From Gammaproteobacteria bacterium (GTDB lineage: Bacteria > Pseudomonadota > Gammaproteobacteria > Burkholderiales > Rhodocyclaceae): a DNA stretch of 64,000 bases. Location of the stretch: NCBI GenBank assembly GCA_029289235.1, contig JARFTZ010000007.1, positions 1-64,000 on the forward strand, written 5' to 3'. Shown here piece after piece: positions 1-64,000 of this stretch. Made by a program: the position numbers and the translations under genes. A model generated the notes under the pieces. The model searched no databases and had not been told where the DNA came from. It was given only the letters and a program-made list of their open reading frames with translations. Position 1 is the stretch's first letter, and every line of letters begins with the position of its first letter.

Positions 1-129
1 TCGCTTGACGTCCTGCAGATCATTCCTGATCCACAGACTTCTTTACATCGTGCGAGCTCTCAATCTTTTCGCAACCCACCGAAGCAGATCGCAACCCGAC
101 CAAAAACCCACACCTATCAATCGTCCAGT

Positions 130-141
130 TTTTAAAGAACA
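130..141 (-). promoter_or_regulatory. boxA-like antitermination element, probable rRNA leader
   Basis: On the minus strand, nine bases after the 3' end of the initiator tRNA, the sequence TGTTCTTTAAAA closely resembles the boxA core of rRNA leaders and spacers, which binds the Nus antitermination factors. No terminator separates it from the tRNA. I infer that transcription of the tRNA continues left, out of the window, into an rRNA operon. No rRNA sequence is visible in bases 1-129, so this rests on the motif and position only. Confidence 0.4.
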
Positions 142-149
142 AACTTGCT

Positions 150-226
150 TGGTTGCGGGGACAGGATTTGAACCTGTGACCTTCGGGTTATGAGCCCGAC
201 GAGCTGCCAGACTGCTCCACCCCGCG
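150..226 (-). tRNA. Initiator tRNA-fMet (CAT)
   Basis: The minus strand folds as a 77-base cloverleaf with an encoded 3' CCA. The anticodon is CAT. Three marks identify the initiator rather than the elongator form: the first base C faces A72 and cannot pair, the anticodon stem ends in three consecutive G-C pairs (GGG and CCC around the loop), and the acceptor arm starts CGCGGGG. A strong promoter lies just upstream at 241-270. Confidence 0.95.
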
Positions 227-240
227 TCCGAAAGAGAAAA

Positions 241-270
241 ATTATAACCTTGTTTCTCTTCTCTCGTCAA
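241..270 (-). promoter_or_regulatory. Sigma70 promoter of the initiator tRNA
   Basis: The minus strand has TTGACG (265-270) and a perfect TATAAT (241-246) separated by 18 bases. The predicted start lies about eight bases before the mature tRNA end at 226, so the tRNA is the first gene of its transcript. Confidence 0.8.
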
Positions 271-305
271 CACCACCGAGCAATCATTTCCTCGGTCAGC
301 GCCTT

Positions 306-333
306 CAAAAGGCCCCCTGTGTTGCGAGGGGGC
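306..333 (-). terminator. Rho-independent terminator after the adenine deaminase gene
   Basis: On the minus strand a seven-pair GC stem (GCCCCCT with AGGGGGC, bases 327-333 and 312-318) with an eight-base loop is followed by CTTTT. It lies about 95 bases past the stop of the deaminase gene and before the tRNA promoter. Confidence 0.65.
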
Positions 334-427
334 GAACTATAGCAACACAATACTGCTGCGTCAACCAGATATGTAGATTATTCTGAGTACAGCATCTCAA
401 AACACGAGTTACCTACCAACCACAGGG

Positions 428-1453
428 TCACAAAGATGCAGCCCGATCCAGATCTCGAAGCCACAATGACCGCTGATCGTCTGTAACGAACGCCGCCAGA
501 AAACCATTGCGTGCAATCTGTACGATTTCATCCCGAGAGAGTGCAAGGGCCTCCGCTGCTTGGATAAAGTTCGCGCTGATGTAACCGCCAAAATATGCTG
601 GATCGTCGGAGTTGATCGTCACGCGCAAGCCGGATCGCAGCAGCTTGGCAAGATTATGTTCGCGCAAGTGGGGAACCACGCACAACTTGAGATTTGATAG
701 TGGACAAACGGTCAAGGGAATTTTCTCCAAAGCCAGTCGCCGCATCAATTCAGGATCCTCTTCCGAACGCACTCCGTGATCAATGCGCTCTGCGCGTAAC
801 GTATCGAGAGCACCGTGAATATACGATGGCGGCCCTTCTTCGCCTGCATGCGCAACAATCCGAAACCCTAGTTCGCGTGCTTTAGCGAACACTCCAGCGA
901 ACTTCTCCGGCGGGTTTCCCACCTCACCGGAATCCAGCCCGACCCCAACCCAGAGGTCTGCATATTCGGCACGCAACGGCAATGCTTCATCCAGCGTCGC
1001 AAATGCATCCTCCTCGGAAAGATGACGAAGGAAACATAGGATCATTCGACTGGAAAACCCGTAATCACTGCGCGCCTGCCGTAGCGCTCCCGCAATCCCG
1101 GCGAAAACGGTTTCGATGGGGACATTGCGCGCGGTATGCGTTTGCGGATCGAAAAACAGCTCGGCGTGGCGTACGTCGTCCGCAATCGCGCGACAAACGT
1201 ACGCCATGGTCAAATCGAAAAAATCCTGTTCGGTCTGCAAAACGGCCGCACCAGCATAATAGACATCCAGGAACGATTGCAGGTCGGAGAACCGGTAGGC
1301 TTCGCGCACCTCGTCCACCGACGCATACGGAAGGATCAACCCGTTCCGCTGCGCCAAGGAGAACATCATTTCAGGCTCGAGTGTCCCTTCGATATGCAGG
1401 TGCAACTCCGCCTTCGGGAGGCGCCGGACGAAGTCAATCAGGGAGAAATCCAT
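428..1453 (-). CDS. Adenine deaminase (adenosine deaminase superfamily)
   Basis: A 341-residue cytosolic zinc enzyme that should hydrolyse adenine to hypoxanthine and ammonia in purine salvage. The TIM-barrel metal and catalytic motifs are all present: His18-Leu-His20 near the N-terminus, His202 and Glu205 in HAGEE, His226 after Asp225, and Asp283-Asp284 in NSDDP. The stretch after the first motif, IEGTLEPEMMF, is what I know from the Aah1-type adenine deaminases rather than true adenosine deaminases, so adenine is the preferred substrate call; this is inference from family resemblance. The gene stands alone, divergent from mltD, and is followed by a good terminator. The ATG has no strong ribosome site. 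Confidence 0.85.
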   Translation of the reverse strand: MDFSLIDFVRRLPKAELHLHIEGTLEPEMMFSLAQRNGLILPYASVDEVREAYRFSDLQSFLDVYYAGAAVLQTEQDFFDLTMAYVCRAIADDVRHAELFFDPQTHTARNVPIETVFAGIAGALRQARSDYGFSSRMILCFLRHLSEEDAFATLDEALPLRAEYADLWVGVGLDSGEVGNPPEKFAGVFAKARELGFRIVAHAGEEGPPSYIHGALDTLRAERIDHGVRSEEDPELMRRLALEKIPLTVCPLSNLKLCVVPHLREHNLAKLLRSGLRVTINSDDPAYFGGYISANFIQAAEALALSRDEIVQIARNGFLAAFVTDDQRSLWLRDLDRAASL

Positions 1454-1672
1454 GGCGGGGGAGAGAGTTTGTATAAAACCATGATTTTACTGCCCCGCAA
1501 CCGAGCGGAGGATTAAAAACTCCGCAGTATCCCTGGCTGCAATCGACCTCTCTGATAAATTGCCTGCTTGCCGTATGGGATATACTCTGCCGATTGCCTA
1601 TCGACCGAACAGTCAGGAACGCCAGCTGTTGTGGCTTCCTTCACCGCATGGCAGACCAGTTCAGGAAATCGG

Positions 1673-3376
1673 ATGATCAAACCACTCGGATTCAACCTCC
1701 GCCACATTCGCTTTCGCAGCGGTTTTGTATACGCATGCATCGCCATGCTCAGCGGTTGCGCAAGTGTCATGCAGCCATCCGGCGAGCAGGTTGCTTCACA
1801 GCCTGACGGACACCGCAGCTTGAGCATCGCCGAAACTCCAGAATACGGGGACAATACCTTATTGCGGTTCGACGTCCCCGACCGCCCTCCCGTTGTAAAA
1901 CCTGTCGACCTGATCGGCATTCCGGATGATATTTTCCAGCGGATTCGTCAGGGCTTCGCCATGCCCGATCTGCATGATGAACTCGTGCTTCATCACCAGC
2001 AGTGGTACATGAATCGCCCGGATTACATGCGCCGCATGGTCGATCGAAGCAGCCGTTATCTCTATCACATCGTGGATGAACTCGAGAAGCGCGGAATGCC
2101 CATGGAGTTGGCCCTGCTACCGATGGTGGAGAGCGCCTACAACCCGATGGCGTATTCCCGCTCGAAAGCCTCTGGCCTGTGGCAATTCATCCCATCAACC
2201 GGCAAACGCTACAACCTCGACCAGGATTGGTGGAAGGACGAACGTCGCGACATCGTTGCATCAACAGCGGCCGCGCTTGACTATCTTCAATCGATTTATG
2301 AAATGCACGGCGACTGGCACCTCGCACTGGCCTCCTACAACTGGGGAGAAGGTGCCGTCGGACGGGCCATAGGAAAGAACCGCGCGCAAGGACTGCCGAC
2401 CGACTACCTCAGTCTGACCATGCCACAGGAAACGCGAAACTACGTCCCGAAACTGCAGGCTCTGAAAAATATCTTCAACAGCAAATCCATCCTGGCGCAA
2501 CTCGACCTACCGAACATACCGAACCGGCCATTCTTCGCCACGATCACCACCGACTCACATATCGACGTTAACGTCGCGGCCAAACTGGCAGACATGCCGG
2601 TGCAGGAATTCGTCGCCCTCAATCCGGCACACAACCGGCCGGTCATCAAGCCAGAAACCCCGCTGGTCATTCCCGCGGAAAAAATAGAGACCTTCGTCAG
2701 CAACCTGGAAGCGCACGAGGAGGACAACAAACCGCTGTCCTCCTGGCAGACCTACACTTTCCGCAAAGGCGACACACTCGCCAGAATCGCCAAGCGCTTC
2801 GGCATGACTGTTGCAAGCCTGCGGGCCGCCAATGGCATCAAAGGCAAGGAGAGGTTCAGGCAAGGCCAGACACTCCTCGTTAACGGGCGCTCACCTCAAG
2901 GCAACGGCACGCCACAACCGGTTGTGAGTATCTCTACGCGAAAGATCGACGGCAATCAACCAACAAGAACACCGCCCGGACAGACACTCACTCATATCGT
3001 TGCAAAAGGCGAGTCACTCTTCTCCATAGCCCGCCGCTACGGAACCAGCGTAACCACGCTGAAAGAGGCAAATGATCTGACAGGCAGCGGTATTTCCATC
3101 GGCACCAGACTTCAGATCACCTCCACAAATCGCCCGCAGATGCTGGTTACAACATCCGCGGCAAATGTCGAAAAAGCCAAACCGGCCCCTGTTAAGACGA
3201 CAAGCGTGAAACCAGCGAAAATCGCGCATTACACAGTTCGCCGCGGCGACACCTTGTATTCGATAGCCCAGCAGTTCAACATCGATACCGACGACATTTT
3301 GCGCTGGAACAACGTTTCCCCTAAAGCACTCAGACCCGGCACAAAGCTAACCATCCAGTTGGCTCAAAACCCGTAA
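1673..3376 (+). CDS. mltD: Membrane-bound lytic murein transglycosylase D (lipoprotein with LysM)
   Basis: A 567-residue outer-membrane lipoprotein that cleaves peptidoglycan glycan strands to 1,6-anhydromuropeptides. I place the start at 1673, not at an upstream in-frame ATG at 1568, because AGGAAA precedes it and the protein then opens with a positively charged segment, a hydrophobic stretch and the lipobox Leu-Ser-Gly-Cys29. The SLT domain has catalytic Glu153 in MVESAYNP followed by SGLWQFIPSTG. Three C-terminal LysM repeats (about residues 361-403, 441-483 and 519-563) anchor it to glycan. Length and architecture match MltD. The gloB gene that often precedes mltD is not here. Confidence 0.92.
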   Translation: MIKPLGFNLRHIRFRSGFVYACIAMLSGCASVMQPSGEQVASQPDGHRSLSIAETPEYGDNTLLRFDVPDRPPVVKPVDLIGIPDDIFQRIRQGFAMPDLHDELVLHHQQWYMNRPDYMRRMVDRSSRYLYHIVDELEKRGMPMELALLPMVESAYNPMAYSRSKASGLWQFIPSTGKRYNLDQDWWKDERRDIVASTAAALDYLQSIYEMHGDWHLALASYNWGEGAVGRAIGKNRAQGLPTDYLSLTMPQETRNYVPKLQALKNIFNSKSILAQLDLPNIPNRPFFATITTDSHIDVNVAAKLADMPVQEFVALNPAHNRPVIKPETPLVIPAEKIETFVSNLEAHEEDNKPLSSWQTYTFRKGDTLARIAKRFGMTVASLRAANGIKGKERFRQGQTLLVNGRSPQGNGTPQPVVSISTRKIDGNQPTRTPPGQTLTHIVAKGESLFSIARRYGTSVTTLKEANDLTGSGISIGTRLQITSTNRPQMLVTTSAANVEKAKPAPVKTTSVKPAKIAHYTVRRGDTLYSIAQQFNIDTDDILRWNNVSPKALRPGTKLTIQLAQNP

Positions 3377-3531
3377 GCAGCCCAAATCCGTTCAGCGACC
3401 CTCAGTCGCCCAGCCATAGTCCTCGGCATTCTTGAAACCGCTGTCTATACTGGAAGCGTGATTCGCTGCTTGTCGTCGCGATGAACGTGTAATACCACCG
3501 AAAACCACCAACAACAGAGGAGGTACACATC

Positions 3532-3819
3532 ATGGCAGTCAAGATCCTGATCAAGAGAAAAGTCAACGAACAAACCGCAGACGGGCTGGATTATCTGCTC
3601 AAGAAGATGCGCTCGCAGACTCTTAACCAAGCGGGATACATCTCCGGCGAAACTTACAAGCGGTTCGATGAAGAGGGCGAGAACCTGGTGATCAGTACGT
3701 GGCAATCCGTCGACGACTGGCGGAGATGGTTCAATAGCGAAGAGCGGAAAGACATCCAGAACCAGATCGATATTCTGCTTGAGGAACCCACGGAATACGA
3801 GATATACATTCCTGCCTGA
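3532..3819 (+). CDS. Small ABM-fold (antibiotic biosynthesis monooxygenase-like) protein
   Basis: A 95-residue soluble protein with a very good ribosome site (AGAGGAGG, ten bases upstream). The middle pattern, a Tyr-Ile-Ser-Gly-Glu strand followed by the ISTWQSVDDWRRW helix-strand region, is typical of the dimeric ferredoxin-like ABM domain. Family members range from heme-degrading enzymes to quinol monooxygenases and many have no known substrate. Nothing in the neighbourhood gives a specific function; it lies between mltD and the end of a convergent ABC operon. Confidence 0.75.
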   Translation: MAVKILIKRKVNEQTADGLDYLLKKMRSQTLNQAGYISGETYKRFDEEGENLVISTWQSVDDWRRWFNSEERKDIQNQIDILLEEPTEYEIYIPA

Positions 3820-3847
3820 TTTCCCGCATGCGCGCTACGACTCTAGG

Positions 3848-5872
3848 TCAGCGGCGCAGGTGACAACGGACCACGTGGCAGGAAGAGACTCGATGCGGAG
3901 CCGGATAATCCGATAGACAGACCTCGGTCCGGTAAGCACAACGGGGATGAAAATGACAACCTTCAGGAGGATTGGCCGGCGAAGGCATTTCACCGCCAAG
4001 CCGGACGACCTCCGGCGATCCGTCGAGACGCGGGGACGGCACCGCCGAGAGTAACGTCTGCGTGTAGGGATGCTGTGGATAACGCAACACCTCGTCGACA
4101 GCCCCACGCTCGACAATGCGCCCGAGGTACATGACCGCGACTTCATGCGCCAGATACTCGACCACCGCAAAGTTGTGCGTGACGAACAGATAGGCCAGCC
4201 CGAGTTGGTTCTGCAGCGATTTGAGCAAATTGAGAATCTGGGCCTGGACCGAGACGTCGAGCGCTGACGTCGGCTCGTCGCAGATAATCAACTCCGGTTG
4301 AACGGCCAGCGCACGGGCGATGGCGATGCGCTGACGCTGTCCGCCGGAGAACTCGTGCGGGAAGCGGCTCGCCGCTTCACCGGGCAGCCCCACCTGTTCC
4401 AGCAACGCGGCTATGCTCGCCTCCGGCCCGTCATCCCGCGGGATGACGCCCAACGCGGTCATTCCTTCGGCGATGATTTCGCCAACCGACATCCGCGGGT
4501 TGAGGGAAGCAAAGGGGTCCTGAAAGATCATCTGCATGCGCCGCCGCATCGGCCTCAACTGCGCACGCGAAATGTCGGTCAGTACCCGTCCGTCGAGTCG
4601 AACCTCGCCGTCGGTCGGTCGAATCAACTGCAGGATTGCCTTGCCCACGGTCGTTTTTCCGCAGCCCGACTCCCCCACCAGGGCGAGCGTCCTGCCACGC
4701 GCGAGTTCCAGCGAAACGCCGTCAACCGCCTTTACATGACCAACAACCCGCTGCAGGATGCCGCGCCTGATCGGGAAATGCACCCGCAATTGATCAACCT
4801 GAAGCAACGCCCTGACGTCGTTTTCGCCGGTAGGAACTTCAGTAAACTCACGGCCCTGCGATCCTCGAACGAGGGGAATACGGTTTTCAGACACCCCGTG
4901 ACAGCGCACCCGATGCCCGGCACCAAGGTCCGCCCACGCCGGGGATTCCCCCCGGCAACGCTCCCAGGCAAACGGGCAGCGTGCCGCGAAACGGCATCCT
5001 GCTGGCATCGCGGAAAGCGGTGGCACCTGTCCCGCAATGGTATCCAGCGCCCCTCCCCGACGTGACAGATCGGGCAATGCGGCAAAGAGCTTTTGCGTAT
5101 AAGGGTGCTGTGGCGAGGTAAAGAACGCTTCGCGCGGTGCTTCCTCAATGATCTCGCCGGCATACATCACCCCGATGCGGTGCGCCATCTGCGCGACAAC
5201 ACCAAGGTCGTGTGTGATCAGCAACACGCCCATGCCGCGCTCAGCCTGCATCCGGCGCAGCAGATCGAGAATCTGCGCCTGTATCGTCACGTCGAGCGCC
5301 GTCGTCGGCTCGTCGGCAATCAACAGACGGGGATTCCCGGCCAGCGCGATGGCAATCATTACCCGCTGCTTCATGCCGCCAGAAAGCTGGAATGGATACT
5401 CCGACAGGCGCCGTTCCGCATCGGCGATTCCCACCGCATTCAACAACTCCAAAGCGCGTTGCTGTGCCGCTTCGCCAGACAGGCCAGCGTGCCGTTCCAA
5501 TACCTCGCCGATCTGGCGCCCCACGGTCAGTACCGGATTGAGGCTCGTCGCCGGTTCCTGGAAGATCATTGCCATGCCGCCGCCCCGCACCGTACGCATC
5601 TCGGCTTCCGGCAACTGGAGCAGTTCGGAGCCTTCGAAGCGCACTTCGCCGCCGAGAATGCGTCCGGCCGCCGGTAGCAGACGCAACAGAGCCAGCGCTG
5701 TCGCCGATTTTCCGCAACCCGACTCGCCCAACAGCGCCAAGGTCTCCCCGGGACGCAGATCGAAGCTGACGCGATCCACGGCCACCAGCACACGCCGCCC
5801 ATGACGGGTTCCGCTGGCGAAGCCCATGCGCAGATCGCGCACATCAAGAATCGGCTGTTGGTCTTTGCTCAT
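3848..5872 (-). CDS. Peptide ABC transporter ATPase, two fused nucleotide-binding domains (YejF-like)
   Basis: A 674-residue cytosolic ATPase powering the importer encoded by the next three genes. Both halves are complete: the first has GESGCGKS, signature LSGGMKQR and Walker [13 protein letters not shown]; the second has [16 protein letters not shown] and LIICDEPTSALD. Each half ends in a Cys-containing oligopeptide-transporter C-terminal segment. This DppD-DppF-type fusion is the YejF arrangement. Its ATG overlaps the stop of the upstream permease gene by four bases (ATGA), so translation is probably coupled. A perfect 20-base palindrome at 4429-4448 falls in the helical region of the second half. 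Confidence 0.9.
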   Translation of the reverse strand: MSKDQQPILDVRDLRMGFASGTRHGRRVLVAVDRVSFDLRPGETLALLGESGCGKSATALALLRLLPAAGRILGGEVRFEGSELLQLPEAEMRTVRGGGMAMIFQEPATSLNPVLTVGRQIGEVLERHAGLSGEAAQQRALELLNAVGIADAERRLSEYPFQLSGGMKQRVMIAIALAGNPRLLIADEPTTALDVTIQAQILDLLRRMQAERGMGVLLITHDLGVVAQMAHRIGVMYAGEIIEEAPREAFFTSPQHPYTQKLFAALPDLSRRGGALDTIAGQVPPLSAMPAGCRFAARCPFAWERCRGESPAWADLGAGHRVRCHGVSENRIPLVRGSQGREFTEVPTGENDVRALLQVDQLRVHFPIRRGILQRVVGHVKAVDGVSLELARGRTLALVGESGCGKTTVGKAILQLIRPTDGEVRLDGRVLTDISRAQLRPMRRRMQMIFQDPFASLNPRMSVGEIIAEGMTALGVIPRDDGPEASIAALLEQVGLPGEAASRFPHEFSGGQRQRIAIARALAVQPELIICDEPTSALDVSVQAQILNLLKSLQNQLGLAYLFVTHNFAVVEYLAHEVAVMYLGRIVERGAVDEVLRYPQHPYTQTLLSAVPSPRLDGSPEVVRLGGEMPSPANPPEGCHFHPRCAYRTEVCLSDYPAPHRVSSCHVVRCHLRR
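4429..4448. repeat. Perfect 20-base palindrome inside a coding region
   Basis: CGTCATCCCG followed directly by its exact reverse complement, with no loop. It shares the CGTCATCCCG arm with the intergenic palindrome at 42028-42057 but lacks the four-base loop. It encodes a Gly-Val-Ile-Pro-Arg-Asp-Asp stretch near residue 475 of the YejF-like ATPase, in a length-variable region between the Q-loop and signature motif. It may be chance or a relic of the same element family. Confidence 0.45.
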
Positions 5873-7296
5873 GACGCTCCCGCCGTGCGTGGATCGAAGG
5901 CGTCACGCACCACATCGGCAAACAGGTTCGCTGCGAGCACCAGCGCGAACATGAAGGCAAACGCCGCCGCCAGCGACCACCATACCATTGGCTCGCGCGC
6001 CAGTTCCATGCGCGCGTTGTTGATCATCGTGCCAAAGCTGATCATCGTCGGATCGACGCCGATGCCGACGTAGGAAAGCACCGCCTCGGCGAGCACGAGA
6101 TTCGAGAAATCCATGACCAGGGCAATGATCACGATGTGCATCAGGTTGGGCAGGATATGGCGCAGGAGAATGCGCAAATCCGCCACGCCGAACGCCTGTG
6201 CCGCCTGAATGTATTCCAGCTCGCGCAACTTGAGCGTTTCGCCACGCAACAGACGGCACAGCCCGGTCCAGCTGGTCAGCCCGAGGATGAAGCACAACGC
6301 CAGCAAACGCAGGTCTGCACGCTCGGCAGCCGTCGAAAACCATTGCGGATGGGTGTCGATGATCACCTGCATCATCAGCACGGCGGCGGCGATCAACAGC
6401 ACGCCGGGGATAGAGGACAGCGTCGTGTAGAGATACTGGATCACGTCATCCACCCAGCCACGGAAATAGCCGGCGAGGACGCCCAGACCAATCGCCAGGG
6501 GCAGCGTCACCAGCGTCGTCACCAGGCCGATCACCAGCGCGGTGCGCACACTCTTGAGAATCTGGTAGAAAACATCCTGTCCGACCTTGTCGGTACCGAA
6601 CACATGGTAATCGACGCACAGCGCCAGCACCGGCAGCAGCACCAGCAAGAGCGCACCGAGCGTGATCAGCACCGCGTTCCAGGCGAATTCCGTCTCGCCC
6701 TTCCAGATCAGTCGCCACGACTGCCCGGGAGAAACCTTTTGCCCGCGCGCCAACCAAATGGAGACTCCAAACGAAACAAGCCCCAGGAGGCCGAACGCGA
6801 GCCCTCCGGCGGAGAGCACGCGGCGAAGCACGTCTTCGGCACGTTTCCCCTCGTCGTTACCAAGATGCGCCCCACCGAACTTGAGGCGCGGGAAAACACG
6901 CTCGGCATGAACACGGCCATCGGCATCGACGACTTCGATCGATTCCTTTGCGTAGGCCCGCGTCGCCAGCGGAGCGGAGTAAGTTTTCTCGTTGCGCGTG
7001 CGCAGGGGCGCGGCAATGGCGTCAAGCAACGACAGCACCTCGACCGCATAGGCAACCGGCTGGTCCTGCCCGCCGCTCTCGAGGCGCGGACGGTAATGCA
7101 GGGAATCGAGCAAGCCGACCAGAAGGAATACCGACAACAACGTCGCCGAGGCCATGCCGGTCCGACTGCTGCCGACACGCCGCCAGGCCGCGCGCAGCGG
7201 CGCGTTTCGCCACGACAACGCGCCCAATATGGTGCCGGCGATCGCGAGGAACCAGATCAGGGCATCGGACCACAGAAGGACGGGCAGGAATTTCAT
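5869..7296 (-). CDS. Peptide ABC transporter permease with long N-terminal extension (YejE-like)
   Basis: A 475-residue inner-membrane protein. The C-terminal 270 residues are an ordinary OppC/YejE-type permease: FGTDKVGQDVF, then about five membrane segments and the EAA-type loop EYIQAAQAFGVADLRILLRH. The first 200 residues are an addition: two membrane segments, a polar stretch of roughly 95 residues (67-160, presumably periplasmic) and two more hydrophobic segments. E. coli YejE, at about 340 residues, has no such polar insert. The gene overlaps the YejB-like gene upstream and the ATPase gene downstream by four bases each. Confidence 0.85.
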   Translation of the reverse strand: MKFLPVLLWSDALIWFLAIAGTILGALSWRNAPLRAAWRRVGSSRTGMASATLLSVFLLVGLLDSLHYRPRLESGGQDQPVAYAVEVLSLLDAIAAPLRTRNEKTYSAPLATRAYAKESIEVVDADGRVHAERVFPRLKFGGAHLGNDEGKRAEDVLRRVLSAGGLAFGLLGLVSFGVSIWLARGQKVSPGQSWRLIWKGETEFAWNAVLITLGALLLVLLPVLALCVDYHVFGTDKVGQDVFYQILKSVRTALVIGLVTTLVTLPLAIGLGVLAGYFRGWVDDVIQYLYTTLSSIPGVLLIAAAVLMMQVIIDTHPQWFSTAAERADLRLLALCFILGLTSWTGLCRLLRGETLKLRELEYIQAAQAFGVADLRILLRHILPNLMHIVIIALVMDFSNLVLAEAVLSYVGIGVDPTMISFGTMINNARMELAREPMVWWSLAAAFAFMFALVLAANLFADVVRDAFDPRTAGAS

Positions 7297-8273
7297 CGGT
7301 CGAAGCGGATGCGCGGATCAACAAACGTGTAGGAGATGTCGGTCAGGATCAGTCCGGCGATATACAACCCTGAGCCGATGAAGACCATCGCTCTCACCAC
7401 CGCGAAGTCCTGTGCCTGAATCGCGTCGATGGTGTAGCTGCCCAGACCGGGAATCCCGAAGAATGATTCGGTCAGCAATGAGCCCATGAACAGCAGCGGA
7501 ATGACGACAACCACGCCGGTCAGGATCGGAATCATCGCGTTGCGCAACACGTGCCGGAACAGCACGGTTGGTTCCGAAAGCCCCTTGGCCCGAGCCGTAC
7601 GCACATAGTCCTTGCCGATTTCCTCCAGAAAGATTGTGCGGTACCAGCGGGTCGACGCGCCCACGCCGGAAATGACGCCGATCACCACCGGCAGGATGAG
7701 AAACTTCCAGGCATCCAGTCCGACGGCATAGCCTGAAATAGGAACCAGGCGCCAGAGCTTGCTGACGAGATACTGCCCGCCAATGATATAGAAGAGCCCT
7801 GAGATCGACATCATCGCCACACAGAGGACGACGCCCCAGAAATCGAGGTAGGTCGCCCGGAAAAACGCCAGCAGCAAGGCAAAGCTCACCGTCACGAACA
7901 GCCCCAGGATGAACGTCGGCAAGGCGATCGCCAGCGACGGCCCCATGCGCAAGCCTATTTCCCGGGTGATATCGCGTCCATCCTCCGCCCTGCCGAAATC
8001 ACCGACGAACATGCGTGCCGATTTGGCGAAGAAAATCGTGTCGGTGACGACGCCGACGCCCGACACGGCCGGGTTGAGGAAGAGCGGCTTGTCGTATCCG
8101 CGCTCCGTCTTCCATTTTTCGATGGCCTCCGGTGTCACGCGCTTGACGCCCAGTTGCATGCGCGCCATATCGTCAGGGGTATTGACGACGAAGAATAACG
8201 CGAAGGTGATCAGGTTAACGCCGAGCAGAATCGGAATCGCATAAAGCAGGCGGCGCAGGAGGTAGGCGAACAT
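7293..8273 (-). CDS. Peptide ABC transporter permease (YejB-like)
   Basis: A 326-residue inner-membrane protein with about six membrane helices, the first permease of the importer. The N-terminal helix LLRRLLYAIPILLGVNLITF and the EAA-loop region [19 protein letters not shown] are typical of the OppB/DppB family. The insert with ITREIGLRMGPSLAIALP is of the YejB type. It should pair with the next permease to form the channel. There is no clear ribosome site. A 116-base gap without a terminator separates it from the binding-protein gene, so co-transcription is likely. Confidence 0.88.
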   Translation of the reverse strand: MFAYLLRRLLYAIPILLGVNLITFALFFVVNTPDDMARMQLGVKRVTPEAIEKWKTERGYDKPLFLNPAVSGVGVVTDTIFFAKSARMFVGDFGRAEDGRDITREIGLRMGPSLAIALPTFILGLFVTVSFALLLAFFRATYLDFWGVVLCVAMMSISGLFYIIGGQYLVSKLWRLVPISGYAVGLDAWKFLILPVVIGVISGVGASTRWYRTIFLEEIGKDYVRTARAKGLSEPTVLFRHVLRNAMIPILTGVVVVIPLLFMGSLLTESFFGIPGLGSYTIDAIQAQDFAVVRAMVFIGSGLYIAGLILTDISYTFVDPRIRFDR

Positions 8274-8389
8274 GGCTGCGGATTATGGAGAAGATATCGT
8301 ATCAACGCAGACGGGCTTTCGGGGCACGTCATCAAGGCACGAGTTGCTTGTTTCAAGATTCATCGACATCAGTTCCTCGAGGGGTTTTC

Positions 8390-10564
8390 TCAGTGCTCGC
8401 TCGTGCTGCGGGCAATACTGCGCTCCCGCCGCCGGTACGCTATCACCGCCGGCACGATGAGAAACACCAGCCCGACGCCAAGAAACACCAAGGGCCAGAG
8501 TACCGGAGCATTCCACTCATGCCGCCGCAGAACCCGCTCGGCGACGTCGATGCGCTGGTACTTGAGGATATTGTTGGCCACGTCGTTCGGCTTGCGGTTG
8601 TGCAGCCAGGCGTGTCCGAGCGTATAGCTCTTGGGATGGAAGCCGAAAATCCACGGCGCATCGTGCTGCAGGATGTGCTTCATTCGGCGGACGATCTTCA
8701 GTCTCTCCGGCGTGTTTCCCATGTCCTTCATTTCAACGAACAGTCGATCGTATTCGGCATTGGCATAGTTCGATTTGTTCTCGCCACCGTGAGCGATCTG
8801 CCCCTCGCTGCCAGAGAGGAGAAAGAAGAAATTCTCCGGGTCCGGATAGTCGGCATTCCACCCGAGGAAATAGATCTGCACGGCGCCCTTGCGCAGCTTC
8901 TCCTGGAAACGATTGAAATCAGTCGCGCGAACGACGAGTTGGATGTCGAGCTTGCCGAACTGGCGGATGAGCCAATCAAGGCGCGACTTGTCGCCCATGC
9001 CGCCACTCGTCGTGTCGAGGTTGAGCACCAGCGGCTCGCCAGTCTTCGCATCGCGGCCGTTCGGCCAGCCGGCTTCCGCCAGCAGTTTCTTCGCCTCGTC
9101 AACGGACTTGCGTTGCGCCCTGCCGTTTTTCCAGGCGTAGACCACCGGATTAATACCGGCTTCGCCTTCTTCGTAGCCGAACAACCCCGGCGGCAGCGGA
9201 CTCATTGCCGCTATCCCGCGCCCATTCATGAAGATCGAAATAAACTCTTCCTGATCGATGGCAATTGAAAGCGCCTGCCGCAGCTTGCGTGCCCGCTCCT
9301 CGCCCACACCACTCTTTCCGCCGACCACTGGATCAAGCATGTTGAAACCCATGTAGAAAGTCGAGGCGCGGACACTGGTCAACAGCCGAATGCCACGTTC
9401 TCGCATATCGTCGGAAAGCTGGACGTCGCCACCGACGCTCAAGCGGACGGCCTGGTCGAAACTATCCGACGAAATGCCTGATGCATCGTAATATCCCTGC
9501 AGAAACTTGTTCCAGTAAGGGATACTCTCTTTTTCCCGGGTAAATACCGCCGTCTCGATCAGCGGCAGCGGCTTCCCGCAATCCTTGAGCAGACCCGACT
9601 CGCTATCGCCATCATCGCCCTCGCAGGGATATGTCTCTCTGCGGAAATTCGGATTCCGGCTGAGGACCATGCGGCTGTTCGGATTGTTCTCGGTCAGCAT
9701 GTACGGCCCCGTGCCGACGGGGTACCAGTCAAGCGTAAGGTTCTTCTCGGCCATCCCCGGCTGGCTGTAAAAGCGATCGGCTTCCCGCGGCACAGGAGCG
9801 AAGAACGGCATTGCCAGCCAGTAAAGGAATTGCGGATACCTGCCGGTCAGCCTGACCCGGTAGGTGTAGCGATCGACGCGGGTGACACCTTCCAACGGGA
9901 AGCGATCGAGATCGAGCCACGCATCCGGCTGCTCCCGGGAAGCGAGCGCCAAAGTTTCCCCGAACTCCTTCAGGCCGACGATATGCGCCGCCATCATCCC
10001 GAAAATCGGAGAATGCAAGCGCGGATGCGCCAGCCGCTTGATCTGATAGATATAGTCATCGGCCGTCAATTCCCGCGTTCCGGTTACCGGAAAATCTGCC
10101 AGCGCATCGATGCCACGCAAGGCTTTTGCGTCGAGTTCGGCATATAGCAGACGGCCATTCCCATCCGTCGCAAATGCCGGATGAGGCTGGTAGAGAATCC
10201 CGGGCTTGATACGGACCTCATAGACGCTGCTGACGACCAACGAGGACGGCGCCTCAGGGGGAAGCGGATTTCCCCGCGCATCCAGGAACAAAGGTTCGGG
10301 GACTCGTTCTGCCGTTCCCGCAACCAGCGTATAGGGCCGCTTGAGGTAGTGATACTGGAGCGGCGGTTCATAGATCTGCGCGGTAAAGATGCTCTCATCC
10401 TCGGTGTAAGACTGAGCCGGATCGAGATGTTTCGGGCGCTCGGTAAACGCCGAATAGAAAATGCTCTGCCCACGTTCGCTGGTCGGATAGGGATCGTTCT
10501 GCTCGCTGCCACAAGCGGCGAGCGTCAGCAGGAGCATCAGGAAAAACGAGCGAACGGCACGCAT
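8390..10564 (-). CDS. Peptide-binding lipoprotein (SBP family 5) with C-terminal membrane anchor
   Basis: A 724-residue extracytoplasmic solute-binding protein, presumably for peptides, first gene of the YejABEF-like operon. I chose the ATG at 10564, 24 codons inside the longest frame, because it gives a short signal peptide ending in lipobox Leu-Ala-Ala-Cys. The body shows family 5 features such as YPVGTGPY and SRLDWLIRQF. Unlike usual family members it ends in a strong hydrophobic segment (LWPLVFLGVGLVFLIVPAVI) followed by an Arg-rich tail, which reads as a membrane helix with a cytoplasmic end. The protein would be held at both ends. Length is well above the 500-600 residues usual for the family. 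Confidence 0.85.
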   Translation of the reverse strand: MRAVRSFFLMLLLTLAACGSEQNDPYPTSERGQSIFYSAFTERPKHLDPAQSYTEDESIFTAQIYEPPLQYHYLKRPYTLVAGTAERVPEPLFLDARGNPLPPEAPSSLVVSSVYEVRIKPGILYQPHPAFATDGNGRLLYAELDAKALRGIDALADFPVTGTRELTADDYIYQIKRLAHPRLHSPIFGMMAAHIVGLKEFGETLALASREQPDAWLDLDRFPLEGVTRVDRYTYRVRLTGRYPQFLYWLAMPFFAPVPREADRFYSQPGMAEKNLTLDWYPVGTGPYMLTENNPNSRMVLSRNPNFRRETYPCEGDDGDSESGLLKDCGKPLPLIETAVFTREKESIPYWNKFLQGYYDASGISSDSFDQAVRLSVGGDVQLSDDMRERGIRLLTSVRASTFYMGFNMLDPVVGGKSGVGEERARKLRQALSIAIDQEEFISIFMNGRGIAAMSPLPPGLFGYEEGEAGINPVVYAWKNGRAQRKSVDEAKKLLAEAGWPNGRDAKTGEPLVLNLDTTSGGMGDKSRLDWLIRQFGKLDIQLVVRATDFNRFQEKLRKGAVQIYFLGWNADYPDPENFFFLLSGSEGQIAHGGENKSNYANAEYDRLFVEMKDMGNTPERLKIVRRMKHILQHDAPWIFGFHPKSYTLGHAWLHNRKPNDVANNILKYQRIDVAERVLRRHEWNAPVLWPLVFLGVGLVFLIVPAVIAYRRRERSIARSTSEH

Positions 10565-10660
10565 GGCGCGAAGTGTAACGCACACGCGTTGTCGTTGACG
10601 ACCGGATAAGATGACGAAATCAAATGACGAACCCACATCCGAAAACCGAGCAATTTCCCC

Positions 10661-10666
10661 TATAAT
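10661..10666 (+). promoter_or_regulatory. Candidate -10 box for fabI
   Basis: A perfect TATAAT lies 64 bases before the fabI start codon. No good -35 hexamer stands 16-18 bases upstream, so an activator or an extended element may be needed. The divergent binding-protein gene begins about 100 bases to the left. Confidence 0.4.
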
Positions 10667-10730
10667 CCCGGGCTGGGCCGTTTTCCGGCCAGAAATCCGA
10701 TTCCACTACCATTCAGTTACGGGAGAATTC

Positions 10731-11531
10731 ATGGGATTCCTTGCCGACAAGCGCATCCTGATTACCGGTTTGCTGTCCAAGCACTCAATTGCCTACGGGA
10801 TCGCCAAGGCTTGCCACCGTGAGGGCGCGAAACTGGCTTTCACCTATCAGAACGAACGCTTCGAGGAGCGGCTTAGCAAATTTGCCGCAGAATTCGACAG
10901 CACGCTGATTTTCCCTTGCGACGTGGCCGAAGACGCGCAAATCGAAAAACTCTTTGCTGACCTTGGCACGCACTGGGAAGGTCTCGACGGCCTGGTCCAC
11001 TCGATCGGCTTTGCACCGAGGGAAGCCATCGAAGGCGATTTCCTCGACGGCATCTCGCGCGAATCCTTCCGCATCGCCCACGACATTTCCTCCTACAGTT
11101 ATCCAGCTCTCGCCAAGGCTGCACGCCCCTTGCTGCAAAAAGGCTCCAATCCCGCGCTGCTGGCATTGACCTACCTCGGCGCTGAGAGGACCATGCCCAA
11201 TTACAACACCATGGGCTTGGCCAAGGCCAGCCTTGAAGCGGCTACCCGCTATCTGGCCTTCTGCCTCGGACCGCAGGGCATTCGCGCCAATGCGGTATCC
11301 GCCGGGCCGATCAAGACCCTGGCGGCGTCGGGGATCGGCGACTTCGGCAAGCTGCTGGCGTACAACGCACACCACGCTCCGCTGCGCCGCAATGTGACGA
11401 TCGAGGAAGTCGGCAACGCTGCCGCGTTCCTGCTTTCCGACCTGGCCAGCGGCATTACCGGTGAAATCATGTACGTCGACGGTGGCCTGAACACAACCGC
11501 CCTAGGCAACACGGACCCGTTACCGCAATAA
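10731..11531 (+). CDS. fabI: Enoyl-[acyl-carrier-protein] reductase (NADH)
   Basis: A 266-residue cytosolic enzyme that reduces trans-2-enoyl-ACP in the last step of each fatty-acid elongation cycle; the target of triclosan-type inhibitors. The N-terminal [25 protein letters not shown] is the FabI cofactor-binding start with its Gly-X5-Ser-X3-Gly pattern. The catalytic Tyr and Lys lie in [12 protein letters not shown]. Length matches E. coli FabI (262). The start at 10731 is fixed by GGGAG eight bases upstream; a longer reading frame to 10611 has no support. It converges on ppiD across a shared terminator. Confidence 0.96.
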
Positions 11532-11562
11532 GGCTCAAGATCAAATCACTTGAACCACCAAT

Positions 11563-11591
11563 AAAAAAGGCCGGGAACCCCGGCCTTTTTT
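11563..11591. terminator. Bidirectional terminator between fabI and ppiD
   Basis: GGCCGGG pairs with CCCGGCC around a three-base loop, flanked by six A on the left and six T on the right. It can end both the rightward fabI transcript and the leftward ppiD transcript. Confidence 0.9.
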
Positions 11592-11621
11592 ATTGTCTGG
11601 CAATCCACACCGAATATCGGT

Positions 11622-13529
11622 TTATTGACGCTCCCGTGTCTCCAACAACGCCGCATTAACGTCAATCTTGTAACGTGAGCGGAGGCCCGATACGTAAGCC
11701 GACAGGTCCTCCTGGGCAACGATAGCGGCATACTCAGATTTAAGCGCCTTCAGCTGATTCTCATCGATCTTTTCCGGTTGGCTGACCTTGGCGATCTTGT
11801 ACAGCATGTAATCAGTGCCAACGGCGACGCCTACATACGCCGGCAGCTTGCTGACATCCGCCTTGAACAGCGCCTGGACGGCAGCAGGCGGAAGCTGCAG
11901 CCTGCTGGCCTGCATGCGCGACGCACTCTTCGGCGCTGACCAGCCAAGCTTGTCGTCACCCTTGTTCAACTCCACCAGACGCGCCTCTCCCTGGCTCCTC
12001 GCCTGATTCTGAGCCTCCTGAAGCTTGAGAAAACGCTCCACATCCGCCCTGACCTCTTCGAACGGGCGCACCGAGGCAGGAACATGCTCGAGAACCCGTG
12101 CAGCAACCAGCGTATTTGACGCAACCTCGACGGCCTCAATGTTTCGCTTCAGCTTGATGGCATCTTCCGAGAACAACCCGGCGAGCACCTTCTCGTTACC
12201 CAGCGGACCGAGAGTTGCCAAGGCTTGCGGGTCAACCTGCTTCGGCAGCCAATCACTCTGCTGCGCCTTGAGCTTGAATTTCTCGATCACGGGTTGCAAG
12301 CTGTCGGACTGCTCGTAAACCATGTTGTTGAAACTCTCTGCCGCCTCGGCAAACTGGCGCGTAGCGGCCTGACGCTTCAACTCACCCTCGATTTCCGCGC
12401 GAACGTCATCCAGCGGCCGTTGCTTCTCGGCGCGGATTCCGGTCACCTTGATGATGTGAAACCCGAAATCGGATTCGACCAGCGCCGACATTTCACCTTC
12501 CTTCAGGCTGAAGACGGCGTCTTCGAACGGCTTGACCATCATGCCACGACCAAAGAAACCAAGATCGCCGCCTTTTTGAGCTGACCCCGGATCCTGCGAG
12601 TATTTTTTGGCGAGATCGGCAAATTTCCCGGGCGCCTTCTGCACTTCCGACAAGACTTCTTCAGCCTTCGCTTTTGCCTTCTCCTTGGACACATCGCCGT
12701 TGGTCAGAATCAGGATATGACTTGCACGCCGTTCCTCAGGCTGCCTGTAGCGGTCCAGATGCCCTTCATACCAGGACTGCACCTCGGTCTCGCTGACCGT
12801 CACCTGCGGCATCAATGCATCCAGCGACAGTACGACGTACTCTGCTTTCACCTGCTCCTGTACTTCAAAACGCTGTTTGTTCTCATCGTAGAATTTCTGA
12901 ACCGCCTGAGGCTCGATCTTGATTTTCTCGAGAAACGGCTGCGCTGCAACCTTGACCTCGCTGAACTGCCTCTCCTCGGTCTGCAATCGAAGCATCGCCT
13001 CCGCCTGGGCAGAGGACACGAAGGCGGCCCCCTCGACCGTAGCCACAAGTTGCTGCAGTGTCAGATCCTGACGGACACGTGCCTCGAACTGCAGCTCCGA
13101 CATGCCCTGGGAGCGCAGGACCGATTCATAGCGGGATATCGAAAACTTGCCGTTTTCCTGCAGCGCAGGAATCGCTCCAATGTATTCGCGCAATACACCG
13201 TCGTTCGTTGCCAATCGTCGCTGGCTCGCCTCAAGAAGCAACAACCGCTGGTCAATCAGCCCATTCAGAATACCTAGCCGCACCTCTGGAGAATTCATCA
13301 ACTCAGGACGGAACGAAGCGCCCATCGTCTGCCGCATCTGCTCCTGCCGTTCACGAAGCGCCTGTTCGAACTGTTGCACGCTGATCTTGGTATCCCCGAC
13401 CTTGGCGAGATCACTCCCCGCGCCAGTACCCCGGATATATGAGTCGACTCCCCAGAAAGCGAATGGAAGCGTGATCAACCCGAGGAAAACCTGAACAATT
13501 CGCTTGTTGTTGCGTACGGCGTCAAACAT
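11622..13529 (-). CDS. ppiD: Periplasmic folding chaperone / peptidyl-prolyl isomerase, inner-membrane anchored
   Basis: A 635-residue protein helping newly secreted proteins fold as they leave the Sec channel. A single N-terminal membrane helix (VQVFLGLITLPFAFWGVDSY) follows a short basic cytoplasmic start. A SurA-like N-terminal chaperone domain is next, then a parvulin domain beginning at ERRASHILI near residue 265, then a helical C-terminal region. Length and order match PpiD (623 residues in E. coli). It is the last protein gene of the hupB-tRNA block but begins 74 bases beyond the tRNA-Asp terminator, so it needs its own promoter. Confidence 0.92.
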   Translation of the reverse strand: MFDAVRNNKRIVQVFLGLITLPFAFWGVDSYIRGTGAGSDLAKVGDTKISVQQFEQALRERQEQMRQTMGASFRPELMNSPEVRLGILNGLIDQRLLLLEASQRRLATNDGVLREYIGAIPALQENGKFSISRYESVLRSQGMSELQFEARVRQDLTLQQLVATVEGAAFVSSAQAEAMLRLQTEERQFSEVKVAAQPFLEKIKIEPQAVQKFYDENKQRFEVQEQVKAEYVVLSLDALMPQVTVSETEVQSWYEGHLDRYRQPEERRASHILILTNGDVSKEKAKAKAEEVLSEVQKAPGKFADLAKKYSQDPGSAQKGGDLGFFGRGMMVKPFEDAVFSLKEGEMSALVESDFGFHIIKVTGIRAEKQRPLDDVRAEIEGELKRQAATRQFAEAAESFNNMVYEQSDSLQPVIEKFKLKAQQSDWLPKQVDPQALATLGPLGNEKVLAGLFSEDAIKLKRNIEAVEVASNTLVAARVLEHVPASVRPFEEVRADVERFLKLQEAQNQARSQGEARLVELNKGDDKLGWSAPKSASRMQASRLQLPPAAVQALFKADVSKLPAYVGVAVGTDYMLYKIAKVSQPEKIDENQLKALKSEYAAIVAQEDLSAYVSGLRSRYKIDVNAALLETRERQ

Positions 13530-13570
13530 GATGATTGTCCGTTAATCCAATGTGAAGTCAGTGCAATAAC

Positions 13571-13594
13571 AAAAAAGGCGAACTTTCGTTCGCC
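13571..13594 (-). terminator. Terminator after tRNA-Asp
   Basis: On the minus strand GGCGAAC and GTTCGCC (13588-13594 with 13577-13583) form a seven-pair stem with a four-base loop, followed by six T. It starts nine bases after the tRNA-Asp 3' end and closes the hupB-tRNA transcription unit. Confidence 0.85.
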
Positions 13595-13603
13595 TTCGGA
13601 TAG

Positions 13604-13680
13604 TGGCGGAGTGGACGGGACTCGAACCCGCGACCCCCGGCGTGACAGGCCGGTATTCTAACCAACTGAACTACCACTCC
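13604..13680 (-). tRNA. tRNA-Asp (GTC)
   Basis: A 77-base cloverleaf on the minus strand with acceptor arm GGAGTGG / CCACTCC, anticodon GTC in the loop CTGTCAC, T-arm GGTTCGAGTC and encoded CCA. It is 43 bases downstream of tRNA-Val and probably processed from the same transcript. Confidence 0.96.
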
Positions 13681-13723
13681 ATTCTTCACAGCACTTGATT
13701 ATCCGCGTGTGTATCTGCTTTAT

Positions 13724-13799
13724 TGGTGGGTGCTGACGGGCTCGAACCGCCGACATCCAGCTTGTAAGGCTAGCGCTCTACCAACTGAGCTAAGCACCC
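13724..13799 (-). tRNA. tRNA-Val (TAC)
   Basis: A 76-base cloverleaf on the minus strand: acceptor GGGTGCT / AGCACCC, anticodon TAC in the loop CTTACAA, T-arm GGTTCGAGCC and encoded CCA. It begins only 23 bases after the hupB stop codon with no terminator between, so it may be cut from the hupB message or be driven by a promoter inside hupB. Confidence 0.96.
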
Positions 13800-13822
13800 G
13801 CATCGCGTTTAAGCAAAGACCG

Positions 13823-14095
13823 TTAGTTTACCGCATCCTTGAGTGCTTTGCCAGCCCGGAACTTAGGTACACGGCCTGCCTTGATTTCGATCGACTCCCC
13901 AGTCTGCGGATTACGCCCGGTACGCGCTGCACGCTCCCCGACACAGAAGGTACCAAAACCGACCACAGACACTTCACCCCCAGCCTTCAGCGTGGTTTGG
14001 ACGGCATCGATCACGGCGTCGAGCGCACGAGTCGCAGCGGCTTTCGAGATATCGGCGGATGCGGCGATTTGTTCGATCAATTCAGTTTTGTTCAC
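13823..14095 (-). CDS. hupB: DNA-binding protein HU-beta
   Basis: A 90-residue nucleoid protein that bends and compacts DNA as a dimer. The start [11 protein letters not shown], the GFGTF turn and the DNA-intercalating arm [12 protein letters not shown] with its Asn-Pro tip are the HU signature. The start codon is GTG at 14095, supported by AAAGGA seven bases upstream. The gene lies directly downstream of lon, as in many proteobacteria, but two terminator hairpins separate them, so it should have its own promoter in the 106-base gap. Confidence 0.96.
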
Positions 14096-14112
14096 GCTAT
14101 TCCTTTCAAACT

Positions 14113-14157
14113 AAAAAAACTGCCTGGCTTTGATACCCGCGCTTCTTTTGCCAGGCA
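14113..14157 (-). terminator. Second hairpin with T-tract between lon and hupB
   Basis: On the minus strand TGCCTGGC (14150-14157) pairs perfectly with GCCAGGCA (14121-14128) across a 21-base loop and is followed by seven T. It forms a tandem with the hairpin at 14165-14191. The long loop makes it weaker than the first, and part of this stretch must also hold the hupB promoter. Confidence 0.55.
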
Positions 14158-14191
14158 AAAAAATGCGTGCCGGGAGAAACTCCCGGCACGC
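14157..14191 (-). terminator. Terminator after lon
   Basis: On the minus strand an eleven-pair GC-rich stem (GCGTGCCGGGA with TCCCGGCACGC, 14165-14191, five-base loop) is followed by A and seven T. It starts eleven bases after the lon stop codon. Confidence 0.9.
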
Positions 14192-14201
14192 CCTGGACAC
14201 C

Positions 14202-16619
14202 TCAATGTGTAACGACTGTCTGCGCTTGTGCCGACGTAGTATCAGAAGCGGTCCCTGCGGATGCAGCCGTTGTTTCCGGCAGCGCTTCAGGCATGCGCTC
14301 CAGCGCCAATTCAAGCACCTTGTCGATCCACTTCACCGGAATGATTTCGAGCTTGTTCTTGATGTTTTCGGGAATCTCGGCGAGATCACGCACGTTCTCT
14401 TCCGGGATCAACACGCGCTGCAATCCGCCACGCACAGCCGCAAGAAGCTTCTCCTTCAATCCGCCAATAGGAAGCACCTCGCCACGCAGCGTGATTTCGC
14501 CAGTCATCGCCACATCGCAGCGCACCGGAATACCGGTGAGCACCGAAACAATGGCGGTACACAGACCGATACCCGCCGAAGGACCATCCTTGGGAATGGC
14601 ACCTTCCGGCAAGTGGATGTGGATGTCGTTGTTCTGATAGAAATCGTCAGCAATACCCAGCGAACGCGACCGCTTGCGCACCACCGACAGCGCTGCCTGC
14701 ACCGACTCCTGCATGACCTCGCCGAGCTTTCCGGTCGTGATCGTCTTGCCCTTGCCAGGCAGAACCACCGACTCGATGGTCAACAATTCGCCGCCGACTT
14801 CCGTCCAGGCCAGCCCGGTAACCTGGCCAACCTGGTTGTCCCGCTCGGCAACGCCAAAGTTGTAACGCCGAACGCCCAGGAACTTGTCCAGGTTGCGCGA
14901 CGAAACCGCGAGGCGTTGCTGGCTTTTTTTGAGCAGGAGCGTCTTGACCACCTTGCGGCAGATCTTGGAAATCTCGCGCTCGAGACTGCGTACACCAGCC
15001 TCGCGCGTGTAATAACGGACGATATCGCGCAAGGCGCTTTCGGCCACTGTCAACTCGGTCTTCTTCAAACCGTTCGACTTCATCTGCTTCGGCAGCAGAT
15101 AGCGCTGGGCAATATTGATTTTTTCGTCTTCCGTGTATCCTGACAGCCGGATCACTTCCATGCGGTCCAGCAGCGGGGCCGGAATGTTCAGCGTGTTGGC
15201 GGTAGCCACGAACATGACCTCCGAGAGGTCATACTCGACTTCGACGTAGTGGTCGACAAACGTCGAGTTCTGCTCCGGATCCAGCACTTCCAACAGTGCC
15301 GAACTGGGATCACCGCGGAAATCCTGCCCCATCTTGTCGACTTCGTCGAGCAGGAACAACGGGTTCTTCACGGCAACCTTGGTCATGTTCTGCAGAATCT
15401 TGCCCGGCATGGAGCCGATGTACGTGCGCCGATGTCCGCGAATCTCGGCCTCATCGCGCACACCCCCCAGGCTCATGCGCACGAACTTGCGCCCGGTCGC
15501 CGTCGCAATCGACTGCCCGAGCGAGGTCTTGCCTACACCGGGAGGCCCAACGAGACAAAGAATCGGCGCTTTCAATTTATCGACGCGTTGCTGAACCGCC
15601 AGATACTCGATGATCCGCTCCTTGACCTTTTCCAGCCCCCAGTGGTCTTTGTTCAACACCTGTTCGGCGGCTGCCAGGTCACGGCTGATGCGGGTTTTCT
15701 TGCGCCAGGGCAAACCAATCAGCGTCTCGATGAAATTGCGCACAACGGTAGCTTCGGCCGACATCGGCGACATCAGCTTGAGTTTTTTCAATTCGGACTG
15801 GACTTTGGCCATGCCCTCCTTGCTCATGCCAGCATCCTTGGCCTTTTTTTCGAGTTCCTCGAAATCGGCGCCATCCTCGCCTTCACCAAGCTCCTTCTGG
15901 ATCGCCTTGACCTGCTCGTTGAGGTAGTACTCGCGCTGGCTCTTTTCCATCTGGCGCTTGACGCGGCCACGAATGCGCTTTTCGACCTGAAGAATGTCGA
16001 TCTCGGTTTCCAGCTGAGACAGCAGGCGCTCGATACGCGAACGGATATCCAGCATCTCGAGCACTTCCTGTTTCTGCTCGAGCTTCAGCGGAAGATGCGC
16101 GGCGATGGTGTCGGCAAGGCGCCCCGCTTCCTCAATACCGGCAATCGAGGTCAGGATTTCCGGCGGAATCTTCTTGTTCAGTTTCACGTACTGGTCGAAC
16201 TGCGCAATCACCGCCCGACGCAGCGCCTCGACCTCGTGATCAACACCCTCCTCGACCGCAGCCGGATTGGCGGTGGCAACAAACATGCCCTCCTGCGTCG
16301 TGACGGCCTCGATCTGCGCCCTCCGCGTACCTTCGACAAGAACCTTGACCGTACCGTCAGGCAATTTCAGCATTTGCAGGATGTTGGCCACGCAACCGAT
16401 GCCGTAGAGATCTTCGGCCTCCGGTTCGTCCTTGACAGCAGATTTCTGCGCGACCAGCAGGATTCCCTTGCCGGCTTCCATCGCAGCCTCCAGCGCCTTG
16501 ATTGATTTCGGCCGGCCGACGAAGAGCGGGATCACCATGTGCGGGAAGACCACCACGTCGCGTAGCGGCAACAGCGGCAGTTCAACTGTCTCGTCGGTGA
16601 ATGATAGATTCGTGGTCAT
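14202..16619 (-). CDS. lon: ATP-dependent protease La
   Basis: An 805-residue cytosolic hexameric protease that degrades misfolded and regulatory proteins. An N-terminal LAN substrate domain (about 12-200) leads into a coiled coil, the AAA+ module with Walker A GPPGVGKT (about 358-365) and Walker [10 protein letters not shown], and the protease domain with the catalytic Ser in PKDGPSAG near residue 680 and a downstream Lys. Length is close to E. coli Lon (784). It follows clpX by 83 bases, which hold a sigma32-like promoter, so it can be expressed both from the clp operon and independently on heat shock. Confidence 0.97.
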
Positions 16620-16653
16620 TGATTGGCTCTATAAATGTGGATGCCCCCAGCAA

Positions 16654-16679
16654 GTGGGGGCACAAGTACGGTTTTCAAG
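16654..16679 (-). promoter_or_regulatory. Sigma32-like heat-shock promoter of lon
   Basis: On the minus strand CTTGAA (16674-16679, continuing AA) and CCCCAC (16654-16659, continuing TT) are 14 bases apart, close to the known sigma32 consensus CTTGAAA and CCCCATNT. The clpB promoter at 40793-40818 has the same hexamers at the same spacing. The -10 half lies inside an eight-pair hairpin (16642-16662) without a T-tract, which would sit at the start of the lon leader. Confidence 0.65.
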
Positions 16680-16702
16680 CCGCAGGCAACGGCCGACGAG
16701 GA

Positions 16703-17974
16703 TCAGTTCGAACCGGAAACCTTCGGCTGATCGGCATAGATCAGGATCGGCTTGGCATCACCGGTGATTGCGTTCTCATCAACCACCACTTTTGTGACAT
16801 TCTCCATCCCGGGAAGTTCGTACATCGTATCCAGCAACGCTGTTTCGAGAATCGAGCGCAAACCACGCGCGCCAGTCTTGCGCTCAAGGGCGCGACGAGC
16901 AACCGCCGTCATCGCGGCAGGACGAATCTCGAGCTCGACATCCTCCATGGCAAACAGCTTCTGATACTGTTTGACCAAGGCGTTCTTCGGCTCGACGAGG
17001 ATCTGTACCAGCGCCTCGGTGGAAAGCTCCTCGAGTGTCGCGATGACCGGCAGACGGCCGATCAGTTCGGGAATCAGGCCGAACTTGATGAGATCTTCGG
17101 GTTCGACGGTACGCAGCACCTCGCCGATTGCCCGTTTGTCGTCCTTGCTCTTCACTTCGGCGCCGAAGCCCATTCCGCCCTTTTCCGAGCGGTTGCGGAT
17201 AACCTTCTCAAGACCGTCGAAGGCGCCGCCGCAAATGAACAGGATGTTGGTCGTATCGACCTGGACAAAATCCTGGTTGGGGTGCTTGCGGCCGCCTTGC
17301 GGCGGTACGGAAGCAACCGTTCCTTCGATCAGCTTGAGCAATGCCTGCTGCACACCTTCGCCCGAGACGTCACGGGTAATCGACGGGTTGTCCGATTTGC
17401 GCGAAATCTTGTCGATTTCGTCGATATAGACGATCCCTTGCTGCGCCTTCTCGATATCGTAATCACACTTTTGCAGCAACTTCTGGATGATGTTTTCCAC
17501 ATCCTCGCCGACATAGCCGGCTTCGGTCAGCGTCGTCGCATCGGCCATCACAAACGGCACGTTGAGCATGCGCGCCAGCGTCTGTGCGAGCAATGTCTTG
17601 CCCGACCCTGTCGGGCCGATCAGCAGGATGTTGCTCTTGGCCAGTTCCACCTCGTCCCGGGTCTTGCCGTGATGACGCAAACGCTTGTAATGGTTATAAA
17701 CCGCGACAGCCAGAATACGCTTGGCCAACTCCTGACCGATCACATACTGATCGAGCAGCGCCGAAATTTCCTTTGGCGTCGGCAAGTCGCTTTTTGCGGC
17801 TTTTGCATCCTGCTCCGAAGACAGTTCATCGCGCACGATGTCGTTGCACAGATCGATGCATTCATCGCAGATGAACACCGACGGTCCGGCAATCAGCTTT
17901 TTGACTTCATGCTGGCTCTTGCCACAAAACGAACAGTAAAGCAGCTTTTCGCCGCTACCTTTCTTTTCCGCCAT
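16703..17974 (-). CDS. clpX: ClpXP unfoldase subunit
   Basis: A 423-residue AAA+ hexamer that recognises, unfolds and feeds proteins to ClpP. The N-terminal zinc-binding domain has four cysteines in [10 protein letters not shown] and CDECIDLC. Walker A is GPTGSGKT, Walker B is IVYIDEIDK. The IGF-type loop that docks on ClpP is present ([11 protein letters not shown] region). Length matches E. coli ClpX (424). It follows clpP by 52 bases in a tig-clpP-clpX order, and GAGGT precedes its ATG. Confidence 0.97.
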
Positions 17975-18026
17975 CGCGGTTTACCTCATAGTTCTGGAAA
18001 CGGTTCGATGAGCGACAAAAGCCCGG

Positions 18027-18665
18027 TCAAACCGCCTCGCGATTCAGCAATACCTTGTCGATCAGACCGTACTCTGCCGCTTCCTGCGCCGACAGGAAAT
18101 TGTCACGATCCGTATCGCGCTCGATACGTTCGACCGGCTGACCGGTGTGCTGCGCCATGATCTCGTTCAGTTTGGCACGCAGCGACAAAATTTCCTTGGC
18201 GTGGATTGCAATATCCGACGCCTGCCCCTGGAAGCCGCCCATTGGCTGATGAATCATCACGCGCGAGTTCGGCAGCGCGAAACGCTTGCCCTTCGCCCCG
18301 GCGGTCAGCAGGAATGCCCCCATGGAACAGGCCTGCCCGAGGCACAGGGTCGACACGTCCGGCTTGATGAACTGCATCGTGTCGTAAATCGACAATCCGG
18401 CGGAAACGGAACCACCCGGAGAGTTGATGTAGAAATGGATGTCCTTGTCCGGGTTTTCCGCCTCAAGGAAGAGCAACTGTGCGACAACCAGATTGGCCGT
18501 CGTATCGTTAACCGGTCCGACGAGGAAAATCACGCGTTCCTTGAGCAGGCGGGAGTAGATATCGTACGCCCGCTCGCCACGTCCGCTCTGCTCGACAACC
18601 ATCGGTACCATGCCCAGCCCTTGCGGCTCCCAGCGATTATCCATCGTCATTCGATCAAGTTCCAT
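18027..18665 (-). CDS. clpP: ATP-dependent Clp protease proteolytic subunit
   Basis: A 212-residue serine protease that forms the two-ring chamber served by ClpX. The catalytic triad is visible: Ser in GQACSMGAF, His in MIHQP, and Asp in the following helix region near DTDRDN. Two start codons are adjacent, GTG at 18668 and ATG at 18665; I prefer the ATG because AGGAG then stands five bases upstream. A propeptide of about 15 residues is expected to be removed. Middle gene of tig-clpP-clpX. Confidence 0.96.
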
Positions 18666-18695
18666 CACAACTCCTCTTCCTCAAGGCAGTCCTGA

Positions 18696-20030
18696 TCAGC
18701 CGCGCTGCTGGCCCATCAGATCATCAAAGGCGATGGGCTTATCCAGCACCTTGGCGCTCGAAAGCGCCCATTCGACGACGTTGTCCTCGATGACCACGCC
18801 CTCGATCTCGGCCAGGCGTTGCGGCTGGGCGTAGTACCAGCGGACGACCTCTTCCGGATGCTCGTAGCTTTGCGCGGCTTCCTCGACCACCGTCTTGATC
18901 TGCTCCGGCTTGGCGTGAAGTTCATTGGCCTTGACGATTTCGGAGAGCACCAGACCGAGGCTGACGCGGCGCTTGGCCTGATCGGTGAACCATTCGCGCT
19001 GGATCGGGAAATCCTTCAGCTTCTTGCCGCTGCGTTGCTCCATGTCATGCCGGGCATTCTGGATCAGCTGATCGATCTCGATTTCGACCAGCGCTGCCGG
19101 CACATCAATCGGATTGATCTTCAACAGCGCGTCCATGACCTGGTTCTTGACCCGGCTCTTCAGGCGGCTCTTCACTTCACGCTTCAGGTTGGTCTCGATC
19201 TCGGCGCGCATCTTCTCGGTGTCACCATCGGCAATACCCAGCGACTTGGCGAATTCGGCGTCGATTTCCGGCAGGATCGGTTCGCTCACCTGCTTGACCG
19301 AAATATCGAAAGTGACCGCCTGACCTGCCAGATCCTTGGCATGGTACTCGGCCGGGAAGGTCATCTCGAAGGTCTTCGACTCACCGGCTTTCATACCGGT
19401 CACGGCATTTTCAAAATCGGCGAGCATCGTCCCCTCGCCGAGCACGAACGGATAATCCTTGGCCTCCCCGCCCTGGAACGGAACGCCATCCTTCTTGCCG
19501 AGGAAATCGATGGTCACCCGGTCGCCCTTGGCGGCGACGCGGTCAACCGGCTCGTAGCTGACACGCTGCTTGCGCAGGACGTTCAGCGTGTTCTCCAGTT
19601 CGGTTGCACCCACTTCAAGGACCGGCCGTTCGATCTCTACCTCTTTCAGATCGGCAACCTTGATCTCCGGATAAACCTCGAAGGTCGCTGTGAACTCCAG
19701 ATGCGTTTCGCTTTCTGTCTTCTTCGGTTCGATCTTCGGGCTGCCGGCGACACGCATCTGCTGCGCCTTGACAGCCTCTTTGAACGCTTTTTCCAGCGCT
19801 TCGTTCAGCGCATCCATGTGCGCCTCATAACCGTATTGCTGCTTGACGATATTGAACGGCACCTTGCCCGGACGGAAGCCCGGCATCTTGACGTTCTTGC
19901 CCATCCGCTTCAGGCGCTGATCAATCTCCTTGTCGAGGTCGGCAATGACGACCGACAGATCCAGACGGCGTTCGAGGGCGCTGGGCTGCGGTGCGGCTTC
20001 GGCATTGGTGGTCGTAGCGTTCGTGTCCAT
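18696..20030 (-). CDS. tig: Trigger factor, ribosome-associated chaperone
   Basis: A 444-residue chaperone that binds the ribosome exit tunnel and shields nascent chains. The ribosome-docking signature is present in FRPGKVPFNIVKQQYG near residues 52-67; the FKBP-type prolyl isomerase domain follows (around 160-245) and a helical C-terminal domain completes it. Residues 2-14 are an Ala/Thr/Asn-rich extension before the conserved start. AAGGA precedes the ATG. First protein gene of the clp operon, 70 bases after tRNA-Leu. Confidence 0.95.
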   Translation of the reverse strand: MDTNATTTNAEAAPQPSALERRLDLSVVIADLDKEIDQRLKRMGKNVKMPGFRPGKVPFNIVKQQYGYEAHMDALNEALEKAFKEAVKAQQMRVAGSPKIEPKKTESETHLEFTATFEVYPEIKVADLKEVEIERPVLEVGATELENTLNVLRKQRVSYEPVDRVAAKGDRVTIDFLGKKDGVPFQGGEAKDYPFVLGEGTMLADFENAVTGMKAGESKTFEMTFPAEYHAKDLAGQAVTFDISVKQVSEPILPEIDAEFAKSLGIADGDTEKMRAEIETNLKREVKSRLKSRVKNQVMDALLKINPIDVPAALVEIEIDQLIQNARHDMEQRSGKKLKDFPIQREWFTDQAKRRVSLGLVLSEIVKANELHAKPEQIKTVVEEAAQSYEHPEEVVRWYYAQPQRLAEIEGVVIEDNVVEWALSSAKVLDKPIAFDDLMGQQRG

Positions 20031-20100
20031 TAAGGTTCCTTGAAGTCTCTGATAGTTCGGGCTGAGAGAATCGTCTGCTCAGGCAATGAGTTAAAAAAGA

Positions 20101-20185
20101 TGGTGCGAGAGAAGGGACTCGAACCCCCACGCCTTGCGGCGCTGGAACCTAAATCCAGTGCGTCTACCAATTCCGCCACTCTCGC
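20101..20185 (-). tRNA. tRNA-Leu (TAG)
   Basis: An 85-base class II tRNA on the minus strand: acceptor GCGAGAG / CTCTCGC, anticodon TAG in the loop TTTAGGT, a long variable arm around GCCGCAAGGC and encoded CCA. It has its own promoter at 20197-20226. A TCTTTTTT run follows directly, but without an added hairpin, so some read-through into tig is possible. Confidence 0.95.
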
Positions 20186-20196
20186 GCTAATCGGCC

Positions 20197-20226
20197 ATTC
20201 TACCCGAGAACCTCCTATACTGTCAG
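20197..20226 (-). promoter_or_regulatory. Sigma70 promoter of tRNA-Leu
   Basis: The minus strand has CTGACA (20221-20226) and TAGAAT (20197-20202) with an 18-base spacer, one mismatch each to consensus. The predicted start lies a few bases before the tRNA 5' end at 20185. Confidence 0.65.
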
Positions 20227-20265
20227 CCGCCCCACCACGCCAGCCGTCTTTGCCAGCCCCCTCCA

Positions 20266-21075
20266 ATGCCCGTCGAACACTACGAGAATTTCCCGGTCGC
20301 ATCACTCCTTCTGCCCAGGCGGCTGCGGCAGCCGATCGAAGCCATTTACCGCTTTGCGCGCGGCGCCGACGACATCGCCGACGAGGGTAACGCAAGCGAT
20401 ACCGAACGCCTGAAAGGACTCGCGCGTTTCGCGGCGGAACTGGACCGTATCGAGAGCGGGCAAGCGCCCGAATCGCCGGAATTCGCCGAACTCGCCCGGG
20501 TCATCGGCGAATGGCAGCTGCCCATTCAACTTTTTCGGGACCTCCTCGACGCGTTTGCCCAGGACGTGGTGAAGAAGCGCTACGCCGATTACGCCGAGCT
20601 GCTCGACTATTGCCGCCGCTCGGCCAATCCGGTCGGCCGCCTGCTGCTGCATCTCTTTGACCGGGCCAGCGAGGGCAACCTGCGCCGTTCGGACTGCATC
20701 TGTTCGGCGCTGCAACTGATCAACTTCTGGCAGGACATCGCCATCGACTGGACGAAAGCGCGCATCTACCTCCCGCAGGAGGACTTGGCACGCTTTGGCA
20801 TCGACGAACGCCAACTCGCCGAAGGACGCTGCTCGCCGGCGTGGGAAAAGCTGCTGGACTTCGAGATCAATCGCACACGGCAACTCATGCTCGCCGGCGC
20901 ACCGCTGGTTCACGCCCTGCCCGGCCGGTTCGGCTGGGAAATCCGCCTGACCGTGCAGGGCGGCCTGCGTATCCTGGAACGAATCGGGAAAGCGCGCGGC
21001 GACGTTTTCCGGCACCGTCCCGTTCTCGGCCCGATCGACTGGCTGCGCATGGCCGGACGAGCGGTGTTTATGTAA
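20266..21075 (+). CDS. hpnC: Squalene synthase HpnC (hydroxysqualene synthase)
   Basis: A 269-residue trans-isoprenyl transferase. In the bacterial three-enzyme route HpnD makes presqualene diphosphate, HpnC turns it to hydroxysqualene and HpnE reduces that to squalene. Two Asp-rich substrate motifs are present, ARGADDIADE near residue 31 and NFWQDIAIDW near residue 155, followed by KARIYLP. The N-terminal EHYENFPVASLLLP is typical of HpnC rather than HpnD. It opens a compact hpnC-hpnD-hpnE operon; its ATG lies 80 bases from tRNA-Leu, with which it diverges. Confidence 0.93.
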   Translation: MPVEHYENFPVASLLLPRRLRQPIEAIYRFARGADDIADEGNASDTERLKGLARFAAELDRIESGQAPESPEFAELARVIGEWQLPIQLFRDLLDAFAQDVVKKRYADYAELLDYCRRSANPVGRLLLHLFDRASEGNLRRSDCICSALQLINFWQDIAIDWTKARIYLPQEDLARFGIDERQLAEGRCSPAWEKLLDFEINRTRQLMLAGAPLVHALPGRFGWEIRLTVQGGLRILERIGKARGDVFRHRPVLGPIDWLRMAGRAVFM

Positions 21076-21097
21076 GATTCGCGGCCGAGACACGATC

Positions 21098-21943
21098 ATG
21101 AAACGCCCGATGACCCCCGAAGAGTATTGCCAGGACAAGGCCGCATCGAGCGGCTCCAGCTTCTACTACAGTTTCCTGTTCCTGCCGGCGAACCGGCGTC
21201 GCGCGATTACCGCGCTCTACGCCTTCTGCCGCGAGGTCGACGACGTCGTCGACGAGTGCAAAGACCCGCAAGTGGCCGCCAACAAGCTCGTCTGGTGGCG
21301 CCAGGAGCTCGACCGGCTCTATGCCGGACAGCCACAGCACCCGGTTACGCAAGCACTCCAGGCGGTCCTGCCGGAATTCAGCCTGCCGCAGGAACAACTG
21401 CTGGAAATCATCGACGGCATGGAGATGGACCTGCAGCAGACGCGCTATCTCGACTTTACGGCGCTCTCGCTGTACTGCTACCGCGTCGCCAGCGTGGTCG
21501 GCCTGCTTGCCGCCGAAATCTTCGGCTACACCGACCGGCAGACGCTGAAGTATGCGCACGACCTGGGCATGGCCTTCCAGCTCACCAACATCATCCGGGA
21601 CGTCGGCGAGGATGCGCGCCGTGGCCGCATCTACCTGCCGATGGACGAACTGAAGCGCTTCAACGTCACAGTCGCTGACATTCTCGATGCCCGGCAGTCG
21701 GAAAACTTCCAGAAGCTCATGGAGTCCCAGATCGAGCGCGCCGAACGCTATTACGCGCAGGCGTTAAGCCAGTTGCCCGTGGTCGACCGGAAGGCGCAGC
21801 GTCCCGGGCTGGTGATGGCCGCGATCTATCGCGCGCTGCTTGAGGAAATCAAACGCGACGGCTGCCAGGTTCTCCGCCAGCGCACCTCCCTCACGCCGCT
21901 GCGCAAGCTGTGGCTTGCCTGGCGAACCTGGGTCAAGGGGTGA
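21098..21943 (+). CDS. hpnD: Presqualene diphosphate synthase HpnD
   Basis: A 281-residue enzyme condensing two farnesyl diphosphates to presqualene diphosphate. It has SSFYYSFLFLP, the first Asp motif REVDDVVDE and the second in NIIRDVGEDARRGRIYLP, all in the expected places. The 22-base gap after hpnC and the four-base overlap with hpnE show one operon. Confidence 0.94.
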   Translation: MKRPMTPEEYCQDKAASSGSSFYYSFLFLPANRRRAITALYAFCREVDDVVDECKDPQVAANKLVWWRQELDRLYAGQPQHPVTQALQAVLPEFSLPQEQLLEIIDGMEMDLQQTRYLDFTALSLYCYRVASVVGLLAAEIFGYTDRQTLKYAHDLGMAFQLTNIIRDVGEDARRGRIYLPMDELKRFNVTVADILDARQSENFQKLMESQIERAERYYAQALSQLPVVDRKAQRPGLVMAAIYRALLEEIKRDGCQVLRQRTSLTPLRKLWLAWRTWVKG

Positions 21944-23229
21944 GCGAACGCATCGCCGTCATCGGCGGCGGCTGGGCCGGGCTGGCCTGTGCCGTCGAAC
22001 TCAGCGCGACCGGGCAGCGGGTTTGCGTATTCGAAGCTGCCCGGCAACTCGGGGGCCGTGCCCGGCGCGTCGAGATTCAAGGCCTCCCCCTCGACAACGG
22101 GCAACACATCCTGCTCGGCGCCTACCACGAGACCCTGCGCCTGATACGGCTGGCCGGCGCCGACCCGGACACTCTGCTTGAACGCCTCCCGCTCGAACTG
22201 AACCACCCTGGCGGCGGATTCCGCTTGCGTTTGCCACGCCTGCCGGCCCCGCTCCATCTCGCAATCGGCCTGTTGGGCATGCAGGGAGCGTCGCTGCGCG
22301 AAAAAATCGCGGCCGTCCGTTTCATGCGCGCCCTGCAACGCACTCACTACCGGCTGCGCGAAGACATTTCCGTCGCCGACCTGCTCGACCGGCACGGCCA
22401 GACGGGCGCGCTCCGACGCTTCATGTGGGAACCGCTGTGTCTGGCGGCGCTCAACACGCCGGCCGCCTTGGCATCGGCGCAGATTTTCGCCAACGTGCTG
22501 CGCGACAGTCTTGGCGGAAAGAGAGAGGGTACCGACCTGCTGCTGCCGGCCACCAACCTCGGCCAACTGTTTCCGGAAGCCGCCCGGCGCTTCATCGAGG
22601 GCAACGGCGGCGAAGTCCGGCTGTCGAACCGAATCGACGCCCTTCAACCGTCGCTGATTATCGGAGGCGAAACCTTCGCGCACGTCGTCATCGCCACCGC
22701 GCCACAACACGCTTCGGCGCTCCTGCGGACGCTTCCCGAAACAACGGAAACTGCCAGTCTGCTCGATGGCTACGCGTTCGAACCCATCGGGACGGTCTAT
22801 CTGGGCTATCCGGAAGCGCTGGGCTTTCCCTTCCCGATGATCGGACTCGACAAGCGGGAACCGGGACGCATCGGCCAGTGGGCCTTCGATCGCAGCGCCG
22901 AGAAAAGCGGGCAAGGCATCGCGGCCTGCGTGCTCAGCGGCGAGGGCTTGTGGGACTCGCTCGACAATGAGACGCTGGCGGCCACCCTGCACCGCGAACT
23001 GCAGGACACGCTGGGCCGTCCCTTGCCTGCCCCGCTCTGGCACCAGGTCATCCGCGAACGGCGCGCCACCTTCTCGTGCCGGCCGAAACTCGCCCGCCCG
23101 ACGCCAGACACTCCGGTTCGCAATCTCTGGCTGGCCGGCGACTACGTCTGCGCCGATTATCCAGCAACGCTCGAAGGCGCGGTGCGTAGCGGCGTAACCG
23201 CCGCCCGCCGCATTCTTGCGCAGCGCTGA
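21940..23229 (+). CDS. hpnE: Hydroxysqualene dehydroxylase HpnE (FAD-dependent)
   Basis: A 429-residue flavoprotein that reduces hydroxysqualene to squalene. The N-terminal Rossmann FAD motif is IAVIGGGWAGLACAVEL with an acidic end at VCVFEAA, and the C-terminal FAD contact WLAGDYVCADYPATLEGAVRSG is typical of phytoene-desaturase-like amine oxidases. I place the start at GTG 21940, where the start and the hpnD stop overlap as GTGA; the reading frame runs further upstream only inside hpnD. No squalene-hopene cyclase follows, so the end product of the pathway cannot be read from this locus. Confidence 0.93.
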   Translation: MSERIAVIGGGWAGLACAVELSATGQRVCVFEAARQLGGRARRVEIQGLPLDNGQHILLGAYHETLRLIRLAGADPDTLLERLPLELNHPGGGFRLRLPRLPAPLHLAIGLLGMQGASLREKIAAVRFMRALQRTHYRLREDISVADLLDRHGQTGALRRFMWEPLCLAALNTPAALASAQIFANVLRDSLGGKREGTDLLLPATNLGQLFPEAARRFIEGNGGEVRLSNRIDALQPSLIIGGETFAHVVIATAPQHASALLRTLPETTETASLLDGYAFEPIGTVYLGYPEALGFPFPMIGLDKREPGRIGQWAFDRSAEKSGQGIAACVLSGEGLWDSLDNETLAATLHRELQDTLGRPLPAPLWHQVIRERRATFSCRPKLARPTPDTPVRNLWLAGDYVCADYPATLEGAVRSGVTAARRILAQR

Positions 23230-23247
23230 CGCGCAACTGCAGATCGT

Positions 23248-23502
23248 TCAGCCGACGACGATATACCCACTCACGAGAATCATTGCCAGGAATCCGACAA
23301 AGACCATCCAGCCCTCACGCGTTCTCGGGAAGCCGAATTGCATCAACTCCCCAAGCACCCCCCGCCGGTTGAAAAAGCTCTTCGACGTGTCGCGCATGTA
23401 GAACCACTGGCGCTTTCGCTCCGAGCCAATTAGCAGTGAAGCCACTACTACCACGACCAACCAGGTCAGAAACAGAAGACCAATCCGCCCATTAACCCCC
23501 AT
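23248..23502 (-). CDS. Small inner-membrane protein of unknown function
   Basis: An 84-residue protein with two clear membrane helices (about residues 8-26 and 65-82) joined by a basic loop of some 38 residues with RKRQWFYMRDTSKSFFNRRG. I do not recognise the family. A ribosome site (GGAGAGGG) precedes the ATG. It is the last gene of a leftward set with the alcohol dehydrogenase 48 bases upstream, and it converges on hpnE. Confidence 0.65.
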   Translation of the reverse strand: MGVNGRIGLLFLTWLVVVVVASLLIGSERKRQWFYMRDTSKSFFNRRGVLGELMQFGFPRTREGWMVFVGFLAMILVSGYIVVG

Positions 23503-23550
23503 CCGCCCTCTCCGTCAAAATAGTGTTTTGCAGCAAATAATCACCAACAA

Positions 23551-24696
23551 TCAGGCAGCAGCCGCGACGATCTCGCGCACCACGTCCGGCGTGATCACGC
23601 CCTTTTCGCCCAGCTTGCGCATGCCGTGTCCCTCGATGCCTGCGGCGATCAATTCCGCCGCTTTCGGATCAGTAACGCCAGCCTCGCTGAGACGCACCGG
23701 AACACCGAGATCGCGGAACAACTGCTCGATCGCGTTGATCGTGCGCTGCGGCAGATCGACGTCCGGCGCCAGGTTGAACACGCTGCGCCCCATCTGCGCC
23801 AGCTTCACCTTCTTGTTCTCAAGCTGGTTGCGCAGCAGCGCCGGCAACACGATCGCCAGCGTACGGGCGTGGTCGATGCCGTACTCCGCGGTGAGTTCGT
23901 GCCCGATCATGTGCGTCGCCCAGTCCTGCGGCACGCCGACGCCGATCAACCCGTTTAGCGCCTGGTTGGCCGTCCACATGAAATTGGCGCGCCACGAATC
24001 GCTGTCCCGCTCCTTGAACTGCAACGACAGGTTGACCAGGTTGCGCAGCAGCACCTCGGCGTAGCCGTCCTGAACCCAGGCCTGCACCGGGTAGGTCAGA
24101 TACTGTTCGCAGACATGCACGAACGCGTCGACCAGGCCGTTGGCGATCTGCTTCTCGGGCAGCGACTTGATCACGTCCGGATCGAGCACGGCAAAGCGCG
24201 GATACACCGCGTCGGAGGAGAACACCAGCTTCTCCTTGGTCGTGCGCCGCGTGATCACCGCCCCGCCGTTCGATTCCGAACCGGTCGCCGGCAGCGTCAG
24301 CACGGCCCCCAGCGGCAAGGCCTGCTTGACCCGGTGCTTGCCGAGGAGGATGTCCCAGCCGTTGCCGTCGTAGCAGCAGGCCGCCGCAACGTACTTGCTG
24401 CCGTCGATGACCGAACCGCCGCCGACAGCGAGGATGTAGTCGAGTCCCTCCTTGCGGATCAGGGCAACCGCCTTGTCGAGGGTCTCCACGGCGGGATTCG
24501 GCTCGACGCCGCCGAACTCCATCCAGGTGCGCCCCTCCAGCGCCGCGCCCACCTGGTCGTAAACGCCGTTTGTCTTGATCGAACCGCCGCCGTAGATGAC
24601 CAGCACTTTCCTTGATGGATCGATCGCCTTGGCGATGGACGCGATCTTCCCTTGTCCAAAGTGAATCGCGGTCGGATTGGAATAGCTGAATTTCAT
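23551..24696 (-). CDS. Iron-containing (YqhD-type) NADPH-dependent alcohol dehydrogenase
   Basis: A 381-residue cytosolic enzyme of the group III alcohol dehydrogenases, which reduce aldehydes, including toxic short-chain ones. The cofactor motif GGGS is at 92-95. Metal ligands Asp190 and His194 (NGLVDAFVH) and the histidines of HMIGHELTAEYGIDHA (262, 266 and 276) are all present, spaced as in YqhD. Length matches (387 in E. coli). The physiological substrate cannot be told. Its start is 27 bases after the YbbA-like gene, suggesting one transcript. Confidence 0.88.
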   Translation of the reverse strand: MKFSYSNPTAIHFGQGKIASIAKAIDPSRKVLVIYGGGSIKTNGVYDQVGAALEGRTWMEFGGVEPNPAVETLDKAVALIRKEGLDYILAVGGGSVIDGSKYVAAACCYDGNGWDILLGKHRVKQALPLGAVLTLPATGSESNGGAVITRRTTKEKLVFSSDAVYPRFAVLDPDVIKSLPEKQIANGLVDAFVHVCEQYLTYPVQAWVQDGYAEVLLRNLVNLSLQFKERDSDSWRANFMWTANQALNGLIGVGVPQDWATHMIGHELTAEYGIDHARTLAIVLPALLRNQLENKKVKLAQMGRSVFNLAPDVDLPQRTINAIEQLFRDLGVPVRLSEAGVTDPKAAELIAAGIEGHGMRKLGEKGVITPDVVREIVAAAA

Positions 24697-24723
24697 GGAA
24701 CAAACTCCAGTAAAAGCAAAAAA

Positions 24724-25395
24724 TCAGGAAATCTCTTCGATCCGCCCGGCGTGCATGCGCAGCCGTCGCCGGCAGCGGGCGGCGATCTCCTCGTCGTGCG
24801 TGACGAGGATCAGCGTCGTGCCGCGTTCGGCGTTGATGGCGAACATCAACTCGATGATCTGGTGCCCGGTCGCCGCATCGAGGTTGCCGGTTGGCTCGTC
24901 GGCCAGGATCAGCATCGGCTTCGGCGCAAACGCGCGCGCCACCGCCACCCGCTGCTGCTCGCCGCCGGAGAGATGCTTCGGATAATGGCGCAGGCGGTGC
25001 GACAGGCCAACGCGGTCGAGCCAGTATTCCGCCTCGGCGCGGGCATTGGCGACGCCAGCCAGTTCCAGCGGCAACATCACGTTTTCGATGGCGTTCAGCG
25101 ACGGCAGCAACTGGAACGACTGGAAGACGAAGCCAAGCAGACGGCCGCGCAGCACCGCACGCGCATCCTCGTCGAGTCCGGCAAGTTCCTCGCCCCCCAG
25201 CTTCACGACGCCGCTGCTCGGCAGGTCGAGGCCGGCAAGCAGCCCGAGCAGGGTCGATTTCCCCGAACCGGACGCGCCGACGATGGCCACGGTGTCGCCA
25301 CCAGCGACGGAAAACGAATTCTCGTGCAGAATGACCAGCGGTTCGCCGCCGTTATCGACGCTCTTGGTCAGGCGGCTGACTTCCACCACATTCAT
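24724..25395 (-). CDS. ybbA: ABC transporter ATPase, LolD/YbbA family
   Basis: A 223-residue ATPase with Walker A GASGSGKST, signature LSGGEQQR and Walker B LILADEPTGNLD, the last typical of the LolD/MacB/FtsE group. In E. coli ybbA is divergent from tesA and followed by the permease gene ybbP. Here the tesA neighbour is kept, but the next gene is an alcohol dehydrogenase and no FtsX-type permease is present, so the partner must be encoded elsewhere or lost. Four in-frame ATGs compete between 25395 and 25419; I chose 25395, which has GCAGG just upstream. Confidence 0.85.
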   Translation of the reverse strand: MNVVEVSRLTKSVDNGGEPLVILHENSFSVAGGDTVAIVGASGSGKSTLLGLLAGLDLPSSGVVKLGGEELAGLDEDARAVLRGRLLGFVFQSFQLLPSLNAIENVMLPLELAGVANARAEAEYWLDRVGLSHRLRHYPKHLSGGEQQRVAVARAFAPKPMLILADEPTGNLDAATGHQIIELMFAINAERGTTLILVTHDEEIAARCRRRLRMHAGRIEEIS

Positions 25396-25417
25396 TGCCT
25401 GCATATCCTGCATACCC

Positions 25418-26041
25418 ATGTTCCGATCATTCGCCCTTCGTTGCCTGCTGGTTGCCGGCAGCCTGCTTCTGCCGCTGACCGACGCGCTCGCGGCGCGGAC
25501 CCTTCTCGTCTTTGGCGATTCGCTCTCCGCCGGCTATGGAATCCCCCGCGAATCCGCCTGGCCCAGCCTGCTCGCCGCACGCCTCGACGAAAAAAAAATC
25601 GATTATAGCGTCGTCAACGCCAGCATTTCCGGAGAAACCACCAGCGGCGGCCGGACACGCCTCGGCGATCTGCTGAAGAAGCACGCACCGGAAATCGTGA
25701 TCATCGCCCTCGGTTCCAATGACGGATTGCGCGGCCTGCCGATCGCCACCCTGCGCGGGAACCTGCTGGCGATGACCGAGATGGTGCAAAAACGCAAGGC
25801 GCGGGTGCTGATCGTCGGGCAACGACTGCCGCCCAACTATGGCCCGTACGCCGAGCAGTTTCGTCAGGTCTTCGCCGAGGTGGCGACCGCCAGGAAAGCG
25901 GCTCTCGTCGACTTTCTGCTCGACGGCGTGGCACTGACCCCGGAACTGTTCCAGCCGGACAACCTGCACCCCACCGCCGCCGCCCAGCCGCGACTCCTCG
26001 ATAACGTCTGGCGCGGACTGGAGCCTCTGCTCAAGAAATGA
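25418..26041 (+). CDS. tesA: Periplasmic multifunctional esterase / thioesterase I
   Basis: A 207-residue SGNH hydrolase with arylesterase, lysophospholipase and acyl-thioesterase activities in the family. A signal peptide of about 24 residues ends in DALA-A. Block I is GDSLSAGYG with the nucleophile Ser, block III is GSNDGLRG, and block V is PDNLHP with the catalytic Asp and His. Length matches E. coli TesA (208). Its ATG at 25418 lies within the 5' end region of the divergent ATPase gene, so each gene's promoter must sit inside or beside the other's start. Confidence 0.93.
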   Translation: MFRSFALRCLLVAGSLLLPLTDALAARTLLVFGDSLSAGYGIPRESAWPSLLAARLDEKKIDYSVVNASISGETTSGGRTRLGDLLKKHAPEIVIIALGSNDGLRGLPIATLRGNLLAMTEMVQKRKARVLIVGQRLPPNYGPYAEQFRQVFAEVATARKAALVDFLLDGVALTPELFQPDNLHPTAAAQPRLLDNVWRGLEPLLKK

Positions 26042-26046
26042 CGACA

Positions 26047-26071
26047 CCGGACGGAAAACATGTCCGTCCGG
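26047..26071. terminator. Hairpin between tesA and the DUF3460 gene
   Basis: CCGGACGGA pairs with TCCGTCCGG around a seven-base loop, five bases after the tesA stop. There is no T-run on either side, so it may be a weak terminator or a 3'-end stabiliser. Confidence 0.4.
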
Positions 26072-26113
26072 CATCGACGTACGCATAGTCCAAGTCAAAT
26101 CCCGCGCAGGCGC

Positions 26114-26302
26114 CTAAAAATTGACGTCGTAAGGATACGACCTCTGTCGCTCCGTGACCTGACGGAAAACCTCCTGCTCGGACAAATCGACCTTTCTGTT
26201 CCACAGCAAGGCGAGCCCCTCGCGCTGCCCCGCCTTCCACTCCGGGTGTTTCAGCAGTTGCTCTTCAAGGTACTGATCGTAATCGGATCGATAACCGGCC
26301 AT
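26114..26302 (-). CDS. DUF3460 family protein
   Basis: A 62-residue acidic-basic soluble protein (YRSDYDQYLEEQLLKHPEW start, short C-terminal YPYDVNF end). It resembles the DUF3460 family, which I know only from Betaproteobacteria and which has no established function. The start is fixed by GAGGAG six bases upstream of the ATG at 26302; longer frames are unsupported. It follows the DUF3567 gene by 40 bases on the same strand. Confidence 0.8.
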   Translation of the reverse strand: MAGYRSDYDQYLEEQLLKHPEWKAGQREGLALLWNRKVDLSEQEVFRQVTERQRSYPYDVNF

Positions 26303-26342
26303 AACGACTCCTCGACTCCTGCATTGGTCAAAAGACAGCTGA

Positions 26343-26576
26343 TCAATGGAATGTAATGGGCCTGGCCGCACCAGCGCAATAGTCGTCGAGCAGCGAATCG
26401 ATCGACTCCACATCCCGCTCATCATCCGGAATATTGTCGATGGCTTCGCGCAAGCCAACGGCCACAGAGCCCTGAACGAACAAGGTGCGCTGTCCCAGCT
26501 TGTCAACCAGTTCGAAAGCCGACCGTGTCGGGTAGGCCACGATTGCGTAGTGCTCGCTGTTATAGACGATGTTCAT
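26343..26576 (-). CDS. DUF3567 family protein
   Basis: A 77-residue protein starting MNIVYNSEHYAIVAYP, the recognisable opening of the betaproteobacterial DUF3567 family. It looks like a small beta-rich domain followed by an acidic helix rich in Asp (DDERDVESIDSLLDDY). No function is known. AAAGGAG precedes the ATG at 26576. Confidence 0.82.
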   Translation of the reverse strand: MNIVYNSEHYAIVAYPTRSAFELVDKLGQRTLFVQGSVAVGLREAIDNIPDDERDVESIDSLLDDYCAGAARPITFH

Positions 26577-26790
26577 CTCGACTCCTTTCTCCGTTGTGCC
26601 ACAAAAGCCTGATCCGCTGAATCTCGCATGTTGCTGCCAGGCAATCGCTCCTTTCGGGGAGAAAGTGTGTCCGCTTCTCCCGTTTTCAAGTCGAAGCAAG
26701 TACGTCTTGTGAACAAGGACCGCCATCCGGCGCGCGAGTTCAAGCCGTCGGGCGAAATCCCGACGACTTCATCCGGCATTTGCCGGTTGC

Positions 26791-27384
26791 TCAGTGCTGG
26801 CTGGTATGTTTTCCGTTGACGACCAGGAGCCGGTCGCACATGGCAATCGCCATCGCAGAAAGCAGGAAGGCGACATGGATGCCCGCCTGGGCGATGAGGA
26901 CTTTCTCGCTGTAGGCCTCGGCGTTGATGAAGGTCTTGAGCAGGTGGATCGAAGAAATGCCAATGATTGCGGTCGCCAGCTTGACCTTGAGAACGGACGC
27001 GTTGACATGCGACAACCACTCCGGCTGGTCCGGGTGCTGCTCCAGGTTCATGCGCGACACGAACGTTTCATAGCCGCCGACGATCACCATGATCAACAGG
27101 TTGGAAATCATGACCACGTCGATCAATCCCAGCACGACCAGCATGATCGTCGTCTCGGTCAGGCGCTCGGTTTGCGAACCGTAGCCAACGGCCTGCACGA
27201 TGTGTTCCAGAGCGTCCTGGTTACCGAGCGCCGCACCGACGAGATCGACCAGCTCGACCCAGAAATGGACGACATAGACGCACTGCGCGACGATCAGCCC
27301 GAGATAGAGCGGCAGCTGCAACCAGCGGCTCATGAAGATGAAGTTGGGCAAGGGACGGAGACGGGAAGACGGGGATTCGTTCAT
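26791..27384 (-). CDS. yqhA: YqhA family (UPF0114) inner-membrane protein
   Basis: A 197-residue protein with four hydrophobic segments. The region [26 protein letters not shown] is the hallmark of the UPF0114/YqhA family, whose role is not established. Length is close to the usual 165-200. Two hairpins without T-tracts (26746-26765 and 26773-26786) follow the gene. It diverges from the sensor kinase. Confidence 0.88.
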
Positions 27385-27646
27385 GAAGGGATCCGGGAGA
27401 AATGGGACAAAACCGGCAGTTGCAGCACACGGGAGCTACATAGACATTCCCACTACGGGAAGTTCCGTCCTGATTCAACACCTGCCTTTTTCAACCGTAA
27501 TGGCTATGCTGAGACAAGGTGGCGCAGCCAACGCCATGAGCTGGCTCACAATGCATCACAAAAGCAAGACTTCATGCCCGCGAACGCTCGTCTGCAGCCG
27601 GAACCGAACGATCACCCCCGGAAACCAGCCCACTCAGAAACACACC

Positions 27647-30600
27647 ATGAGAATCGAAACCGGAAGCCGCCTGCTCACCCTGCTGGTCGCACTTTTGTCG
27701 GCGTTCAGCATCGGCACGTACGTATTCGCCAATCGCACCGTGGAAGAGCTCAGGCGCAGTCAGCAAAAACATGTCGAGGTTTCTCAGGCCGTGTTCCTGT
27801 TCGGTCAGAGTGCCGAGATGCTGACCATGGCGGCACGCACCTATATCGCCACCAGTGACGAGTATTTCCGGACAACGTTCCATGCCCGACTGGAGGCTGG
27901 CTGGCCGGCCAACGTGATCGATCGGCTGCGCGAGCTGCTGGAAGGGCACCCGGACGAAATCACTTTGCTTGAATCGGCACGTGAAAACTCGGAGTTCCTT
28001 GTCGCCCTTGAGAAGAGCGCCATGCAGGCCGCCGAACGCGGCGACCGCGAGGCCGCCGTCGAGGCGATCCTGGGCCCGCAACATCGCGTGCGTGAAACCA
28101 TAACCACGGAACTTGTCACGCAGATTCTCCGCCAGCTTGAATCGACACAGCGGGAGGAAAACTCGCGCCTGACGGCGCAAAGCGACCTGGCAGGACGGAT
28201 TGCCTGGGTCACCATGGCGCTCAACGTGGCCGGCATGCTGGGCGTCCTGCTGGGTTTTTACCGGCACAAGGTCGTGCGCCCGCTGGTCAGCATCACCCGG
28301 CAAACGCGCTCGTTGCTGGCGGGCAGGCGCGACATCCATTTCGTCGGACCACAGACGGACAAGGAAGCGGAGGAGATCCTGGAACTGGCCAGAACGCTGG
28401 AAGACTACCAGCGCATTTCCGCCGAGCGCGACGCGCAACGGCAGCAACTGCACATCGCCAACGCCGAGCAGAAGGCGATCGTCGACTCCGCCACCTCCGG
28501 CATCGCGCTGATCAAGGACCGGATCATCGAAAGGGCGAACCGCCAGCTGCACACGATCACCGGTTGGTCGCCATGGGAACTCGTCGGTCAGCCCACGCAC
28601 GTCTGGTACACGGATGAAGCCGCGTGGCAGAACGACGAGAACACGCTGTACGAGCCCGTCTGGCGTGGCGAAACCAGTACGCGCGAAATGCAGATGAGGC
28701 GCCGCGACGGGAGCAGCTTCTGGGCACGGCTGACGGGCCGCGCCGTCGACGCCGACGACCGCTCGCGCGGCTCGGTGTGGATCATCGACGACATCACCGT
28801 CGAGCACGCGGCCATCGAGGAAATGCGCAAGGCACGGGCGCTGGCCGAGGAAGCGGCACGGATGAAATCCGACTTTCTCGCCAACATGAGCCACGAAATC
28901 CGCACGCCGATGAATGCGATCATCGGCACCGCCTACCTGGCGCTGAAGACCAACCCCTCCGCCCGCCAGCGCGACTACCTGAAGAAAATCCAGGCATCGA
29001 GCCAGATCCTGCTCGGCATCATCAACGACATTCTCGACCTGTCGAAGATCGAGGCCGGCAAGCTGGTCGTCGAACGCACCGGTTTCGAACTGCAGCAGGT
29101 CCTCGACAGCGTCACCAACCTGGTGGCCGAAAAAGCCGCCGGCAAGGGTCTCGAATTGATCGTCAACATCGCCAGCGACGTTCCCGCCGACCTTGTCGGC
29201 GACCCGCTGCGGCTCGGCCAGGTGCTCACCAATTACGTCAACAACGCGGTCAAGTTCACCGAACACGGCGAAATCGAGATCAGCGTTGCCGTCGATCACG
29301 CGAAAGGCAACGATCTGTTCCTGCGGTTTGCGGTGCGCGACACCGGCATCGGCCTCACCGACGAGCAGAAAAACCGCCTGTTCCAGAACTTCGAGCAGGC
29401 CGACACGTCGACCACGCGCAAGTACGGCGGCACCGGGCTGGGCCTGTCGATCGCCAAACAGCTGGCCGAACTGATGGGCGGTGCGGTAGGAGTCGACAGC
29501 GAATTCGGCAAGGGCAGCACGTTCTGGTTTACCGCCCGTCTGGGGCGCGGAAAAAGAAAGCGCAGCAAGCCGCTGCTCAACCCGGCGATGCGCGGTTGCC
29601 GCGTGCTGCTGGCCGACGACAGCGACACCGCCCGCGAGGTCATCGGCGAGATGCTGCGCAGCCTGACCTTCGATGTCACCGCGGTTGCCTCGGGCGATGC
29701 GGCGATCGCCGAAATCGCCCGGGGCGACGCGATCGGCGAGCGTTACGAGGTGGCTCTGCTCGATTGGCGGATGGCTGAACTGGACGGCATCGCCACGGCC
29801 CGAAAAATCCGCGCCCTGACTCTCGAAAAACCGCCCCGGCTGGTAATCATCAGCGCCTATGGCCGCGACGAACTGTTCCATGCCGCCGAGGCCGCCGGCA
29901 TCGAGAACGTCCTGATCAAGCCGCTCAGCCCGTCACTGCTGTTTGACACGATCGTCAATCAAGGCGCGACGGAGCACGAGGAGGCGACCGAGGAAAGTCC
30001 TACGGAATCCGAAATCGAAACCCGGCTGGCGTCGATCGCCGGCGCACGCGTCCTCCTCGTCGAAGACAACGACATGAACCAGCAGATGGCCAGCGAACTG
30101 CTCGGCAGCGTCGGTCTGAACGTCGAACTGGCCGAGAACGGCCGCATTGCGGTGGAAAAGGTTCAGGCGCAGGAGTTCGACGTCGTCCTGATGGACATGC
30201 AGATGCCGGAAATGGACGGCATCACCGCCACGCGGGAAATCCGCAAGCTGCCGCAGTACGCCGAGTTGCCGATCGTGGCCATGACCGCCAACGCCATGGA
30301 AGGCGACCGCGAGAAGTGCCTGGCCGCCGGGATGCAAGACCACGTTGCCAAGCCGATCGACCCCGACACGTTGTGGCGAGCCCTGCTCCGCTGGATCAAG
30401 CCCCGCGCCGAACTGCCTACGGGAACTCCAAGCACCTCGCGCCCGGACACGCGGGAAAATGCGGAATGGACGCCGCCGACGATCGTCGGCATCGACACCG
30501 CGCAAGGCCTCAAGCGGGCGGTCGGCAAAGGCTCGCTCTACCTCGCCATGCTGCGCAAGTTCCTCGACGGCCAGGCTGCGGTTCCCGAACAACTGAAAAG

Positions 30601-31060
30601 TGCGCTCGATGCCGACGACTGGTCGCTCGCCGAACGGCTGGCCCACACGCTCAAGGGGACCGCCGGGAACATTGGCGCCAGCGCCATCCAGGAAGCCGCC
30701 GCAAAGATGGAAGCGGCCATCGCCGCACACACCGACCGGGCAAAAATCGACGCCTTGCTCGCTGATCTCCATCGCCCGCTCGACGAAACCATTGCCGCGC
30801 TGCGCGCTGCGCTGCCGGCGGAAGCGTCTGTCAACGCTGCCGCAGCCGATCCCGCCGAGCTTCGCCAACAGGTCGCGCGTCTCGCCGAATTGCTGGCCGA
30901 CGATGACGCGGAAGCCAGCGATCTGCTGGTTGCACATGCAAACCTTTTCCAGGCAGCTTTTGGAAAAGACTACGCGTCGATCGCCGACGCCATCGCCCGT
31001 TTCGATTTCGAGAAGGCGCTGGCGGCGCTGAACGCTACCCAGGCCGGAAAGGAGGGCTGA
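27647..31060 (+). CDS. Hybrid sensor histidine kinase with PAS, two receiver domains and HPt
   Basis: A 1137-residue inner-membrane signalling protein. After an N-terminal helix (about 8-28) comes a helical extracytoplasmic sensor of some 155 residues, a second helix near 185-207 and a HAMP-like linker. A PAS domain (about 275-385) precedes HisKA with His416 in MSHEIRTPMN and the ATPase domain with DTGIGL and GTGLGLS boxes. Receiver 1 has LLDWRMAELDG, receiver 2 has LMDMQMPEMDG, and the HPt domain has His1000 in AHTLKG. The phosphorelay is therefore complete. I chose ATG 27647 because the signal-anchor helix starts just after it; upstream in-frame codons have no recognisable content. The output is probably the regulator four bases downstream. 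Confidence 0.9.
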   Translation: MRIETGSRLLTLLVALLSAFSIGTYVFANRTVEELRRSQQKHVEVSQAVFLFGQSAEMLTMAARTYIATSDEYFRTTFHARLEAGWPANVIDRLRELLEGHPDEITLLESARENSEFLVALEKSAMQAAERGDREAAVEAILGPQHRVRETITTELVTQILRQLESTQREENSRLTAQSDLAGRIAWVTMALNVAGMLGVLLGFYRHKVVRPLVSITRQTRSLLAGRRDIHFVGPQTDKEAEEILELARTLEDYQRISAERDAQRQQLHIANAEQKAIVDSATSGIALIKDRIIERANRQLHTITGWSPWELVGQPTHVWYTDEAAWQNDENTLYEPVWRGETSTREMQMRRRDGSSFWARLTGRAVDADDRSRGSVWIIDDITVEHAAIEEMRKARALAEEAARMKSDFLANMSHEIRTPMNAIIGTAYLALKTNPSARQRDYLKKIQASSQILLGIINDILDLSKIEAGKLVVERTGFELQQVLDSVTNLVAEKAAGKGLELIVNIASDVPADLVGDPLRLGQVLTNYVNNAVKFTEHGEIEISVAVDHAKGNDLFLRFAVRDTGIGLTDEQKNRLFQNFEQADTSTTRKYGGTGLGLSIAKQLAELMGGAVGVDSEFGKGSTFWFTARLGRGKRKRSKPLLNPAMRGCRVLLADDSDTAREVIGEMLRSLTFDVTAVASGDAAIAEIARGDAIGERYEVALLDWRMAELDGIATARKIRALTLEKPPRLVIISAYGRDELFHAAEAAGIENVLIKPLSPSLLFDTIVNQGATEHEEATEESPTESEIETRLASIAGARVLLVEDNDMNQQMASELLGSVGLNVELAENGRIAVEKVQAQEFDVVLMDMQMPEMDGITATREIRKLPQYAELPIVAMTANAMEGDREKCLAAGMQDHVAKPIDPDTLWRALLRWIKPRAELPTGTPSTSRPDTRENAEWTPPTIVGIDTAQGLKRAVGKGSLYLAMLRKFLDGQAAVPEQLKSALDADDWSLAERLAHTLKGTAGNIGASAIQEAAAKMEAAIAAHTDRAKIDALLADLHRPLDETIAALRAALPAEASVNAAAADPAELRQQVARLAELLADDDAEASDLLVAHANLFQAAFGKDYASIADAIARFDFEKALAALNATQAGKEG

Positions 31061-31063
31061 CCC

Positions 31064-32188
31064 ATGGACGAGCAGGAAACCCTGCCCCGGGCAACGATTC
31101 TGGTGGTGGACGACACGCCGGACAACCTGACGCTGATGAGCTCGCTGCTGCGCGACGACTACAAGGTCAAGGTCGCCAACAGCGGCGAGCGGGCGCTGCG
31201 CATCGCCCGCTCGGAAAACCCGCCGGACCTCGTCCTGCTCGATATCATGATGCCGGAGATGGACGGCTACCAGGTCATCGAGCAGTTGAAAGGCGACGCC
31301 GCGACCCGCGACATTCCGGTCATCTTCCTGACCGCCAAGGCCACCGTCGAAGACGAGAAGAAGGGCCTCGAACTCGGCGCGGTCGACTACATCACCAAGC
31401 CAATCAGCCCGCCGATCGTCCTGGCCCGCGTCAAGACACATCTCTCGCTGAAAGCTTCGGCCGACTTCCTGCGCGACCGCGCCGCCTTCCTCGAAGAAGA
31501 AGTCGCCAGGCGCACGCGCGAAGTCCGGGCGATCCAGGACGTCACCATCCTGGCCATGGCGTCGCTCGCCGAAACACGCGACAACGATACCGGCAACCAC
31601 ATCCGCCGCACTCAGCACTACGTCAAGGCACTGGCAGAACAACTGAAAACGCACCCGCGCTTCGCCGCCTTCCTGACCGAGGCCAACATCGCCCTGCTGT
31701 TCAAATCAGCACCGCTGCACGACATCGGCAAGGTCGGCATCCCCGACCGCATCCTGCTCAAGCCCGGCCACTTCGATGCGCAGGAATTCGAAATCATGAA
31801 GACTCACGCAGCGCTAGGCTGCAAGGCGATCGCCCACGCCGAGAAGGCGCTCGGCACGCCGGTGGAATTCCTGCGCATGGCCAAGGAGATCGCCTACTCG
31901 CACCAGGAAAAATGGGATGGCGGCGGCTACCCGGAAGGCCGCGCCGGCGATGCCATCCCGATCCCGGCCCGCCTGATGGCACTGGCGGACGTTTACGACG
32001 CGCTGATCAGCCGCCGGGTTTACAAGGAGGCGTTATCCCACGCAGAAGCGACGCGAATCATCACAGAGGGGCGTGGGAAGCATTTCGACCCGAATGTGGT
32101 CGATGCCTTTCTGGTCATCCAGGACGAATTTCAGCGTATTGCCGCGCGCTTCGCCGACGCGGAAGCAGGAACCGCCACGGCCGCTTGA
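31064..32188 (+). CDS. Response regulator with HD-GYP c-di-GMP phosphodiesterase domain
   Basis: A 374-residue cytosolic protein. The receiver domain has the acid pair Asp16-Asp17, phospho-acceptor Asp60 in LLDIMMPEMDG and a conserved Lys in YITKP. The HD-GYP output domain has APLHDIGKVGIPD and SHQEKWDGGGYPEG with the GYP triad, so it should hydrolyse cyclic di-GMP. Three bases separate it from the kinase gene, so phosphorylation by that kinase's HPt domain is the natural inference. The end effect would be a phosphorylation-set fall in c-di-GMP, affecting motility or biofilm. Confidence 0.92.
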   Translation: MDEQETLPRATILVVDDTPDNLTLMSSLLRDDYKVKVANSGERALRIARSENPPDLVLLDIMMPEMDGYQVIEQLKGDAATRDIPVIFLTAKATVEDEKKGLELGAVDYITKPISPPIVLARVKTHLSLKASADFLRDRAAFLEEEVARRTREVRAIQDVTILAMASLAETRDNDTGNHIRRTQHYVKALAEQLKTHPRFAAFLTEANIALLFKSAPLHDIGKVGIPDRILLKPGHFDAQEFEIMKTHAALGCKAIAHAEKALGTPVEFLRMAKEIAYSHQEKWDGGGYPEGRAGDAIPIPARLMALADVYDALISRRVYKEALSHAEATRIITEGRGKHFDPNVVDAFLVIQDEFQRIAARFADAEAGTATAA

Positions 32189-32197
32189 ACCAACTGT

Positions 32198-35100
32198 ATG
32201 CCCCGTTCCCGCCGCGCCGTAATATTCCGATCGCGTGCTGCGACCCGAGCGAATTACAATGCGGGGAAAAATGTCTTCGAGCAATCGACTTTTCCCTTGC
32301 ATACAGACCCGGATTCACCCCAAGAGGAACGCAAGCTCACCCCTCATTGCCTGAGCATCGATCTGGAGGTCGGGCGCAACAGCGCCGTTATCCATCAGCT
32401 GGCGGGATTGCGCGGCGATACCGATGACCGCCTGACGTATCCGCCCGGCGAACTGGCAAACGCGCTCGATGCGCTGGACTGCCTTGCTGACGACGCGGCG
32501 TTCCTGCTGGGGCACAACCTGATCGCCTTCGACCTGCCGCAGCTGCGCGCAGCCCAGCCGAATCTGCGTCTGCTCGCAAAACCGGTGATTGATACCTTGC
32601 GCCTCAACCCGCTGGCCTTCCCGAAGAATCCTTATCACCACCTCGTCAAGCATTACCAGGACGGCCAACTGCTGGCTGACCGCAAAAACGATCCGTTACT
32701 CGACGCGGAACTCGCCCTGCAGGTGTTCTGCGATCAGGAACTGGCGATGCGCCAGATGCAGCTGACGTCTCCCGACCTGCTGCTCGCATGGCATTGGCTG
32801 ACGACGCTCGACCAAAGCGTTTCCGGCCTCAACCGCTTCTTCATGATGGTGCGCGAAGCACCGCGCCCCAGCGAAGAGAACGCCAAGGCCGCCGTGCGCC
32901 GCCTGCTTGCCGGCAAGACCTGCGCGCCAGCCGCTGCCCGGATCGTCGACTCGGCGGCGCAGGTCGCCTGGCCACTGGCCTACGCGCTGGCGTGGCTGTC
33001 GGTCGCCGGCGGCAATTCGGTGATGCCGCCCTGGGTGCGCCACCAGTTCCCCGACGCCGGACGCCTGGTTCGCCAGCTGCGCGACGTCCCCTGCGTTGAT
33101 CCCGATTGCGCCTGGTGCTGCCGGGAACACGACTCGCGCAAACAACTGAAACAATGGTTCGGCGAAACCTACGCGTTCCGACCCGAGCCGATCGATAAAG
33201 AAACCGGGCTGCCGCTGCAGCAGGTCATCGTCGAGAGCGCGATGCGCGGCGAACACTGCCTCGGCATCCTGCCGACCGGCACCGGCAAGTCGCTGTGCTA
33301 TCAGGTACCGGCGCTGTCGCGCTTTGTCCGCACCGGCGCGCTGTCGGTGGTCATATCGCCGCTGGTGGCCCTGATGGAGGATCAGGTCAAGGGCTTGCGC
33401 GAACGCGGTGTCGACTGTTGCGCGGCGATCAACGGTCTGCTGTCGATGCCCGAGCGCGCCGCCGTGCTCGAACGCGTCCGGCTGGGCGACGTCGGCATCC
33501 TGCTCATCGCCCCTGAACAATTACGCAATCGCAGCGTGCGCAAGGTGCTGGCGCAGCGCGAAATCGGCGCCTGGGTGTTCGACGAAGCGCACTGCCTGTC
33601 GAAATGGGGGCAGGACTTCCGCCCGGACTACCGCTACGTCGCCCGCTTCATCCGCGAGTCGGCGGAGCACGCACCAAGCCGCGAACTGCCTGTGATCCAG
33701 TGCCTGACGGCAACCGCCAAGCCGGAAGTCGTCGCCGACATCGTCGACCATTTCCGCGAGAAGCTGGACATCGAGATGCGCCTGCTGGACGGCGGCTCCG
33801 AGCGCAAGAACCTGAAGTTCGACGTTATCCAGACCACCGCGGCGGAGAAATTCGAGCAGGTGGCCCGCCTGATCGAGCAAGACCTGCCGCCGGAAATCAG
33901 CGGAGGCGCCATTGCCTACTGCGCCACGCGCAAGCAGACCGAAGAACTCGCGCGTTTTCTCGGCGACAAGGGGCTGGCCGCCGCGCCTTATCACGCCAGG
34001 CTGCCGCCGGAGACCAAGAAGGAAACCCAGAAAGCCTTCATTAACGGCGCGCTGCGCGTCATCGCCGCGACCAACGCCTTCGGCATGGGCATCGACAAGC
34101 CTGACGTGCGCCTGGTCGTCCACGCCGACATCCCCGGCTCGCTCGAAAACTACCTGCAGGAGGCCGGCCGTGCCGGCCGCGACCGGGCCGCTGCCCGCTG
34201 CGTGCTGCTCTATGCCACCGACGATGTCGAACGCCAGCACGGCATGTCGGCCGCATCGCGGCTCTCGCGGCGAGACATCCAGAGCGTGCTGCGCGCACTG
34301 CGCCAGTTGAAGGGCAAGAAGAACCGCGGCGAAGCGCTGATCGCCACTTCCGGGGAAATTCTCGACGAAGACGAGGAAGGCAGCTTCAAACGCGACATCG
34401 CGACCGACGACACCCGCGTGCGTACCGCCATCGCTTGGCTGGAAGAAGCGGGGCTCGTCCGTCGCGAGGAAAACAGCGTGCAGATTTTTCCGTCGGCGCT
34501 GCGGATCAAGAGCCTCGACGAGGCCGACGCCCGGCTGGCGGCGCACGTATCCGATGCCGTCAGCCGCAAACGCTATCTGAACCTGCTGCAAATCCTGATG
34601 AGCGCCCCCGCCGACGAGGGCATCACTACCGACGAGCTGATGAACCAGACCGGCTTCACGGCAAGCGCGCTACGTGAAGCACTGCACGTCTTCGACCAGT
34701 TGGGTATTTCAAGCAACGATACCGGCATGACCGCGTTTGTCCATGTCGGCGTTGATCGTTCCTCGAAAAAGCGTTTCGAGGAGGCCTGCGCGCTGGAAAA
34801 GGCGCTGATCGCCCAACTGCGCGCAACGGCGCCGGACGTGATCGCCGGCGAAGGCTATCCGCTCGCCCTCCGTCTGCTAGCCCAGCAACTGAAGGATCAA
34901 GGCCATACCCAGGCGCTGCCGCAACGCTTGCGCCAGATCATCAACGGGCTGGCCGGCGACGGCCGGGACGACGAGCAAGGCGCGGGCAGCTTGCAACTTC
35001 GCCGCGCGAACGACCCGGACCACGTACACGTCACTCTGACGCGCAGCTGGGCGACAATCGAACGCATCGCCGAGCGCCGCCGCACAGCGGCCAGTCACCT

Positions 35101-37429
35101 GCTCGACCACTGGCTGTCCTGCCTGCCCGGCGGCACGCGCGGCTTGGACAAGCTGGCTGAGACGACACTCGGCAAACTCACCGCCAGCGCCGCCGGCGAT
35201 GGCCTGCTCGTCGCCGAAACGCCCGACCTGCGCAAGCTGGTCGAGCGCGCGCTGCTCTGGCTGCACGAACAGGAGGTTCTGCGCCTAAACAAGGGGCTGG
35301 CGATCTTCCGCACCGCCATGACGCTGCATCTGGAGGACAACTGGAAGCAGCAATTCGAGAAGAGCAACTATCAGCCCCTGCAGCTGCATTACGACGAACT
35401 GACCCGGCAGATTCACATCATGGCCGAGTACGCCGAACGCGGCATCCAGCGCATCGCCGATGCCACGCAACTCGCGGTCGATTACTTCCGGCTGTCGCGC
35501 GAGGCGTTCTGCCAGCGCTGGCTGCCGGGGCGCGAAAAGGAACTGACGCGGCAGACCACGCCGCAATCCTGGGAAACCATCGTCGAGACGCTGGCCAAGC
35601 CGAACCAGCGTGCCATCGTCGCCGACGACCGCGAGGACGCCAACGTGCTTGTGCTTGCCGGCCCCGGCTCCGGCAAGACACGCGTGCTCGTCCATCGCAT
35701 CGCCTACCTGATCCGCATGCGCCGTGAAAACCCGCGCGCGATCCTCGCGCTGGCTTACAACCGGCACGCCGCGCTGGAAATCCGTCGCCGCCTGCGCGCG
35801 CTGATCGGTGACGACGCGAACGGCGTCACGGTGATGACCTGCCATGCGCTGGCGATGCGGCTGGTCGGCGCCAGCTTCGCCGATCGCAGGGAACAGCGCG
35901 ACGACGATTTCGACGCCGTCCTCGCGGAAGCCACCGCCCTGCTCGAAGGACGCGGCTTGCCGCCGGAAGAGGCCGACACGCAGCGAGATCGCCTGCTCGC
36001 CGGCTTCCGCTGGATTCTCTTCGACGAATACCAGGACATCGGCCCCGGCCAGTACGCGCTGATTTCGGCGCTGGCCGGACGCAAGCGCACCGACGAGGAC
36101 GGCAAGCTGAACCTCTTCGCCGTTGGCGACGACGACCAGAACATCTACGCCTTCGCCGGCGCCTCCGTCGAATTCATCCGCCGCTTTGAAGCAGACTATC
36201 AGGCGCAGACCCGCTTCCTCGTCGAGAACTACCGTTCCACGGCCAACATCATCGACATCGCGAACGCGCTGATCGAGCCGGCCAGCGAGCGCATGAAACG
36301 CGAACACCCGATTCGCATCGATAACGCGCGCACCAAGTCACCGACAGGCGGCGAGTGGCAAAGCCGCGACAGCGTGGCGCAAGGGCGTGTGCAGATCCTG
36401 CCCGCTGGTCAAAACGCCGAACAGCAGGCGATGGCCGTCCTCACCGAACTCCAGCGATTGCAATCGTGCGGAATCGAGCTGGACCGGACGGCTGTCATTG
36501 CCCGCCAGTGGAAATTCCTCGACCCGCTGCGCGCCGCCTGCGAGAGCCTCGGTCTGCCGGTCAGCATGGCCGATGAAGACGCCCCGCCGCTGTGGCGCCT
36601 GCGCGAGACACAGTCCTTGCTGACTTTCGCCGAAGCACAGGGACCGCTCATCAAGGCTGGCACATTGCAAGCTTGGCTCACCGATCGCAACGATGGCGAA
36701 TGGGCAGACTGTCTGCGCGACGCCATCGCGGCGTTCACGGAGGAGACACAGGATGCGGAAGTCTCCGTGCCCTGGTTCCGTGACTGGCTGGCGGAATGGG
36801 GCCGTGCCAGCCGGCTGCGACAAACCGGCTTGCTGCTGCTGACCGCGCACCGGGCCAAGGGGTTGGAGTTCGACCACGTGATCGTGCTCGACGGTGAATG
36901 GCGACGGCAAAACGGCGAAGATGCGGACGCCGCGCGCCGCCTCTACTACGTGGCGATGACCCGCGCCCGGCAAACGCTCACGCTCGCCCGGATGGACGAC
37001 GGACATCCGCTGCTCGATGGCATGCGTGACAGTCCTGCGCTGCTGCGCCGCCCGCCGACGCAATGGCTGCCCCAAATGGCAGGGCTGAGACACCGCTACC
37101 TCCTTCCCTCCTTGAGGGAAATCGATCTTGGCTTCGCCGGCCGCGCAAGCGCTGACGATCCGCTGCACCGTCGCCTTGCCGCTCTGACGGTCGGCGACAC
37201 ACTGCAGTTCGAGGCATACGAAAGGGGTTATCGGCTATTGACCCTGGAAGGCCGCAGCATCGGCCGCCTCTCCAGCAAGTTTTTACCGCCGGCAGGGATG
37301 CGCTGCGTTGGGGCCAAGGTGCGCGCCGTCGTCGTCTGGCGACGGCGCGACACCCCGCCGGAATACCTGGATCGCTGCCGTTGCGCGCAGTGGGAGGTCG
37401 TCCTGCCGGAACTGGTTTTCGCCCCTTGA
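32198..37429 (+). CDS. DEDD exonuclease-RecQ helicase-UvrD helicase fusion protein
   Basis: A 1743-residue DNA repair or processing protein joining three enzymes. Residues about 50-180 look like a DnaQ-type 3'-5' exonuclease: Asp55-Leu-Glu57, GHNLIAFD with Asp112, Asp132 and Asp169; the usual His or Tyr before the last Asp is replaced (Asn164/Asp165). A Cys cluster follows (299, 304, 307, 308). RecQ comes next, with PTGTGKS near 358-365, DEAH in VFDEAHCLSKWGQD, and AGRAGRD in its second half. A third part from about 1140 is a UvrD/Rep helicase with AGPGSGKT, FDEYQDIG and VAMTRARQTL. The true start is uncertain: ATG 32198 has no ribosome site, and an in-frame TTG at 32297 would also keep every motif. 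Confidence 0.88.
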   Translation: MPRSRRAVIFRSRAATRANYNAGKNVFEQSTFPLHTDPDSPQEERKLTPHCLSIDLEVGRNSAVIHQLAGLRGDTDDRLTYPPGELANALDALDCLADDAAFLLGHNLIAFDLPQLRAAQPNLRLLAKPVIDTLRLNPLAFPKNPYHHLVKHYQDGQLLADRKNDPLLDAELALQVFCDQELAMRQMQLTSPDLLLAWHWLTTLDQSVSGLNRFFMMVREAPRPSEENAKAAVRRLLAGKTCAPAAARIVDSAAQVAWPLAYALAWLSVAGGNSVMPPWVRHQFPDAGRLVRQLRDVPCVDPDCAWCCREHDSRKQLKQWFGETYAFRPEPIDKETGLPLQQVIVESAMRGEHCLGILPTGTGKSLCYQVPALSRFVRTGALSVVISPLVALMEDQVKGLRERGVDCCAAINGLLSMPERAAVLERVRLGDVGILLIAPEQLRNRSVRKVLAQREIGAWVFDEAHCLSKWGQDFRPDYRYVARFIRESAEHAPSRELPVIQCLTATAKPEVVADIVDHFREKLDIEMRLLDGGSERKNLKFDVIQTTAAEKFEQVARLIEQDLPPEISGGAIAYCATRKQTEELARFLGDKGLAAAPYHARLPPETKKETQKAFINGALRVIAATNAFGMGIDKPDVRLVVHADIPGSLENYLQEAGRAGRDRAAARCVLLYATDDVERQHGMSAASRLSRRDIQSVLRALRQLKGKKNRGEALIATSGEILDEDEEGSFKRDIATDDTRVRTAIAWLEEAGLVRREENSVQIFPSALRIKSLDEADARLAAHVSDAVSRKRYLNLLQILMSAPADEGITTDELMNQTGFTASALREALHVFDQLGISSNDTGMTAFVHVGVDRSSKKRFEEACALEKALIAQLRATAPDVIAGEGYPLALRLLAQQLKDQGHTQALPQRLRQIINGLAGDGRDDEQGAGSLQLRRANDPDHVHVTLTRSWATIERIAERRRTAASHLLDHWLSCLPGGTRGLDKLAETTLGKLTASAAGDGLLVAETPDLRKLVERALLWLHEQEVLRLNKGLAIFRTAMTLHLEDNWKQQFEKSNYQPLQLHYDELTRQIHIMAEYAERGIQRIADATQLAVDYFRLSREAFCQRWLPGREKELTRQTTPQSWETIVETLAKPNQRAIVADDREDANVLVLAGPGSGKTRVLVHRIAYLIRMRRENPRAILALAYNRHAALEIRRRLRALIGDDANGVTVMTCHALAMRLVGASFADRREQRDDDFDAVLAEATALLEGRGLPPEEADTQRDRLLAGFRWILFDEYQDIGPGQYALISALAGRKRTDEDGKLNLFAVGDDDQNIYAFAGASVEFIRRFEADYQAQTRFLVENYRSTANIIDIANALIEPASERMKREHPIRIDNARTKSPTGGEWQSRDSVAQGRVQILPAGQNAEQQAMAVLTELQRLQSCGIELDRTAVIARQWKFLDPLRAACESLGLPVSMADEDAPPLWRLRETQSLLTFAEAQGPLIKAGTLQAWLTDRNDGEWADCLRDAIAAFTEETQDAEVSVPWFRDWLAEWGRASRLRQTGLLLLTAHRAKGLEFDHVIVLDGEWRRQNGEDADAARRLYYVAMTRARQTLTLARMDDGHPLLDGMRDSPALLRRPPTQWLPQMAGLRHRYLLPSLREIDLGFAGRASADDPLHRRLAALTVGDTLQFEAYERGYRLLTLEGRSIGRLSSKFLPPAGMRCVGAKVRAVVVWRRRDTPPEYLDRCRCAQWEVVLPELVFAP

Positions 37430-37495
37430 CATCAGAGCGTTACGCGAACGGCCCGCATCTTTCGCAGCCACCCACAGGATGTGAGGTTTTTAGGA

Positions 37496-37792
37496 TCACT
37501 CCTGCCCGAAACCCGCCTCACGCTGGGCTCGGATCGCCAGAACAAAGACTGTATCGATCTCGGCAACGTAGCGGTACAGCGCCACATACCCGTGCGAGCG
37601 CCGACCAATCACCAATTCACGTTTTCCGCTCTCGGCAGGACGGCCGATCAGAGGGTTGGTTTCGAGCACGCCGATGGCTGCGACGATCTCGTGTATCCGC
37701 GCCACGGGGTTCTCGACCTGATACTGCTCGAGGTGATCGAGAATCCGGTCGAAATCCTCCCCAACCTCGGGCGCCAGCTCGATGCGCGACAC
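37496..37792 (-). CDS. ParE/RelE-superfamily toxin
   Basis: A 98-residue toxin of a type II toxin-antitoxin pair. The C-terminal strands YVALYRYVAEIDTVFVLAIRAQREAG match ParE, which poisons DNA gyrase, better than RelE, which cuts mRNA. The start codon is GTG, one base after the antitoxin stop, so the two are translationally coupled. Target assignment is inference. Confidence 0.85.
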   Translation of the reverse strand: MSRIELAPEVGEDFDRILDHLEQYQVENPVARIHEIVAAIGVLETNPLIGRPAESGKRELVIGRRSHGYVALYRYVAEIDTVFVLAIRAQREAGFGQE

Positions 37793-37793
37793 G

Positions 37794-38078
37794 CTACTTC
37801 GCCAGCTTGCGCGCCGCCGGACGCTTCACCGCCTTGCCGACCACGCGCCCCTCCAGGTAACTGCGCATCTCGCTCCACGGAATCGTCTTGCCGGTTTCCA
37901 CGATGCGTGCGTAACGCTCTTCGGCCTCGGCAAGGAACTCGGCTCGACGCTCGGCCTGTTCAGCCTTTTCGGCAATCGCCTCGAGGATGAAGTTGTGCGC
38001 GGTCGTGCCGGCACGCCCAGCGGCTGCCGAAACACGGGCCTTCAGGTCATCGGGAATACGGATGGTCGTGGTGCTCAT
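37794..38078 (-). CDS. Ribbon-helix-helix antitoxin of the ParE-type pair
   Basis: A 94-residue protein beginning MSTTTIRIPDDLKARVSAAA, the DNA-binding ribbon-helix-helix motif (TTIRIP strand and two helices), with a charged C-terminal half that should wrap the toxin. The start at 38078 is supported by GGAG eight bases upstream. Such antitoxins normally repress their own promoter, which would lie in the 97 bases between this gene and clpB. Confidence 0.85.
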   Translation of the reverse strand: MSTTTIRIPDDLKARVSAAAGRAGTTAHNFILEAIAEKAEQAERRAEFLAEAEERYARIVETGKTIPWSEMRSYLEGRVVGKAVKRPAARKLAK

Positions 38079-38175
38079 GAAAAGCTCCGGAGCGGATTCA
38101 GTACGCAACGAATGTAGCACACATGTGGCACAAAAGTGCGATCAGGAAGGCGGAGCGGACACACAAGTCACTCGC

Positions 38176-40755
<2,580 letters not shown>

Positions 40756-40792
40756 GGTGAATGTCCTTGCCAGCTATTCCGATGGATCCGAA

Positions 40793-40818
40793 GTGGGGGG
40801 AGGTTCCCGGTTTTCAAG
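40793..40818 (-). promoter_or_regulatory. Sigma32-like heat-shock promoter of clpB
   Basis: The minus strand has CTTGAA (40813-40818, continuing AA) and CCCCAC (40793-40798, continuing TT) with a 14-base spacer, the same layout as the lon promoter. The start codon of clpB lies about 40 bases further. Confidence 0.7.
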
Positions 40819-40970
40819 ACTGCGAAATCCTTATGCTCAGAATAACGATTTCTGATTTGCTTCGCCGCACGGCGATCGCGCATACTCGTTCGCGGCACGT
40901 TCTGGCCTCGCTGGCTGGAAAGGGCCCGGAACGCGGGGAATCCACCAACGAAAAATCGAAAGGGGTCAAA

Positions 40971-41996
40971 ATGAAGCACACATTTCGCATCATCGCGGCA
41001 ACGCTGGCTGCAGGCTTCGGCGCCGGCGGCGCTCAGGCGGCGGACCAGGTCAACATCATCTGTTCGGTTCAGGCCGAGTGGTGCAACATGATCAGCACGG
41101 TCTACGCGCGCACCACCGGCACCAAGATCAATGTATCGATGAAGGGCTCCGGCGAAGCGCTGGCCCAACTCATCGCCGAGAAGGAAAACCCGAAGACCGA
41201 CATCTGGTTCGGCGGCACCGGCGACCCGCACCTGCAGGCGGCAGAACAAGGACTGTCGCTTGAATACAAGTCGCCGAGCCTCGCCCAGTTGCATCCGTGG
41301 GCCCAGCAGCAGGCGCAACAGGCCAAATACAAGACGGTCGGAATCTATTCCGGCCCGCTCGGCTTCGGCTACAACCCGGAGCTTCTGGAAAAGAAAAAAT
41401 TGCCGGTGCCCAAGTCCTGGGCCGACCTGCTCAAACCGGAATACAAGGGCGACATCCAGGTGGCCAACCCGGCCTCGAGCGGTACGGCCTACACCATGGT
41501 TGCCACGCTCGTGCAGTTGATGGGTGAAGAACCGGCATTCGAGTATCTCAAGAAGCTGCATCGCAACGTCGGCCAATACACCCGCTCCGGGACCGGCCCG
41601 ATCAAGGCCGTGGCACGCGGCGAGACGGCCGTATCGATCAGCTTCATCCATGACGCCCCGGGCGAAAAGATGGCCGGCTTCCCGGTCGAAACGGTCACGC
41701 CGAGCGAAGGCACCGGCGCCGAGATCGGTTCGATGAGCATCATCAAGGGCGCGCGCAATCTCGAAGCGGCCAAGAAGTTCTACGAATGGGCATTGACCCC
41801 GGCAGCGCAGGAAATGGCCGCGGCGGCGAGGCAGTTCCAGTTGCCGTCGAACAAGAACGCCAAGGTCGATCCGCGCGTACCGGACTTCAAGGCGATCAAG
41901 TTCATCAACTACGACTACGCCAAGTACGGCGCCAGCGCAGAACGCAAGCGGCTGATCGCCAAGTGGGAGAAAGACGTCAACTCGCTGCCGCGTTGA
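40971..41996 (+). CDS. AfuA-type periplasmic binding protein of an ABC importer
   Basis: A 341-residue periplasmic protein of the ferric-iron/AfuA superfamily with a signal peptide ending AQA-AD near residue 23. AAGGGGT precedes the ATG at 40971. The iron binders of the FbpA type use a twin Tyr; here the matching region reads ISFIHDAPGEK (His227-Asp228) and a Glu follows at 251. As I recall, AfuA of Actinobacillus, shown to bind hexose phosphates, uses His205, Asp206 and Glu229 of the mature protein, which is the same spacing. I therefore infer a phosphorylated organic ligand rather than iron. Operon: binding protein, permease, ATPase. Confidence 0.8.
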   Translation: MKHTFRIIAATLAAGFGAGGAQAADQVNIICSVQAEWCNMISTVYARTTGTKINVSMKGSGEALAQLIAEKENPKTDIWFGGTGDPHLQAAEQGLSLEYKSPSLAQLHPWAQQQAQQAKYKTVGIYSGPLGFGYNPELLEKKKLPVPKSWADLLKPEYKGDIQVANPASSGTAYTMVATLVQLMGEEPAFEYLKKLHRNVGQYTRSGTGPIKAVARGETAVSISFIHDAPGEKMAGFPVETVTPSEGTGAEIGSMSIIKGARNLEAAKKFYEWALTPAAQEMAAAARQFQLPSNKNAKVDPRVPDFKAIKFINYDYAKYGASAERKRLIAKWEKDVNSLPR

Positions 41997-42027
41997 GCAA
42001 GGTTTGACTCAAGCTTGACTCGAACGC

Positions 42028-42057
42028 CCGTCATCCCGGCGAATGCCGGGATGACGG
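42028..42057. repeat. REP-like palindrome, copy 1, between binding-protein and permease genes
   Basis: A 13-pair perfect inverted repeat (CCGTCATCCCGGC and GCCGGGATGACGG) with loop GAAT, 31 bases after the AfuA-like stop and 54 bases before the permease start. It is almost the same as the element at 60599-60630. It has no T-tract, so it is more likely an mRNA 3'-end stabiliser or pause than a terminator. Confidence 0.8.
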
Positions 42058-42111
42058 AGGTTGTAGCGGCGACGCATTTCCCGCGTTTCAACTGACTTGG
42101 GCACGTCTTCT

Positions 42112-44322
42112 GTGAACAAACATCCCAACAAAGCGCTTGTCCTCTGGCTGGGCGTCGGCTTCGCCGGTTTTCTGCTCTTCCCCTGGTACGCAATCCAGGA
42201 CACCGCCTGGTACTACGTATTGCCGGAGATCCTGGCGGGTTCGGAAACAGCCAACGGTCTCGTTCAGGCACTCGCCAACGGCCGTTATTGGCTACTGCTC
42301 GGCCCCCTCGGATTGGCCATCGCCGGCGTCGGACTGATCTATCCTGCCGGACGACTGCAAGCTCGCTGGCTGCTCGGCGGCGGTCTCGCAGGTTTGCTCG
42401 GACTCGGCGGCAGCGGCTTCATGATCGGTGCGCGCGGCTGGTCGTTCGAATGGCTGAACAGCGCATTCGGCGAACTGGCGATCAACCAGTTCGGCATGGG
42501 GATGGGCGCCTTCGTCGTATTGCTTGCCCTGATCGTAATTTCCGCCTTCGGCCTCGCCCGGCGAGGGTATTTCAAGGGCGACCTGTTCGTCGCCTCGGCG
42601 GTGATCTGCTGTTCCGCACTGCTCGCACTGTTCATCGCCTATCCGGTCGCCAAGGCGCTTTCCGGCGCGTTCCTGACCGAGGAAGGCGGATGGGCGCTCT
42701 CGGCGATCGTCGACCGCATCGCCGACAGCCGCATCTGGAACCTGAACTGTCTGGGCGGCGGCGTCCAGTGCGGCGTCGCCTGGAACACGCTCTTCCTCGC
42801 CCTGGCCACGGCCTTCGGCACCACCGTGCTCGGCACGATGATGGCGCTGCTGGCGGAGCGTTGCGCCGGCCCGCGCGTGCAGGGGCCGCTGCGCGTCATC
42901 GCCTTGCTGCCGATCATCACCCCGCCCTTCGTCGTCGGCCTCGGCCTGATCCTGCTGTTCGGCCGTGCCGGCATCGTCAACCAGTTCCTCGAGTACGCCT
43001 TCGATATCACGCCGACGCGCTGGTTCTACGGCATCCTCGGCATTCTCGTCGCACAACTGTTCGCCTTCACGCCGATCGCCTTCATGATCATGCGCGGCGT
43101 CGTGCAAGGCCTCGCCCCAAGCCTGGAGGAAGCCGCGCAGATCCTGCATGCCGACCGGAGAAAGACTTTCTTCACCGTCACCCTGCCGCTGCTGAAGCCC
43201 GGCCTGGCCAACGCCTTTCTCGTCGGCTTCATCGAGAGCATCGCCGACTTCGGCAATCCGATCGTCGTCGGCGGGCAGTTCTCGGTGCTGTCGACGGACA
43301 TCTTCTTCGCCATCGTCGGCGCCCAGTTCGACCAGGGACGGGCCGCCACCCTGGCCTGGCTGCTGACGATCTTCGCCCTCGGCGTGTTCGCCCTGCAGCG
43401 CGGTCTGCTGGGGCGGCAGAACTACACGACAGTCAGCGGCAAGGGCGATTCGGGCATCCCGATGCCGTTGCCGGACGGACTGCGTTACACGCTCAACGCG
43501 GTGGTCTATCCGTGGCTGACCTTCACGCTGGTGGTCTATCTCTTCGCCTTCGTCGGCGGCTTCGTACAGACGTGGGGACGGGACTACACCTTCACGCTCA
43601 GGCACTTCATCACCGCCTTCGGCATCGAGTGGGGACAATTCGGGATCGTCTGGGCCGGCACGGCGTGGAACTCGATGTTCACCACGCTGAAGCTCTCCGG
43701 CATCTCGGCGCCGCTGACGGCGGCGGTCGGCCTGCTGATCGCCTACCTGCTCTCGCGCACCGACTTCCGCGGCCGCAACGGCTTCGAGTTCGTCGCCCTG
43801 CTCGCCTTCGCGATCCCCGGCACGGTGCTCGGCGTCAGCTACATCCTCGCCTTCAACGTGCCGCCGGTGGAACTGACCGGCACCGGCCTGATCATCGTCA
43901 TCTGCTTCATGTTCCGCAACCTGCCGGTCGGCGTCCAGGCCGGGACGGCGGCGTTCAAGCAGCTCGACAAGGCGCTCGACGAGGCCTCGCTGATGCTGCG
44001 CGCGACGACGGCGCAGACGCTGTTCACCATCATCCTGCCGCTGTTGAAGCCGGCGCTGGTCGCCGCGCTGGTGTACAGCTTCGCCCGGGCGATGACCACG
44101 GTCAGCGCGGTCATCTTCCTCGTCACCGCGGAAAACGAACTGGCGACGACCTACATCATCGGCCGTGTCGGCAACGGCGACTACGGCGTCGCGCTGGCCT
44201 ATTGCACGGTGCTGATCCTCGTCATGTCGCTGATCATCGCCGCGATCCAGTGGCTGGTCGGCGAACGCAAGCTCGGTCGCCGCAAAGGCGCCGCGGCGCC
44301 GGTAATGACCGCTCCCGTTTGA
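42112..44322 (+). CDS. AfuB-type ABC permease, two fused permease units with N-terminal extension
   Basis: A 736-residue inner-membrane protein. Two permease units of about 270 residues each carry EAA loops (APSLEEAAQILHADRRKTF and DKALDEASLMLRATTAQTL). Before them lie some 180 residues with four or five more membrane helices and a Gly-rich stretch. FbpB-type iron permeases are near 500-560 residues, while AfuB of Actinobacillus is near 690, so the size favours the Afu group. The start is uncertain: GTG 42112 is my choice, TTG 42097 is possible, and neither has a good ribosome site. Confidence 0.85.
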   Translation: MNKHPNKALVLWLGVGFAGFLLFPWYAIQDTAWYYVLPEILAGSETANGLVQALANGRYWLLLGPLGLAIAGVGLIYPAGRLQARWLLGGGLAGLLGLGGSGFMIGARGWSFEWLNSAFGELAINQFGMGMGAFVVLLALIVISAFGLARRGYFKGDLFVASAVICCSALLALFIAYPVAKALSGAFLTEEGGWALSAIVDRIADSRIWNLNCLGGGVQCGVAWNTLFLALATAFGTTVLGTMMALLAERCAGPRVQGPLRVIALLPIITPPFVVGLGLILLFGRAGIVNQFLEYAFDITPTRWFYGILGILVAQLFAFTPIAFMIMRGVVQGLAPSLEEAAQILHADRRKTFFTVTLPLLKPGLANAFLVGFIESIADFGNPIVVGGQFSVLSTDIFFAIVGAQFDQGRAATLAWLLTIFALGVFALQRGLLGRQNYTTVSGKGDSGIPMPLPDGLRYTLNAVVYPWLTFTLVVYLFAFVGGFVQTWGRDYTFTLRHFITAFGIEWGQFGIVWAGTAWNSMFTTLKLSGISAPLTAAVGLLIAYLLSRTDFRGRNGFEFVALLAFAIPGTVLGVSYILAFNVPPVELTGTGLIIVICFMFRNLPVGVQAGTAAFKQLDKALDEASLMLRATTAQTLFTIILPLLKPALVAALVYSFARAMTTVSAVIFLVTAENELATTYIIGRVGNGDYGVALAYCTVLILVMSLIIAAIQWLVGERKLGRRKGAAAPVMTAPV

Positions 44323-44356
44323 GCCGGCCAATCCATTCAGAACAAGGAACGACAGC

Positions 44357-45403
44357 ATGACTTTCGGCGTTGAATTCAAGAACATCACCAAGCGCTACGG
44401 CACCGACCCCGCGGCGCCGTTCGCGGTCAAGGGCGTCAGCTTCGGCATCGAGAAGGGCACGCTGGTCACCATCCTCGGCCCCTCGGGCTGCGGCAAGACC
44501 ACTGTACTGCGGATGATCTCCGGCCTGGAATCGCCGACCTCCGGACAGATCTTCATGGACGGCCGCGACGTGACGACGCTCGGCCCGGCCGAACGCAACG
44601 TCAGCATGATGTTCCAGAGCTACGCGCTGTTCCCGCACATGAACGTCGTAGAAAACGTCATGTACGGACTGCGCATGTCCGGCGTGCCGAAGGAACCCGC
44701 CCGCGCGCGCGCCGTCGAGACGCTGCGGAACGTCGGCCTCGTCGGCTACGACGAGCGGATGCCGAGCGAGCTCTCCGGCGGGCAGCAGCAGCGCGTGGCG
44801 CTGGCGCGCGCGCTGATCCTGGAACCGCAGATCCTGCTTTTCGACGAACCGCTTTCCAACCTCGACGCCCGCCTGCGCCGCGACATGCGCGAGGAAATCC
44901 GCGCCATCCAGCAGCGCCTGAAGCTCACCGTCGCCTACGTGACGCACGACCAGAGCGAGGCGCTGGCGGTCAGCGACGTGATCATCGTGATGAACGACGG
45001 CCTGATCGCCCAGAGCGGCACGCCGCAGGAGATGTACGAATACCCCGGCAGCGAGTTCGTCGCCGGCTTCATGGGCGAAGCGATGCTCTTCCCCGGCGAA
45101 TCCGGCGCGGACGGCAGCGTGAAGCTCGGCCCCCTGACCATCGTGCCGAAGCAGAAGGTCGAAGCCGGCGCGGTGAAGGTCGCCGTGCGCCCGGAAGCCT
45201 GGCAGATCAACCGCGACGGCGGCGGCGTCGCCGGCACGCTGCGCAAACGCTCGTACCTCGGCAGCTTCTTCGAGTACACCTTCGATACGCCGCTCGGCAA
45301 CATCTTCGTGGTTTCGCCCGACCTGACCAACGTCCTCGACATCGGCACCGACGTCGGACTCTCGCTGGCCAATCACGGCGTCTCCGTGGTCAAGGCGGGG
45401 TGA
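44357..45403 (+). CDS. ABC importer ATPase, FbpC/AfuC type
   Basis: A 348-residue ATPase with Walker A GPSGCGKT, signature LSGGQQQR, Walker B ILLFDEPLSNLD and a C-terminal TOBE-like domain from about residue 240. It powers the preceding permease. AGGAACG stands before the ATG, 34 bases after the permease stop, so it completes the three-gene operon. The family is shared by iron, phosphonate and sugar-phosphate systems and cannot decide the ligand. Confidence 0.92.
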   Translation: MTFGVEFKNITKRYGTDPAAPFAVKGVSFGIEKGTLVTILGPSGCGKTTVLRMISGLESPTSGQIFMDGRDVTTLGPAERNVSMMFQSYALFPHMNVVENVMYGLRMSGVPKEPARARAVETLRNVGLVGYDERMPSELSGGQQQRVALARALILEPQILLFDEPLSNLDARLRRDMREEIRAIQQRLKLTVAYVTHDQSEALAVSDVIIVMNDGLIAQSGTPQEMYEYPGSEFVAGFMGEAMLFPGESGADGSVKLGPLTIVPKQKVEAGAVKVAVRPEAWQINRDGGGVAGTLRKRSYLGSFFEYTFDTPLGNIFVVSPDLTNVLDIGTDVGLSLANHGVSVVKAG

Positions 45404-45450
45404 GGGATAATGGCGCCTTTGCCCGCTGACCGGGCCGCGGTTTTTTGACC

Positions 45451-46260
45451 ATGCCACCCTTGATCGACTTCCACAGCCACACCACCCGCTGCTGCCACGC
45501 CAGCGGCAGCATGGACGCCTACGTCGAGCAGGCGCTCGCCAAAGGGATCGCCGAATTCGGCTTTTCCGACCACAGCCACTGGATGCTGCACGCACGCGAC
45601 CAACGCTACGCGATGCGTGCCGACGAACAGGACGACTACGTTGCTGACGTGCGTCGCCTCCAGGAACGCTACAACCGTGACGGCGAAACACCCTTCCGCA
45701 TCCGTCTGGGCATGGAGATGGACTTCATCCCGAGCCGCCTCGACGTCGCCCGCGACACGGCGCGGCGCTACGAATGGGATTACCTGATCGGCTCGGTGCA
45801 CAACATCGGCTTCGAGAAGCTGCAGGAGCCGGCGATGTACGACGCCTGGCACATCGAGGACGTCTGCGAGATCTACTTCCACTTCGTCGGCATGATGATC
45901 CGCGAGCGTTTCTGCGACGTCGTCGGCCACCTCGACCTGCCGAAGAAGATGGGCAGCATGCCGGCCGGCGGCATGCTGCGCTACGTCGAGCCGCTGATTC
46001 CGGATCTGCTGGCCAACGACATCGCCGTGGAGATCAACACCTCCGGACTCGACAACCCGGCGCGGGAATTCATGCCGGGGTGGGACGTCGTCGAAGCGCT
46101 CGCCTCGCGCGGCGTACCGCTGACACTGGGCTCGGACGCGCATGCCCCGCATCAGGTCGGGCGGCATTTCGACAAGGCGCTGGCGGGCTTGCGGAAAGCC
46201 GGCGTCAAGGAACTGGTGCGCTTCGAACGACGCCGGATGATCGCCGTGCCGGTCGCCTGA
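45451..46260 (+). CDS. PHP-family phosphatase, histidinol-phosphatase type
   Basis: A 269-residue metal-dependent hydrolase. The PHP metal motifs are all there: DFHSHT at residues 7-12, FSDHSHW, a Glu in GMEMDF, GSVHNIG, a His in VVGHLDLP and SDAHAP near the end. Length fits the HisK-type histidinol-phosphatases, which make histidinol in histidine synthesis, but the same fold serves other phosphoesters and no his gene is nearby. The start is ATG 45451; a TTG two codons earlier is less likely. A weak GC hairpin followed by six T precedes it and may end the ABC operon. Confidence 0.85.
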   Translation: MPPLIDFHSHTTRCCHASGSMDAYVEQALAKGIAEFGFSDHSHWMLHARDQRYAMRADEQDDYVADVRRLQERYNRDGETPFRIRLGMEMDFIPSRLDVARDTARRYEWDYLIGSVHNIGFEKLQEPAMYDAWHIEDVCEIYFHFVGMMIRERFCDVVGHLDLPKKMGSMPAGGMLRYVEPLIPDLLANDIAVEINTSGLDNPAREFMPGWDVVEALASRGVPLTLGSDAHAPHQVGRHFDKALAGLRKAGVKELVRFERRRMIAVPVA

Positions 46261-46279
46261 CGATACACGACACACCGCG

Positions 46280-47209
46280 TCAGCGCGGCGACGGGTCGAA
46301 GCGATAGAACAGGTTCGGCTCGGAAATCAGGTAAATCTCCCCACGCGGTCCGACGGCAATGCCTTCCGCCTGCGGGACGTCGCGCTTCAGGCCATGCCGG
46401 CCCTTGCGCAGCACCAGCAGGCCCGACGGTTGCCGCTCACCGTCGAGTTCGACGACCAGCCGCGACTCGTCGCTCAGCAGCAGCATGTTCCCCGAGTCCT
46501 CGTGGTAGGTCAGCGAAGACAGATCGCGCAACAGGAAACTCGCCGAGCCGCGGGGAAACCACTCGCGAATCTGCAGATCGAGCCGTCGTCCATCCAGCGC
46601 GGCCGACAGGCCGGAAAGCTCGAACAGGCGGAGCGGCCGCTTTTCCTTGACGACGAACAGGCGTTCGCGGGTGTGATCCCACGAAACGCCTTCGAAACCG
46701 AGATTGCTCGCGAGGTCGAACGCCAGGCCGATGCGCGGACGGCCGCGCGCGTCGATCGCCGTCTGATCGTCGCCGATCTCGACATGGATCAGTTGCTGCG
46801 TGCGCTCGTCGGCGATGAAGAACTCGTTGCCACGCACGTGGGTGATCCCTTCGAGGTCAGCAACGCCCTCGACGGCAATCGTCCGTTTCAACGCGCCGTC
46901 GAGCGTCAGTTCGACGATCTGCGGCGGACGATTGATCACCGAGAAAAGGCTGTTGCGCCCCGGATGGTAAGTTAAGCCCGACGCGTTGTCGCCGATGCCG
47001 GCCAGCGGCAGCGCATCGATGCCCACGCGATAGTCGGAGAGGCCGAGTCGCCTTTCTCCCTCGCCGGTCATCGCGATCATCACCCGGTAAGCGGACCGCT
47101 CGATCCAGCCGGAATACCAGCCGACGAGCACGATGCCAACGATCAACAGGCAGCTGAGCGCAACGCGGATGCCAAAACCGGATTTGCGCGGGAGGAACTT
47201 CACCCTCAT
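46280..47209 (-). CDS. SdiA-regulated / YjiK family protein, membrane-anchored beta-propeller
   Basis: A 309-residue protein with one N-terminal membrane helix (about 15-34) and a periplasmic body made of repeated beta motifs: ASGLTYHPGRNSLFSV, DLEGITHV, GFEGVSWDHTRERLFVV and AEGIAVGPRGEIYLI. This pattern is the SdiA-regulated domain, a six-bladed propeller of unknown ligand. It stands alone, converging on the PHP phosphatase gene. Confidence 0.82.
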   Translation of the reverse strand: MRVKFLPRKSGFGIRVALSCLLIVGIVLVGWYSGWIERSAYRVMIAMTGEGERRLGLSDYRVGIDALPLAGIGDNASGLTYHPGRNSLFSVINRPPQIVELTLDGALKRTIAVEGVADLEGITHVRGNEFFIADERTQQLIHVEIGDDQTAIDARGRPRIGLAFDLASNLGFEGVSWDHTRERLFVVKEKRPLRLFELSGLSAALDGRRLDLQIREWFPRGSASFLLRDLSSLTYHEDSGNMLLLSDESRLVVELDGERQPSGLLVLRKGRHGLKRDVPQAEGIAVGPRGEIYLISEPNLFYRFDPSPR

Positions 47210-47445
47210 GAATTCTCCTGAATGGACCGCCTCGCGAGGATGGAGACGATCCGACGAATGGTTGACTGATAGCGGTCAGCCGTTTCCCCTGAAAGTTCCC
47301 GGCCGATACGCGCTGCTACACAAGGTCGGACAAAGGCCCGCACAATCGCCACACAGCGTAGAACGGTTCTCGATAAGATGATTTCCGTCAGATGGTGAGC
47401 GTTTTCACTATGTGGCATCAACCAACCCTGATGAAAGGAAACATC

Positions 47446-47694
47446 ATGAAACCACGTATCGTAGATTTTCTCCTGGAGAACCACGTTTTCTCTTCCCTGG
47501 CTTCGTTCGCCGTGCTGGTCCTGGCCATCGCGACCTCGTCGCTGTTCCTGCTGTTCGTCAGCGGCGTCATGGCTTACGGCTGGCCGTTCTTCTACGTCTA
47601 CCTGCTGGACACCAAGGAAAAGCTGGCGAACGAAAGCAAGGCGAGCGCCAAGCGCATCCACTCGATCCCCGCGAACGTCGCCGCCGCTCACTGA
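47446..47694 (+). CDS. Small membrane protein of unknown function
   Basis: An 82-residue protein starting MKPRIVDFLLENHVF with AAAGGA seven bases upstream of the ATG. It has a long hydrophobic stretch (about residues 18-52) that could form one long or two short helices, then a basic tail with KEKLANESKASAKR. I do not recognise the family. The longer frame from 47392 lacks a ribosome site. Confidence 0.65.
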   Translation: MKPRIVDFLLENHVFSSLASFAVLVLAIATSSLFLLFVSGVMAYGWPFFYVYLLDTKEKLANESKASAKRIHSIPANVAAAH

Positions 47695-47852
47695 GCGTGG
47701 CCTCATGAGTGGCCAGATCCCGACCGGGAAAGACGCACGAGAACCGATTGAGTTCTTCTCGCCTGCGTTTGATCGTAGAACTTTCCCGGTCGGCTATCGG
47801 CAGCCTGCAGCCAGTCCCGACACAAACACCGTGAACTTCCCGCTTGGCGGTT

Positions 47853-48014
47853 TCAAAACCACGGCCAGTTTCTGACTGCAACACCAAGTAGAATTCCGAG
47901 CGCAATACACGTGGCCACAACGCCGATTCCGATGCACAAATCGCTCGCACCTGAATACTGAGGCATTCGCGAGATGAGGCGTGCGACTTCATCTTTCCGG
48001 TAGTTTTCGTACAC
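47853..48014 (-). CDS. 53-residue single-helix membrane protein, unknown
   Basis: A short frame on the minus strand starting with GTG at 48014, preceded by the near-perfect ribosome site AAAGGAGG five bases upstream. The polar first half (MYENYRKDEVARLISRMPQY) leads into one membrane helix (about residues 26-47) and ends NWPWF. The protein-like composition and the strong ribosome site are the support; I know no family. It lies 47 bases downstream of the MFS transporter stop on the same strand, so it may be co-transcribed with it. Confidence 0.6.
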   Translation of the reverse strand: MYENYRKDEVARLISRMPQYSGASDLCIGIGVVATCIALGILLGVAVRNWPWF

Positions 48015-48061
48015 GTCGCCTCCTTTCAACGCCTATTCAACCGCGCATCGTACTTGGCCGT

Positions 48062-49291
48062 TCAGGCGCCGTTTCGCTTGCGAATCAGTTTCAACCCGCC
48101 AGCAAGCAGCGCCCCTGAAACCGCGAGGCCGCCAATCAAACCGGCGACGGCAATCCATCCGCCGTACTGCCAGAACCAGCCGCCCATCGAGCCGACGATG
48201 CTCGACCCCATGTAGTAGAAGAGCAGATAAAGCGACGCCGCATGCCCTTTGGCCGTCCCGGCAAGGGGGCCGATCGAGCCGCTGGCGACCGAATGTCCGA
48301 TGAAGAAGCCGGACGTCACCAGCACGATGCCGACGATGATCAGCAGGAGCGACCCGGCGAGCGTCAGCACTACCCCGCCAAGCATCGTCACGAACCCCGC
48401 GACCAGCAGCAGCCGACGACCGAAGCGGTCGGCCAGGCCACCCGCCATTGACGACGACACCATGCCGAAGCCGTAGGCCAGGAAAATCAGGCTGAGCGCC
48501 GTCTGGCTCAGGAAATATGGCGCGCCGGAAAGCCGGAAGGTGGCGTAGTTCATCAGTGTCACGAAGATGCTGGTCAATAGGAAGCCGCAACCGTAAAGGC
48601 GCAGCAGGCCAGCGTTGCGCAGATGCCCGCCCCACGTGCGCAGATGGAACACCGGATCGAACCCCGGCCGCGCAACGAAATTCCTTGAACGCGGCAGCAG
48701 GATCAGGAAGCCGATCGCCGCGGCCAGACACATCCCCCCGAGAATGCCGAGCGCCACGCGCCACGAGGTGAATTCGGTGAGCACGCCCATGCCGACACGC
48801 CCCATCATCCCGCCGAAAGCTGTGCCGGCGACGTAGAGCCCCATCGTCCGGCCGAGATTGCCCGGTTCGATTTCTTCCGAGAGGTAGGCGATCGCCACGG
48901 CGGGCACGCCGCCGATAACGAAGCCTTCAACCGCGCGGGCGACAAGCAGCAAGCGCCAGTCTGGCGCTGCAGCGGCCGCGAAATCGCAGAGCACGGCCAG
49001 CACCATCGAACAGAACATCAGGCCGCGCCGACCCAGCGCCTGCGAAAACGCTCCGGCCAGAACAATTGAAATGGCGAGCAGTCCGGTGGTGAGCGACAGC
49101 GCCAGCGAACTCTCGGCGGGACCGACGCCGAAGGAATCGGTAAATGCCGGCAACAGCGGCTGAACGCAGTAAATCAGGGAAAAACTGGCGAAGCCGGCCA
49201 GGAACAGCGCAAGCCCGGCGTTACGGTATTCGGTCGTTCCAAGCCGAATCCACTGCGGCGCGGATTCGATGACTGTCGTTGCGGAATTCAT
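48062..49291 (-). CDS. MFS transporter, YnfM-like
   Basis: A 409-residue inner-membrane transporter with about twelve helices. The loop motif after helix 2 reads GAFSQALGRRGLMF and the equivalent in the second half GGLADRFGRRLLLV, both standard for the major facilitator superfamily. Overall resemblance is to the YnfM/arabinose-efflux group. Substrate unknown. It is divergent from a LysR regulator 103 bases away, the usual arrangement in which that regulator controls the transporter. Confidence 0.88.
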   Translation of the reverse strand: MNSATTVIESAPQWIRLGTTEYRNAGLALFLAGFASFSLIYCVQPLLPAFTDSFGVGPAESSLALSLTTGLLAISIVLAGAFSQALGRRGLMFCSMVLAVLCDFAAAAAPDWRLLLVARAVEGFVIGGVPAVAIAYLSEEIEPGNLGRTMGLYVAGTAFGGMMGRVGMGVLTEFTSWRVALGILGGMCLAAAIGFLILLPRSRNFVARPGFDPVFHLRTWGGHLRNAGLLRLYGCGFLLTSIFVTLMNYATFRLSGAPYFLSQTALSLIFLAYGFGMVSSSMAGGLADRFGRRLLLVAGFVTMLGGVVLTLAGSLLLIIVGIVLVTSGFFIGHSVASGSIGPLAGTAKGHAASLYLLFYYMGSSIVGSMGGWFWQYGGWIAVAGLIGGLAVSGALLAGGLKLIRKRNGA

Positions 49292-49319
49292 GGCACATGG
49301 TGATAGCAGACTCGATAGC

Positions 49320-49394
49320 GGCCGAGTATATCGACGGGAGTTTCATATTTCCAATATATACTTCCCACATAATCCATCTGTTTTATATATACCA
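49320..49394. promoter_or_regulatory. AT-rich divergent promoter region of the MFS and LysR genes
   Basis: This stretch is sharply AT-rich compared with its surroundings and holds several TATA-like runs on both strands, among them TATATAT just before the LysR start. An imperfect dyad around ATATTTCCAATATAT has the T-N11-A form of LysR-type sites. I cannot fix exact promoter boxes. The LysR gene has no visible ribosome site. Confidence 0.4.
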
Positions 49395-50291
49395 ATGGAA
49401 CTCCGGCATCTCCGCTACTTCCTGGCCATCGCCGAGGAAGGCAACTTCACCCGCGCTGCCGCGCGCCTGGGGATCGGGCAGCCGCCGCTCAGCCAGCAGA
49501 TCAAGGATCTCGAAACCGAAATCGGCGCACGACTCTTTCGCCGCGTTCCGCACGGTGCGGAACTGACCGAGGCCGGCAAAGCCTTCCTCGAACGGGTAAA
49601 GGCGATTCCGACGCAGACGGCCGACGCCGTGCGCGCCGCCCAGCGCGCCGACCGCGGCGAGACAGGCCGGCTCAGCCTCGGCTTCACCGGCACGGCGGCG
49701 TTGAACCCGATCGTCCCGGCATGCATTCGCGACTTTCGGCGCGCCTATCCGGCCGTCGAAATCCGCTTGGAGGAAGCCAACTCCGTCGCCTTGATGAACG
49801 GTCTGCTCGACGGCCGTCTAGACGTTGCCGTTCTCCGTCCCAGTGAATCCGACCCGCCTGAATTCGATTACGTCAACCTCGCCATCGAAACGCTGGTCGC
49901 CGCGCTGCCCGCCGCGCACCCTGCGGCCGGCTCCGGTCGTAGCATCGACCTCGCCCGCCTGCGTGACGATCCGCTGATCCTCACCCCGCGCGCCATCGGC
50001 ATCAGCCTGCACGACACGGCCCTCGCCGCCTGCCGCAACGCCGGGTTCGAGCCGGTGCTCGGCCAACCCGCGCCGCAGATCGCCTCGATCCTGTCGCTCG
50101 TCGCCGCCGAACAAGGCGTGTCACTCGTTCCCGACTCGATGCAGCAATTCCGCATCAACGGCGTCGTCTTCCGCAAGATCAACGGCTCGCCGCCGACCGT
50201 CGGGCTGGCCATCGCGTCGCAGCGCGCCGGCACCTCGGCTCCGGCAGACAATTTCATCCGACTGGCGCGAGCCTTGAGGCAGAAAAGGTGA
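49395..50291 (+). CDS. LysR-type transcriptional regulator
   Basis: A 298-residue regulator. The N-terminal helix-turn-helix is typical: MELRHLRYFLAIAEEGNFTR then LGIGQPPLSQQIKDLE. The effector domain starts near residue 90 with LSLGFTGTAALNPIVP. The start at 49395 is set by the family's conserved opening. It probably controls the divergent MFS gene and its own expression; the inducer is unknown. Confidence 0.92.
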   Translation: MELRHLRYFLAIAEEGNFTRAAARLGIGQPPLSQQIKDLETEIGARLFRRVPHGAELTEAGKAFLERVKAIPTQTADAVRAAQRADRGETGRLSLGFTGTAALNPIVPACIRDFRRAYPAVEIRLEEANSVALMNGLLDGRLDVAVLRPSESDPPEFDYVNLAIETLVAALPAAHPAAGSGRSIDLARLRDDPLILTPRAIGISLHDTALAACRNAGFEPVLGQPAPQIASILSLVAAEQGVSLVPDSMQQFRINGVVFRKINGSPPTVGLAIASQRAGTSAPADNFIRLARALRQKR

Positions 50292-50344
50292 CATCGCTGG
50301 AGCACGGAGTAGACTGCCCGCCCGGAACCGTAAAAAAAAACGCC

Positions 50345-50977
50345 ATGGACTTCCCGATAAAACCACTGATCACCCTGCTCGCCATCGTCAATCCGATCGG
50401 CGTCATCCCGTTCTTCATTCACTTCACGCGCAACTTCAGCGCGGCACAGCGAAAAAAGACAGCCCGCGTCGCGGCGGCGACCGCCTTTCTGGTGATCGCA
50501 CTCAGCGCCGTCCTCGGACTGCAGATTCTCGAATTCTTCGGCATCTCGCTGGCCTCCTTCCAGGTCGGCGGCGGATTGCTGCTGCTCATGAGCGCGATCC
50601 AGATGCTCAACGCGCAACCTGCCGAGTCGCGCGCCCACGACGTCGACGATGGCGCCAGCCGGGCGGACTCCGGCGCCAGCATTGCCGTTGTACCGCTGAC
50701 CATCCCGCTGCTGACCGGGCCGGCGTCGATCTCCACGGTGGTCATCTACGCCGAGAAGACGAGACATGTCTGGGAACTCGGCGTGCTCCTCGGTTACGGA
50801 CTGTTCATCGGCATCGCGACCTGGCTGGCCCTTTCGGCCGCCGGGCGCATCGGGCGGGTTCTGGGGCAAACGGGCATCAACGTAATGACCCGCCTGATGG
50901 GGCTGATCCTGGCTGCGATTGCCGTCGAAGTCATGTCCGACGGGCTGATCAAGCTTTTTCCGGCGCTGGGCAGCTGA
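50345..50977 (+). CDS. MarC family (UPF0056) inner-membrane protein
   Basis: A 210-residue protein with six hydrophobic segments, opening with LITLLAIVNPIGVIPFF and containing VPLTIPLLTGPASISTVVIY, both marks of the MarC/UPF0056 family. Despite the name, a role in multiple antibiotic resistance is not supported in the literature I know. I place the start at ATG 50345; a frame reaching back to the LysR stop adds an unlikely leader. The gap from LysR is 53 bases. Confidence 0.88.
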   Translation: MDFPIKPLITLLAIVNPIGVIPFFIHFTRNFSAAQRKKTARVAAATAFLVIALSAVLGLQILEFFGISLASFQVGGGLLLLMSAIQMLNAQPAESRAHDVDDGASRADSGASIAVVPLTIPLLTGPASISTVVIYAEKTRHVWELGVLLGYGLFIGIATWLALSAAGRIGRVLGQTGINVMTRLMGLILAAIAVEVMSDGLIKLFPALGS

Positions 50978-50992
50978 AGCGCACCTGCGGCC

Positions 50993-51589
50993 TCAGCCCT
51001 CTTCCCGCTCCAGCACGATTTCCCACAAGGCTTTGGCCCTGATGTACTTGCGCGTCACGAAATGCGCCAGCGACAGCTGCTTCCAGCCGGCGGCAAAGAG
51101 CGCGCATACGCTATCGCGATCGAAGAAACGCTTCGGCCGCCCATCGACGAGGAAGTAGCCCGGCTCGATTTCGGGATGGCCGCTCGCCCCGAAGTTGCGA
51201 TCTTCCGTCGAATTCAGCCGACACAGCAACAATCCGCCGGGACGCAGCACCGAGTGAATGCGCTCGACCAGCGCCACCGTCTCGGCCCAGGGAAAATAGT
51301 GCAGCGACAGGCTGGCCACCACGACCCCGACTTCCCGCAGCGCATCCGGAAACGGATCGCGCACGTCCCGGCAGTCGATCACCGCCGAAGGCACGCGCGC
51401 CCGCGCGGCAGCAACGCAGGCCGGGGACAGATCGAAGGCCACGACGCTCAACCCGGCGCGAGCCAGCACGGCGGTATCGTCGCCATAGCCACAGCCGATC
51501 TCGAGCACCGGATCGTTTCCGGCGCGCTCCAGAACCTGCAGAAGCCAGCGCTCGAGCCAGGGATCGGCAAACACCGCCGCCGCTTTCAC
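50993..51589 (-). CDS. Class I SAM-dependent methyltransferase
   Basis: A 198-residue protein with the SAM-binding motif VLEIGCGYGDDTAVLARAG, an acidic residue at the end of the next strand (VVAFDLS), and LREVGVVVASLSLHYFPW as motif IV. Substrate cannot be told. I place the start at GTG 51589, where it overlaps the deaminase stop as GTGA; the frame continues upstream only as a shadow of the deaminase gene. The overlap suggests coupled translation. Confidence 0.8.
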   Translation of the reverse strand: MKAAAVFADPWLERWLLQVLERAGNDPVLEIGCGYGDDTAVLARAGLSVVAFDLSPACVAAARARVPSAVIDCRDVRDPFPDALREVGVVVASLSLHYFPWAETVALVERIHSVLRPGGLLLCRLNSTEDRNFGASGHPEIEPGYFLVDGRPKRFFDRDSVCALFAAGWKQLSLAHFVTRKYIRAKALWEIVLEREEG

Positions 51590-52125
51590 CCCTTGGCCCG
51601 CAGGCTCCTGACCGCCCATTCCGCGCGCGGGTCGTGCATGTTCATCTGCCGCACCTTGATCCGGGCCATGATCTTCTCGTACTCCGCTTTCTTGTCGCGA
51701 TCCATTTCCGGATCGACATCGGTCGGCACCCACGGATGCAGGTAGACCACCTCGACGATTTTGGCCTGGGCGATTTCCTTGGCGCAGCCGAAACAAGGCT
51801 GCATCGTCGTGTACAGCGTCGAGCCCGCCACCGCGATGCCGAAGCGCGCCGCCGACAGGATCGCGTTCTGCTCGGCATGCACGCAGATGCACAGGTCGTA
51901 CCCCGTGCCGCTCGGAAACCGCCCGCCGGGATTCTGGCAACGCAGGCAACCACCATCGAGGCAGTTGGGCATCCCCTCCGGCACGCCGTTATAGCCGGTG
52001 GAGATCACCCGGTTGTCGCGAACGATCACCGCGCCGACGCGATTTCCCGTGCAGTTGGCTTTCTCCCGAACGGCAAAGGCAATGCCCATGTAATAGGTGT
52101 CGGTATCCGGCAATGTCTCGCTCAT
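51586..52125 (-). CDS. dCMP deaminase family protein
   Basis: A 179-residue zinc-dependent deaminase. The zinc motifs are CVHAEQNAI (His and catalytic Glu) and PCFGCAKEI (two Cys). An insertion with CLDGGCLRCQNPGG between strand and helix is common in deoxycytidylate deaminases and probably holds a second zinc. The expected reaction is dCMP to dUMP, supplying dTMP synthesis. A C-terminal helix-rich tail of about 45 residues (VDPEMDRDKKAEYEKI) is present. It heads a two-gene unit with the methyltransferase. Confidence 0.88.
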   Translation of the reverse strand: MSETLPDTDTYYMGIAFAVREKANCTGNRVGAVIVRDNRVISTGYNGVPEGMPNCLDGGCLRCQNPGGRFPSGTGYDLCICVHAEQNAILSAARFGIAVAGSTLYTTMQPCFGCAKEIAQAKIVEVVYLHPWVPTDVDPEMDRDKKAEYEKIMARIKVRQMNMHDPRAEWAVRSLRAKG

Positions 52126-52258
52126 GGCAAACCCCGATGGTGATGAATGATCACAACGGAGGCGGATACTAGCCGAAAAATGCGCAGAACATCATTGCCT
52201 CCAACCACGTGTGGTCGAATCTGCTGTCGCCGGCAAGGGAGCTGCTGCAGGAGTCCAG

Positions 52259-53830
52259 TCACGGCAACCCGCTGACCGAGCCTTCCTTCGGATAGCTGAT
52301 CGTGTAGTCCACGCCGATCTTCCACGTTTCGTCGGGCAACAGCGTCTTGTTCCAGAACACCACGCCCGGACGATCCTTCCAGGATTCGCCGACCGGTTGC
52401 GGCTGGAATGTCCGCTCGACCTCGATCTCCTCCGACTGCGCCACCGGCGACGGCTCCAGGACGAGCACGTCGATGGCGTTGCGATGCAGGCTGGTCAGCG
52501 AATAGACATCGCCGACCTTGCGCTGCAGGCGCTGGCTGGTGAAGCCCGCCGTGCCGTCCTGAAGCACCTTGCGGTCGACACTCACGCGCAGCAGGTCATC
52601 CTGCCCGAAACCCAGCGTGAAGCGCTCCGCGCCGACGGGGTTCCATCGCGTTGCCCCGACATAGCCGCCATCGCGGAACAACTGGATATTGCCCGGCAAC
52701 CAGACGCCGGGCAGACGCTCGAACTCGGCGACCAGCACACCGAAGCGTTGCAGCGACGGCGTCACCTGGACGCGTTGCGCCGCCGTAACGGCCTGCCTGC
52801 CGAGCGACACGGCAATTTCCCGGCCATCGGCGGCCAGCGTCACCGTACCGGGCACCTCGAATTCCGTCGCGTACGCGCCGAAGGTTTCGATCACCGGCGC
52901 AACGTAATCGTCACTCTGCTTCGCTTCAGGCTTGCGCAACGGCGCCGGCGCGGCCATCAGCGCCGACGGCTGGGCACGCGCGAGTTCTTCCCGCGGCTGC
53001 GGCCGGTGGTAAACGAGCCGCCGCGTCTGCGGATCGACCGGCTCGCGGAACGCCTGCGGCTGCCCCGTCGACAGCCGGAGCTTGACGCCCGCCCAGTCCT
53101 CGCCGGTCTTCTGGGAAACCAGCGCCAAGCGTTCCAGATCGATCTCCGAACGGCCCGAATCGAGCGCCGCGCGGTAGGTCGGCTGCCAACCTGCGCGATT
53201 GACCTGGTAGAGCAGCCGGATGCGGCCGGCGTGCTCGGCAACCAGCTGCACGCTGAGGCGGCGGAAGTTGCGTGCGCCGCTCTGCAATTGCGCCAGATCG
53301 AACTCAGCCTTCTCGAGCTCCTCCTTGATCGCACGCTTGCGGATTTCCGCCGCCTGCGCGCGCTGGAAAGCGCCCTTGCCCGCCGACTCGATGCCAACGG
53401 CGATGCCGCGCAGCGCCTTGCCGTCCAGCGCCATCTTTTCCCCGCTTTCCAGCCGCCCGAGATAGCCCGTCACCAGGCTGGCGGAACGGACTTCGATATC
53501 GAGCGCCTCGATCCGATCCTGGAGTTCGAGAATCGTCTTTTTCAGCGCCTTCTCGCGCGGATGCACGCCTTCGCTGCCACTCGTCGCGTCCTTGACCAGG
53601 ATCTGCCCGACGCGGATCCCCTTGTCGGCCTGCACCTGCAGGGTCTTCGTATCGAAATTGGCCGGCAGCCCGCCGACCTCCAGAAAGCGTGTTCCCGCCG
53701 CGACGTCGGCCGAACGTTCGACCGTGGCGGTGCCCGGATAAAGGGTCACCTGCGTGATGGGTGCCTCGATGTCGGCGGCCTGTGCCAGCGGGACGAAGAA
53801 CAGCATCGAAAACACGATTCGGCGAAACAT
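52259..53830 (-). CDS. DUF4139 (MuiA-type) secreted protein
   Basis: A 523-residue protein with an N-terminal signal peptide (about 18 residues, ending AQA-AD). It has the conserved opening ITQVTLYPGTATVERSADV of the mucoidy-inhibitor MuiA / DUF4139 family, a coiled coil (about 90-190), then a long beta-rich part with RLLYQVNRAGWQPTYRAALD. Function is not known. GGAGGTG before ATG 53830 fixes the start. No neighbour suggests a role. Confidence 0.82.
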   Translation of the reverse strand: MFRRIVFSMLFFVPLAQAADIEAPITQVTLYPGTATVERSADVAAGTRFLEVGGLPANFDTKTLQVQADKGIRVGQILVKDATSGSEGVHPREKALKKTILELQDRIEALDIEVRSASLVTGYLGRLESGEKMALDGKALRGIAVGIESAGKGAFQRAQAAEIRKRAIKEELEKAEFDLAQLQSGARNFRRLSVQLVAEHAGRIRLLYQVNRAGWQPTYRAALDSGRSEIDLERLALVSQKTGEDWAGVKLRLSTGQPQAFREPVDPQTRRLVYHRPQPREELARAQPSALMAAPAPLRKPEAKQSDDYVAPVIETFGAYATEFEVPGTVTLAADGREIAVSLGRQAVTAAQRVQVTPSLQRFGVLVAEFERLPGVWLPGNIQLFRDGGYVGATRWNPVGAERFTLGFGQDDLLRVSVDRKVLQDGTAGFTSQRLQRKVGDVYSLTSLHRNAIDVLVLEPSPVAQSEEIEVERTFQPQPVGESWKDRPGVVFWNKTLLPDETWKIGVDYTISYPKEGSVSGLP

Positions 53831-54027
53831 GAACACCTCCGGGAAATGAACCGCGCCCAAGCGGAAGACAGAAAGGCGAAGGATACCCCAGGGCGATCCG
53901 GCACACAGACCGTCGGCATGGAAAACAACCCATGCCGACTTGTCCCGGGCGCTTCACGACGACAGGAACGCCCCCGCTCCCGGGACGCGACCGCGCCGGG
54001 CAGCCGCGCCCTCACGAGTTGGCGTCA

Positions 54028-54801
54028 TCAATTCAGCCAGCGCCCGGCGATCCGCTGATACTCGCCGTTGGCCTTGATGAGATGCAGCCACTGATCGACA
54101 TATTCCTTCGTCACCGTATCGCCGCGCGGCAACAGATAGGCCATCTCACCGTATTGCAGCGGCTTGTCGGGATTGACCCCGCACAAGCCCGGACGCAAAC
54201 GCTGCTGCACCAGCGTTTCCGCCGATTCGGTGACGAAGACGTCTGCGTTCCCCTTGAGGATCTCGTCGAAAATGGAAATATTGTCCTGATGGATCGTCAA
54301 CTTCGCCGTCTTGAAATTGGCGCGGGCAAAGCGCTCGTTGCTGCCGCCCGGATTGGCAACCACCCGGACATCCGCCTTGTCGATGTCGGCCACCGTCTGG
54401 AAGCGCTGCACGTCCGCACAACGGACCAGCGGCGTCTTGCCGTTGACCATGTATGCCGTGCTGAACGACACCTGTTTCTGACGCTCCAGCGTCACCGAGA
54501 TGCCGCCGACCGCGATGTCGCACTTCCCGGCGACGAAATCCGGCAGCAGCTTCGCCCAGGTGGTCTTGACGAACTCGGTCTTCACCGCCAGTGACGCGGC
54601 CAGCGACTGCATCAGGTCGATATCCAGCCCTTCGAACGCGCCATCCGGCAATGCGAAGCTGAACGGCCGGTAGTCTCCCGGCGTGCAAACACGGAGCACC
54701 CCGGCCTTGATCACATCGTCAACGGTCGCGGCATTCGCCGGCAGGTTCACAAGTGCCAGCGTTGCCGCAGCAATCAACAGCGAAACACGCATACCCTTCA
54801 T
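54028..54801 (-). CDS. Cyclohexadienyl dehydratase-like (PheC-like) periplasmic protein
   Basis: A 257-residue protein with a signal peptide (ending ANA-AT near residue 25) and the type 3 solute-binding fold. The regions VLRVCTPGDYRPFSF, DIAVGGISVTLERQKQVSF, NPGGSNERFARANF and VTESAETLVQQRL follow PheC of Pseudomonas closely, including a Glu at the place of its catalytic Glu173 (by my recollection). PheC converts prephenate and arogenate to phenylpyruvate and phenylalanine in the periplasm. No ABC permease or ATPase of the amino-acid type is near, which fits an enzyme better than a transport protein. AAAGGA precedes the ATG. A plain amino-acid binding protein remains possible. Confidence 0.75.
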   Translation of the reverse strand: MKGMRVSLLIAAATLALVNLPANAATVDDVIKAGVLRVCTPGDYRPFSFALPDGAFEGLDIDLMQSLAASLAVKTEFVKTTWAKLLPDFVAGKCDIAVGGISVTLERQKQVSFSTAYMVNGKTPLVRCADVQRFQTVADIDKADVRVVANPGGSNERFARANFKTAKLTIHQDNISIFDEILKGNADVFVTESAETLVQQRLRPGLCGVNPDKPLQYGEMAYLLPRGDTVTKEYVDQWLHLIKANGEYQRIAGRWLN

Positions 54802-55195
54802 CTCATTCCTTTCGAAATCGGCGACTGCCGCCTGTTATTGAAAAACACCGGAGACCCGCGGTGTCATGCCGCCGAACCGATCGTCCGCATGCCCGATCAG
54901 GCTGGTTCCGCATGCCGGCGGTAGGGTGAAGCATACGCCGGCGAACCGGTTCGCACGAAGGTTTTCCTCTGCCACGGCACGGTAACCCGGCGCCATCAGC
55001 GGCAAAATCACTCGCGCCTTTGGCAAATCGACAAAGAAATCCCAGTCCGATTTTCGGCCGCACCAAAACCGTGCCTCGATATGACAATTCGCACCATTCC
55101 GGCACGCGAATAAAATGCACAATAAAACTATTTATATTTTGTTTTCAACAACTTATATAATACGACCCCTGCCAAACAATATGTAAATTTTTTTC

Positions 55196-55224
55196 TTTAC
55201 TAAAACGTTTCGTGTAACTATTAT
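55196..55224 (+). promoter_or_regulatory. Candidate promoter of the rpiR-iaaA-gsi operon
   Basis: TTTACT (55196-55201) and TATTAT (55219-55224) are 17 bases apart, each with two or fewer mismatches to consensus. The predicted start would leave a leader of about 24 bases before the RpiR ATG at 55255. A second possibility is TATAAT at 55156-55161. Confidence 0.45.
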
Positions 55225-55229
55225 TTCAC
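55212..55229. promoter_or_regulatory. Candidate operator overlapping the -10 box
   Basis: GTGTAA and TTTCAC form a six-base inverted repeat with one mismatch around a six-base centre. It covers the candidate -10 hexamer, the place where a repressor such as the RpiR protein would block its own operon. The link to RpiR is inference from position. Confidence 0.4.
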
Positions 55230-55254
55230 CGACCTACTTAACGAAGCGTTCTCC

Positions 55255-56148
55255 ATGCCGCGCAAGTCTCTCCATCAGCAGGCCACCAGCACGATCAAGG
55301 ACCGCATTGCCAAGGCGATGCCGGAGCTGACGCCGTCGCATCGGCAGATGGCGGATTACGTGCTGGCGCATTCGTTCCGCGCCGCGACGATGACGATAGA
55401 CGAGCTGGCCGAGGCGACCGGGGTTTCCGTCGCCACGGCCAACCGTTTTGCGCACACGCTGGGTTTTTCCGGCTTTCCCGCCTTCCGTGCCGAACTCGTA
55501 CGCGGCTTCGAGAGCGCACTGGCGCCAGTCGAAAGAATGCGCGACGAACTGTCGCGCAAATCGAGTTGCGCCGAGGTGATGGCGGTATCGATTTCGGATA
55601 ATCTCGCCAACCTGGAGACGATTCGCCAGAGCCTGCCGGCGGAAGTATGCGAACAGATCGTCACCGCCATTCTCGGCGCGCGACGGGTCCTGGTCGCCGG
55701 CTTCGGCACCAGCGGCTATCTCGCCGGCATGCTCACGCACGGGCTGGAACTGCATTGCCCCCAGGCGCAGTCGCTGGCCGGCGTCGGCGGACCGGCACAC
55801 GGGGCGCGCACACTGTTCAAGCTGACTCCGCAGGACGTCGTGATCGTGATTTCCTTCCCGCGCTACGTGAAGGACAGCATCATCATCGCCCGCAAGGCGA
55901 AAGAGCGCGGCGCGCGCATCATCGCGATGACCGATTCGCCGACTTCGCCGATCGCGGCGCTGGGCGACATGACGCTTTACCTGCAGGCGACCAGCCGCTT
56001 CAACGCCACCTCCGACTCGACCATCCATGCGGTGATCGAAGCGTTGTGCGCCGCCGTCGCGCGCCACGCCAAGAACTCCGTGAAATCCGCCGCGGCCATG
56101 ACGGAATTCGTCCTGCCCTGGCTGCATCAGGAAGGCAAAACCGAATGA
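55255..56148 (+). CDS. RpiR-family transcriptional regulator with SIS domain
   Basis: A 297-residue regulator. The N-terminal HTH_6 domain has MTIDELAEATGVSVATANRFAHTLGFSGFPAFR, and the C-terminal SIS domain (about 125-265), which binds sugar phosphates or related ligands, has RVLVAGFGTSGYLAGM and VVIVISFPRYVKD. It heads the peptide operon with a four-base overlap to iaaA, so it very likely controls it. The ligand may be an amino-sugar phosphate from cell-wall turnover, but that is inference. Confidence 0.9.
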   Translation: MPRKSLHQQATSTIKDRIAKAMPELTPSHRQMADYVLAHSFRAATMTIDELAEATGVSVATANRFAHTLGFSGFPAFRAELVRGFESALAPVERMRDELSRKSSCAEVMAVSISDNLANLETIRQSLPAEVCEQIVTAILGARRVLVAGFGTSGYLAGMLTHGLELHCPQAQSLAGVGGPAHGARTLFKLTPQDVVIVISFPRYVKDSIIIARKAKERGARIIAMTDSPTSPIAALGDMTLYLQATSRFNATSDSTIHAVIEALCAAVARHAKNSVKSAAAMTEFVLPWLHQEGKTE

Positions 56149-57095
56149 ACCCGATACTCCCCGTCATCGCCGTCCACGGCGGCGCCGGCACGATCACCCG
56201 CGCCGCGCTCAACGCCGAACAGGAAGCGCGTTACCACGAAGCACTCGACTACGTTCTGAAGGGCGGCCAAGCGATTCTGGAGAAGGGCGGCAGCGCGCTC
56301 GACGCGGTCACCGAAGCCGTCTTCCGACTGGAGGAATGCCCCCTGTTCAACGCCGGCAAGGGCGCCGTGTTCACGCACGCCGGCACGCACGAACTCGACG
56401 CCTCGATCATGGATGGACGCTCGCTGGCCGCCGGCGCGGTGGCTTGCGTCAAGTCGCTGCGCAATCCGATCCTGGCTGCGCGCCGCGTGATGGAAGACGG
56501 CCGGCACGTGCTGCTGGTGGGTGAAGGCGCCGAGGCCTTCGCCCGCAATGCGGGCCTGAAGACCGTGCCGCCCGACTACTATTTCACCGAGGCGCGCCAC
56601 GCCCAATGGCAGCGCGCGCTGTCCGAAGGACGATTCGGCATGCTTGAGGGCCTGGCCGCCGAGCCGATCGACGCCGACACCAAGATGGGCACGGTCGGCG
56701 CCGTCGCGCTCGATGCCGACGGCAACCTCGCCGCGGCGACGTCCACCGGCGGCGTCACCGACAAGCGCGTCGGCCGCGTCGGCGACAGCCCGCTGATCGG
56801 CGCCGGCTGCTACGCGAACAACCGCACCGTCGCCGTATCCTGCACCGGCTCGGGCGAGATGTTCATCCGCATGCTGGCGGCCTACGACGTGAGCGCGCTT
56901 ATGGAATACCGCGGACTGACGCTCGCCGAGGCGTGCGAGGAGGTAGTGATGCACAAGCTGCCGAGCATCGACGGGCGCGGCGGCCTGATCGCCGTCGACG
57001 CGCAAGGCAACGTGTGCCTGCCATTCAACACCGAAGGCATGTACCGGGGCCACGCCCAGGCCGGCGGCCCGCGCCAGACCGCCATCTACCGCTGA
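56145..57095 (+). CDS. iaaA: Isoaspartyl dipeptidase / plant-type L-asparaginase
   Basis: A 316-residue N-terminal nucleophile hydrolase that splits beta-aspartyl dipeptides and asparagine. [11 protein letters not shown] opens it, and the autocleavage site is Gly-Thr in [11 protein letters not shown], the Thr becoming the nucleophile of the beta chain; [23 protein letters not shown] follows as in the family. The ATG at 56145 overlaps the RpiR stop (ATGA). In E. coli iaaA also lies directly before gsiABCD, so the order is conserved. Confidence 0.95.
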
Positions 57096-57110
57096 CCCCC
57101 GGAGACCGAC

Positions 57111-58988
57111 TTGAGCACCCGTGCCGCACCCGCCCTGATCCTGCCTGAAAAGCGCGTCGTCGCCGTCGACAATCTCGGCGTCTCGTTCGCCACCAGCGAG
57201 CGCACCGTGATTGCGGTCAACAACCTTTCGTTCCACGTCGACCGCGGCGAAACCCTGGCGATCGTCGGCGAATCGGGTTCCGGCAAGTCGGTGACCTCGC
57301 TGGCGCTGATGCGCCTCGTCGAGCACGGCGGCGGCAAGATCACGCAGGGACGCATGCTTCTGCGCCGCAACAGCGGGCAGATCCTCGATCTCGCCCGCGC
57401 CGACAATGCCACGCTGCGCGGCGTGCGCGGCGGCGACATCGCGATGATCTTCCAGGAGCCGATGACCTCGCTGAACCCGGTATTCACGATCGGCGAGCAG
57501 ATTTCGGAATCGATCCGCCTGCACCAGGGCAAGGACCGCGCCGGGGCGCTCGCCGAGGCGTTGCGCATGCTGGAACTGGTGCGCATCCCCGAGGCCAAAC
57601 AGGTGCTGCAGCGCCACCCGCACCAGCTATCCGGCGGCATGCGCCAGCGCGCGATGATCGCCATGGCGCTGGCCTGCCGCCCCGCCTTGCTGATCGCCGA
57701 CGAGCCGACAACCGCGCTCGACGTGACGATCCAGGCGCAAATCCTGCAACTCATCCGTACGCTGCAGGAGGAGATGCACATGGGCGTGATGTTCATCACC
57801 CACGACATGGGCGTCGTCGCCGAAGTCGCCGACCGCGTGCTGGTGATGTACCGCGGCGAGAAGGTCGAGGAAGGCGAGACCGGCGCGATCTTCGCCGCGC
57901 CGCAGCACCGCTATACGCAAGCCCTGCTCTCCGCCGTGCCCAGGCTCGGCGCCATGCAGGGCGAGGATTTCCCGGCCAAATTCCCGCTGCTGCAAATGGA
58001 CTCGGACACACGCGGCCAGAAGCCCGAACCACAGCAGACGGTCAGAACGGCCGAAGGCCCGGTATTGCGCGTGCATGATCTCGTCACCCGCTTCCCGGTG
58101 CGCAGCGGCCTGTTCGGCAAGATTACGAAGCAAGTACATGCCGTCGAGAAGGTCAGCTTCGACCTCTATCCCGGCGAGACGCTGGCGCTGGTCGGCGAAT
58201 CAGGCTGCGGCAAATCGACGACCGGCCGCTCGCTGCTGCGCCTGGTGGAAAGCCAGAGCGGCACCATCGAGTTCGCCGGGCAGCGCATCGACAAACTCGA
58301 AGGTCCGGCGCTGCAACGTTTGCGCCGCGACATCCAGTTCATTTTCCAGGACCCGTTCGCTTCGCTCGACCCGCGCGTCACTGTCGGCTTCTCGATCATG
58401 GAACCGCTGCTGGTTCACAAGATGGCGTCCGGCAAGGAAGCGCAGGAGCGGGTCGACTGGCTGCTGGAGAAGGTCGGCCTGCCGGCCGAGTTCGCCCAGC
58501 GCTACCCGCACGAGTTCTCCGGCGGGCAACGCCAGCGCATCGCCATCGCCCGCGCGCTGGCCTCGAACCCCAGGGTGGTCATCGCCGACGAGTCGGTCTC
58601 GGCGCTGGATGTATCGATCCAGGCGCAGATCGTCAACCTGCTGCTCGACCTGCAGAAGGAGTTCGGCCTCGCCTTCCTGTTCATCTCGCACGATATGGCG
58701 GTGGTCGAGCGCGTCAGCCATCGCGTGGCGGTGATGTATCTCGGCCAGATCGTCGAAATCGGCCCGCGCCGCGCGATCTTCGAGAACCCGCAGCACGCCT
58801 ACACGAAGAAGCTGATGGACGCCGTGCCGGTGGCCGATCCCGGCCGCCGCAAGCGCCATCGGCCGCTGCTTTCCGACGAGATTCCCAGCCCCGTGCGGGC
58901 GCTGGGCGACGAACCCTTGCTCGCCCCCCTGCAGGAGGTCGGGCCCGGGCATTTTGTGGCGCGCCATGCTCTCTCTGGCGCATTTTGA
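57111..58988 (+). CDS. gsiA: Glutathione/peptide ABC importer ATPase, two fused domains
   Basis: A 625-residue ATPase. First half: [16 protein letters not shown] and [12 protein letters not shown]. Second half: [16 protein letters not shown] and [12 protein letters not shown]. The end of the protein, with [26 protein letters not shown] cut across two regions, LLSDEIPSP and VGPGHFVA, follows E. coli GsiA closely. The start codon is TTG at 57111, with GGAG nine bases upstream and 15 bases after the iaaA stop. It powers GsiC and GsiD. Confidence 0.94.
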
Positions 58989-59028
58989 GTGCAGTCGCCC
59001 GCAAGGGCATTTGACTAAGGACGAATCG

Positions 59029-60582
59029 ATGAAGTCTTCCAACCGTCTGCTGGGCTTCCGGCACCTGCTGATCGCGGGTTCGCTGGCGGCCGCTTCCCTG
59101 AGCACTCCGGCCTTCGCCGCCAAGGACGTGGTGCTCGCCGTCGCCTCAACCTTCACCACGCTCGATCCGTACGACGCCAACGACACGCTGTCGATGGCCG
59201 TCGCCAAATCCTTCTACCAGGGCCTGTACGGCTTCGACAAGGATCTCAAGCTGGGCCCCGTGCTGGCCGAAAGCCATACGGTGAGCAAGGACGGCCTGAC
59301 CTACACGATCAAGCTGAAGTCGGGCATCAAGTTCCATGACGGCACGGCCTTCGACGCCGCCGCCGTGAAGGCCAACTTCGACCGCGTGACCAACCCGGAC
59401 AACAAGCTCAAGCGCTACACGATGTTCAACCGCATCGCCAAGACCGAAGTAGTCGATGCGCACACCGTGAAGTTCACGCTGAAGGAACCGTTCTCGCCGT
59501 TCATCAACGTGCTGGCGCACCCGTCGGGCGTGATCATCTCGCCGGCCGCGCTGCAGAAATACGGCAAGGACATTGCCTTCAACCCGGTCGGCACCGGCCC
59601 CTTCGTGTTCCAGGAGTGGAAGCAGACCGACTATGTAAAGGTCAAGAAATTCGACGGTTACTGGAAAACCGGTCTGCCGAAGGTCGACAGCCTGACCTGG
59701 AAGCCGGTCGTCGACAACAACACCCGCGCCACGGTCATGCAGACCGGCGAGGCGAGCTTCGCGTTCTCGATGCCGTTCGAGCAGGCCGAGCAGTTGAAGC
59801 AGAACCCGAAGGTTGACGTCATCGCCGGCCCGTCGATCATCGCCCGCTACCTGTCGATGAACACCAAGCAGAAGCCGTTCGACAACGTGAAGGTGCGCCA
59901 GGCGATCAACTACGCGATCAACAAGGAAGCGCTGGCCAAGGTGGCGTTCTCCGGTTATGCCGTTCCGGCCGAAGGCGTGGTTCCCGCAGGCGTGGAATAC
60001 GCCGAGAAGTTCGGCGCCTGGCCGTACGATCCGGCCAAGGCCAAGCAACTCCTCGCCGAAGCCGGCTACCCGAACGGCTTCGAAACGACGCTGTGGTCGG
60101 CGTACAACCACTCGACGGCGCAGAAGGTCATCCAGTTCGCCCAGCAGCAGCTGGCACAGGTCGGCATCAAGGCGCAGATCCAGGCGCTGGAAGCCGGTCA
60201 GCGCGTCGAACGCGTCGAGAGCCAGCCGAACCCGGACACCGCGCCGGTGCGCATGTACTACATCGGCTGGTCGTCCTCGACTGGTGAAGCCGACTGGGCG
60301 CTGCGTCCACTGCTCGCTTCCGAGGCCTTCCCGCCGAAGCTGCTGAACACGGCCTACTACAAGAACGAACTCGTCGACACGAACATCGCCAAGGCGCTGA
60401 ACACCACCGACGCGGCCGAGAAGGAAAAGCTCTACAAGGCCGCCCAGAAGCAGATCTGGGAAGACGCCCCGTGGGCCTTCCTGGTGACCGAGAAGCTGCT
60501 CTACGCGCGGGCGAAGAACCTCTCCGGCATCTACGTCATGCCGGACGGGTCGTTCAACTATGACGACATCGATGTGAAATAG
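59029..60582 (+). CDS. gsiB: Glutathione/peptide-binding periplasmic protein
   Basis: A 517-residue family 5 solute-binding protein with a signal peptide of about 30 residues (ending AFA-AK). The body shows the usual family motifs, such as [14 protein letters not shown] and [19 protein letters not shown] precedes ATG 59029. Glutathione is the known ligand of the E. coli protein; the peptidases downstream suggest a wider peptide range here. A palindromic repeat follows the stop codon, as after the AfuA-like gene. Confidence 0.92.
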
Positions 60583-60598
60583 AAAGAAACGCACAAAC

Positions 60599-60630
60599 AC
60601 CGTCATTCCGGCGAAAGCCGGAATGACGGT
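60599..60630. repeat. REP-like palindrome, copy 2, between gsiB and gsiC
   Basis: A 14-pair perfect inverted repeat (ACCGTCATTCCGGC and GCCGGAATGACGGT) with tetraloop GAAA, 16 bases after the gsiB stop and 36 before gsiC. It differs from copy 1 by one compensated pair in the stem and one loop base. No T-tract follows. Confidence 0.85.
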
Positions 60631-60666
60631 GCAACCAATACTTCTGCTGTTCTTTCCAGGTACAAG

Positions 60667-61587
60667 ATGCTCAACTACGTCCTCAAACGCCTGCTGGGAT
60701 TGATCCCGACACTGCTTATCGTGGCGGTGCTGGTCTTCCTGTTCGTACACCTGCTGCCCGGCGATCCGGCGCGGCTGGCCGCCGGACCGGAGGCCGACGA
60801 GGCCACGGTGCAACTGGTGCGCCAGGACCTCGGCCTGGACAAGCCGCTGCACATCCAGTTCGTGACCTATTTCGGTAATGCGCTGCAGGGCGAATTCGGC
60901 AAGTCGCTGCGCACCAAGCGCCCTGTGAGCCAGGAAATCGCCGAACGTTTTCTGCCGACTTTCTGGTTGACGCTGGCCAGCATGGGCTGGTCGGTGCTCT
61001 TCGGGATGGGCATCGGCATCGTTTCCGCCGTGTGGCGCAACCGCTGGCCGGACAGACTCGGCATGACGCTCGCCGTCTCCGGCATCTCCTTCCCCGCCTT
61101 CGCGCTGGGCATGCTGTTCATGCAGGTGTTCTCGGTCCAGCTCGGCTGGCTGCCGTCGATGGGCGCCGATTCGTGGAAGCACTACATCCTGCCGTCACTG
61201 ACCCTCGGCGCGGCGGTCGCCGCGGTGATGGCGCGCTTCACCCGTGCCTCGTTCGTCGAGATCATGCAGGAGGACTTCGTGCGCACTGCCCGCGCCAAGG
61301 GCGTCAGCGAACCGGTGGTGGTGCTCAAGCACTGCCTGCGCAACGCGATGATCCCGGTCGTGACGATGATGGGCCTGCAATTCGGCTTCCTGCTCGGCGG
61401 CTCGATCGTCGTCGAGGTCGTCTACAACTGGCCAGGCATGGGTCGCCTGCTCGTGGACGCCGTCGACATGCGCGACTACCCGATCATCCAGGCCGAAGTG
61501 CTGCTCTTCTCGCTCGAATTCATCCTGATCAACCTGATCGTCGACGTGTTGTACGCCGTGATCAACCCGACCATCCATTACAAGTAA
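60667..61587 (+). CDS. gsiC: Glutathione/peptide ABC importer permease GsiC
   Basis: A 306-residue inner-membrane protein with about six helices. The start [20 protein letters not shown], the region [15 protein letters not shown] and the EAA loop [20 protein letters not shown] are standard for OppB/GsiC. Length equals E. coli GsiC (306). It pairs with GsiD, 13 bases downstream. Confidence 0.94.
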
Positions 61588-61600
61588 GAGGAAGACTGCG

Positions 61601-62497
61601 ATGAGCACAACGACTTCCCTCGCCGCCTCCAGCGCCACCGCCGGGCCCGTGCGTACGCCCTGGACCGAGTTCGTCCGCAAGTTCAGGAAGCAGCAGATGG
61701 CAATGATTGCCGGCTACTTCGTGATCTTCCTGATCGTCGTCGCGGTTCTCGCGCCGTGGATCGTGCCCTTCGACGCGGAAAACTTCTTCGACTACGACGC
61801 GCTCAACGCCCCTCCGTCGCTCAAGCACTGGTTCGGCGTCGACTCGCTGGGGCGCGACATTTTCAGCCGCATCCTGATGGGCGCCCGCATCTCGCTCGCT
61901 TCAGGCATCGCCTCGGTCGCCGTCGGCGCGGTGATCGGTACCAGCCTCGGGCTGATGGCCGGCTACTACGAAGGCTGGTGGGACCGCGTCACCATGCGCA
62001 TCTGCGATGTGCTGTTCGCCTTCCCCGGCATCCTGCTGGCCATCGGCGTCGTCGCCATCCTCGGCAACGGCCTCACCAACGTCATCGTCGCCGTGTCGAT
62101 CTTCAGCATTCCGGCCTTCGCCCGCCTGGTGCGCGGCAACACGCTGGCCTTGAAGCACCTGACCTACATCGAGGCGGTGCGCAGCATCGGCGCCTCCGAC
62201 TGGACGATCCTCGTGCGCCATATCCTGCCGGGGACGATCTCGTCCATCGTGGTGTATTTCTCGATGCGCATCGGCACCTCGATCATCACCGCCGCCAGCC
62301 TGTCCTTCCTCGGCCTCGGCGCGCAGCCGCCGACGCCGGAATGGGGCGCGATGCTCAACGCCGCGCGCGCCGACATGGTCAACGCGCCGCACATCGCCAT
62401 CTTCCCAAGCATCGCCATTTTCCTGACCGTGCTGGCCTTCAATCTGCTCGGCGACGGCCTGCGCGACGCGCTCGACCCGAAGATCGACCGCAAATGA
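61601..62497 (+). CDS. gsiD: Glutathione/peptide ABC importer permease GsiD
   Basis: A 298-residue inner-membrane protein with the OppC-type N-terminal helix ([20 protein letters not shown]), [15 protein letters not shown] and the EAA loop [20 protein letters not shown]. coli GsiD has 303 residues. Its stop overlaps the P1 peptidase start by four bases, so the peptidase belongs to the importer operon. Confidence 0.94.
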
Positions 62498-63531
62498 CCC
62501 CGCCCCGCATCGGCAGCCTGCCTTCCGGCCCGCGCGACGCGATCAGCGACGTCGGCGAGATTCGCGTCGGCCACGTCACGCTGGACCTGGGCGCGATCCA
62601 GACCGGCGTGACGGTTGTCGTGCCGCACGCCGGCGATCCGTTCGCCGACAAGGTTCCCGCCGCCGCCGCGGTGATCAACGGGTTCGGCAAGAGCGTCGGG
62701 CTGATCCAGGTCGAGGAACTCGGCGTATTCGAAACGCCGATCGCGCTGACCAACACCTTCTCGGTCGGCGCGGTGATGCAGGCGCAGATCCGTGCGGCGA
62801 TGGCGGCGCACCCGAAGCTCGGGCGCGAATGGGCGACAGTCAATCCGCTCGTGTTCGAATGCAACGACGGCTATCTCAACGACATCCGCGCGCTGGCCGT
62901 CACCGAGGAGCATTACCGCACCGCACTGGAAAACGCTTCCTTCGATTTCGTCCAGGGCAGCATCGGCGCCGGGCGCGGCATGAGTGCCTTTGAACTGAAG
63001 GGCGGCATCGGCACCGCCTCGCGCCGCGCCGGCGACTACACGGTCGGCGCGCTGGTTCTCGCCAACCACGGGCGGCTGCCGACGCTGACGCTGGCCGGCC
63101 ACCCGCTCGGCCGCAAGCTGACCGAACGCAAGAAACCCGCCGACGAACCCGAGAAGGGCTCGATCATCATGCTGCTCGCCACCGACGCGCCGCTCGACGC
63201 GCGCCAGCTGCGCCGCCTGGCCCTGCGCGCCGGCGCCGGCCTTGCCCGCACCGGCTCGGTTTTCGGCCACGGCAGCGGCGACATCGCGCTGGCCTTCTCC
63301 ACCGCCTACACGCTCCCCCACCTGCCGGAACGCCCCATGCCGGCGCTGGCGATGCTGCACGAGACACGGCTTGACCCGCTGTTCCACGCCGCGGCCGACG
63401 CCACCGAGCAGGCGATCATCCACGCCCTGTGGCACGCCGAACCGGTACGCGGGCGCGACGGGCACAAACGCCGCACACTGCGGGAAATCCTGCGGCGGCT
63501 TCCCGACGAGGACAACCCATGCGCATCCTGA
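62494..63531 (+). CDS. P1 family (DmpA-type) aminopeptidase
   Basis: A 345-residue N-terminal nucleophile peptidase related to L-aminopeptidase D-Ala-esterase/amidase DmpA and beta-peptidyl aminopeptidases. The autocleavage site is probably Gly222-Ser223 in [15 protein letters not shown], leaving Ser as the nucleophile of a 123-residue beta chain, with Asn191 in LVLANHG as the oxyanion residue. GGIGTASR lies just before. These enzymes release N-terminal residues, including some D- or beta-amino acids. ATG 62494 overlaps the gsiD stop (ATGA). No signal peptide, so it works on imported peptides in the cytosol. Confidence 0.88.
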
Positions 63532-64000
63532 TCACCACCGACATCGAAGGCGTCGCAGGCGTCGTCCACCCCGAGCAGACCCGCCCCGGCAACCCCGACT
63601 ACGAACGCGCCCGGCGACTGATGACGCAGGAGGCCAACGCAGCCGCGCGTGGCGCCTTCGAGGGCGGCGCCCGCGAGGTGCTGATCGGCGACGCACACGG
63701 CGCCTACCGCAACCTGTTGCCCGACGAACTCGACCCGCGCGCCCGTTACGTGATCGGCAAACCGCGTATGCTGGGCATGCTCGGCGGACTGGAAACGGGT
63801 TGCGACGCCCTCATGCTGGTCGGCTTCCACTCCCGTTCGCTGGCTACCGGCGTGCTCGCGCACACCATCAACAGCAGCGCCTTCGCGCGCATCTGGCTGA
63901 ACGGGCAGGAACTCGGCGAAGCCGGACTCTACGGGGCACTGGCCGGCGAACGGGGCGTGCCGGTGATCCTGGCGAGCGGCGACGACGCGTTCGCCGTGGA
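63519..64000 (+). CDS. M55 family D-aminopeptidase (DppA-like), cut by the window edge
   Basis: The first 160 residues of a zinc D-aminopeptidase. Metal-binding residues are in TDIEG (Asp8, Glu10), GDAHG near residue 60 and GFHSRS near 104, with AHTINSS just after; all agree with DppA of Bacillus subtilis, which removes N-terminal D-amino acids and is also encoded with a dipeptide importer. The ATG at 63519 lies 13 bases inside the P1 peptidase gene. About 270 residues are expected, so the gene should end near 64.3 kb outside the window. Confidence 0.9.
   Translation, partial: MRILITTDIEGVAGVVHPEQTRPGNPDYERARRLMTQEANAAARGAFEGGAREVLIGDAHGAYRNLLPDELDPRARYVIGKPRMLGMLGGLETGCDALMLVGFHSRSLATGVLAHTINSSAFARIWLNGQELGEAGLYGALAGERGVPVILASGDDAFAV

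Follow-up and report, generated by a model that had tools for sequence, protein, structure and literature searches.

A mobile protein family uniting a DEDD exonuclease-like domain with RecQ and UvrD helicase motors in one chain

Proteins that join an exonuclease to a RecQ helicase are known from the WRN type. WRN itself has a DEDDy exonuclease, carries RQC and HRDC domains and has no UvrD motor. AdnAB, AddAB and RecBCD are multi-subunit enzymes with UvrD-class motors and a RecB-family nuclease, and AdnAB has two UvrD-like motors. We take WRN and AdnAB to be among the nearest relatives, in design, of the protein reported here. The nearest in design among described proteins are the DinG proteins that bear an exonuclease. 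In the available text of PMC11981726, ExoDinG has an XPD-like SF2 motor and a DEDDh site, and pExoDinG is a DinG-like family with a degenerate exonuclease domain that misses two of the acids too. A preprint on YprA helicases deals, in its available text, with helicase-exonuclease pairs in defence and repair and not with a fusion of exonuclease, RecQ and UvrD (PMC12458937). We found no description of a RecQ-UvrD or exonuclease-RecQ-UvrD protein in the open-access literature, and an earlier one may exist in subscription papers, which lie largely outside this scope. For a Desulfonema paper with two RecQ genes (PMC6390638), a tie to the fusion family was not established from its available text.

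The window analysed here is a stretch of 64,000 nucleotides from a gammaproteobacterial genome (contig JARFTZ010000007.1). Positions 32198 to 37429 of its forward strand form a single open reading frame of 1743 codons, and its product of 1743 amino acids unites an exonuclease-like domain of the DEDD class with a RecQ and a UvrD motor in one polypeptide. The exonuclease-like domain, of DnaQ type, lies at the N terminus; the RecQ core, a linker, the UvrD core and a C-terminal region follow it in this order, and both cores are complete. In terms of Pfam families, DEAD (residues 339-513), Helicase_C (556-662), UvrD-helicase (from 1135) and UvrD_C (to 1597) each exceed their cut-off. A sequence-only reading of this DNA had proposed the three-part architecture in one frame, with two complete helicase motors (RecQ with DEAH, UvrD with DEYQD). 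Both proposals agree with our results: the frame has exactly these limits, Pfam recognises the two motors, whose residues are kept, and the exonuclease is recognised by profile. The true start of the gene is uncertain, since ATG at 32198 and TTG at 32297 are the sole in-frame ATG, GTG or TTG within the first 60 codons and residues 1-50 show low conservation among homologues.

Residue conservation was counted over 60 distinct proteins, none shorter than 1400 amino acids and the window protein among them. Left out of the alignments were L009 (its protein is identical to that of L025), L018 (cut, 1313 amino acids), contig-cut fragments and the copy from Candidatus Dactylopiibacterium carminicum (L026). 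In this last genome the fusion frame is broken, with a first open frame of 413 amino acids, and an AbiEi gene adjoins it.

The exonuclease-like domain (32333-32767, forward strand; residues about 46-190) had been read from a DxE / GHN-FD / D / D pattern, which in the protein corresponds to D55xE57, G105-H106-N107...D112, D132-T133-L134 and D169. Pfam returned no family for the N-terminal 344 residues of the window protein alone, and among 34 homologous N-terminal regions RNase_T was found in one, at E=0.092. With single-sequence Pfam giving no match there, assignment of the domain needs profile methods. A family profile of the 34 sequences, searched against the PDB, had the DinG exonuclease chain as best match (E=4.1e-5), then exodeoxyribonuclease III (9.4e-5), T7 DNA polymerase (0.012) and PolC (0.068); the next matches were unrelated amyloid-protein chains (E=0.17). 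In an hhalign comparison with a reference profile built from 26 DnaQ/RNase T-type domains, the N-terminal profile reached a probability of 96.2% (E=2.1e-9), and the two align motif on motif. As a specificity comparison, the same reference profile gave 0.5% against the linker profile and 0.1% against the C-terminal profile. The domain-wise search that had been suggested thus matches the N-terminal part to DnaQ-like exonucleases, as had been claimed.

The metal-binding acids D55, E57 and D112 are present in all 60 proteins and D169 in 59. Given that the N-terminal motifs are kept across 60 distinct proteins, chance is no reasonable explanation for them. Residue 164 stands where DEDDh enzymes carry their general-base His in the alignment; it is Asn in 58 proteins, Ser in one and Lys in one; the aligned position is His in 26/26 reference domains. 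The motif pattern is real, and the fifth catalytic residue is Asn164, not the His or Tyr that defines the DEDDh and DEDDy subgroups. Profile similarity to the fold and the four acids D, E, D, D are both found, and on its sequence the domain is assigned to the DEDD superfamily, in neither of these subgroups. With Asn in place of the general-base His, the domain may have little or no exonuclease activity. Lys151 is invariant (60/60). One virus-labelled copy (L080) is the sole protein of the 60 without D169 (it has Cys there) and carries the Lys at 164; its exonuclease may be degenerate, or the alignment may be locally wrong.

As in WRN-type proteins, an exonuclease of the DnaQ superfamily precedes the RecQ core of the fusion, whose fifth residue, however, is Asn; no RQC or HRDC domain was detected and a UvrD motor follows RecQ. 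ExoDinG and B. subtilis DinG, the source of the best PDB match, likewise have an N-terminal DEDD exonuclease joined to an SF2 helicase, but ExoDinG is without a second motor. With AdnAB, AddAB and RecBCD the fusion has in common the principle of coupling a UvrD-class motor to a nuclease, but it is one chain with a DEDD nuclease, one RecQ motor and one UvrD motor.

The RecQ core (33170-34267, forward strand; residues about 325-690) belongs to SF2 and has its Walker A lysine at K364, DEAH at 462-465, the aromatic loop with W470 and F474, and motif VI with R658 and R661. Residues K364, D462, E463, H465, W470, F474, R658 and R661 are each found in 60/60 proteins. The protein has both the SF2 motor motifs and the aromatic-rich loop by which the RecQ family is recognised. 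RQC, RecQ zinc-binding and HRDC domains are absent among the Pfam hits of the window protein up to E=10. In NCBIfam, the fusion passes recQ_fam (289 bits, cut-off 219.8) and misses the cut-offs of the equivalogs RecQ, UvrD, PcrA, Rep and DpdF. It shares the core motifs of canonical bacterial RecQ, but at 332 bits it is far below the equivalog cut-off of 640.

The UvrD-type core (35600-36997, forward strand; residues about 1135-1600) belongs to SF1, with Walker A at 1154-1161, DEYQD at 1276-1280, Q1314, R1346, E1557 and R1581. Each of K1160, D1276, E1277, Q1314 and R1346 is present in 60/60 proteins; E1557 and R1581 are present in 59 each, the remaining row being a gap. PF00580 and PF13361 are above their cut-offs, and the motor motifs of the UvrD/Rep group (SF1A) are complete. 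This motif set is shared with UvrD, PcrA and Rep, whereas the fusion reaches 173 bits against a DNA helicase II cut-off of 965, and its UvrD motor sits behind RecQ. Both motors would have the 3'-5' polarity of their families. The best PADLOC matches, DpdF, PsyrT/RqlH and GajB, have RecQ-like or UvrD-like motors of defence or toxin-antitoxin systems, but the match is limited to the motor parts and their partner genes are not conserved beside the fusion; for DpdF, the score in NCBIfam is 198 bits against a cut-off of 550. The window genome also encodes a separate RecQ and separate UvrD/Rep-type genes, by which the housekeeping roles are already covered.

Between the exonuclease and RecQ parts lies a set of four cysteines, C242, C299, C304 and C307 (32921-33118, forward strand), each found in 55-56 of the 60 proteins and together a probable zinc site. 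Plasmid copies from cyanobacteria, Aliarcobacter and Deinococcus (L054-L058) are without the set present in other copies. The linker (34250-35587, forward strand; residues about 685-1130) is family-specific, and its profile search gave no convincing match, with weak winged-helix-like ones at best (E=0.016). Finally, the C-terminal domain (36989-37426, forward strand; residues 1598-1743) gave nothing convincing in Pfam or in a profile search of the PDB; a likeness to HIRAN is an impression at most.

In the window, a response regulator with an HD domain (31064-32188, forward strand) ends 9 bases 5' of the fusion frame. It is the second gene of a stretch at 27332-32188 on the same strand, where a large hybrid histidine kinase (PAS, two receiver and Hpt domains) comes before it. 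No homologue of the regulator occurs among the neighbours of 30 other fusion loci, and the clpB regions of relatives are without the kinase/response-regulator pair except for distant look-alikes. A link between the fusion and this pair was rejected, as the genes were not found beside other fusion copies. Directly after the fusion gene, on the opposite strand, are genes for a ParE-like toxin and a TacA1/RelB-like antitoxin (37496-38120, reverse strand), followed by a ClpB-like ATPase gene (38176-40755, reverse strand). Among 14 other clpB regions in the genus, the fusion is alongside in two and absent in 12, two of those 12 being short. No recognised defence system was found near the window copy, only the ParE/TacA1-like pair and clpB.

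In terms of distribution, the sequence-only reading had asked for the fusion's occurrence to be mapped across genomes, and it is sporadic. We found the gene in 8 of 27 other genomes of the same genus (E<=1e-100; some genomes incomplete), in 8/370 genomes of a class sample and in 16/397 of a phylum sample, with its own genome counted in the last two. All 16 matches of the phylum sample begin at position 2-12 of the 1701 model positions, so the exonuclease part travels with the motors. At least 80% of the query is carried at one place by 21 of 72,556 plasmid records, and the carriers span Alpha- and Gammaproteobacteria, Bacteroides, cyanobacteria and others. None of the 96 GenBank phage records with any match carries 80% of it. 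Two scans of virus-labelled contigs added 11 further long copies to the analysis. Among the matches listed for 111 neighbour genes on 11 virus-labelled contigs are six to integrase, up to three to ParB-like families and one to a major head protein, and single neighbour genes match head or tail proteins. With integrase and head or tail matches beside them, some copies sit in integrating elements or prophages. Metagenome bins labelled Desulfobulbus and FCPU426 (L023, L034) are possible binning errors and were excluded as evidence.

The fusion gene is accessory and patchy and moves horizontally between lineages. Two genomes of the same genus, G009 and G010, are alike in their identity to the window genome for ClpB (94% and 92%) and for the separate RecQ (62% and 63%), yet their fusions are 84% and 44% identical to that of the window. 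A quick maximum-likelihood tree places copies from the genus in three separate positions, one of them with the copy of an Allochromatium plasmid. Both observations indicate horizontal transfer. Furthermore, identity to the window fusion is 76% for the copy from a Comamonadaceae bin and 71% and 69% for those from two Lysobacterales bins.

As for neighbours in other genomes, there is no conserved partner gene: the commonest neighbour family within 7.5 kb occurs in 3 of 31 loci, the window included. We surveyed with PADLOC (E<=1e-30) the 149 nearest genes of 30 loci, up to three per side and each of at least 100 amino acids; L025 and short fragments were omitted, and genes were called by a simple script, not by a trained gene finder. 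The neighbours matched 92 families in the part with 71 genes and 33 in the part with 78, whereas for 148 random genes the number was 15, each family with a single member (RtcR, PD-T4-6 and mad6 among them). These controls cover 17 of the 20 genomes used, as regions were missing for the other three, and one of 149 was dropped. PADLOC families are redundant, so individual genes were placed on loci instead. Ten of 20 neighbours scanned singly matched PADLOC, and another five could be assigned to loci from their coordinates, giving 15 genes. They put a defence-type gene within three genes of the fusion in at least 11/30 loci, which is a lower bound. Two of these 11 loci are doubtful, one with a GajB-like helicase (L198) and one with a weak MkoA match (L205), both of which may be ordinary helicases; at least 9/30 are left without them. 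Beside these two, the genes placed are Lamassu LmuA/LmuB with DrmD, type I restriction-modification (three genes), type IV restriction, a type III methyltransferase, PDC-M09B, PtuA, Cas3f and two AbiEi. In 19 loci no defence-type neighbour was placed, although not every neighbour was assigned.

PADLOC is also noisy, as ClpB matches PDC-M37B, a generic match. The excess may mean merely an accessory island, because the controls are random chromosomal genes and not accessory ones. Of 14 plasmid regions opened, 12 were annotated; a type I restriction-modification operon is about 1 kb away from one of the plasmid copies, and type I-D cas genes are at a distance of about 4 kb from another. As to the suggested clustering in defence islands, the survey gives an excess over random genes elsewhere, and the window copy itself lies outside any defence island.

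We favour, at about an even chance, a stand-alone, horizontally moving helicase-nuclease that would act on foreign or abnormal DNA. We prefer it to an accessory repair enzyme and to a helper of mobile elements because all motor parts and acids are kept and the gene is dispensable in most relatives, mobile and without a fixed partner. Driven by ATP and of 3'-5' polarity by family, the two motors would open up a DNA substrate, starting perhaps at a branch or at a free 3' end, and the exposed strand with the 3' end would be trimmed by the exonuclease domain. Invading or aberrantly replicating DNA would in this way be unwound and degraded. A narrower form, which we put forward tentatively, is a single-gene anti-phage or anti-plasmid system. 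It would be a one-chain counterpart of the multi-subunit helicase-nucleases, with Asn as the general base of its nuclease ('DEDDn') and possibly another catalytic residue, for example Lys151. Overlapping alike with the readings as a helicase-nuclease, a repair enzyme and an element helper is the view, unlikely to us, that the His-to-Asn change has left the exonuclease domain as a non-catalytic strand-binding domain and the protein as a double-motor DNA remodeller only. Asn at the general-base position in 58/60 proteins fits this view, and the degenerate exonuclease of pExoDinG is a precedent in the available text of PMC11981726; however, pExoDinG is described there as without two of the acids, whereas the fusions keep the four in 60, 60, 60 and 59 of 60. 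If the domain were purely structural, such acids should have been lost in some lineages.

All domains are of repair type by Pfam, related combinations such as exonuclease-DinG are known (PMC11981726, available text), and the window copy adjoins general genes and no defence systems. These points suit an accessory enzyme of repair or recombination for stalled forks or for branched or cross-linked DNA, which might be likened to WRN in animals or to the exonuclease-bearing DinG in Bacillus and would be patchy as dispensable repair genes are. We rate it as rather unlikely, since the gene's distribution is patchy, with transfer across classes and plasmids, defence-type neighbours are in excess elsewhere, and its own genome has the separate helicase genes. 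Homologues known as housekeeping repair proteins, which the sequence-only reading had said would count against it, were not found in the open-access literature. The copies on plasmids and virus-labelled contigs, with integrase, ParB-like and major head proteins among the matches listed for their neighbours, would suit an element-borne helper or counter-defence enzyme, with which plasmids, integrative elements or prophages would process their own DNA (entry, replication, transfer) or destroy rivals. This appears quite improbable to us, as the fusion is also found on chromosomes with no recognised element genes nearby, the window being an example, no matching GenBank phage record holds 80% of it, and no conserved element gene lies alongside.

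The family is a distinct mobile architecture that is concealed by the database label "RecQ family ATP-dependent DNA helicase". If it is a one-protein defence system, it would show RecQ and UvrD motors cooperating with a nuclease in one chain. Lastly, the consistent change from His to Asn would test what DEDD exonucleases require for catalysis.
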